Shown: positions 1 to 27,837 of the stretch, piece by piece
How the letters are laid out: every line of letters begins with the position of its first letter
Numbering within the stretch: position 1 is the first letter of the stretch
Source of the DNA: a virus
Length of the DNA: 27,837 nt
Strand: one strand, 5' to 3'
IMG/VR virus record: IMGVR_UViG_3300035670_001041
Location: 1-27,837 of that record
The notes under the pieces: generated by a model
The model's database searches: none
What the model was told of the DNA's origin: nothing
The model's input: only the letters and a program-made list of their open reading frames with translations
Translations under genes and position numbers: made by a program

Positions 1-1718
1 TTATTGTAAAGTAAGTCCTGACCAAATGGAGTATAGTTAGTTACCGTTGTATGACCACCGCCATCGTTCACAAATTTAAAGTCGCAGTCTAAATTGTCGT
101 ACTGATACAATAAAACAGGCTTAGGAATGTAAGGCGTATATTCCGAGTTTAAAGAATAACCTACTTGTAATTGCTGAGTGCCATTGAACTTTTGTTGTAG
201 CAAATTTTCGAAAGGTACTTCAACCGTAAATTCTCCTCCGTCGTAATTATACTGATATGTCGTGTCTCCGTAGTTTCTGCTAAACGTCTGAGAAAAGGTT
301 TTGTTAAGAAAGCACTCTGAATCCTGAAACTTGAATGTTATCTTTTTGTAGAGTGGCATTCGAGCGTGTTCAATTGTAGAAACATCCGTGTATTTCGAAA
401 TGTCAATAACCGCTCCTTTGCTATACCAGTCATCTAATGGCTCTACCCAATACTGCCCGTCCGTGATTGAGTAAACGGTCATATTAAACACCTTCAAAAT
501 CCCTGCAAAGAAATCAGCTATCTTCATAACAGGTGCGTTTGCCGCAAGGTCAATGCTTAGATTGACGGTCAATGGGTCGTAAACAACCGTTAAGTAGTCC
601 GTGTTTACCGAACCTGCCGTAATGTAGTCAACCTCGTATTTTAACTCCGAGTCAATTACGTTAGCCCCCTCAGTACGGATATTGAAAGTGTAAGTAACAT
701 CCAAGCCTGTAACTTGAGTTATTGTATCTAAGGTGTAAACTCCTGTGCCGAAACCTGTGATTGTATTGTACACGTTTCCGTTTTGGTAAATGTCAATGCT
801 ATAATTTTGTGAAGTAGTTGTTGCGGTAACTTCGTAAATCAAGCGGTGCGTAATTACACCAGCTAATTCTTGAACTTGAACTGAGTTTGTAGCCGATGTG
901 TAAGTTTGCGTTAAATCGTAGTTTGTGAAGGTTGGTGTGATAGTATCAGCAACCAAACTGAACGGAGTAGAATACTGAACTAAAACCTCTTTACCTTTGT
1001 ACCATAAGAACAATTTAGTAAAGCGCTCATCTTGTAGGAATGCTCCGTCAAAAGTTATTCCGTACTTAGATTCAATAAGCTCAAATATCTTGCTTACTCG
1101 CAAGGCAGGAAATAATTCGTTTTTATTTATCGCACCCGAAGTCGTGTGAATATCGTTTTGCGTTAGGGTATTTACTAACCAGTTCGGAAGCGGTGCGTTT
1201 GGAGGCAATGCCTGATACTCCCAAATGCGATTAGACGTGATTAGCGGATACTTTACATCGTAAGTGTTGGTATTGTTTTGGATGCGCAATAAAACCTGCG
1301 CAGATGTAAAATTGTGAGCTAATGCCGTATAGTCTAAATCCGACAATAAATCCTCTCCAAAGGTATCTTTAAGCGTTACTCCTTCTCCGTAGAAAGTTAG
1401 TTTGTAAGAACTCGGCTTGCCGTTAGTTAACGTTGCTCCGTCTAATTGTACTTTTCCCTTACGAAAGGTGGTTAGGTTTATTTCTATGTATGCGTCTTTT
1501 CGTAGGTTGTTATCCGTTGTAAAGTTAATGTCTGAGTTATACCAATGCTCAAAGAATGCGTTGTTTGTGTCGGATGCAGGCACGGTAAATCCTTGTGAAA
1601 AATCCGTAAACGTTTTAGAGATGTCCTGAACGTTTTGGATAGAGCTTGTAACTTGAATCTGCTCGTCATTGAATAACTCAATGCGGTTACCTTCGATGTA
1701 GAGTTGTACCTTTCTCAT
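1..1718 (-). CDS. Large virion protein, tail/baseplate region (partial, C-terminus outside window)
   Basis: Reading frame open from the ATG at 1718 to the window edge, giving at least 572 residues with no stop. The protein begins MRKVQLYIEGN and is rich in Thr, Asn, Tyr and beta-strand-like segments, with no signal peptide or membrane span. The ATG shares its A with the TAA stop of the upstream virion gene (TAATG), so translation is probably coupled. Its size and place at the end of the tail-gene run suggest a baseplate-, tail-tip- or fibre-attachment protein. I recognise it only as the type of long uncharacterised structural protein found in Bacteroidota phages; no catalytic motif is visible. 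Confidence 0.8.
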   Translation of the reverse strand, partial: MRKVQLYIEGNRIELFNDEQIQVTSSIQNVQDISKTFTDFSQGFTVPASDTNNAFFEHWYNSDINFTTDNNLRKDAYIEINLTTFRKGKVQLDGATLTNGKPSSYKLTFYGEGVTLKDTFGEDLLSDLDYTALAHNFTSAQVLLRIQNNTNTYDVKYPLITSNRIWEYQALPPNAPLPNWLVNTLTQNDIHTTSGAINKNELFPALRVSKIFELIESKYGITFDGAFLQDERFTKLFLWYKGKEVLVQYSTPFSLVADTITPTFTNYDLTQTYTSATNSVQVQELAGVITHRLIYEVTATTTSQNYSIDIYQNGNVYNTITGFGTGVYTLDTITQVTGLDVTYTFNIRTEGANVIDSELKYEVDYITAGSVNTDYLTVVYDPLTVNLSIDLAANAPVMKIADFFAGILKVFNMTVYSITDGQYWVEPLDDWYSKGAVIDISKYTDVSTIEHARMPLYKKITFKFQDSECFLNKTFSQTFSRNYGDTTYQYNYDGGEFTVEVPFENLLQQKFNGTQQLQVGYSLNSEYTPYIPKPVLLYQYDNLDCDFKFVNDGGGHTTVTNYTPFGQDLLYN

Positions 1719-2767
1719 TAGACTACTGAATTGATAACATCGTAAGCATATTCAAACTCAAGTTGGTAGTTAATCATATGAGTGTTTATGCTTTTGAATA
1801 ACTCCGTGTTTTTGGTGTTTAGTTTTGCAGGTAGTTTGTTAATCAAGATTCTTTCCGATAACATCAACTGCTGAATAACCTCTTTGAAACTTTCGCTTAC
1901 CCAATCTGTATTAACACGGATAGTCTTTTTCCCGTTGGCGTTAAATACCTCTCTTTGCCCTTCCTTGATGTTGTAGTTAGGGTATGTATCTTGCATTAAA
2001 TTATACTCCGTGTTTTCAACGTTCAATGTATCGTAGCTGGCTTTGAAAAACCACTCACGTTGCCAAGCCCCATACTTATTTACAAAGTCAACCATTACAG
2101 GCGTGTACTTACATTCCTCTTTAGGTACAAAAGTTGCTCTGAATAATACGTTTGCGCTTCCGTCAATAACTTCTAATTTGTTTCCAACCGCAGCATAAGT
2201 AGAATATACCCTCGGTACATCTTCCCATCTGTTATTTGTTAAACCTGTAGTTTGCGTTGCGCCTGTGCTTAGGTTCGTGTATTTAACCGAGTTACCCGTA
2301 CCTGTGTACAAAGTTAACCATCCGTACTCACCGCCTAAATCATAGTTGTAAGTGTAAGTCCCTTGAGTAAGTAAGTAATTACCTAAAGCAGGGTTGTATC
2401 CTTCGTCATAATATCCGTATCCGTCAACACCAAAATGCGTTTGCGTCAAACCCACCTGAATAAAAGACGTACTAACCTTTTTAAAAAGTTTTAAACCTAC
2501 ATTGCACCATTGCGATGTAGGAGTAGCCGTGAAAATGTTTGTAATGGTTTGTAGAGTGTCGTGGTCAATATACTCACGGATGTAAGGCGAAACATCGTAG
2601 TAAGTGGCAGGATTGTTAGACGAAGGTATCTTCTTGCTTAAAGTGTAAGCAGGAGAAGCAGGCATTGCGCCTGTGCCGTTCCAAAGATAGATTTCTAACT
2701 TAGTTTCAATCTGTCCTGTTTCGTTTATTGTTACGATGTATGGACTCCTTGCATTAATTGTTGCCAT
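1718..2767 (-). CDS. Virion structural protein, probable tail component
   Basis: 349 residues starting MATINARSPYIV. The composition is beta-rich, with many Tyr, Thr and Asn and a run of Gly/Tyr-rich turns near residues 112-150; there are no membrane spans. The C-terminal quarter (about 265-349) is more helical and charged. It overlaps the upstream gene by 14 bases and runs into the downstream large gene by a one-base stop/start overlap, so the three form one translational unit. The location between a gp10-like tail completion candidate and a very large tail protein supports a tail or baseplate role. Exact function is not recognised. Confidence 0.75.
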   Translation of the reverse strand: MATINARSPYIVTINETGQIETKLEIYLWNGTGAMPASPAYTLSKKIPSSNNPATYYDVSPYIREYIDHDTLQTITNIFTATPTSQWCNVGLKLFKKVSTSFIQVGLTQTHFGVDGYGYYDEGYNPALGNYLLTQGTYTYNYDLGGEYGWLTLYTGTGNSVKYTNLSTGATQTTGLTNNRWEDVPRVYSTYAAVGNKLEVIDGSANVLFRATFVPKEECKYTPVMVDFVNKYGAWQREWFFKASYDTLNVENTEYNLMQDTYPNYNIKEGQREVFNANGKKTIRVNTDWVSESFKEVIQQLMLSERILINKLPAKLNTKNTELFKSINTHMINYQLEFEYAYDVINSVV

Positions 2768-3278
2768 TCTTTATAATTTGGTCTATTTGTTCGTTGAATA
2801 ATTCGATAGCGTCAAGTCCGTAAGCCTCTACCAGTTCTTGCGGTAAGTTCTTGTAGGCAGCTTCAAAAGGTTTAGTAAAAAACAAGCTCGGTTTGATTCC
2901 GTTTCTAAATACGCTTCGGGCAATCAGAAAAGCAAGCGACTTACGTGAGGTAAATTGACCACCCGACTTTCTTGGTGCAAGTCCTTTGCGAACTATCCAC
3001 TTATCAAAAGCCTTAACAGGTGGCATCTTGGATTTGTAAGAGTAAGGAGTGTTGTACTTCTTTTTAATACCTGACACCCCTGCATCTTGAAACACTCCGT
3101 AGTCTTCCATCGTAAACTCCATAGAGAACGAATTAGGCATTGCCTTGACGTTTCCCTTTATAGAGTTATACAACTTCTTAGACGAGTTCTTTTTAGAGTT
3201 CGTTAGGTTGCGTTTAGATACGCTTACAACGTGGTCTCTAAACCTCTCAAGCGCCTTCTGTACTTCCGCTTTCTGCAT
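2754..3278 (-). CDS. HK97 gp10-like tail completion/neck protein (putative)
   Basis: 174 residues, strongly basic in the first half (Lys/Ser/Asn-rich, about 20-45). A segment around residues 55-85 reads MEDYGVFQDAG and is followed by a Lys/Gly-rich stretch. This resembles the YxxxxExG-type core of HK97 gp10-like minor tail/neck proteins, where a basic N-terminal helix precedes a compact beta domain. Later, FTSRKSLAFLIARSVFRNGI is a likely conserved helix. The start lies inside the 3' end of the preceding small gene (32-base overlap). Assignment rests on motif resemblance and context, not on alignment. Confidence 0.6.
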   Translation of the reverse strand: MQKAEVQKALERFRDHVVSVSKRNLTNSKKNSSKKLYNSIKGNVKAMPNSFSMEFTMEDYGVFQDAGVSGIKKKYNTPYSYKSKMPPVKAFDKWIVRKGLAPRKSGGQFTSRKSLAFLIARSVFRNGIKPSLFFTKPFEAAYKNLPQELVEAYGLDAIELFNEQIDQIIKNGNN

Positions 3279-3396
3279 CCGTGTTTTCCTCGTCCTTTGC
3301 GTTTAGGATATTGATAATCTGCAAACCCCACATTGTAGGCATCTGACTAATTACCGTTTCCAATTGCTTTACTTGTTTTTCTGATAGCGTTAACAT
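3247..3396 (-). CDS. Small acidic-tailed protein of unknown function
   Basis: A 49-residue frame from ATG at 3396 to TGA at 3247. The N-terminal 30 residues form a plausible amphipathic helix (MLTLSEKQVKQLETVI onwards) and the C-terminus is acidic and Ser/Gly-rich (DEENTDAES). It overlaps the next gene by 32 bases and sits in an otherwise unexplained gap within the tail operon, which supports real translation. No family recognised; a small chaperone or adaptor for the adjacent virion proteins is one possibility. Confidence 0.55.
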   Translation of the reverse strand: MLTLSEKQVKQLETVISQMPTMWGLQIINILNAKDEENTDAESGSTEGA

Positions 3397-3406
3397 ATTC
3401 GTGTTT

Positions 3407-3676
3407 TTAAATGATTACTACTCCGATTGCTTGTGCAACGACTTGATTCACGTAGTTGTTGTCAGTACCCCAAGCAGCGAACTCTTCCTCTGTCAAAGTG
3501 TAGTTACCTTGTGAAAGTTGAAGTCCGTCTTCGGATAGCAACTGCCAATACGTTGTGCAAGTGGTTGCTTCGGTTGTAAAGTTAAGAATTAAGACGGACA
3601 TTTGCGTTGCCGTTCCTGCGTTTAGTGGGTATACAATCGGCTCGATTGCTACGCCTTGTGTTGGTTGTGTTTTCAT
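3407..3676 (-). CDS. Small protein downstream of tail fibre, possible virion component
   Basis: 89 residues, beginning MKTQPTQGVAIEPIVYPLN and ending VVAQAIGVVII. Predominantly beta-like with a central Trp/Leu motif (YWQLLSEDG) and a helix-forming TEEEFAAWGTDNNYVNQVV near the C-terminus. It starts 10 bases after the tail fibre gene stop. Similar small proteins commonly follow fibre genes in Bacteroidota phages, but I cannot assign a role; fibre-associated accessory protein is the best guess from context. Confidence 0.7.
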   Translation of the reverse strand: MKTQPTQGVAIEPIVYPLNAGTATQMSVLILNFTTEATTCTTYWQLLSEDGLQLSQGNYTLTEEEFAAWGTDNNYVNQVVAQAIGVVII

Positions 3677-3685
3677 ATTTTTATT

Positions 3686-5329
3686 TTAAAGTGATACCCA
3701 TATTGTGCCATTGAAAAAGTGCGGCAGGTTTAATGTTGTGTCGTATACGATTAGTCCCGCTGCGGGTGATGCAATTGCGTTGCGTTGCGTTGTGGTCATT
3801 CGTGGGGGTAGGAAGCCTTTTGTGGTGCTTTGAATTTCAACTTGTGCCGAAGCATTAACTGTTGTTGTTCCGTTTGCTATTCCGAAGCCCGAAGCACCTA
3901 CAAAGTCAACTATAAAATGATTGACCGAAGCGCCAACATTTTGGTCAGTTACTCGAAGTGCTGTTGAACCTGAGTTGTTACCTTTTGTGAAAATTGCGGT
4001 ATGGCCTCCATTGGCAACGCAGCCAATTAATAGTCCTATTGTAGTTGCGCTTGGTGTGTTACTATAAACACCCAAAGTTCCGTTTGTAATGTACCCTAAA
4101 GCAGCAGTGTTAGCTCCCGATTGAGTAATGTTACCCTGCACCCTCGCAGTCCCGTTAACGTCAAGTCTAAAGCCTGCGTCTGTGGTGGTGTTGATGAGGA
4201 CGTTGCCTGCTAAATATGTTGAGGTTGTTGAGGAGTTACCTATCCAAGTTCTGTTCACCCCGTTGTTAACTACTCCCGAACTCCAATTGCCAATGAAAAT
4301 ATTTGACCCACCCGTTGTATTTACGTTTCCTGCACCCTCACCAATTCCTATGTTTGCTACACCCGAAGTATTATTTTCCATTGCGCCATTGCCAATAGCA
4401 ATGTTTGAAGCTCCCGTTGTTGCTCTTAATGCCCTTCGTCCAAGTGCAGTATTTCCCGACGCCGTAGAATTTAAAAGCAATGCTTCAAATCCAATTGCGG
4501 TGTTTGATACTCCCGTTGTATTTGCGTTTAATGCAGTAACTCCAACAGCGGTGTTTGTTGATTGTTGCCCACCACCTAGACCAACCGTAAGTGTGTTGAT
4601 TCTCGCAGTCCCATTGACATCTAAACGGAAGCCTGCATCGGTTGTTGTGTTGAGTAATAAGTTTCCACCAACAAACCTTGCAATTTCTGAATTTGATAAT
4701 TGAAATACAATACTTGTATATCCTCTTCCTATAGACATTTGCGATGGACCCTCTTCTTGTATAGCTGTTCTGTTATTTAAAGAAAGTTTTGGATATCCAC
4801 CTGTACCAATATTAATAGATGCACTTCCTGTACTTGTTAAAGTAATGTTTCCATTTGCAATTGTAAGCGCTTGACTTGGTGTACTCGTGCCAATACCTGC
4901 TCTTCCATTAACATCATCCCAAAAAAGGTTTGCGCTCTGCTGCAACACATTCCCCGTACCTTGGAACAATACTCTTCCTATTGTACCCGAAGCTATCGGT
5001 GTAGTGCCGACTGTTAAGCCTGTGCTTATCGTCCAACTGCGGTCAGCCGAAAGGTCTTGTACTACTCCGTTTATTGTTAGCGTTCGTGTGGTGGGGACTT
5101 TAGCATCTAAGGCGTTTTGTAAATCCGTTTGGTTGGAAAGCGTGCCTCCGATTTGTCCCCAAGTCATTGCAGCACTTGCAGAGATTTCTACATAGACGCT
5201 TCCTGTCCAACGATAGGTCTTGTTTGTGTCCTCAGCTATGTAAATAGTTTTTAAGCTCCCTGAGGCAGGGAATGCGGCTAAATTAGCGTAGGTTTTTACT
5301 TGTGATGGTATGTTAATAGTTACTGCCAT
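3686..5329 (-). CDS. Tail fibre with YadA-head-like repeats
   Basis: 547 residues. The N-terminal part (1-60) with the TYRWTGSVYVEIS segment looks like the virion-attachment region of fibres. Residues 227-243 and 380-396 carry a duplicated block, NTTTDAGFRLDVNGTAR, typical of fibre shaft modules. Between them, residues about 260-348 form five or so degenerate repeats of the type SNTAIGxxAL, the pattern of left-handed parallel beta-roll heads of trimeric YadA/Hep_Hag adhesins. The C-terminus contains KGFLPPRMTTTQRNAI and a final VYDTTLNLPHFFNGTIW, a common ending of Bacteroidota phage and phage-like fibres. No S74 endosialidase-type intramolecular chaperone is present. Likely trimeric receptor-binding or shaft protein. 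The start overlaps the upstream gene by 10 bases. Confidence 0.85.
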   Translation of the reverse strand: MAVTINIPSQVKTYANLAAFPASGSLKTIYIAEDTNKTYRWTGSVYVEISASAAMTWGQIGGTLSNQTDLQNALDAKVPTTRTLTINGVVQDLSADRSWTISTGLTVGTTPIASGTIGRVLFQGTGNVLQQSANLFWDDVNGRAGIGTSTPSQALTIANGNITLTSTGSASINIGTGGYPKLSLNNRTAIQEEGPSQMSIGRGYTSIVFQLSNSEIARFVGGNLLLNTTTDAGFRLDVNGTARINTLTVGLGGGQQSTNTAVGVTALNANTTGVSNTAIGFEALLLNSTASGNTALGRRALRATTGASNIAIGNGAMENNTSGVANIGIGEGAGNVNTTGGSNIFIGNWSSGVVNNGVNRTWIGNSSTTSTYLAGNVLINTTTDAGFRLDVNGTARVQGNITQSGANTAALGYITNGTLGVYSNTPSATTIGLLIGCVANGGHTAIFTKGNNSGSTALRVTDQNVGASVNHFIVDFVGASGFGIANGTTTVNASAQVEIQSTTKGFLPPRMTTTQRNAIASPAAGLIVYDTTLNLPHFFNGTIWVSL

Positions 5330-5970
5330 ATCAGATTTAATGTTTGTGTGCTTAAAGTAGGGTAAGTAGATGTTGCTACTTGGATTCCGTCTATTTGTAC
5401 GTTGAATGTCGTGTCAGGCAAAGTTAATACCGCTCCGCTTGCTACCGATGCCGTGTAACTTTGGTTTGAGTTAGTTACAGTTGCAGGTTGACAGAAAGGT
5501 GAGTAACCGCTCGTATCGCAGACGGTCATCTCGTTAGGAATCAAGACATCAAATGTCATTGTCCATCCTGCAAGATTGTTTTCGAATCTCTCAACGAATG
5601 GTTCGCAGTTAGGGTTGCCGTCAACTACAAACTCTAAATCCCACAGGTTGCCGTGAAGCATCATATCATAGCAACGATTCAACACCGCCAGTTGGGTGTT
5701 CAATACGTCCTGCTCGTTTGAGTTGCCTCTGAAAATATCTGTTGTTTCCTCTTTTGATATGTTGACTACATCCATCGCAATCAACGAGAGATTGTAGCGT
5801 ACTACGTTAGTTTCAAAAGATACGTTGTTGGTCATTAAGTGCACAAGCGGAAAGATTGTTTGCTTGTTTAAGTCTACTTCAAAAATGTCTCCTTCCGTAG
5901 TTGTGTTTACGATAGGGTCATTGTCGAAATGCCACTTAATTAATTCTAATACTTTGTAAAATCCTGTCAT
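5320..5970 (-). CDS. Conserved phage structural protein, probable tail/neck component
   Basis: 216 residues. The first 150 residues (MTGFYKVLELIKWHFDNDP onwards, with DIFEVDLNKQTIFPL and ENNLAGWTMTFDVLIPNEM) look like a compact domain recurring in Bacteroidota phages and integrative elements, comparable in place and length to tail-terminator or minor tail proteins. Residues about 165-216 are a Ser/Thr-rich beta extension. Its ATG overlaps the TGA of the frameshifted chaperone frame (ATGA), which suggests that the frameshift product feeds translation into this gene. Function is inferred from context. Confidence 0.65.
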   Translation of the reverse strand: MTGFYKVLELIKWHFDNDPIVNTTTEGDIFEVDLNKQTIFPLVHLMTNNVSFETNVVRYNLSLIAMDVVNISKEETTDIFRGNSNEQDVLNTQLAVLNRCYDMMLHGNLWDLEFVVDGNPNCEPFVERFENNLAGWTMTFDVLIPNEMTVCDTSGYSPFCQPATVTNSNQSYTASVASGAVLTLPDTTFNVQIDGIQVATSTYPTLSTQTLNLIWQ

Positions 5971-6730
5971 CTTCTTAATTGTCTTTCAAGTTGCCGTCTT
6001 TCGATTTCGTTTTTTTGCTTCTCGAAGGTGAGATAGGTAAGACATTTAGTAAGTCTAAGTTTGGTAATTTCATCGAACTTAGTAACGTCTCCCTTAGCGA
6101 GTCCATATATGCTTTGATACCATCCCCATCTTTTGGCAAATTGAGTTGTTTCGCTAAAGTCGTTGACAGGCTCTTGTCCTTCTTCAAGTTCTTCTCCAAA
6201 TAGTTCAGGGTAGCCGTCAGTAACTCGCTTCCTAAATTGTAAAAAAAAACCGATGCTGCTATACAAACATCCAATGGAGCAAACTGCATTAACTCCTGAT
6301 GGTCTTTGCTTGGTGTGTACTCGTAAAGTTCGTACTTGTCCTTGCTTCGTGTTTTGATAGGTCGGTACATAACCGCCATAGCTTTGTTATACGTTTCCCA
6401 ACTCTGCAAGTGATTCTCTAAGTCAACATATTCACCAAAAGAAATCTCCTCAAGATTAGGAATGAATCCAAACTCAATATCACCAATCTTAAACGTCTGC
6501 TTAAATTCAGGCTTTGCTGAGAATAGGTTTGTAAAATGTAGCACCATTTCGTTGAGCGAAGTAAGTTTAATCTTAGCAACGTCAGCTAAACGGATACCAC
6601 AGAAAATCTCAATCATTTTTTGAGCAATAAATTCCTCATCGTTAGAACCTTTCTGCACGTTTAGAAAGTCCACATAGTGTTTAAGTGGGATTTCATTTAG
6701 TGAGGTAGGTACTTTTACTTGGATTTCCAT
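5967..6730 (-). CDS. Tail assembly chaperone-like protein, -1 frameshift product
   Basis: Predicted 254-residue product sharing residues 1 to about 163 with the zero-frame protein. It then slips -1 on the T9 tract (6241-6249) and ends at 5967. The -1 frame has no ATG near its beginning (its first possible start is a TTG at 6266), so frameshifting is the natural entry route. The alternative C-terminus contains ETTQFAKRWGWYQSIYGLAK and GDVTKFDEITKLRL, a well-formed helical domain, and its TGA overlaps the next gene's ATG. Both frames look protein-like for nearly 280 bases, so dual coding is likely. A homopolymer sequencing error is the main alternative. Confidence 0.6.
5975..6730 (-). CDS. Tail assembly chaperone-like protein, zero-frame product
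   Basis: 251 residues from ATG at 6730; an upstream in-frame TTG at 6745 is the only longer alternative. N-terminal MEIQVKVPTSLNEIPLKHYVDF is followed by a helical domain with no catalytic motif. Codons 161-164 read GTT TTT TTT TAC across a T9 tract. In zero frame the protein continues FFYNLGSELLTATLNYLEKN and ends in a basic Ser/Lys tail. The arrangement, an upstream long frame with a -1 frame entered at a homopolymer just before tail genes, matches gpG/gpGT-type tail assembly chaperones. No tape-measure gene follows within the window, which is unusual for this class and lowers certainty. Confidence 0.65.
   Translation of the reverse strand: MEIQVKVPTSLNEIPLKHYVDFLNVQKGSNDEEFIAQKMIEIFCGIRLADVAKIKLTSLNEMVLHFTNLFSAKPEFKQTFKIGDIEFGFIPNLEEISFGEYVDLENHLQSWETYNKAMAVMYRPIKTRSKDKYELYEYTPSKDHQELMQFAPLDVCIAASVFFYNLGSELLTATLNYLEKNLKKDKSLSTTLAKQLNLPKDGDGIKAYMDSLRETLLSSMKLPNLDLLNVLPISPSRSKKTKSKDGNLKDN
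6241..6249 (-). other. Slippery T9 tract, candidate -1 programmed frameshift site
   Basis: On the coding strand the sequence is GG followed by nine T and then ACAATTTAGG. Zero frame reads G TTT-type codons (GTT TTT TTT TAC); the -1 frame reads GGT TTT TTT TTA CAA. The tract can support tandem tRNA slippage or RNA polymerase slippage. I saw no obvious strong stimulatory stem directly downstream by eye. Confidence 0.6.
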
Positions 6731-6745
6731 ATTGTTATAAGTCAA

Positions 6746-6928
6746 TTAATCGTTTTTGTATTCTTGAGCAAGGACATAAGAGTATGCTTGTGCTAACATT
6801 TGAGAATGTTTACGCATACTAAACACATCGTTAAAGACAATATGTACCTTTTTGCCAGTTCGTTTGTAGATATATTCCTCTACTATTGCTTTCATTTTAG
6901 GCAACTCATCGGATTGCGTATTGTCCAT
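6746..6928 (-). CDS. Small protein between terminase and tail chaperone, unknown
   Basis: 60 residues, beginning MDNTQSDELPKMKAIVEEYI. It consists of a short KRTGKKVHIVFND beta-like core and a helical C-terminus (QMLAQAYSYVLAQEYKND). The start overlaps the 3' end of the large terminase gene by 23 bases, which favours a real, coupled gene. No membrane span or recognised motif. It could be a small packaging or assembly accessory protein, but nothing in the sequence proves this. Confidence 0.6.
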   Translation of the reverse strand: MDNTQSDELPKMKAIVEEYIYKRTGKKVHIVFNDVFSMRKHSQMLAQAYSYVLAQEYKND

Positions 6929-8066
6929 AGTTTGAATTTAAGCCGAGATTCTCCATCTCGTGGTATCTAAGTGCGTCAATAGCGTGGTCGTTTCCTCCTG
7001 CAGGGTTATTGAGCCTTACTCCGTGTTTGTCTACGTCCCAACAATAACTTCTCAGCTCCTTGATTAGGTTGGTGCTTTGCTTTGTAACCAAATACTCTTG
7101 GCGTTGCATTACATCAATGCCGTATTTTATCGAATCTTTACCCTTTGTAACGCCTTTAATCGTCTTTCCGAACCTACGTATCTCATCAATAGATTTAGGC
7201 TCTGAGGAATCAGCGTAGATGGTAACGCTTGACGGAAGTATCTTAGCGATGTCGGAGTTGAGCATACCAGTTCGGTAAACAATTTCGTTTACTATTCGTT
7301 TGCCATTCCAATTATACACTTCAATCGCTGCAGTAGGGTCATTCGTGTATCCAAAGTCAAGCCCTATACCTACCAATCGTGCATCGTCAGGAACTTTATC
7401 AATCTCCTTCCAATTGTCAAATACTACACCCTCTAAAGAACCAACTTCCCCAAGTCCGTAAACTCGCCACCAGTTTGCCCAATAGTTAGACGTAGCTGCT
7501 TTATCACGGTTCTTCTCTATCTGTCGGACTATGCTCTCATCTAAAGCCTCGTTGTCTTTGTAGGTAAGAATAATGAAATCTGCGTCAGGTTCGTCTTTTA
7601 GTTCGGTGTGAACCCAAAACTCATTTGCAGGGTTGAAGTCAAGGTAAATCTCTTTCTTTGTACGAATGGATAGCTCAAGGTAAGCGTCAAAGGTTACGTT
7701 GTTGCACTCGTTTATGTACAAGATATCTCTCCTTGCTCCTCTAAGTTTAGAAGCGTTATCAGCAGAGAAAAACTCCATTGTGCTTCCGTTAGCAAATTCG
7801 TATCTAAGTAAGGTTGCATTGAATCTATCCTCAACATACCTACCAGTCCAACGCATAATCTTCAAGAAGTCCTTGAGCGCACCTCTTCTCAAATGCGGAA
7901 TGGTCTCAGCAACTACCGAAACCTCTAAGCCTTTCTCACGAGCGCACTTGTCTATCAGTATTGGTAAAATTGAAAATGTCTTACCCGCACTTGTTCCTCC
8001 CTGAATAATCTTAACTCTCTTTTCGAGACTATAGATTTTCCGTATTGCCGTTGTTACCTGAAACAT
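6906..8066 (-). CDS. terL: Terminase large subunit (ATPase and nuclease)
   Basis: 386 residues. This is the motor that packages DNA into the prohead and cuts the concatemer. Walker A GGTSAGKT is at residues 23-30. A Walker B-like segment DILYINE is at 114-120, with Glu120 as the likely catalytic carboxylate. The C-terminal RNase H-fold nuclease shows acidic residues at Asp237 (GIGLDFGYTNDPT), Asp286 (IYADSS) and Asp360/Asp364 (GGNDHAIDALRY). The length and motif style match the PBSX/phage terminase group and look complete. The start overlaps the small subunit gene by 38 bases, the usual TerS-TerL order. Confidence 0.95.
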   Translation of the reverse strand: MFQVTTAIRKIYSLEKRVKIIQGGTSAGKTFSILPILIDKCAREKGLEVSVVAETIPHLRRGALKDFLKIMRWTGRYVEDRFNATLLRYEFANGSTMEFFSADNASKLRGARRDILYINECNNVTFDAYLELSIRTKKEIYLDFNPANEFWVHTELKDEPDADFIILTYKDNEALDESIVRQIEKNRDKAATSNYWANWWRVYGLGEVGSLEGVVFDNWKEIDKVPDDARLVGIGLDFGYTNDPTAAIEVYNWNGKRIVNEIVYRTGMLNSDIAKILPSSVTIYADSSEPKSIDEIRRFGKTIKGVTKGKDSIKYGIDVMQRQEYLVTKQSTNLIKELRSYCWDVDKHGVRLNNPAGGNDHAIDALRYHEMENLGLNSNYGQYAIR

Positions 8067-8472
8067 TAAAGTTAAATAGTGGTTGCTCAGTTACTACTGT
8101 GTTTTCTACTCGCTCAGTTAGTCCGTTTAATCGTTGTGTGATTGATGGATTGTACTGACCGCACATACCACCTTCGATTTGGTCTTGACGTATGGCTTTT
8201 CTTATACGTGAACAGATGGGTATATACTCATCGTATCTTTTATCCGCATTCTTAAAATACTGTTCTACACATCCGATTTGTTCGTAGCAAAAAAGTTCAA
8301 ATCCTTCGAGCGTTAAAGGTCTTTCGAGTGGCTCTGCACGTTCTTCAAATTCCTTGCCACCAAATACGCTTTTGATTCTTGGGTTGGCTTTTACTTCTCT
8401 CTTATATCTTTCGAATAGTTCGTATAGTTCTTCAGGACTATTTAGTATTCTTGGTCTTCCTACTTTTGCCAT
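8029..8472 (-). CDS. terS: Terminase small subunit
   Basis: 147 residues beginning MAKVGRPRILNSPEELYELFERY, a form widely seen at the N-terminus of small terminase subunits. Residues about 50-75 (PLTLEGFELFCYEQIG) fit the DNA-recognition helical motif of this family, and the middle helix IPICSRIRKAIRQDQIEGGMCGQYN is likewise characteristic, followed by an NPSITQRLNGL segment. It recognises the packaging site and regulates TerL. Located directly upstream of and overlapping terL. A regulatory HTH protein is less likely given this linkage. Confidence 0.88.
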   Translation of the reverse strand: MAKVGRPRILNSPEELYELFERYKREVKANPRIKSVFGGKEFEERAEPLERPLTLEGFELFCYEQIGCVEQYFKNADKRYDEYIPICSRIRKAIRQDQIEGGMCGQYNPSITQRLNGLTERVENTVVTEQPLFNFNVSGNNGNTENL

Positions 8473-8620
8473 TTGTTAGTTCGTGTTTTGTTAGTTGTTC
8501 TCTGCATATTGCGTAACGTTGGTCAATGTATCTGTACTCTCTTGACATTGTGTCATCCATCATACATCTTTGAATAAACTCGTTATTCTGCTCCTTTGGT
8601 AGTGGAGTCGGTATAGGCAT
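8438..8620 (-). CDS. Short conserved Cys-containing phage peptide
   Basis: 60 residues: MPIPTPLPKEQNNEFIQRCM, then a Met/Asp-rich turn, then YRYIDQRYAICREQL. The pattern MPxPxP...EFxxRCM...(D/E)QRYAxC is a short module I know from many phages, where it often stands near packaging or head genes; its function is unknown. The two Cys (19 and 38) might bind metal or form a hairpin. The gene overlaps neighbours at both ends (38 bases with the upstream gene, 35 bases with terS), which supports translational coupling. The C-terminus after residue 45 is basic and may be unstructured. Confidence 0.6.
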   Translation of the reverse strand: MPIPTPLPKEQNNEFIQRCMMDDTMSREYRYIDQRYAICREQLTKHELTNGKSRKTKNTK

Positions 8621-8798
8621 CTTTTATTTTTTTAAAGTGGTCTAAAAATTCGTCTTCGGTTATCTCTTCTAAGCACATTAAACCATCGGCATCTGTAAAG
8701 TATTCGATTAAGTGGTGTCCGTCTTTTCGTATCCTCGCTGATATTTCGTGAGCATACTCAATCAAGTCTTTGCCGTAGTCTAATATGTAGTATCTCAT
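8583..8798 (-). CDS. Small protein of unknown function near terminase
   Basis: 71 residues: MRYYILDYGKDLIEYAHEIS, then a basic turn (RIRKDGHHLIEYF), then an acidic helical end (CLEEITEDEFLDHFKKIKD). It looks like a small alpha/beta protein. Its ATG overlaps the stop of the preceding gene (4 bases), so it belongs to the sigma-terminase operon. No family recognised; nothing indicates an enzyme. Confidence 0.65.
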   Translation of the reverse strand: MRYYILDYGKDLIEYAHEISARIRKDGHHLIEYFTDADGLMCLEEITEDEFLDHFKKIKDAYTDSTTKGAE

Positions 8799-9154
8799 CC
8801 TTGATATTCTGCGTAAACTTTCTGCATTTTGAATACCAGTTCTCTAAAACAAGATGCGCAAGATGTAGGCTCTTGACGTAGATTAAATACTCGGTTGTAA
8901 ATTGCAATTAGTTTGGTTTGCTCACTTGGTTTGAATGTGTCTTGGGTAAGTACGTTGGTTTCAGTTAACCATTGGTATTCTTCCTCAGTTAGGCAATTCG
9001 TGTTTCTGTAAGGGAATAACTCGTTGAGCTTCTTCTTACGTTCCTCACATCCGCAGTCCTCACCTGCTACAAACTCTACTAACTTTTTGATTCCTGTGGC
9101 TTCCGTGATTTGTTCGATTGTATCACCTAAACCTTGTGCTTTTCTTTTTGCCAT
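8795..9154 (-). CDS. Conserved phage protein with Cys motifs, unknown function
   Basis: 119 residues. The N-terminal 30 residues (MAKRKAQGLGDTIEQITEAT) are followed by GEDCGCEERKKKLNELFPY, and the C-terminus carries SCASCFRELVFKMQKVY. The paired CxC and CxxC clusters could bind zinc. This layout, CGCxxRKxxLNxxFPY near the start, recurs in hypothetical proteins of Bacteroidota phages adjacent to terminase genes. It starts 2 bases downstream of the sigma-like gene. A role in packaging or late regulation is an inference from position only. Confidence 0.68.
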   Translation of the reverse strand: MAKRKAQGLGDTIEQITEATGIKKLVEFVAGEDCGCEERKKKLNELFPYRNTNCLTEEEYQWLTETNVLTQDTFKPSEQTKLIAIYNRVFNLRQEPTSCASCFRELVFKMQKVYAEYQG

Positions 9155-9156
9155 AA

Positions 9157-9681
9157 TTATATTAATTCAAATTCTTCGTTTAAAAAATCGGTATAATCAT
9201 CGCCTACCGATTGGCGGATTCTTTCTTTGCAAGATTTTATAGTTAAGAAGATAGACTTTAAACTGATACCAGTCTCATCGGATATTTGGCGCATTGGTTT
9301 TCTTTCGTCTTTATATATCCTGAATAACTTTTGGTCGTACCAATCCCAACTACTAATCTCATTTTCTACTCTGTCGTAAATGTTCTCTAATGATTCGTGT
9401 TTGAGTAGCTCTAACTCCTCTTGTGCTAAATCTCTTACTACCTCAATAGATAAGTCATTAGATGCAGTTTTGTTGGCTTTGTAGGTAGTGTTTCGCAGTA
9501 GTATCCACATCAATGCACGGTTAGGTTCTCCGTCTATTACTATTTTTTCGTAGTAATTGTACTGATGGACTTTCAGGTACACATCTTGTACGATGTCTTC
9601 AGCAAACTCGTTATCACCAAATAAACGGACTATATTTAGCCACTCCTTGTGATATTTAGATAAGATAGTTAGTGCGTTCAT
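9157..9681 (-). CDS. Sigma-70-family (ECF-like) RNA polymerase sigma factor
   Basis: 174 residues. Region 2 is visible at about 22-41 (GDNEFAEDIVQDVYLKVHQY), where the AEDIVQDVxxKV pattern is the core-binding helix of ECF sigma factors. Region 4 helix-turn-helix is at about 128-157 (PMRQISDETGISLKSIFLTI). The linker contains Trp- and Leu-rich helices. It is the first gene after a strong terminator and lies just downstream of a TATATTTG -7 element. Placed at the head of the packaging and tail operon, it could direct host RNA polymerase to late promoters. An alternative is a DNA-binding protein that has lost core binding. Confidence 0.8.
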   Translation of the reverse strand: MNALTILSKYHKEWLNIVRLFGDNEFAEDIVQDVYLKVHQYNYYEKIVIDGEPNRALMWILLRNTTYKANKTASNDLSIEVVRDLAQEELELLKHESLENIYDRVENEISSWDWYDQKLFRIYKDERKPMRQISDETGISLKSIFLTIKSCKERIRQSVGDDYTDFLNEEFELI

Positions 9682-9696
9682 TGGTTAAATTCTAAA

Positions 9697-9727
9697 CAAA
9701 TATATGACTATATTTTAATCTAACAAG
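9697..9727 (-). promoter_or_regulatory. Bacteroidota-type promoter of the sigma/packaging/tail operon
   Basis: On the minus strand, CTTG, 19 bases, then TATATTTG (-7 element at 9697-9704). The consensus for Bacteroidota is TTTG and TAnnTTTG at this spacing. The first gene's ATG is 15 bases further on, and the region upstream is the early-operon terminator, so a new transcript is expected here. Confidence 0.6.
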
Positions 9728-9734
9728 TTGCCTA

Positions 9735-9762
9735 CAAAAAAAAGCCACCTGTTAAAGTGGCT
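9735..9762 (-). terminator. Intrinsic terminator of the early operon
   Basis: On the minus strand, AGCCAC, an 8-base loop, GTGGCT, then eight T. The hairpin covers 9743-9762 and overlaps the stop codon of the HTH gene, so the last codons form its 5' arm. Confidence 0.85.
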
Positions 9763-9973
9763 CTAATCCGTTTAAGTAAATTTCTCGGCTTACATATTTA
9801 TCTAACTTGTGTAGTGTTGACAAGGTTACGTCTTTTCCGTTGAGAAAGTTGTTTACTTGGAAGTGGTGCATCTTGTATCCCAATAACTTTATGTCCTCTA
9901 CGATTTGGTTTCGTGTTCGGGTAAGTAGGAGTTTATGTATCTGCTTCCGTAGGTCTTCATCGTTTATGTACAT
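9752..9973 (-). CDS. Small helix-turn-helix protein
   Basis: 73 residues from ATG at 9973. A longer frame reaches 10036 but would overlap the SSB-like gene by 62 bases, so I prefer the inner start, which follows the upstream TGA closely (TGATATG). A helix-turn-helix is plausible at about residues 20-55 (NQIVEDIKLLGYKMHHFQVN then NFLNGKDVTLSTLHKLDKYV). This is the Cro/CI-like style, where the QxxxNxFLNGKxVxLSTLxKLxxF pattern is frequent in phage regulators. Last gene of the early operon, directly before the terminator. Probably a transcription regulator; its operator is unknown. Confidence 0.68.
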   Translation of the reverse strand: MYINDEDLRKQIHKLLLTRTRNQIVEDIKLLGYKMHHFQVNNFLNGKDVTLSTLHKLDKYVSREIYLNGLEPL

Positions 9974-9974
9974 A

Positions 9975-10208
9975 TCAGAAAGGTAGGTCATCGTCAATAC
10001 TATCTCCAATAGGGAATCTTTCAACTGGTGCCACATAAGGCTCGCTGAATGATGCTGAGAAGAAACTCCCGTTTTTACCTTGCTTTACCCACAAAGCTAC
10101 TTCCATTTCTTTTCCGTTTACGTTTACCTTTCCTTTATAGTCAGGTTGTTTATCATTCGTCTTTTTGTCGTTCTTAAAGATTGCTCCTGTGTTTGTTTTG
10201 TTTTCCAT
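9975..10208 (-). CDS. Small ssDNA-binding-like protein with SSB-type acidic C-terminus
   Basis: 77 residues. The core (residues about 8-58: GAIFKNDKKTNDKQPDYKGK, then NVNGKEMEVALWVKQG) reads as a five-stranded beta barrel similar to small phage proteins with an OB-like fold. The very end is DSIDDDLPF, matching the acidic DDD-(I/L)-PF tail by which bacterial SSB recruits replication and repair partners. Such a tail in the replication/recombination operon strongly suggests a protein that enters the SSB interaction network or replaces SSB. OB fold is an inference; the tail is directly visible. Confidence 0.65.
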   Translation of the reverse strand: MENKTNTGAIFKNDKKTNDKQPDYKGKVNVNGKEMEVALWVKQGKNGSFFSASFSEPYVAPVERFPIGDSIDDDLPF

Positions 10209-10218
10209 TATGTTGGGT

Positions 10219-10326
10219 TTATATGTTACTGATAAATGCGATGATTAATGTAATGCTGATTACGGTAATGAGTATCATTGTACCTAATGCAGCGTAAAAT
10301 TCTCGTTCTTCGTTTCGTTTTTTCAT
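10219..10326 (-). CDS. Membrane microprotein
   Basis: A 35-residue frame starting at ATG 10326. A charged N-terminus (MKKRNEEREFYAAL) is followed by a hydrophobic helix (TMILITVISITLIIAFI), a typical single-pass membrane segment. Its ATG overlaps the stop of the preceding 25-residue frame (ATGA). Role unknown; small phage membrane proteins may act in superinfection exclusion or host membrane modification. Confidence 0.55.
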   Translation of the reverse strand: MKKRNEEREFYAALGTMILITVISITLIIAFISNI

Positions 10327-10400
10327 AGTGTAAAAATTAAATAGCCAATTGTTATCCCTGCTAACAGGTGTAATAGTCGGTAGTAGTTTTCGTAATTCAT
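10323..10400 (-). CDS. Very short membrane microprotein
   Basis: A 25-residue frame from ATG 10400 to TGA 10323, beginning MNYENYYRLLHLLAG and ending in a hydrophobic ITIGYLIFTL segment. Both ends share ATGA overlaps with neighbours, which supports translation, although the length alone gives little statistical weight. It may serve mainly as a coupling leader for the next membrane microprotein. Confidence 0.4.
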   Translation of the reverse strand: MNYENYYRLLHLLAGITIGYLIFTL

Positions 10401-10555
10401 TCTTCCTCGTTTACTATTTGTAATGTTCCATTGATTAAATAGCCAGTCAATCGAATCAACTGCTCAATGTGATAAATCAAGTCCTCAAGCTCTACATCCT
10501 CGTGGTCGAACTCGTAGCTGGCTTTGTGTCCGTAGTGTGTTATTTCTATTTTCAT
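10397..10555 (-). CDS. Small acidic early protein, unknown
   Basis: 52 residues starting MKIEITHYGHKASYEFDHED. A short beta hairpin-like start is followed by an acidic, leucine-rich helix (VELEDLIYHIEQLIRLTGYL) and an acidic end. Starts inside the repeated QEQ-type junction and ends with an ATGA overlap onto the next microprotein. Similar small proteins of about 50 residues occur in Bacteroidota phages; function unknown. Confidence 0.6.
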   Translation of the reverse strand: MKIEITHYGHKASYEFDHEDVELEDLIYHIEQLIRLTGYLINGTLQIVNEEE

Positions 10556-10755
10556 TGTTCTTGTTGTAAAATATCAAGTTCTTTTCTTACTGATTTCCAA
10601 TACAATCTATCTTCTGGGTAGTGTAAGCAATCACTTTTAATAATTGTATCTACTGTTACTTGTGCTGATAATATAGCATTATCACATTCTCTACAACTAA
10701 AATTAAATTTATCTACTAATTCTTTTGCTTGTTCTCTTGTTGTTAATTGTTTCAT
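10552..10755 (-). CDS. Small early protein, unknown (QEQ-ending cassette gene)
   Basis: 67 residues: MKQLTTREQAKELVDKFNFS, then a Cys pair (CRECDNAIL), then a helix ending in LDILQQEQ. The start 'TxREQAKELVDKF' resembles the short helical early proteins common in Bacteroidota phages. It is one of five consecutive genes whose last residues are encoded by a near-identical junction sequence that overlaps the next start codon. No enzymatic motif. Confidence 0.62.
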   Translation of the reverse strand: MKQLTTREQAKELVDKFNFSCRECDNAILSAQVTVDTIIKSDCLHYPEDRLYWKSVRKELDILQQEQ

Positions 10756-10994
10756 TGTTCTTTTTCTTTAGGTGATAAGATAAATTTCAAAGTGTAAACA
10801 TCATCTGCTGCATCAATGAAGCTATCACTGCTCATATATACATTATAATATTTACTCAAATCTTCTATACGTTTGCCAATAAAGACTAACTCATTAGTGA
10901 TTCCTTGACCATTCTTTCCAAAGTCAACTACATACTTTCCAAAGTCAACTACATATGAGTCAACTCCTGATTCTCTTACAATTTCTTCTTTCAT
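10752..10994 (-). CDS. Small early protein with internal 7-residue duplication
   Basis: 80 residues. The segment YVVDFGK occurs twice in tandem at about residues 14-27, produced by a perfect 21-base duplication in the DNA. The rest is an alpha/beta-like protein (GIVxELVFIGKR-type strand, then YYNVYMSSDSFIDA and an acidic C-terminus KEKEQ). Preserved frame after duplication indicates either neutral insertion or selection on length. Function unknown. Coupled to both neighbours through ATGA overlaps. Confidence 0.62.
   Translation of the reverse strand: MKEEIVRESGVDSYVVDFGKYVVDFGKNGQGITNELVFIGKRIEDLSKYYNVYMSSDSFIDAADDVYTLKFILSPKEKEQ
10914..10955. repeat. Perfect 21-base tandem duplication
   Basis: Two identical adjacent 21-base units, 10914-10934 and 10935-10955, inside a coding region, each encoding YVVDFGK. 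The absence of any mismatch suggests a recent event by strand slippage or recombination. Confidence 0.9.
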
Positions 10995-11197
10995 TGTTTT
11001 TGTTGTTTAGTTTCAATGTTCTGTAATTTTTCCATAGCTTTAGTAAATCCAACTGTATGCCCATCCAAATAAGATTCATGCCTTGCATCTTCCTCCATTT
11101 CTTTGGCTTTGTCAATCATCCATTCTTTGCGTTTAATATTGATATCAGGGTATTGCATATCAATTTCGTCAATTAACCATTCTACTGCTGTTTTCAT
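10991..11197 (-). CDS. Small helical early protein
   Basis: 68 residues: MKTAVEWLIDEIDMQYPDIN followed by a charged helix (WMIDKAKEMEEDARHESYLDG) and HTVGFTKAMEKLQNI. The layout 'TAVEWL..EI......KAKEMEK' is common among small hypothetical proteins of Bacteroidota phages. The protein ends KQQKQ through the repeated junction sequence. Mostly alpha-helical, no metal or nucleotide motif visible. Function unknown. Confidence 0.68.
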   Translation of the reverse strand: MKTAVEWLIDEIDMQYPDINIKRKEWMIDKAKEMEEDARHESYLDGHTVGFTKAMEKLQNIETKQQKQ

Positions 11198-11220
11198 TGT
11201 TCTTGTTGTTTAAAGGTTTT
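11193..11220 (-). repeat. 28-base gene-junction repeat, copy 1
   Basis: Identical over 28 bases to 11411-11438. It encodes the C-terminal residues TFKQQEQ of the upstream gene and overlaps the ATG of the next. Partial copies stand at 10552-10570, 10752-10765 and 10991-11005. Confidence 0.85.
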
Positions 11221-11415
11221 TTTTAATTCTTTTATTTCTAACTCAAGATTATCAACTCTCCCTTTTAGGAATGTTTTCTTAACATTTAGTTCTTCATCAA
11301 TGCTTGAGTGAAAATTGACTTCATTCCATACAATATTCATTCTATATTCCAATGCTTCAAGTCTATCTAATACTTCTTTTTCAAATGTCTTTTTTGGTTC
11401 TTTTACTTCTTTCAT
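11194..11415 (-). CDS. Coiled-coil early protein
   Basis: 73 residues, nearly all helical with heptad-like spacing: KKTFEKEVLDRLEALEYRMN, then a linker and LKGRVDNLELEIKELKKTF. Two coiled-coil halves separated by about 15 residues are likely. Ends KQQEQ by the repeated junction sequence. It may be a dimerisation or adaptor protein; no further evidence. Confidence 0.65.
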   Translation of the reverse strand: MKEVKEPKKTFEKEVLDRLEALEYRMNIVWNEVNFHSSIDEELNVKKTFLKGRVDNLELEIKELKKTFKQQEQ

Positions 11416-11438
11416 TGTTCTTGTTGTTTAAAGGTTTT
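11411..11438 (-). repeat. 28-base gene-junction repeat, copy 2
   Basis: Second identical copy. The shared core on the coding strand is AACAAGAACAATGAAA, where ATG is the start of the downstream gene and the overlapping TGA is the stop of the upstream one. Confidence 0.85.
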
Positions 11439-11834
11439 AGTTTCTTGAACCATATGTAAAGCGAGTGTCATATACTGCTTGACTTGTTCGTCCGTATTTT
11501 TATCGCTATCCCATCCTCCTAAATCTTGAATATGTTGGAATGTATCGCAACCCGAACATGAACCATAGCTAACTTCTGTAAAAATATAGTCATCTAAATT
11601 AGGTTGATAGCAATCATTGCAAAGTATAAAAATCCTATTACCTTGCCAATCGCCATCGTCAATAATTTCGAAGCGTTCCCAGTCCCAAGAATCATTGTAG
11701 CTATTCGGTTGAGTTACTACCAATTCAAATAGCTTTTTATAAATATCATCGTAATTACTTGGTTGGGTTTCTTTCAACCATTCTTCTAATAGGTGCTTAC
11801 GCTCATCCCATTGTTTTACAAATTCTTTTATCAT
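11412..11834 (-). CDS. Conserved phage protein with YGSCSGCD motif, unknown
   Basis: 140 residues. N-terminal helix with MIKEFVKQWDERKHLLEEWL. The middle contains Trp/Asp-rich strands (YNDSWDWERFEIIDDGDWQG) and a Cys pattern: LCNDCYQP and YGSCSGCDTFQHIQ. The SCSGCDTF loop is recognisable in other phage hypothetical proteins. The four closely placed Cys suggest a zinc site, though no known enzyme is recognised. First gene of the five-gene QEQ series, preceded by a 43-base gap. Confidence 0.7.
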   Translation of the reverse strand: MIKEFVKQWDERKHLLEEWLKETQPSNYDDIYKKLFELVVTQPNSYNDSWDWERFEIIDDGDWQGNRIFILCNDCYQPNLDDYIFTEVSYGSCSGCDTFQHIQDLGGWDSDKNTDEQVKQYMTLALHMVQETKTFKQQEQ

Positions 11835-11877
11835 ACTTCTTACATTTCGTGTTTACTTATGTGGCAATTTTTACCCC

Positions 11878-12090
11878 TTATCCTTGTTTAAATTGTTTTA
11901 CTTCTTGCTTCAATCTTTCGAGATACAGGCAGAAGTCCATCGCTTCATCCTGAGCGTGATTGAGCCACTCTAAGACATCTAAATCAGTCCGTGTTAACAT
12001 AGTTCCATACTTCTCTATTCCTCGTTGTGAGCGGTCATAAAACTTGCTCATTACCTTTAGGACAATCGGGTCTTCTACTTTCTGGTTCAT
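11878..12090 (-). CDS. Small phage protein related to MazG-like/dNTP-hydrolase accessory proteins (tentative)
   Basis: 70 residues: KVMSKFYDRSQRGIEKYGTM, then LTRTDLDVLEWLNHAQDEAMDF and CLYLERLKQEVKQ. The pattern FxxRSxxGxxKYGTxLxRxDLxxLEWLxHAQEExMDFxLYLE is frequent in phage genomes. It carries the helical EWLxxAxxExxD character of all-alpha NTP pyrophosphohydrolase relatives, where acidic residues bind magnesium. The protein is shorter than an active MazG (usually more than 90 residues), so enzymatic activity is uncertain. ATG overlaps nothing downstream; the stop precedes a 43-base gap. Confidence 0.7.
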   Translation of the reverse strand: MNQKVEDPIVLKVMSKFYDRSQRGIEKYGTMLTRTDLDVLEWLNHAQDEAMDFCLYLERLKQEVKQFKQG

Positions 12091-12767
12091 AGGAATTGAA
12101 TTAAGGCGTTATAATACTCACGGCAAAGCTCTATCTTTTCTTTGATTTGCTCAATGACTGCTTCGTCTTTTTGTACGTAGAATACTTTTACTCTGCGGTT
12201 TTTAGGCACTTGGCTAAATTCGTGTTTGCGTAGAATCTCCTCACGTAAGTCGTAGTCCTCGTCAATCTTGTGCAGTTTCCAATGCGCTCTGCGAATCTCG
12301 TCCTCTACCATATCAATCGGAGTGTCTACAAGGCAGTAACAAAGCATTGACTGCTGCTTGCCAGTTAGCCACATATAACCCTGTAGCTGATAGAAGTAGT
12401 CTTTGTTAGGTATTTCGGTGTCAAAAAACGGAAACGTAGTAGCATCCCAAGAGCTTTTTACGTCAAGCAATACATCCTCCGTGTTTACGTCAGGTGTTCC
12501 TTTGATATAATCGTTCTCGAAATACTGCTCGTTCTTGTAGATAAAGTTTACGTCTAACACATCATTAACAAGCGAGATAGATAAATCCTCAACTGCGTTC
12601 CCTTTGTCTGTGTAACGGCTTGAAAACTCCTTACGGATACCGTATTTCTCTTCTAACACAAGTTCGTGGATGTAAGTTTTAGCCGTTTGGCTTAGTAATT
12701 CGCCTCTAGAGCGCGAGTTCGCCATTATTTTTCCTATGGCAGAACATCGAATCTTGAGAGCTTTCAT
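12087..12767 (-). CDS. YqaJ/lambda-exonuclease-like recombination nuclease
   Basis: 226 residues. It degrades double-stranded DNA ends to expose single strands for annealing. Visible PD-(D/E)XK elements: an early helix with Glu in the GNAVEDLSISLV segment; the GTPDV turn at about residue 90-94; LLDVKSSW, supplying the D-x-K pair; and YFYQLQGYMWLTG, the QxxxY motif typical of exonuclease/RecB-like nucleases. It directly follows and overlaps the ERF gene (4 bases), the classic two-component annealing recombination pair. N-terminal MKALKIRCSAIGKIM resembles the start of YqaJ-domain proteins. Confidence 0.85.
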   Translation of the reverse strand: MKALKIRCSAIGKIMANSRSRGELLSQTAKTYIHELVLEEKYGIRKEFSSRYTDKGNAVEDLSISLVNDVLDVNFIYKNEQYFENDYIKGTPDVNTEDVLLDVKSSWDATTFPFFDTEIPNKDYFYQLQGYMWLTGKQQSMLCYCLVDTPIDMVEDEIRRAHWKLHKIDEDYDLREEILRKHEFSQVPKNRRVKVFYVQKDEAVIEQIKEKIELCREYYNALIQFL

Positions 12768-13291
12768 AGGGCGTTAAGCATATCAATTTGACCATCAGTT
12801 AACGCAAAGGATGATTCGAGTTTCTCTCGTGTGTATTCACCTTTGGCGATGGCTTGTACTGCTGCGCTGAATCGCTTTTGGTCAATTTCAGGCAGTTTCT
12901 TCTCCGTCTTTGAGTTGTCTTTAGAGTCAGGGTCGGATTCCGTCTCGTCAATTAAGAATAAACCATTGAGAGCGTACTTACGAGCGTAGCTTGATGCCGT
13001 GCCAGTACATTGCTCCGATGACATTCCTTTGTGTTCTCCAAGCTCTGCAAATCCATAAGTCCTAACATTCTTACCATCAGCATCTCCAACGCTTGCAGTA
13101 GCCTTTAAAAATAGTTTGCTTCCTACCTCTACAATCTCATCAGTCAAGATTAATAATAAACCGTGTTTTTGTAGCAATGGCTTAACTGATTCAAGAATCT
13201 GCTCTGCACTTCTGTACTTGTACTTTCCAAATGAATTGTACGAACCTTTTGGGCATTTTAGTTCTGCCTGAACTTTAAATAAATTTTCCAT
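12764..13291 (-). CDS. erf: ERF-family single-strand annealing recombinase
   Basis: 175 residues. MENLFKVQAELKCPKGSYNS, then GKYKYRSAEQILESVKPLLQKHG, the signature N-terminal region of ERF proteins. Downstream are TDEIVEVGSKLFLKATASV and the conserved SSEQCTGTASSYARKYALNGLF (split here as two motifs). Residues 120-175 form an acidic linker and a small C-terminal helical domain. It anneals complementary single strands for recombination or genome circularisation. Pairs with the adjacent exonuclease. The ATG lies in the ACGCTATG context shared by four early genes and follows copy A of the duplicated intergenic element. Confidence 0.92.
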   Translation of the reverse strand: MENLFKVQAELKCPKGSYNSFGKYKYRSAEQILESVKPLLQKHGLLLILTDEIVEVGSKLFLKATASVGDADGKNVRTYGFAELGEHKGMSSEQCTGTASSYARKYALNGLFLIDETESDPDSKDNSKTEKKLPEIDQKRFSAAVQAIAKGEYTREKLESSFALTDGQIDMLNAL

Positions 13292-13306
13292 AGCGTTTAT
13301 TATTGC

Positions 13307-13335
13307 GTGCGTTACGGATGCGCACCCCCCGTTTT
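13307..13335 (-). repeat. 29-base duplicated intergenic element, copy A
   Basis: Identical over 29 bases to 18913-18941. Coding strand reads six G, then a near-palindrome GGGTGCGCATCC, then a GTGCG/CGCAC hairpin. It sits between a small gene's stop and the erf start, and is far richer in GC than its surroundings. Confidence 0.9.
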
Positions 13336-13337
13336 GA

Positions 13338-13535
13338 TTATGCTTTTTCGATGATTGTATTTAGTATCTCCGTGTCCGTGTAGCAGTCGTCTCCTGTCGC
13401 TGAACATAATTCGTTAACTAATTCTACAGGAGCAATACCTGTTTTCAAATACTCTTTGTATTCAGCAGCAGTCATATCTACTTCTTTAGTGATTTCGTAG
13501 TATCTAACTTCGGTTTGTGTTACTGTAACTTTCAT
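13338..13535 (-). CDS. Small early protein, unknown
   Basis: 65 residues: MKVTVTQTEVRYYEITKEVD, then TAAEYKEYLKTG and an acidic C-terminus (SATGDDCYTDTEILNTIIEKA). It appears to be a beta hairpin plus helices. The start has the ACGCTATGAAA context and lies downstream of a TATATTTG promoter element. The stop is followed within 2 bases by the duplicated intergenic element. Function unknown. Confidence 0.68.
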   Translation of the reverse strand: MKVTVTQTEVRYYEITKEVDMTAAEYKEYLKTGIAPVELVNELCSATGDDCYTDTEILNTIIEKA

Positions 13536-13557
13536 AGCGTTGCGGTTTTGTTATATG

Positions 13558-13588
13558 CAAATATAGATATTATATTTATATCTACAAC
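13558..13588 (-). promoter_or_regulatory. Bacteroidota-type promoter upstream of recombination genes
   Basis: Minus strand GTTG, 19 bases, TATATTTG (-7 element 13558-13565) in an A/T-only stretch between two genes. The ATG of the next gene is 22 bases downstream. It would give the ERF/exonuclease and downstream small genes an internal promoter. Confidence 0.6.
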
Positions 13589-13594
13589 ATTTTT

Positions 13595-13948
13595 TCAAAT
13601 ATTTTTAAATAAATCTTCCATCGGAAGCAGGATTCCCTTACTGGTATTAGAATCCCCACCTAAAATATCTCGGTTTGTGCCTATGTATTTTCTGCACATC
13701 TGCTTTAATTCTTTTGTTTCAATCAAAATACTTCGTGTTTTACTAAACCAATACACCCACCACTTAGCTTGAGTTGTGCTGATTCCGCTTTTCTTACCTC
13801 TGCTTTCGTATTCTACAAATAGATTGCCAGTCTCGTAGCACTTAAAATCACGTTTTACTTCGATTGTAGACGCTATCACCTCACTTAGTAGGGTTTCATA
13901 CTCCTGACCTATTTTAAGGTCGTAACGGAAGTCGCTATTGTATTCCAT
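13595..13948 (-). CDS. PD-(D/E)XK-like nuclease-fold protein (putative)
   Basis: 117 residues. The segment DFRYDLKIGQEYETLLSEVI is followed by STIEVKRDFKCYETGNLFVE and YESRGKKSGISTTQAKWWVYWF. The E-x-K pair in IEVKRD, with an earlier Asp and the later SRGKxSGIxxTxAxxWVY motif, is the pattern of a compact phage PD-(D/E)XK family. Members are often called endonuclease or resolvase without proof. Next to NinG, ERF and the exonuclease it probably processes recombination intermediates. Overlaps ninG by 14 bases. Confidence 0.65.
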   Translation of the reverse strand: MEYNSDFRYDLKIGQEYETLLSEVIASTIEVKRDFKCYETGNLFVEYESRGKKSGISTTQAKWWVYWFSKTRSILIETKELKQMCRKYIGTNRDILGGDSNTSKGILLPMEDLFKNI

Positions 13949-14456
13949 CTTTTATCTTTTGTTTGTATGTTTTGATAAGTTCTTTTAGCTCGTCTTTTGT
14001 GAACTTCCGTGTTACCCTTGCTCTTGCTTCCAGTTGGTCAAATCTTTCTTGTCCGATTTTTAAACATAGGTTTGTTCGATATTCCAACAAGTTGCCTGAT
14101 AGATAGCTATTGCACCTTTCGCATTGAACGTGAACATTGTCCTCGTCAAATCTTACGTTCCAATGGTTATTAGCGTTCCAGAAGTGACCTGCGTTTACTT
14201 TCTTTGGTTTCTGCTTACAAGAGATGCACGGTTGTTCTTTATCTCGCTCTCGGATGTATTTGTTGAAGACTAACTGAGCAGCTTTGACAAGGTCTTGTAC
14301 TGTCTCTAATTCTGCTTTCATTCGTGTTTTCGTCTGCTTCCATTGCTTCTCTCTTGCCTCAGCTACAAAAGCACGGACACATTCGTCTTTCAAACAGTAT
14401 TTATGATTGAATCGAATAGGCTCAAACTTCTCCTTGCAGTTCTTACATCGTGGCAT
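13935..14456 (-). CDS. ninG: NinG/Rap-like recombination nuclease
   Basis: 173 residues. N-terminal zinc finger (C4, C7, then C21 and C26 in HKYCLKDEC). A helix EAREKQWKQTKTRMKAELET follows. A second, HNH-like region has CISCKQ, NAGHFWNANNHWNVRFDEDN and VQCERCNSYLSGN, closely matching lambda NinG, which stimulates Holliday junction resolution in recombination. Length is a little shorter than lambda NinG (about 204) but all landmark residues are visible. Overlaps the next gene by 14 bases and touches the previous one. Confidence 0.9.
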   Translation of the reverse strand: MPRCKNCKEKFEPIRFNHKYCLKDECVRAFVAEAREKQWKQTKTRMKAELETVQDLVKAAQLVFNKYIRERDKEQPCISCKQKPKKVNAGHFWNANNHWNVRFDEDNVHVQCERCNSYLSGNLLEYRTNLCLKIGQERFDQLEARARVTRKFTKDELKELIKTYKQKIKDGIQ

Positions 14457-14713
14457 TAGTCAAATTTAATGTTCTCCTGTATCCATTGGCGAAATGCTAT
14501 CTGCAAATCTATCTGCTCGTTGAATACCTGCTCTCTATGTTCTTCGTCTATTCGTAGGACTGCTCGGTCTGCTGATTCAATCTCCTTGACAAGCATATTT
14601 GCTTTATTCTTTAATCCTTGTCTAAACACGGAGTTATCGTTTAAATCTTCAATAAAATCTGCCAACACAGGAAGGAAGGCACATAAGGCTACTAATTTGG
14701 TTTCGTTTTTCAT
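14456..14713 (-). CDS. Small helical early protein, unknown
   Basis: 85 residues: MKNETKLVALCAFLPVLADF, then helices with FRQGLKNKANMLVKEIESAD and EQIDLQIAFRQWIQEN. It looks like an all-helical protein, and its first base overlaps the start of ninG (shared G of the stop). It follows a small winged-helix gene by 11 bases. No motif recognised; possibly a partner of the recombination proteins that follow. Confidence 0.68.
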   Translation of the reverse strand: MKNETKLVALCAFLPVLADFIEDLNDNSVFRQGLKNKANMLVKEIESADRAVLRIDEEHREQVFNEQIDLQIAFRQWIQENIKFD

Positions 14714-14724
14714 TAGTTTTTAGT

Positions 14725-14934
14725 TTAAATGTAATACTTTTTATATTGGTCTTTCTTTACTTCTACTTCTAATTTCCGTAAGTCCCTAATGTAAGATGAT
14801 GCCCACTTAGGATGAACGCTTAACAAGTTGGCTATTGACATCAAAGGGCGAGGCTTTTCTTGTAAGAAAGGTATTAAAAGCAATATCTTTTTTTGCTTAG
14901 GTTCGTATAGCTTGTCGAATTTTTGTTGGTTCAT
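14725..14934 (-). CDS. Small winged-helix-like protein
   Basis: 69 residues: MNQQKFDKLYEPKQKKILLL, then LQEKPRPLMSIANLLSVHPK and WASSYIRDLRKLEVEVKKDQ. The order is a helix, then a helix-turn-helix (MSIANLLSVHPKWASSYIRDL), then a basic wing (KKDQYKKYYI). It could bind DNA near the replication genes. Starts in a 4-base overlap with the upstream coiled-coil gene. Family not recognised. Confidence 0.62.
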   Translation of the reverse strand: MNQQKFDKLYEPKQKKILLLIPFLQEKPRPLMSIANLLSVHPKWASSYIRDLRKLEVEVKKDQYKKYYI

Positions 14935-15227
14935 AATTCTATGTCTTTAAATTTTATTTCGTCTTGTAATTCTTGGTAGGCTAATCTCAGTTGAGCGTTT
15001 CGTCTTGCCAGTTGATTCATTTCTCTGTTTAGAGATGTTATTTCGTCTTCAAGTAGGTTTATCACCTGAATAGTCTCAAGTAAATACTGCTCGCTTTCCT
15101 TGCCTCCGTTGATGTAGTCTTTGGCTTCAGGCTTTTCCTTTTCGAGTTTCTCTCTGACGTTCTTGATTCGTTCTTTAACCGTCCACACGGTTGTTTTAGC
15201 CCATAAAATTTTAAGTGATAAGTCCAT
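14931..15227 (-). CDS. Coiled-coil protein adjoining the helicase
   Basis: 98 residues from ATG at 15227; a further ATG at 15251 would overlap the helicase gene by 23 bases and is less likely. Residues about 15-40 are basic helical (VKERIKNVREKLEKEKPEAK). From 45 to 98 the sequence is a long amphipathic helix (LLEDEITSLNREMNQLARRN), probably a coiled coil. Directly after the helicase stop (TAATATG), so it may be a helicase accessory or loader. This is inferred from position only. Confidence 0.65.
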   Translation of the reverse strand: MDLSLKILWAKTTVWTVKERIKNVREKLEKEKPEAKDYINGGKESEQYLLETIQVINLLEDEITSLNREMNQLARRNAQLRLAYQELQDEIKFKDIEL

Positions 15228-15228
15228 A

Positions 15229-16173
15229 TTAAAAAGGGTTTTGATTTGCAAGTCTACGAAGTTTCTCTGAGGTAGTTTCTATTTGTCCGTCTTTTGGTAT
15301 CGTCATCTGCTTCTCGCTTGGTCGGAAAGGTGCTAAAGGGTCTACTCCGTTTATTTGGAATCCGATTCCTGAATTAAAGTTGCAGTAGACTGGCTCATTT
15401 AATGCCGTGTGCTTGCCTCCTGTCTCCGTATCTTTAACTTTCTCTACTCCTACCCAAGTTATCAGCTTCATTGTTTCGTGTTTAATTAGGCGGTGTATTA
15501 CAAACATATCATCGCATCGATTTAAGAAAGCCTTACCGCCCTCAATGTGGTCTTTAAGTGGTGGCTTCAAATGTCCTTTCCATTCTCCGTCTTGGTATAA
15601 GTTACCTGTTCTACCTGATTCAGTATTCGGATGGGTGTTTATGTAGATGGTCATTCCCGTTTGATTAACAAACTGCCTCGCTCGGTTCATAAATTCGTAA
15701 TTACCTGCAAAGCTCATCTCTCGGTCTAAACCTGTAAATGGGTCTATCAATCCAACATTTGCTCCACTCTGCTTGAATAGTTCGAGTATGTCATCAGGTT
15801 TGTAGAGTTTCGAGTTATCAATAAACGTAAAGAACTGCTCTAAGTACGCAAGGTCTCCGCTTATTTGAGAGTGGCTTAATTTACTAAAGTGCTTGCCTCG
15901 GTACATTTGAATCATATCTCTAAGAATTTGACCTTTCTGATTCTCGCCTGACCATATGCAGAACGTTAGTCCGTGTTTAAGTGCAAGCGTAAGAAAATAC
16001 CAGTTTATCCAATACGTCTTACCAACGTTATCGTGTCCTAAAATGATGTTTAGTTGCTTAGGCTTGAATCTTAAATGTTCATCTAAAAAGCAGTCAAGTC
16101 CAAGTCCTTGTTTGATTTTACCATCTCGCACATCCAATAGGTATTGTAGTGAGTCTCCTTGTTTCGTTAGCAT
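15229..16173 (-). CDS. DnaB-like RecA-fold replicative helicase
   Basis: 314 residues. Walker A GHDNVGKT at 46-53, Walker B GLID at 141-144, and a later H4-like region (KAFLNRCDDMFVIHRLI). A nucleotide-sensing motif appears in TIYINTHPNTES (about 170-181). It corresponds to the C-terminal RecA domain of DnaB. The N-terminal domain that binds primase in full-length DnaB (about 450 residues) is absent, so it probably relies on the host primase through another contact. It lies between the DnaD-like organiser and a coiled-coil protein. Confidence 0.85.
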   Translation of the reverse strand: MLTKQGDSLQYLLDVRDGKIKQGLGLDCFLDEHLRFKPKQLNIILGHDNVGKTYWINWYFLTLALKHGLTFCIWSGENQKGQILRDMIQMYRGKHFSKLSHSQISGDLAYLEQFFTFIDNSKLYKPDDILELFKQSGANVGLIDPFTGLDREMSFAGNYEFMNRARQFVNQTGMTIYINTHPNTESGRTGNLYQDGEWKGHLKPPLKDHIEGGKAFLNRCDDMFVIHRLIKHETMKLITWVGVEKVKDTETGGKHTALNEPVYCNFNSGIGFQINGVDPLAPFRPSEKQMTIPKDGQIETTSEKLRRLANQNPF

Positions 16174-16796
16174 AGTCCTAATTTTCGTGCTAATAGTAAT
16201 TCTTTAGGCTCTTCAACTTGATTAGATTTAGATTTATCTTCCCAAGTTCTAACCGCAGCTTTCCAATCCTTCATTTTGTTTTTACCCACCATCCATCCTT
16301 TTGATTCATAGAAGTCAAAAAACTTTTGCGAATCTACGTTATTATTTCTTTCCTGACAATAATCCGATACTTCTTGAAGTGAAGGTACTATAAATAACAT
16401 TCTTTCTTTCTTATCATTCTTGTTTGTTGTTAGTTGTTTGTTAGTCGTTTGTTGATTGTTTGTTAGTGGCTTGTTAGCCTCATCGTTTTCATCTTGGTAA
16501 CATTCATATTTACAAATAGTTACGATAGTAAATTGGCTTGTTGATTTTAGTTCAATTTCGTTTGTCTTTTCCAACTTTTTTAAAATGGTTCTAATCGTTT
16601 GAATTGAGATACCAGTAGCGTTAGAAATGTTACCTAAAGACGAAATGAACTGACCTCGTTTTACTTCAATGCCTTGCCATTTACCATTCTTGTGATTAGC
16701 TTTTAAAAGCATATAAATAAACAAGTGTACTGTTTCCGATTTATTGAACCATTCCCACTCTAAAAACTTGCGATGTATTTTAATCCAACCGCTCAT
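16167..16796 (-). CDS. DnaD-like/replisome organiser-type winged-helix protein
   Basis: 209 residues. The start MSGWIKIHRKFLEWEWFNKS followed by LFIYMLLKANHKNGKWQGIE, then VKRGQFISSLGNISNATGIS, is the typical N-terminal winged helix of phage replication organisers in Bacteroidota elements (HTH at about 48-78). A Gln/Asn/Thr/Lys linker (about 108-125) is low-complexity. A C-terminal domain (about 130-200) contains YCQERNNNVDSQKFFDFYES and WKAAVRTWEDK, the DnaD-like YxxxGW...W..A...W motif. It probably remodels the origin and loads the helicase encoded next. Confidence 0.85.
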   Translation of the reverse strand: MSGWIKIHRKFLEWEWFNKSETVHLFIYMLLKANHKNGKWQGIEVKRGQFISSLGNISNATGISIQTIRTILKKLEKTNEIELKSTSQFTIVTICKYECYQDENDEANKPLTNNQQTTNKQLTTNKNDKKERMLFIVPSLQEVSDYCQERNNNVDSQKFFDFYESKGWMVGKNKMKDWKAAVRTWEDKSKSNQVEEPKELLLARKLGLC

Positions 16797-16964
16797 TTAT
16801 TCAACATTTAAATGAGATTGTAAAAAGTTTTTTAACGACTCCGCTTCTTCCAATGTCAAAATAATATTTTGCAAACCATTTGATGAAATTTCCATATACA
16901 AACCTTTTTCACAAAAATTAACTTCTAAAGTGTCATTTTTACTTTCAATTTTAAATACAATCAT
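16797..16964 (-). CDS. Small protein downstream of structured RNA
   Basis: 55 residues from ATG at 16964: MIVFKIESKNDTLEVNFCEK, then a beta strand and a helix (LTLEEAESLKNFLQSHLNVE). The reading frame stays open upstream to an ATG at 17075, but that stretch folds as a compact RNA and encodes a peptide without the composition of its neighbours, so I use the inner ATG. Its stop abuts the organiser gene. No function recognised. It is the first gene after a terminator-like hairpin and so would respond to attenuation. Confidence 0.6.
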   Translation of the reverse strand: MIVFKIESKNDTLEVNFCEKGLYMEISSNGLQNIILTLEEAESLKNFLQSHLNVE

Positions 16965-16983
16965 AATATAAATTTTTAATAAT

Positions 16984-17073
16984 AAAAAAACCCTCGCAAA
17001 TCCGTAGGCTCTCACATCTACTTCATTACAAGGGTTAATAATACCTTTAGGTTCTATGGTGTGAGAGCGAACC
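16984..17073 (-). ncRNA. Structured RNA with complementary hairpin loops and terminator
   Basis: About 90 bases. Hairpin 1 has arms GGTTC (17069-17073) and GAACC (17050-17054) with a 14-base loop. Downstream, an outer stem AACCCTTG (17029-17036) pairs with CGAGGGTT (16989-16996). Inside it a small stem GTAG/CTAC closes a 10-base loop (17008-17017). The two loops contain GCTCTCACA and TGTGAGAGC, perfect complements over 9 bases, so a kissing interaction or pseudoknot is likely. A run of T follows the outer stem (16984-16988), as in an intrinsic terminator. A -7 element ends 5 bases upstream of hairpin 1. It is either a small RNA or an attenuator leader for the replication genes. I cannot match it to a named family. 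Confidence 0.6.
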
Positions 17074-17078
17074 ATTCA

Positions 17079-17102
17079 CAAATATAACGTATAACTTTCA
17101 AA
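17079..17102 (-). promoter_or_regulatory. Candidate promoter for the structured RNA
   Basis: TATATTTG (-7 element) at 17079-17086 on the minus strand, the same octamer as in two other promoters of the window. The -33 match is poor: a TTTG is only 12 bases away and nothing good stands at 19. Transcription would start close to 17073, the first base of hairpin 1. Confidence 0.4.
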
Positions 17103-17508
17103 AAGGTTGCATCGGCTCTAAACTTTTTTCGTATTTACCTAATTTTATGTGTCTTTGAATCTTTTTAAACTGGCTATAAGTCTTCGCTTTGAGTACGTCT
17201 TTTGCTAAATCAGGTGCGTCATCGTAGTAAGGAAGCGTAGCACCGTGTAAGACGTCATCTATTTGCTTAGTAGCTATCTTGTAGTCTTCGTATCCAAACC
17301 GATGCAAGTCTTCGTGTTGCCGTAGTCCGTGAATAATTGTAGCGTGATGCTTGCCACCAAACATTTTACCTATCTCGTCTAATGAGAATCCCAAAACACG
17401 GAGTTCATTATAAAGGTAGTAACGCTTGTATATGTACTCTCTGCTTCGGTTCTTTGACCATAACTTATTCTTTTCTATAATCTCTTGTATGAGTTCTACT
17501 TTGGTCAT
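17098..17508 (-). CDS. DnaA domain IV-like DNA-binding protein
   Basis: 136 residues. Residues about 28-72 (RYYLYNELRVLGFSLDEIGK, then MFGGKHHATIIHGLRQHEDL) closely follow the DnaA DNA-binding domain. FGGKHHATIIHG aligns with the GGRDHTTVLHA signature that contacts DnaA boxes. There is no AAA+ ATPase domain (DnaA is about 450 residues), so this is a free DNA-binding module. The rest is a helical, basic C-terminal half (TYSQFKKIQRHIKLGKYEKS). Directly upstream of the replication genes, it may mark the phage origin, recruit or divert the host initiator, or repress. Recognition of the domain is good; the role is inferred. Confidence 0.78.
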   Translation of the reverse strand: MTKVELIQEIIEKNKLWSKNRSREYIYKRYYLYNELRVLGFSLDEIGKMFGGKHHATIIHGLRQHEDLHRFGYEDYKIATKQIDDVLHGATLPYYDDAPDLAKDVLKAKTYSQFKKIQRHIKLGKYEKSLEPMQPF

Positions 17509-17660
17509 AACGAATCTATTGGGGTTACTTTAAATTTTCCTAACTGGTATTGTCCTGTTTTCAGCAAATCCTGCTTTTTCCAATAAGCTAATGATTGCGA
17601 GGTAAGTATCCATTCCTGAACTACATTTTGTCCTACTTGGTATGTTAGTTTATATCTCAT
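17505..17660 (-). CDS. Small early protein, unknown
   Basis: 51 residues beginning MRYKLTYQVGQNVVQEWILT, followed by SQSLAYWKKQDLLKTGQYQL and GKFKVTPIDSL. It resembles a small beta-sheet protein with a central helix. Both ends have ATGA-type overlaps (start with the upstream stop, stop with the DnaA-like gene's start), good evidence of real coding despite the short length. Function unknown. Confidence 0.62.
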   Translation of the reverse strand: MRYKLTYQVGQNVVQEWILTSQSLAYWKKQDLLKTGQYQLGKFKVTPIDSL

Positions 17661-17875
17661 AAGTCTAATAGTTCTTTGTTAACGTTTAACCAATGGTCGT
17701 GTCCGTATTTTACTGGGTACGAATGCCAAAGCCATCTTCTAAAATTGTCGACCATAAGTAAAGCAATTTCTTTAGCTACTAATCTATTCTTAAACAATCC
17801 TTTTTCGTTTTCTTCTTCGGGTATTTGCATAAGAGCAATATTGTACAATTGTTCTGCGTGTTCTTTTGGTGTCAT
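17657..17875 (-). CDS. MTPKE-type small early protein, paralogue 2
   Basis: 72 residues from ATG 17875, chosen over an upstream start because it makes an ATGA overlap with the previous stop and because the sequence MTPKEHAEQLYNIALMQI lines up with the start of the preceding gene. The middle is a helix (NRLVAKEIALLMVDNFRRWL) and the end YGHDHWLNVNKELLDL matches the YWKEVKQEIEKL-like end of its neighbour. Likely helical, cytoplasmic. Members of this loose family are common in phage early regions of Bacteroidota; function unknown. Confidence 0.65.
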   Translation of the reverse strand: MTPKEHAEQLYNIALMQIPEEENEKGLFKNRLVAKEIALLMVDNFRRWLWHSYPVKYGHDHWLNVNKELLDL

Positions 17876-18096
17876 AGCTTTTCGATTTCTTGTTTTACTT
17901 CTTTCCAATAAGCCATAGTAGAAAATCCGTGCGTATTCAGCGGATTACTATGTGGATTAGAATTAATTATCTCATCAACTGCAATCAATGCGCATTGCTT
18001 TGATATTATTTTATTCCACCATCCATTAAACATTTTATGCCTTGGCATTTTCAAGTATTTCAATAGTAACTCTTCTGCTTTTTCTTTAGGTGTCAT
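17872..18096 (-). CDS. MTPKE-type small early protein, paralogue 1
   Basis: 74 residues: MTPKEKAEELLLKYLKM, then QCALIAVDEIINSN, and a C-terminal YWKEVKQEIEKL. The scheme KAxELxxKY...CALIAVDEII...YWxEVKxEIEKL is very frequent in small proteins of Bacteroidota phages. Together with the next gene it forms a tandem pair of divergent copies. The start overlaps the previous stop by ATGA. No enzymatic motif. Confidence 0.7.
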   Translation of the reverse strand: MTPKEKAEELLLKYLKMPRHKMFNGWWNKIISKQCALIAVDEIINSNPHSNPLNTHGFSTMAYWKEVKQEIEKL

Positions 18097-18221
18097 ATCT
18101 CTGTCATTTTGATTTCACAAATTCTGTTGTAAAGACCAAAGTTAAAGTTATCCCAGTACCTATTTAGTTGGTAGTCTCTAAATGAACCACCAAGTCCCTT
18201 CGTCGTTGTATTCTTGAACAT
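18093..18221 (-). CDS. Short overlapping frame, possible microprotein
   Basis: 42 residues from ATG 18221, starting in the 3' end of the previous gene (44-base overlap) and ending in an ATGA overlap with the next. Sequence after the overlap, FRDYQLNRYWDNFNFGLYNR, has an aromatic-rich protein-like composition. The frame extends upstream to 18347, but that part mirrors another gene. Included because it explains an otherwise empty 85-base gap; start is uncertain. Confidence 0.38.
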   Translation of the reverse strand: MFKNTTTKGLGGSFRDYQLNRYWDNFNFGLYNRICEIKMTEI

Positions 18222-18486
18222 AGGCGTCTTCGAAGGTGTTTGCTTCATAGATTTTTTCGAGGTAGTCGTCGCAGTCTCGCGTTTGTTTGATGGTAAGGAT
18301 TTCATTGTAGTATTTTTTAGTGATTTTGTAATTAGAATAAGAGTCATAAATTTCTATTTCGTATTCGGCTAAAATTTCGGCATTCGTGTCCGTGTCGCCT
18401 TCGTCCCAAAGAGTAACAAATAAGTATACAAAATTCTTGTCCGTGTCTCGGTAGACCTCAAAGTCTTTTAGTTCTGTAACAATCAT
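18178..18486 (-). CDS. Acidic early protein, unknown
   Basis: 102 residues from ATG 18486 (a longer frame begins at 18618 but would run inside the upstream gene). MIVTELKDFEVYRDTDKNFV, then an acidic stretch (WDEGDTDTNAEILAEYEIEI) and a C-terminal QEYNDEGTWWFI. Strongly acidic, mixed alpha/beta. The C-terminal Trp pair is noticeable. Could be a small inhibitor or DNA mimic, based only on charge; not recognised. Confidence 0.62.
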   Translation of the reverse strand: MIVTELKDFEVYRDTDKNFVYLFVTLWDEGDTDTNAEILAEYEIEIYDSYSNYKITKKYYNEILTIKQTRDCDDYLEKIYEANTFEDAYVQEYNDEGTWWFI

Positions 18487-18487
18487 C

Positions 18488-18733
18488 TTATTTGAATTTA
18501 GAGTTATAAACGTGGTTCGAATACTTAGCGTAAGACTTTGGTAGTTCGTACTTAGGCTTGAAATAAGTTTGGTAGTTTCGTGTTTTTGCATCTTGGCGGT
18601 GCGGTGTAGCCGTCCCAAGTAAGTAAATAAAGAACATAGTACCTAAGATAAATACTACTCCGCTTCCTAAGATTTGCTTTTCGTCCGTGTTCAAGTCCTT
18701 AAACAAAAACGAATACTTTTTAATTGTTTTCAT
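18488..18733 (-). CDS. Single-pass membrane protein
   Basis: 81 residues from ATG 18733 (an in-frame TTG two codons upstream is less likely). N-terminal cytoplasmic part (MKTIKKYSFLFKDLNTDEKQ), a membrane helix at about 22-41 (ILGSGVVFILGTMFFIYLLG), then a polar, basic tail rich in Tyr and Lys. Starts inside the preceding gene by 14 bases. No family recognised; early membrane proteins in phages often affect host envelope or exclusion. Confidence 0.62.
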   Translation of the reverse strand: MKTIKKYSFLFKDLNTDEKQILGSGVVFILGTMFFIYLLGTATPHRQDAKTRNYQTYFKPKYELPKSYAKYSNHVYNSKFK

Positions 18734-18896
18734 TGTCAAAAATTTTATCTTTTAATGTACATACTGCGCTCCACTCTGCGCCACATCTTTTAGTGGTGTT
18801 ATCATCGTATCCATACGCCTGTTGAGCGTATAGGTAATCTTCGTAAAGCTCTCTCTCTTCGTTGAAGATTAGTTCTAAAATTTCTTCTTTAGTCAT
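18720..18896 (-). CDS. Small early protein, unknown
   Basis: 58 residues: MTKEEILELIFNEERELYED, then YLYAQQAYGYDDNTTKRCGA and EWSAVCTLKDKIFDN. Likely two helices with an acidic first half. The start has the AAACGCTATG context that it shares with three other early genes and lies 17 bases downstream of copy B of the duplicated intergenic element. Found by translating the gap; no shorter alternative. Confidence 0.62.
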   Translation of the reverse strand: MTKEEILELIFNEERELYEDYLYAQQAYGYDDNTTKRCGAEWSAVCTLKDKIFDNENN

Positions 18897-18912
18897 AGCG
18901 TTTAAAATTAAT

Positions 18913-18941
18913 GTGCGTTACGGATGCGCACCCCCCGTTTT
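18913..18941 (-). repeat. 29-base duplicated intergenic element, copy B
   Basis: Identical to 13307-13335 over 29 bases, with the same orientation and the same relation to neighbours: just after a stop codon and 16-17 bases before a CGCTATG start context. Confidence 0.9.
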
Positions 18942-18942
18942 A

Positions 18943-19191
18943 TTAAAATTCGTAATCAGTTAAACAATCTACCTCTCCTGCTGCGCAAATTTGACCATCG
19001 TAGATTGCGATATAGTTTTTCTTTTCTAATTGAGAAAAATAACCTTTTACTTGTTCTTTAGTTAAACAAATTTCAAGTTCTTCAATAACATCTTCGAAGT
19101 AAGTAAAATCACCATCGTTTCCTTCAGAAGACAATGCAATTGCTTTTAATACTGAAATTTCGTTTTGGTTTAAATTTGTGTAAGTTTTCAT
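18943..19191 (-). CDS. First early protein, winged-helix-like
   Basis: 82 residues: MKTYTNLNQNEISVLKAIAL, then YFEDVIEELEICLTKEQVKG and YFSQLEKKNYIAIYDGQICA. The order of helix, helix-turn-helix and beta wing (NYIAIYDGQIC) fits a small winged-helix domain like those in other phage early regulators. It is the first gene behind the main early promoter and starts in the ACGCTATGAAAA context. It could regulate its own promoter; binding site unknown. Confidence 0.65.
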   Translation of the reverse strand: MKTYTNLNQNEISVLKAIALSSEGNDGDFTYFEDVIEELEICLTKEQVKGYFSQLEKKNYIAIYDGQICAAGEVDCLTDYEF

Positions 19192-19227
19192 AGCGTTTTG
19201 TTTTATTGTTGTGCCTTATTGACCTTA

Positions 19228-19258
19228 CAAAGTTATATACAAATATCGAACTACCAAA
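19228..19258 (-). promoter_or_regulatory. Main early promoter, near-consensus Bacteroidota type
   Basis: On the minus strand TTTG (19255-19258), 19 bases, TAACTTTG (19228-19235). It is an exact match to the TTTG / TAnnTTTG form. Start of transcription is expected near 19220, giving a leader of about 30 bases before the first early gene at 19191. Confidence 0.78.
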
Positions 19259-19544
19259 CTTTTTAACAACTTTTTTTAACATTTTTTTACATTTCCTTAT
19301 TTTACAAGGGTTGTAGACGCAAACTTTTTTTCACTTCGTAACATTTACATATGTGTTTTTGTTACGAGAATGAGGTTTTACCCTGATTTTATGCCAAAAT
19401 TCTTCAGGTTTTACCCTTACTTTGTAACATAACGTACCCTATAAGGTACAAAACACCACTTTAAAGTGCGTTTTAATACCCGTTAAGGTGCAATATAATA
19501 GGCATAAAGTCGGAATTTTGCCGTTTATGCAGGTTATAACCAAC
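19259..19544. promoter_or_regulatory. Palindrome-rich non-coding region, candidate operators or origin
   Basis: No gene is supportable here. The stretch contains an inverted repeat CGTAACA/TGTTACG (19337-19366) around ACATATGT; a 12-base direct repeat AGGTTTTACCCT at 19373 and 19406 (33 bases apart, three helical turns); a near-perfect palindrome GTACCCTATAAGGTAC (19434-19449); a perfect palindrome CACTTTAAAGTG (19457-19468); and an inverted repeat GCATAAA/TTTATGC (19502-19530). Such density upstream of the early promoter suggests repressor/activator sites or a replication origin. Confidence 0.5.
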
Positions 19545-19569
19545 AAAAAAGCCCCCAATTAAGGAGGCT
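19545..19569 (-). terminator. Intrinsic terminator after endonuclease VII gene
   Basis: Minus strand AGCCTCC, loop TTAATT, GGGGGCT (19550-19569, one G-T pair), then six T. It ends the lysis-side transcript and insulates the early promoter. Confidence 0.85.
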
Positions 19570-19605
19570 CTTACGCTATGAATAATGGCAGGTGATGCAA
19601 ATATA

Positions 19606-20016
19606 TTAAAAGATGTGGGATAAATAATGGTATGCGTTTAAAATAATTTCTTTATTATCTTGAAGCAATCCTATGCCTGTGTTGCATTTATTGCATAAAA
19701 GACCTCTTATCTTACCTGTCTCGTGGTTGTGGTCTACACATAAGTGTTTTTTTCGTGTTTGATTAAGTTGAGTTATATGAGTTTTACATATTGCACAACA
19801 ACCATTTTGCTTTGCAAACATTTGATTGTAATCATCAATACCTATTCCGTATGATTTGTTTAAATCAAAATTTCTATTGTATTCAGTTCTATCTTTTAAT
19901 TTCATTTTAGCGTTGTGGCATTTTTTACAATACGATTGAACTCCACTTGGTCTATTTTTTCTTTTAACAAAGTCATCAAATGGCTTTACAACTGAACAAA
20001 TTTTACACTCTTTCAT
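19606..20016 (-). CDS. Endonuclease VII-like nuclease (HNH/His-Me finger)
   Basis: 136 residues. A first zinc-binding set C4/C7 and C30/C33 (MKECKICSVV and SYCKKCHNAKMK) is followed by the His-Me core: C74/C77 (CCAICKTH), then CVDHNHETGKIRGLLCNKCN with D95, H96, H98 and C108/C111. This is the recombination endonuclease VII pattern, which in T4 resolves branched DNA before packaging. The short, free-standing form is common in phages. Its ATG overlaps the phosphoesterase stop by one base, so they are coupled. A homing-type HNH enzyme is an alternative. Confidence 0.85.
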   Translation of the reverse strand: MKECKICSVVKPFDDFVKRKNRPSGVQSYCKKCHNAKMKLKDRTEYNRNFDLNKSYGIGIDDYNQMFAKQNGCCAICKTHITQLNQTRKKHLCVDHNHETGKIRGLLCNKCNTGIGLLQDNKEIILNAYHYLSHIF

Positions 20017-21047
20017 CAGAAAATATGGCTAAAACGTGCGACTTGACCGTGTCGCTTGTGGTGAATAAAACCCTCTATTGCTTTGGGTGCATATTGATAA
20101 CCTGCACGGTGGTGCCAGCTATCTGTTCCTGATGGTGAGCGCAATGATTCAACAGTAACACCTTGATAGTCTTTAGACATTTTATGATGAACGTGGTGCA
20201 TATAAACGTACCTGTGCTTGGTTAAGCTCCAATCCATAGGAAACTCAGTAGCTAACAATAAAGGTAAGTCTTGTTGCTTTGCTCCATCTCCGTGAGTAGT
20301 TCCTATGAGGTTCTCTCCGTATCTAAAAGCCTTGCGATGTGAAAGAGAGCAGTCGAAAGTAATGTTTGTAGCTTGACGAAAATGTGTTTTGATACAATCA
20401 GCAAGGAAGAATCCGTGAGTGTAATCGTGGTTAGAAGGATTGAACACAAAATGTACATCAGCCAAAGCGATAAGTTTTTCAAGTAAGTCAACATATAATT
20501 GTTTTGCGGTTAAAAAATTACGATACCACATCCCATCGGTGTCTTGTGGAGTGCCTGATGTTGTAGTTCGTCTTGGAGTATCTATGTGGAGAATATCGTT
20601 CCCACCAACGAATAAAATCTTGTCTATATGAAAGCCTGCGGACTTATCTAAAATGCCTTGTACGCCTTCTAAAACACGTTGTACGGCTATTTGAGAGTTG
20701 TAGTCTTCACCTGTTTCAAACGCATCGCATAGTTTACCTATGTGGATGTCAGCAGGGTCTATGACTAACAAGTGTCCTTCTTCGCTTTGGGTTCGTGTTA
20801 TCGTAGGATAAGACGGACTATGCTTTGCCATCTCTACTAACAACTCATCTTTGAACTCGTTGAACTTGTCTTCTTGTCCGTTAAAGTTTGGATTCTTAAA
20901 GAATAATGACGCCTGCTTAGATTTTATCCATCCGTGTTTTACATCCTTTTCGTCTAATCCAAGTTCGTTAGCCTCGTTTTTAATTGCTCTATATTGTGCA
21001 ACTATTTCAAATTCTTCACGAGTTATTCGTGGTCTAAATTTACTCAT
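20016..21047 (-). CDS. Calcineurin-like metallophosphoesterase
   Basis: 343 residues. Metal-binding motifs in order: DIHIGK (100-105), GGND (148-151), a GNHD variant NPSNHD (203-208), THGDG (251-255) and HHVHH (284-288). All five blocks of the calcineurin-like phosphoesterase fold are present, so the enzyme looks active. N-terminal 90 residues are a helical extension with a basic, HTH-like first half (ITREEFEIVAQYRAIKN). Substrate unknown: related proteins include DNA exonucleases and nucleotide phosphatases. Lies between the spanin and endonuclease VII, sharing a four-base overlap with the spanin gene. Confidence 0.85.
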   Translation of the reverse strand: MSKFRPRITREEFEIVAQYRAIKNEANELGLDEKDVKHGWIKSKQASLFFKNPNFNGQEDKFNEFKDELLVEMAKHSPSYPTITRTQSEEGHLLVIDPADIHIGKLCDAFETGEDYNSQIAVQRVLEGVQGILDKSAGFHIDKILFVGGNDILHIDTPRRTTTSGTPQDTDGMWYRNFLTAKQLYVDLLEKLIALADVHFVFNPSNHDYTHGFFLADCIKTHFRQATNITFDCSLSHRKAFRYGENLIGTTHGDGAKQQDLPLLLATEFPMDWSLTKHRYVYMHHVHHKMSKDYQGVTVESLRSPSGTDSWHHRAGYQYAPKAIEGFIHHKRHGQVARFSHIF

Positions 21048-21496
21048 AAAGGATATTTAAAATTGCGCAGTAGCCAGTTTGTTATCATACCTACTACAAA
21101 TCCCAAAACTAACAATAATACATTAGGTTTAGGATTTTTGCGCTTTTCAGTTTTCCATTTAACGACCTCTACTTTTTCAATCATTCGTAGGGTATCTCTT
21201 TTTAACTTGTACTCAATACGCTTCTCAAATCGCGTTTGAGGCACGAAAGAACGCTTGTAACGAACGATTGTATCTTTTTGGACTAATACCCTTTCCCACA
21301 TAATAGAGTCTCTTAAAACGTACGGAATTGAGTCTACCGAAGTTATTTGAATTGTATCGGCAACCTCTTCGCAGCGGTAACCTTTCTTAAAGGCTTTACG
21401 GACGTGGTAATTCACGCCGCAACTTGTCGCAAATATTGCCAATAAAAGCGACAAAATAACGGAATTAACCGCCAATCTCGAAGTGCATCCAGTCAT
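21044..21496 (-). CDS. Unimolecular spanin (lipoprotein with C-terminal membrane helix)
   Basis: 150 residues from ATG 21496. N-terminal lipoprotein signal: a positive residue, hydrophobic [20 protein letters not shown] with a lipobox-like ATSC. Then a periplasmic stretch of strands and charged helix (about 30-115), and a C-terminal membrane helix ([19 protein letters not shown]). Outer-membrane lipid anchor plus inner-membrane helix in one chain is the u-spanin design that fuses the two membranes at the last step of lysis. It follows the endolysin and overlaps it by 32 bases. A longer start at 21547 would bury the signal peptide and is rejected. Confidence 0.75.
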
Positions 21497-21929
21497 AATT
21501 TTTTTCTTTACCGAGTGAAATAAATCCGTGTTTATAAAAAATGTCAATCATTTCTTTGTATTCAGGACGTGCAAAGCGTGCAGTCTTAGAAGTTTCTTTT
21601 AGAGTATTTCTCGCAGGGTCTAAATCAATAGCAATACCCCACGCCTGCTTTGACCAAGACGAACCACCTCGCATTTTACGAAAGTTAAAACATCCTCCGT
21701 AAAGGTCTATCCCTAACTCGACAAGGCGTTGATACCCGTAGACCTCTAAAAGTTCGTTAAACACGTTTAAAAACGCATCAGCAACTAACTTATGGCAACG
21801 CATCTTTGTTACCATTGTCTTGGTGTCCCACGCTATACGCATTGGGTAGGGTAGTTTGATTGTAGTTAGATACGTTCCTGTTTCGTTAGGTTGTCCGTAT
21901 TTTGCTAAGGCTTGTGCGGTTGTTATCAT
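21465..21929 (-). CDS. M15-type peptidase endolysin with atypical zinc-ligand position
   Basis: 154 residues. The core is recognisable: [20 protein letters not shown], then AIDLDPARN, then the late MHFE motif (148-151). M15 enzymes carry SxHxxGxAxD, where His and Asp bind zinc. Here the segment is S93-K-Q95-A-W-G-I-A-I-D102, so Gln replaces the expected His while Asp102 and His149 remain. The codon is CAG. No signal peptide, which fits export through a holin. The enzyme would cut peptide cross-links of peptidoglycan if active. It stands between the holin-like gene and the spanin. Confidence 0.82.
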
Positions 21930-21968
21930 TTGTCAAGTTTTTTGCGTTAATAAGTTGACATTAATTAA

Positions 21969-21991
21969 CCCCGACAGCAGTACTATCGGGG
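21969..21991 (-). other. Strong hairpin upstream of the endolysin gene
   Basis: Minus strand CCCCGATA, loop of 7, TGTCGGGG (eight pairs with one G-T). It is followed by TTAATTAATG, only weakly T-rich, so it is a poor intrinsic terminator. It may protect the mRNA end, attenuate, or delay endolysin expression. It lies in an 87-base gap in an otherwise dense operon. Confidence 0.55.
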
Positions 21992-22016
21992 GGTTCTCGG
22001 TGTTCACCTATGGCGC

Positions 22017-22244
22017 TCAGTCGAGTGGGGTGCTTTTAATTTTTTTACTCCATACAGTTAAACCTATTGCAGTAGCCGAATAAGTAAGTAGCCCGACAAA
22101 TACAAATTCGTGAACTTTAAACGGCTTGAATAGTGGTATAATAGCGTAAAGAACCGCAATCCAAAACGACGTAAAAGCGGATAGTCTTTTAATTGACCAT
22201 TTGCCGTTAGGCTTTAAAGTTTCGTTTATTAGTTCTTTTATCAT
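22017..22244 (-). CDS. Holin-like small membrane protein
   Basis: 75 residues: basic N-terminus (MIKELINETLKPNGKWSIKR), then two membrane helices at about 22-38 (AFTSFWIAVLYAIIPLF) and 46-65 (EFVFVGLLTYSATAIGLTVW), and a charged C-terminus. The size, two helices and position directly before the endolysin fit a class II holin, which forms the pore that releases the endolysin. The LKPNGKWSxKRLxAFxxF pattern is common in Bacteroidota phage proteins of this place. Overlaps the preceding gene by 38 bases. Confidence 0.72.
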   Translation of the reverse strand: MIKELINETLKPNGKWSIKRLSAFTSFWIAVLYAIIPLFKPFKVHEFVFVGLLTYSATAIGLTVWSKKIKSTPLD

Positions 22245-22434
22245 TTGGCAATACGGCTAAAAGTTTTTCGGGTAGGTCTATTCGTGTTTTCGTAGCTTGT
22301 CTAAAACTCTGCTCTTTATAACAATCATACAATGCGGTCTCAACTTTGTTAAGTCGGTTGTCCGTGTGCCATAACCATAAGCAAAGAACGCCAGTAACGC
22401 CGTATTTTTTTACAAGGGTAACAAACTCAGTCAT
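22207..22434 (-). CDS. Small membrane protein of lysis cassette, possible antiholin
   Basis: 75 residues. A short N-terminal hydrophobic helix (YGVTGVLCLWLWHTDNRLN) is followed by a helical, charged region (KVETALYDCYKEQSFRQATK) and a basic C-terminus. Small phage proteins with a single N-terminal membrane helix and a coiled tail next to the holin are often called antiholin or second holin, without proof here. Large overlap with the holin-like gene downstream (38 bases). Confidence 0.6.
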   Translation of the reverse strand: MTEFVTLVKKYGVTGVLCLWLWHTDNRLNKVETALYDCYKEQSFRQATKTRIDLPEKLLAVLPNDKRTNKRNFKA

Positions 22435-22528
22435 TGGATACTTGTTTTTTGCTTAGATAAATACGGAGCTTCTCTACATTGGTGTTTTTAGGGCTATATT
22501 TCAAACCCTTTGGTCTGTTCTTTTTCAT
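22427..22528 (-). CDS. Very short basic protein, unknown
   Basis: 33 residues: MKKNRPKGLKYSPKNTNVEK followed by LRIYLSKKQVSND. Strongly basic. Its ATG overlaps the connector stop (ATGA), its stop overlaps the start of the next gene by 8 bases, and it fills the gap exactly, so it is probably translated. Function unknown. Confidence 0.5.
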   Translation of the reverse strand: MKKNRPKGLKYSPKNTNVEKLRIYLSKKQVSND

Positions 22529-23025
22529 ATAAACCAAGAAGTGTAATTGTTAGTAGTGTCAGGGTACATATCTTGGTCAACGTTCTGATTGTACTCAGGG
22601 AATAAATCTTGGTTGAAAGACATATAACTGATGAAACGCTCCGTGTAGTGTTGAGCAATTTGACGTTCTTTCTCTAATAAGAAGTCTACTTCGTTTTTTT
22701 CTACGTTTTCAGCATTCTCCGAAGAGTGTTTGTAGACGCCTTTGTTAGCGATTGTGTAAGCTGCGAAAGGTAAATACTCAACCATTGACCAATGTATCAG
22801 CATAGGCTTCACGTATGTTTCTACAAGGCTTTGGTAATTACCTGTGAGCGTACCTGCGATAATATCCGCTTGTAGCTTCTCAAGTAGTTTCGTGCCTAAG
22901 TAGGTTTGTATGTGGATGTCCTGAGCAATCTTAACGAACTGAATGAACTTGTCAGTATCCACATTGCCGTTGACTGCCGTAAAACGAACTATATCGTCTC
23001 TTGTGATTAGTAGTGCCGTTGCCAT
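22525..23025 (-). CDS. Head-tail connector / neck protein (gp6-like, putative)
   Basis: 166 residues: MATALLITRDDIVRFTAVNG, then IQFVKIAQDIHIQTYLGTKL and LVETYVKPMLIHWSMVEYLP. The layout of several helices with 'IxxAQxxHIQxxLGxxLxxKL' resembles the uncharacterised helical connector family found after portal in Bacteroidota phages (a DUF6712-like type). Helical bundle proteins at this place form the ring beneath the portal. The start overlaps the portal stop by one base. Function inferred from family resemblance and context. Confidence 0.7.
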   Translation of the reverse strand: MATALLITRDDIVRFTAVNGNVDTDKFIQFVKIAQDIHIQTYLGTKLLEKLQADIIAGTLTGNYQSLVETYVKPMLIHWSMVEYLPFAAYTIANKGVYKHSSENAENVEKNEVDFLLEKERQIAQHYTERFISYMSFNQDLFPEYNQNVDQDMYPDTTNNYTSWFI

Positions 23026-24809
23026 TATTTCTTGCCGTAAATAGGGTTAGTAGGTAAAAAGCCATTGTAAGGCATATCAACTGGTCGTGTAGACACAAGT
23101 TTATCGTTCTTGATAGTGTACCCGAACTTCTCTGCTTTTGCACCTGCAATTTGTTTAGCTTTAGGAGAGTTAACATCAATGCCTACACCCTCAAAACTTG
23201 CATATACTTGTTTGTTCCAACGATGATGACAATTGCCACCTCCTTTAAACTTCCATACGTCATAGGTGGCAGCACCTTTAGCACCCCATCCTGCATTTAC
23301 AGGTTGATTGCCCATTTGTAAAATGTCCTCTTTGCGATAAATCTTTCCTGCCGTCATCATTTTCTGACAGAACTGACGAGATTTAGAACTTGTCTCACCT
23401 GCGTAAACGTAGCGAGTAATAAACTTGATTCCGTCAATTACTTCGTCTTGCTCAGACTTTGCGTTAGGACGTGCAGAACCTGTAGTGACGAAGTTATATA
23501 CTTTGGATAATAAGGTGCTTTTTGGCTCGTTAGAGAGCATTTCATTCTCTTGGTCATCTAAGTCATAGTCCACAGGATATTCGTCTATTAGAAGCCAATT
23601 CTCGTTAGGGGTTTCACCTAAGTCAATAAGTGCATCTGCAATCTCGTTGTCTAAGGCTTCGTGTTTACTTAACTCCGTGCCTGTTTCCTCAACAACCTGC
23701 TCTTCAGTCATAGCATTTTCCAAGTCTACGAACTCAAGCGGTTTAAGAGTCTTAAAGAATAGGTTAAGCGAGATGTTGTTAAAGGCTAACATCTTGTCAA
23801 TAGCGTCAATGATTTCCTCTTGAAAAGGCTTAATCACCATATTATTGAAAAGGATAAACGAGTTCTCAAGTTCATCAGCATTAGACGAAAATCCGTTTGT
23901 AGAAGCAACTCCGAATAATAGCGGAGATGTTACGTTGTGTCCGAGCATAATCTTACGTAAACACTCTTCGCTTAAATATGTGTAGTGTTCAGGTGCGTCA
24001 TTTAGTGGGATGTCCTCAACCGTAGTACGAGTATCCATATTGTCGTTGAAAGCTACGATTACTTTCTGACCTTTACTACCAGTCAACTTGCCAAGAACTT
24101 TTGCAGAGATGATTTCTTGTTGTTCTAATGTAGGTACTCCGTTGTTAAAGTTTACCACTTTAGTTCCTGAGAATCCGTTTTGAACCTCGTTGATTAGGTA
24201 GTCGGAGATTTCCTCTTCCAAAAGTGCGTAAGGTACTGCACCTTGATAGTCAGGATACGCATAATATTTCATTCCGACTGAATAAGGCTTTGAAAATAGG
24301 ATTTCTACTTTCTCTCTACCGAATCCAAACGCAGGGAAGCGCTTAGGGACGTATTTTTTCACGTCTGACCAATCGTCCGAGTAGTAGTAACCTTCTATCT
24401 CTCCATCTTTATTGCATTTTTCAGCACGAATCAAATTAACAGGGATATGATAAGCCTTGAGAATCTTGTCGTGTTTGTCGTTGTAGTGTACTTGGATAGA
24501 GAATTGACCAAACAACTTGCGGTCTAAAGCAATCTTACGCAAACAATCTTTTGAAATCAAAGTCATCATTTGAGCGTACTCGTTAGGCTTTTTGTTAGCA
24601 TCCGTAGCTGATAGTCCTTTTCCGTAGATAAGGCGTGAGATGTTGTTTATAATAGCGTTGTTTGTGGTGGAGTTCGTGTATCTATCAATCAAAAACTGAT
24701 AATAACTGCCTCCGTCTGCACCATCATAATTTACCCAAGCATCTCTCTTACTCTCTTCGATTGTAGGAGCGGTGTAGGCAGATAGGTTTAATACGTGTAT
24801 GTTACTCAT
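23025..24809 (-). CDS. Portal protein with MuF-like C-terminal domain
   Basis: 594 residues from ATG 24809 (an in-frame GTG at 24851 would overlap the previous gene). Residues about 1-420 have portal-like content: an N-terminal region with YYQFLIDRYTNSTTNNAIIN and helices such as TSPLLFGVASTNGFSSNADE, where a long crown-forming helix follows. After an acidic linker (about 420-460), a second domain holds SSKSRQFCQKMMTAGKIY, VNAGWGAKGAATYDVWK, and GGGNCHHRWNKQVY. The Cys...CHH arrangement recalls MuF minor head proteins (often C...NCRC). The fusion places a head-morphogenesis module on the portal. Portal assignment is good; MuF relation is inferred. Confidence 0.8.
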   Translation of the reverse strand: MSNIHVLNLSAYTAPTIEESKRDAWVNYDGADGGSYYQFLIDRYTNSTTNNAIINNISRLIYGKGLSATDANKKPNEYAQMMTLISKDCLRKIALDRKLFGQFSIQVHYNDKHDKILKAYHIPVNLIRAEKCNKDGEIEGYYYSDDWSDVKKYVPKRFPAFGFGREKVEILFSKPYSVGMKYYAYPDYQGAVPYALLEEEISDYLINEVQNGFSGTKVVNFNNGVPTLEQQEIISAKVLGKLTGSKGQKVIVAFNDNMDTRTTVEDIPLNDAPEHYTYLSEECLRKIMLGHNVTSPLLFGVASTNGFSSNADELENSFILFNNMVIKPFQEEIIDAIDKMLAFNNISLNLFFKTLKPLEFVDLENAMTEEQVVEETGTELSKHEALDNEIADALIDLGETPNENWLLIDEYPVDYDLDDQENEMLSNEPKSTLLSKVYNFVTTGSARPNAKSEQDEVIDGIKFITRYVYAGETSSKSRQFCQKMMTAGKIYRKEDILQMGNQPVNAGWGAKGAATYDVWKFKGGGNCHHRWNKQVYASFEGVGIDVNSPKAKQIAGAKAEKFGYTIKNDKLVSTRPVDMPYNGFLPTNPIYGKK

Positions 24810-25131
24810 AAACGATGTATGTATTTGCGGTTGTATTTGAAACGTACTCACCTGAGTTAACCGAGAAGTTTACTATGTTTTGGTCAGTACAAAAAATTCT
24901 GTCTTTGTAGACAATGTCAGTTCCTTGTTTTAGAACTAAGTCGTAAAAGTGTCCTTCGATTAAGTTAAAGGTTGCAGTAATCGTGTTTATGTAGTCTCCT
25001 TGCGTTGAACTGGTGATGGCTACGGTAACAGGTGTATTCGTTTGGTCATCCGTTAGAATCATCGTGTTAAATCCATCTCTTGGAATAAACGAAAACGTCT
25101 GCGGTGAATTTGATGTAGTTAGGACTATCAT
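24802..25131 (-). CDS. Small virion protein upstream of portal, unknown
   Basis: 109 residues from ATG 25131 (in-frame TTG 15 bases upstream is less likely). The core is all beta: SFIPRDGFNTMILTDDQTNT, then INTITATFNLIEGHFYDLVL and KDRIFCTDQNIVNFSVNSGE. Its pattern 'GDYxNTITATxNLxEGHFYxLxL' appears in hypothetical proteins of Bacteroidota phages, where it stands between tail-tube and portal genes. Overlaps portal by 8 bases. May be a decoration or neck protein; not demonstrated. Confidence 0.65.
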   Translation of the reverse strand: MIVLTTSNSPQTFSFIPRDGFNTMILTDDQTNTPVTVAITSSTQGDYINTITATFNLIEGHFYDLVLKQGTDIVYKDRIFCTDQNIVNFSVNSGEYVSNTTANTYIVYE

Positions 25132-25168
25132 ACTACTACAAGTCAAATGAGGCGATTTGTTGCCAAAT

Positions 25169-25192
25169 AAAAAAGGGAGACCTAAGCCTCCC
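25169..25192 (-). terminator. Intrinsic terminator after tail-tube gene
   Basis: Minus strand GGGAG, inner pairs and loop, CTCCC (25175-25192), followed by six T. Located 24 bases after the tail-tube stop. The bases just before it (TTCATAGCGT) are complementary to early gene starts. Confidence 0.82.
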
Positions 25193-25215
25193 CTTCCACG
25201 CTATGAAAAAACGAA

Positions 25216-25773
25216 TTAGACAGTAACGATATTCGCAACACCAAAAACATCACCTGCACCACCTGCAAGACCTGCCTCAGAAGAGCAGTCAAGAAGATTA
25301 GCATAAAGTTTTTCAGTTCCTACGAAAGTCAATGTGTAACCATTAAGGTCGCCCATTGCAGTACCATTAGATACGTTTGCAGTAGTGATTTCCATTCCGT
25401 GTTCTAAACCTGCAAGGAAGAATTGGTTGTTGCGGTTTTTAACAACGATGTGAGGACGTCCGTAAGCCATCAACTTAACATTTTTATGCGTTGTAGCATC
25501 TTGTTTTTTAAGGGTAACGGTAAGCGTTTGCTCAGCGAATGTAGTACCGTTCTCACGGCTTGAGTTATATACTTGGTCAAAAGAGTTAGTTCCTTTGAGT
25601 TCGTATTTGTATAGGTTAGTAACGTTAGTGATTGTGTCGATGGTATCAGTACCAGCTACATAAGTAACGTCAGCGGAAGAGAAGTCTCCGTAATTAATAA
25701 AGTAGATAGCATCAATACCACCTACCGCATCTTTACATACTTCTAAGCGACCATTTGCAACTTCACAAGACAT
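25216..25773 (-). CDS. Probable major tail tube protein
   Basis: 185 residues: MSCEVANGRLEVCKDAVGGID, a beta-rich body with TNLYKYELKGTNSFDQVYNS and EQTLTVTLKKQDATTHKNVK. LMAYGRPHIVVKNRNNQFFL and MGDLNGYTLTFVGTEKL follow. The order of strands with 'YELKGxxxFxxxxxxSRENGTxxxxQTLTxxLKKQD' and 'LMAYGRPxVVVKDRN' is what I associate with tail tube proteins of Bacteroidota siphophages. Flanked by two strong terminators, consistent with a highly expressed virion protein. A head decoration protein is the alternative. Confidence 0.62.
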   Translation of the reverse strand: MSCEVANGRLEVCKDAVGGIDAIYFINYGDFSSADVTYVAGTDTIDTITNVTNLYKYELKGTNSFDQVYNSSRENGTTFAEQTLTVTLKKQDATTHKNVKLMAYGRPHIVVKNRNNQFFLAGLEHGMEITTANVSNGTAMGDLNGYTLTFVGTEKLYANLLDCSSEAGLAGGAGDVFGVANIVTV

Positions 25774-25795
25774 ATTTTTAGTTTTTAAATGTTAT

Positions 25796-25820
25796 AAAAA
25801 AGGGAGGGACTTGCCCTCCC
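25796..25820 (-). terminator. Intrinsic terminator after major capsid gene
   Basis: Minus strand GGGAGGG, loop CAAGT, CCCTCCC (25802-25820), then six T: a seven-pair GC-rich stem. It lies 24 bases after the capsid stop and before the tail-tube gene, so both genes may need separate initiation or partial readthrough. Confidence 0.9.
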
Positions 25821-25843
25821 CTGTAGTTTAAGTTAAGCTAAGA

Positions 25844-26800
25844 TTAGTTAGCAGAGTTTGTGATACCGTAAGTAACAACGTCAGATGCAAAACCGTATTT
25901 AGCGTCAGCAGTAAAGCGCATAACTACACGTACGTTTTGTGAACCATCAACATCAGCTAAGTCAATAACTTTAACTTCGTTCATATCGTTCAACAAACCT
26001 GTTGCGAAATAAAGGTTAGATTTTTGAGCAAGCAATGCAGTGTTAGAAGCAAGACCGTTAGCTAAGAAGATTTTTACACCATCAAAGTACAACTCACCAA
26101 GAACTTGGTTTGTACCTTTGTTGTCGTAACCGTTAGCACCTACACCTGCAGCAGCAAAACCACCCAATGCACGTACATAAGCACGGAAGATGTTATTAGA
26201 TACATACAAAGTAAGGTCTTCTTTTCCGTAAAGAGCAGCAGGACAAGCGTCAACAATTTTACCAAGCTCTGCGATAACGTTACCTGCGTTAACACCACCA
26301 CCAACTGCAGCAATTTCTTGAGCAGCAGGAAGAGAAGCATCGGTAGTCAATTGAGTCATAATACCTGCGAACTGACCTGCAGTTGCGTTAACACCTGACC
26401 AAATTGAAGTTTCCATACCTGCGGCAACTTTCTCAGCAGCGTGTGCGATAAGGAAGTCAGCGAAAGACTTAGGAAGAACGTCAAATGCAGAGTAACCCAT
26501 TTGGATAGCATCCCAATCTGAACGGAAGTCAGACTTACAAAGTTGCAAGTTAACTTGGAAAGATTCAGGTTGAAGAATACGCTCTGTCAATGTGATAGTA
26601 GACGTAGGGTCGAAATCACAAGTAGCGTTTTTGATGATGTCATCAGTAGCAACACGCTTGATAACTTGCTTGTATTTGACGTTAGGCATAATAGTGATAC
26701 CACCTTTGTCAAGGGTTGGAGCGGAAAGAAGGGCAGCAGCGATGTACTTGCCCGCAAATTCTCCCGCATAAGTTGTAGTGATGCTGGTTGTAGTCGGCAT
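25844..26800 (-). CDS. Major capsid protein (HK97 fold, putative)
   Basis: 318 residues: MPTTTSITTTYAGEFAGKYI followed by AALLSAPTLDKGGITIMPNV. An N-arm and E-loop-like beginning, a central A-domain with TLYVSNNIFRAYVRALGG and the late LGELYFDGVKIFLANGL strand are typical of Bacteroidota phage capsid proteins. The C-terminus YGFASDVVTYGI ends the P-domain. Not basic, no signal. It follows a scaffold-like gene and precedes a strong terminator, as expected for the most abundant virion protein. No separate protease gene is visible. Confidence 0.82.
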   Translation of the reverse strand: MPTTTSITTTYAGEFAGKYIAAALLSAPTLDKGGITIMPNVKYKQVIKRVATDDIIKNATCDFDPTSTITLTERILQPESFQVNLQLCKSDFRSDWDAIQMGYSAFDVLPKSFADFLIAHAAEKVAAGMETSIWSGVNATAGQFAGIMTQLTTDASLPAAQEIAAVGGGVNAGNVIAELGKIVDACPAALYGKEDLTLYVSNNIFRAYVRALGGFAAAGVGANGYDNKGTNQVLGELYFDGVKIFLANGLASNTALLAQKSNLYFATGLLNDMNEVKVIDLADVDGSQNVRVVMRFTADAKYGFASDVVTYGITNSAN

Positions 26801-26824
26801 AATTAATTGATTTTAAGTTAGTTA

Positions 26825-27430
26825 TTAAATATTGTTGAATTTTTCAAGGATTGAATCCATTGTAGAACGAGTGCGGTTCTTAGATAATTTGAACGCTTCT
26901 ACTTTAGTTTCGTTTTCAGGGTTGAATGAAATAGGTTTAGGCTCTTCGCTCAATTCAACTGGTGCAACTTCTTCTGCAACTTCAGTTTTTGACAAAGCGA
27001 TTTGTGCTTTTAACTCTTCGTTTTCTTTTTTAAGTGCTTCGATTTCGCTAAAGAAAGATTCCTTAGTTACTGATTCGATGATTTTCTTTGCAGTAGGTGC
27101 AGCAGGCTCTTGTGCCATTTCTTCTTCAGGCATTTTACCTGTTTCTACTTCTTCTTCTACTTCTACTTCTACTTCTGCTTCAGCAGCCTCACGAACATCA
27201 GCGATAACGCCTTCTTCGATAACTACCAAAATACGACCATCCTCAAGTTCATACTCACCTACAGGAAGTGCGATGCGTTGTTCGTCTTCAGTTAGGATAA
27301 ACACAGGTTGACCTGCTTCGAATGATTCTGCTTCAAGCATAGATACACCATCCGAAAGGCGCATAGTTTCCAACTTCACTTCTAAACCTAAAAGTGTTCG
27401 GACTTTGTTTAAGATTGATTTTTCGTTCAT
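26825..27430 (-). CDS. Scaffold-like acidic coiled-coil protein
   Basis: 201 residues. N-terminal domain (about 1-85) with QPVFILTEDEQRIALPVGEY and ELEDGRILVVIEEGVIADV, a small beta domain. Then a highly acidic Glu/Val linker (EAEVEVEVEEEVETG), a coiled-coil (FFSEIEALKKENEELKAQIA) and a basic C-terminal helix (KLSKNRTRSTMDSILEKFNN). A charged, helical protein with a basic end just upstream of the capsid gene is the standard layout of scaffolding proteins. The beta domain is an addition whose role is unclear. Confidence 0.68.
   Translation of the reverse strand: MNEKSILNKVRTLLGLEVKLETMRLSDGVSMLEAESFEAGQPVFILTEDEQRIALPVGEYELEDGRILVVIEEGVIADVREAAEAEVEVEVEEEVETGKMPEEEMAQEPAAPTAKKIIESVTKESFFSEIEALKKENEELKAQIALSKTEVAEEVAPVELSEEPKPISFNPENETKVEAFKLSKNRTRSTMDSILEKFNNI
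27143..27180. repeat. Hexanucleotide repeat in the scaffold gene
   Basis: An array of CTACTT/TCTTCT-type units inside the acidic linker, encoding Glu-Val alternation. Perfect or near-perfect six-base repeats of this kind readily change copy number while keeping the reading frame. Confidence 0.7.
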
Positions 27431-27432
27431 AA

Positions 27433-27804
27433 TTATATTGTTTTTGCTTTATCAACTAATGATTTAATTATTTTTGGGTCAGCAGTTGCAGCGATATTTA
27501 AATAATCTTTACCTTCTTTTGTTTCACTAAATCTTAATCCTACTTCCTGAGATTTTTTAACAATTTCAGAATATGCAGCGTCTAATTTTGTTAAACTTGA
27601 TTGTGCTTTACTACCTGATTCAATAACTAATTTTTTAAAATCATTAAATTTGTTATAGTCACTATTAAAGTCTTTATAGTCAACATTAGCTTGATTTAAT
27701 AATTTTTTAAAATCATCAATCATCGCAAGGTCTACCTTGTGAGAAGCAAGCTCAGTAGCCTCCTCTTTAAATAGTTTATTGTAAACTGATTTCATTGTGT
27801 TCAT
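27433..27804 (-). CDS. Small helical protein upstream of scaffold, unknown
   Basis: 123 residues, almost entirely helical: MKSVYNKLFKEEATELASHK, then DLAMIDDFKKLLNQANVDYK and LTKLDAAYSEIVKKSQEVGL. Probably a coiled or bundled protein. It is 2 bases upstream of the scaffold-like gene and may be an internal head or assembly factor; this is inferred only from position and composition. The stretch after its start to the window edge (27805-27837) shows no convincing promoter. Confidence 0.65.
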   Translation of the reverse strand: MNTMKSVYNKLFKEEATELASHKVDLAMIDDFKKLLNQANVDYKDFNSDYNKFNDFKKLVIESGSKAQSSLTKLDAAYSEIVKKSQEVGLRFSETKEGKDYLNIAATADPKIIKSLVDKAKTI

Positions 27805-27837
27805 ACTAATCTAATTTTCGGTGTTTATATTTGTTTT

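Follow-up and report, generated by a model that had tools for sequence, protein, structure and literature searches.

The 27,837-nucleotide (nt) stretch of viral DNA analysed here (the window) carries on its minus strand, at positions 17086 to 16984, a compact element consisting of a promoter, a 5′ hairpin and a terminator hairpin, in which the loops of the two hairpins are complementary over 9 nt. Judging from its sequence and its homologues, the element represents a real, previously undescribed RNA family and a putative kind of phage antisense control. Compensatory change keeps the sense loop, in the 5′ hairpin (SL1), complementary to the antisense loop, in the terminator hairpin, and the loop alleles are replaced far faster than the flanking genes. 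These allele-matched loops suggest an RNA switch that would give self-regulation without cross-talk from relatives. We see about an even chance that the element produces a phage RNA of ~91 nt, with its own promoter and terminator, which forms the leader of the replication operon and regulates phage replication as a self-specific antisense RNA.

The promoter, both hairpins and the T run all lie on the same strand. The promoter −7 element TATATTTG (17079–17086) fits the Bacteroidota consensus TANNTTTG, in which the last G occupies position −5 (PMC6847099), so that the start site is expected near 17074, one base before SL1. The TATATTTG box is present in 37 of the 52 distinct elements tallied, and the remainder have near variants. 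SL1 (17050–17073) is closed by GGTTC (17073–17069) and GAACC (17054–17050), and its sequence places the sense loop GCTCTCACA at 17068–17060. An AU-rich linker, TAAAGGTATTATT (17037–17049), which the alignments indicate to be single-stranded, leads to an intrinsic terminator hairpin (16989–17036), defined by sequence, fold and covariation. The terminator comprises an outer stem of 11 pairs (AACCCTTGTAA, 17036–17026, with TTGCGAGGGTT, 16999–16989) and an inner stem of four pairs (GTAG, 17021–17018, with CTAC, 17007–17004), separated by a TGAA/GGAT internal loop (17025–17022 and 17003–17000). Its 10-nt loop contains the antisense sequence TGTGAGAGC (17008–17016), a perfect complement of the SL1 loop, and a run of seven T (16984–16990) marks the expected 3′ end of the RNA, giving a predicted length of ~91 nt from 17074 to the T run. 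A sequence-only reading had described this promoter, the GGTTC/GAACC and GTAG/CTAC hairpins, the 9-base complement, the terminator and the T run, packed into about 100 bases; all of these are present on the minus strand, and both the sequence and the homologues confirm the arrangement. The internal loop (UGAA/GGAU in the RNA) is conserved in class A (alignment A4, columns ~60–64 and 84–87; classes are defined below) and also occurs in the contig L221; it could form tandem G-A pairs and is a possible bend or protein-binding site.

The element stands among replication genes, all on the minus strand. Immediately downstream is a 55-codon gene (16797–16964), whose Pfam match to a T4 y05I-like domain is weak and falls below the cut-off, followed by a gene for a DnaD-like helicase loader or replication initiation protein (16167–16796; PHROG 2514, E = 7.5e-29), which occupies the position of the class B target in relatives, and by the replicative helicase gene of the same operon (15229–16173; PHROG primase/helicase families, E ~1e-18). 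Directly upstream lies a gene for a protein with a DnaA C-terminal domain (17098–17508; Pfam PF08299, E = 1.7e-9), and a DnaA-like gene likewise lies a short way upstream of the element in Polaribacter phage P12002L and of the second element in Tenacibaculum phage Gundel_1. The location ahead of replication genes, pointed out in the earlier reading, is held in every homologue examined in this phage group.

When the operon's helicase was used to scan IMG/VR, 80 loci were recovered (~79–99% identity), and an element of the same plan was found in 65 of the 65 loci having more than 1 kb of upstream sequence. The elements form two classes: class A, to which the window's element belongs, combines a 5-bp SL1 with an 8-nt core loop–loop match, and class B has a 3–4-bp SL1 and 6–7-nt loops. 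In the alignments, the linker motif is kept as AAGGNATTATT in class A and ACATTATT in class B, and in every homologue the terminator stands between the promoter and the operon. Covariance model R1 (class A) recovered 41 members at E ≤ 2e-7 and model R2 (class B) 34 matches at E ≤ 4e-7, and DNA-pattern scans independent of the helicase found at least 119 class A stretches and 14 of class B. All 21 large contigs with a match have a single class A element; two contigs, L022 and L069, have two elements each.

Searches of host genomes and databases gave little beyond these phages. Model R1 had no matches in 399 Flavobacteriales genomes, an empty large-scan result that counts as weak negative evidence, and the genome collection scanned with the helicase gave no match. 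Three weak R2 matches in Flavobacteriales genomes were rejected, two (L093 and L095) as ordinary operon terminators without matched loops and one (L094) as mispaired in the model alignment. Distant blastn matches to Olleya, Streptococcus, Staphylococcus and Prevotella phages were short, AT-rich T-run matches, and those checked were non-homologues. For the window and six related loci, no Rfam family matched the element at its gathering score, in agreement with the earlier statement that no named family has this layout; OmrA-B, sca_ncR27 and rdlD reached E values of 1.5–6.4, far under their gathering scores. Our literature search found no description of this RNA.

Relatives do occur in cultured phages, usually upstream of a replication gene. 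Gundel_1 has two elements: the first (GCTCTCAC/GTGAGAGC) precedes an antirepressor gene, and the second (GTAGGATTC/GAATCCTAC), found by eye and then folded, is flanked by a DnaA-like gene and a replication protein gene. In Polaribacter phages P12002L and P12002S, the element (GGTCGTAG/CTACGACC) is directly 5′ of a replication protein gene, two genes after a DnaA-like gene. The mumin group of Flavobacterium phages has one (GTCGTCG/CGACGAC) before an endonuclease gene, at 11666–11769 of MN812220 in mumin6-1; these phages are without lysogeny genes (PMC7077304), and the RNA is thus not tied to prophage maintenance. The antirepressor context recurs once, in the 53.7-kb IMG/VR contig L221, where the following gene was called an AntA-type antirepressor from its sequence, not by a family search. 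A distant relative (GTAGCTC/GAGCTAC) was found on a contig of a Flavobacteriales metagenome-assembled genome.

The decisive support for the matched-loop structure is comparative. Folding of the single sequence predicts the terminator and the inner hairpin, with SL1 weak (z = −1.4), so single-sequence energy is insufficient as proof and the homologues have to decide. A perfect 9-nt complement at the same distance arose in 152 of 20,000 Markov-shuffled copies of the region (~0.8%), and GCTCTCACA has no further occurrence within the whole window. When 29 distinct class A homologues are aligned, the structure is paired in 96.4% of cells and 22 of the 29 pairs show two-sided changes; the covariation score is 0.789, compared with 0.236 in shuffles (reached in 0 of 500) and at most 0.106 in slid registers. 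Stem by stem, the values are as follows: SL1 (100% of cells paired; two-sided changes at four of five pairs), the outer terminator stem (99%; 8 of 11) and the inner terminator stem (100%; four of four). The loop–loop helix alone scores 0.699 against 0.223 when shuffled, again with slid registers at or below 0.106. Its eight core pairs are kept in 29 of 29 distinct elements, with one G-U, and six of the eight have changed on both sides, which are the compensatory changes in both loops that the earlier reading had named as support. Loops that varied without keeping complementarity would have spoken against the fold; we found the opposite, loops that vary and stay complementary. In class B, 99.4% of loop–loop cells are paired and four of seven pairs are doubly changed; this alignment is less exact than that of class A, which lowers the SL1 count there. 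Alignment was guided by the nested stems, and neither covariance model included the loop–loop helix. Loop complementarity was required in the first collection of elements and dropped from the later pattern scans, in which all class A members among the matches listed have it. A peptide read from 17075 was rejected: any frame is open through the RNA in only 25 of 86 distinct class A elements, and the frame is not conserved.

The variable loop occurs as discrete, exactly matched versions and not as drift. Class A has at least 13 alleles, each with an exactly matching second loop: GCTCTCAC (that of the window), GGCTCGAC, CATCCTAC, CCTTCGAC, GGCTGGAC, CATCCGAC, GGTCTCAC, GAGTCTCA, GGTTCGAC, CATCTCAC, CGTCTCAC, TCTCTCAC and CCTCTCAC. 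Class B alleles are GTTGCAG, GTCGCAG, GAAGCAG, GTGCAG, AGGCAG and GAGCAG, and relatives elsewhere add GTTACGG, GTCGTAG, GGTCGTAG, GTCGTCG, GTAGCTC and GTAGGATTC, so that at least 20 matched-loop versions exist in total. In calculated duplexes, cognate class A loops pair at −10 to −15 kcal/mol and foreign ones at a mean of −3.8, making the alleles mostly mutually non-pairing; for class B the values are −8 to −10.5 and −5.2 kcal/mol, and discrimination is lower among these alleles, all of which end in GCAG.

These alleles turn over rapidly. Phage pairs with helicases 97–99% identical have an allele in common in only 18% of cases, and below 95% identity sharing is at chance level (8% versus 8.9%). 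Two loci, L057 and L058, encode identical helicase proteins and carry elements of different classes. Among pairs with an upstream flank of 120 nt that is at least 90% identical, the allele differs in 31 of 52, indicating that the RNA itself is exchanged as a cassette. Diversifying selection is the likely cause of this turnover but not the sole reading, because these phages are generally mosaic and the ERF gene swaps types too.

A third copy of the loop points to a target in class B, where the SL1 loop sequence is repeated just before the start codon of the replication initiator, in the phage's own allele (for example, GTTGCAG-ATG, GTCGCAG-AATG, AAGCAGTAAAATG and GAGCAGTTAAATG). Start-region reading and the start-codon test combined place this copy at 31 of 32 class B elements, the exception being the second element of L022, before an HNH gene; the automated test alone found it at 21 loci, against 1.4 expected from foreign alleles. 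In five loci (L011, L013, L014, L015 and L044), an insertion of ~1.8 kb separates the RNA from the initiator gene and the copy remains at the initiator ATG; it therefore belongs to the initiator mRNA and not to the RNA cassette. The class B antisense loop pairs with its own downstream region at a calculated −8.7 kcal/mol, compared with −6.3 for foreign alleles. Flavobacteria do not use Shine–Dalgarno pairing and tune initiation by structure at the start codon (PMC6847099), and a duplex there should thus hinder translation. The 55-residue gene, one of the targets proposed by the earlier reading, is not a fixed one: the gene adjoining the element differs widely between phages, and the class B target stays the initiator despite the 1.8-kb insertion.

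Class A is divided in this respect. Most CCTTCGAC elements have a third copy too (CTTCGAC before ATG), and the window's GCTCTCAC and the other class A alleles have none beside the next gene. A genome-wide search of 29 phage genomes found no second targets for class A (own 8-mers, none seen where 3.3 sense and 2.2 antisense occurrences were expected; 7-mers, 29 seen and 34.8 expected). Antisense action on another mRNA is thus unsupported for the window itself, as for class A generally except most CCTTCGAC elements. The absence of the own 8-nt loop elsewhere in the genome (0 versus ~5.5 expected from foreign alleles on both strands) hints at avoidance, in small numbers. The antirepressor genes behind the Gundel_1 and L221 elements have no third copy. 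Two matches at gene starts were discarded as coincidences: an exonuclease gene start (ATGAAAGCTCTCAAG, window ~12767), since phages of nearly every other allele have the same start, and GGCTGGA at an MSGWIK start in L033, since L053 has GGCTGG there with another allele. In P12002L (L230), a second structured stretch (TCGTAGC...GCTACGA, 13089–13160), after a T run and upstream of an HNH gene, holds GTCGTAG of that phage's own loop and could be a target or unrelated.

A self-specific antisense regulator would accommodate these observations as follows. As phage genomes multiply, the terminated RNA would accumulate, and its antisense loop would bind the sense loop of newly made transcripts in trans; in class B it would also bind at the start codon of the initiator. 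The replication genes would then be read through or translated less. The RNA's own sense loop may act as a built-in decoy or competitor that buffers the antisense loop and sets a threshold. Allele-specific pairing would confine this regulation to the phage itself and leave unrelated phages in the same cell unaffected, a self-only regulation that would resemble heteroimmunity or plasmid incompatibility groups. With no second genomic target for GCTCTCAC, the class A effect should run through the loop–loop pairing itself, and its lever would probably be termination, set by contact within one transcript as opposed to contact with another RNA copy. Genes for replication proteins and for antirepressors, the two contexts of the element, are both well-known targets of antisense RNAs in phages and plasmids (PMC12197685; PMC4981023).

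The sequence-only reading had offered a small phage RNA or an attenuator. The compact RNA with promoter and terminator stands, and the third copy, the discrete alleles, the occurrence in cultured phages and the antirepressor neighbours shift the explanation from a simple attenuator towards the self-specific antisense regulator. The layout of an intrinsic-terminator attenuator is nevertheless there, with a promoter followed by a terminator hairpin and U run before the first gene. A regulator acting in cis only, in which co-transcriptional loop–loop contact sets the frequency with which polymerase enters the replication operon, perhaps in response to polymerase speed or to a protein of phage or host, would fit with the terminator separating promoter from operon in every homologue, with the 29 class A genomes in which no other target was found and with intramolecular pairing that is always kept. 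It leaves unexplained, however, the allele-matched third copy at the class B initiator start codon and the fast turnover of specificity, as a purely internal contact needs no new partner sequence; we therefore hold it to be rather unlikely. The more specific proposal that loop contact switches the terminator is not established: neither folds nor alignments contain a conserved competing stem that would give a mutually exclusive antiterminator, and the loop–loop pairing spares the terminator stem, so that the two can in principle coexist, which counts against a demonstrated switch.

The own promoter and terminator would also suit a free-standing small RNA that targets host RNAs or a host protein, with the kissing loops giving only a compact, stable fold and the operon being merely a convenient site, and the conserved unpaired linker (AAGGNATTATT or ACATTATT) and the UGAA/GGAU loop could then bind protein. 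We judge this improbable, given the class B third copy, the association with replication initiator or antirepressor genes in unrelated phages, and the wholesale swapping of loops between phages with near-identical helicases, which would not be expected of loops that target the host. Two helices joined by a loop–loop contact upstream of a terminator and operon recall a ligand-binding riboswitch with a structural kissing loop, as in purine riboswitches, controlling the replication operon; but no Rfam riboswitch matches, and helices and loops vary almost throughout, with no pocket-like set of conserved unpaired residues outside the linker and the 4 × 4 internal loop, making such a riboswitch very unlikely. 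Hardly any weight falls on pairing at the DNA level, as an origin of replication or an inverted repeat that binds a protein, next to the DnaA-like gene: the DnaA-domain and DnaD-like neighbours would suit it, whereas the constant place and orientation of the promoter, the T run that always ends the hairpin on the same strand and the G-U pairs used in the terminator stem are signs of RNA, and the antirepressor element of Gundel_1 is far from that phage's replication genes.

The C4 RNAs of P1/P7 and P22-like phages (RF01695) have the order a1b1/a2b2. On our best reading, the element would work like C4 or like plasmid copy-control RNAs while belonging to neither. It resembles C4 in having its antisense sequence within the proposed target's own transcription unit, complementary sequences in loops, and the class B order of sense copy, antisense and sense copy at the start codon. 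C4 targets the antirepressor start region; the element precedes antirepressors in Gundel_1 and L221, there without a third copy, and a replication initiator in the window's group. A loop complementary to the downstream gene start, a C4-like trait, is found for 31 of 32 class B elements and most CCTTCGAC elements and is absent for the window's allele. The element differs from C4 in its fold, with the sense copy being a hairpin loop within the same small RNA and the antisense lying in the terminator hairpin, in its probable main target, the replication initiator, and in occurring in phages of Bacteroidota, some of them virulent. The C4 model RF01695 had no gathering-score match in the window and six related loci and was absent among matches up to E = 10. 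C4 represses antirepressor synthesis, and allele differences underlie P1/P7 heteroimmunity (PMC12197685); the c4-a1b1 motif has been catalogued (PMC2864571).

Likenesses to other systems extend to plasmids. Proposed negative control of replication through allele-specific kissing loops would be common to the element and the plasmid copy-control RNAs. Those RNAs (pIP501 RNAIII and ColE1 RNAI/RNAII) use kissing loops of ~7 nt and show allele-specific incompatibility. Plasmid antisense RNAs, however, are made from the opposite strand, whereas a single promoter of the element serves one RNA that carries both the sense and the antisense loop. For pIP501 RNAIII, the mode of action is attenuation within the rep leader (PMC4981023). 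In the Salmonella Gifsy-1 prophage, IsrK likewise has one promoter for a short terminated small RNA and a read-through mRNA, the short form acting in trans on the long one (PMC4825925). Unlike the proposed element, IsrK stimulates target translation and leads to the antiterminator AntQ, its host belongs to another phylum, and matched-loop alleles have not been described for it. The CI immunity RNA of phage P4 is a small leader RNA that pairs with sense copies in the same leader and ends transcription of the replication genes. Compared from this description, it shares with the element the small leader RNA, the sense copies in the same leader and the replication genes, but it acts in an enterobacterial satellite; comparison of its sequence and structure with the element was confined to Rfam.

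To our knowledge, phage-encoded regulatory RNAs are hardly known in Bacteroidota phages, to which the present element adds a strongly covarying, undescribed RNA family. A further-reaching interpretation, which we advance tentatively, is self-recognition among flavobacterial phages: at least 20 largely orthogonal alleles, selected to be diverse and swapped as cassettes, would control the initiator, so that phages of the same allele interfere and those of different alleles do not. If true, this would amount to heteroimmunity or incompatibility groups without a repressor protein, in phages some of which are virulent. The cultured mumin, P12002L/S and Gundel_1 phages would be a testable case of how phages could count their own genomes and ignore those of relatives, without an obvious repressor, and the natural, near-orthogonal kissing-loop pairs could supply ready components for RNA-based regulation in a phylum that has few genetic tools.

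Other genes of the window and its relatives deserve mention. A sigma-factor-like phage gene lies at 9157–9681 on the minus strand (PHROG 1740, E = 7e-7), and Nonlabens phage P12024S, with a related portal protein, likewise has a sigma-70 region 2 gene before the terminase. The ERF recombinase gene (12764–13291, minus strand; same position in L006–L085) exists in clearly distinct types despite near-identical helicases, with ~80–99% or 30–46% identity to the window's ERF. HNH-type endonuclease genes recur directly 3′ of the RNA (L114, L122, L182, L022, L069 and mumin6-1, L226 4100–4579), and in several CCTTCGAC elements the endonuclease start codon is still preceded by the third loop copy.
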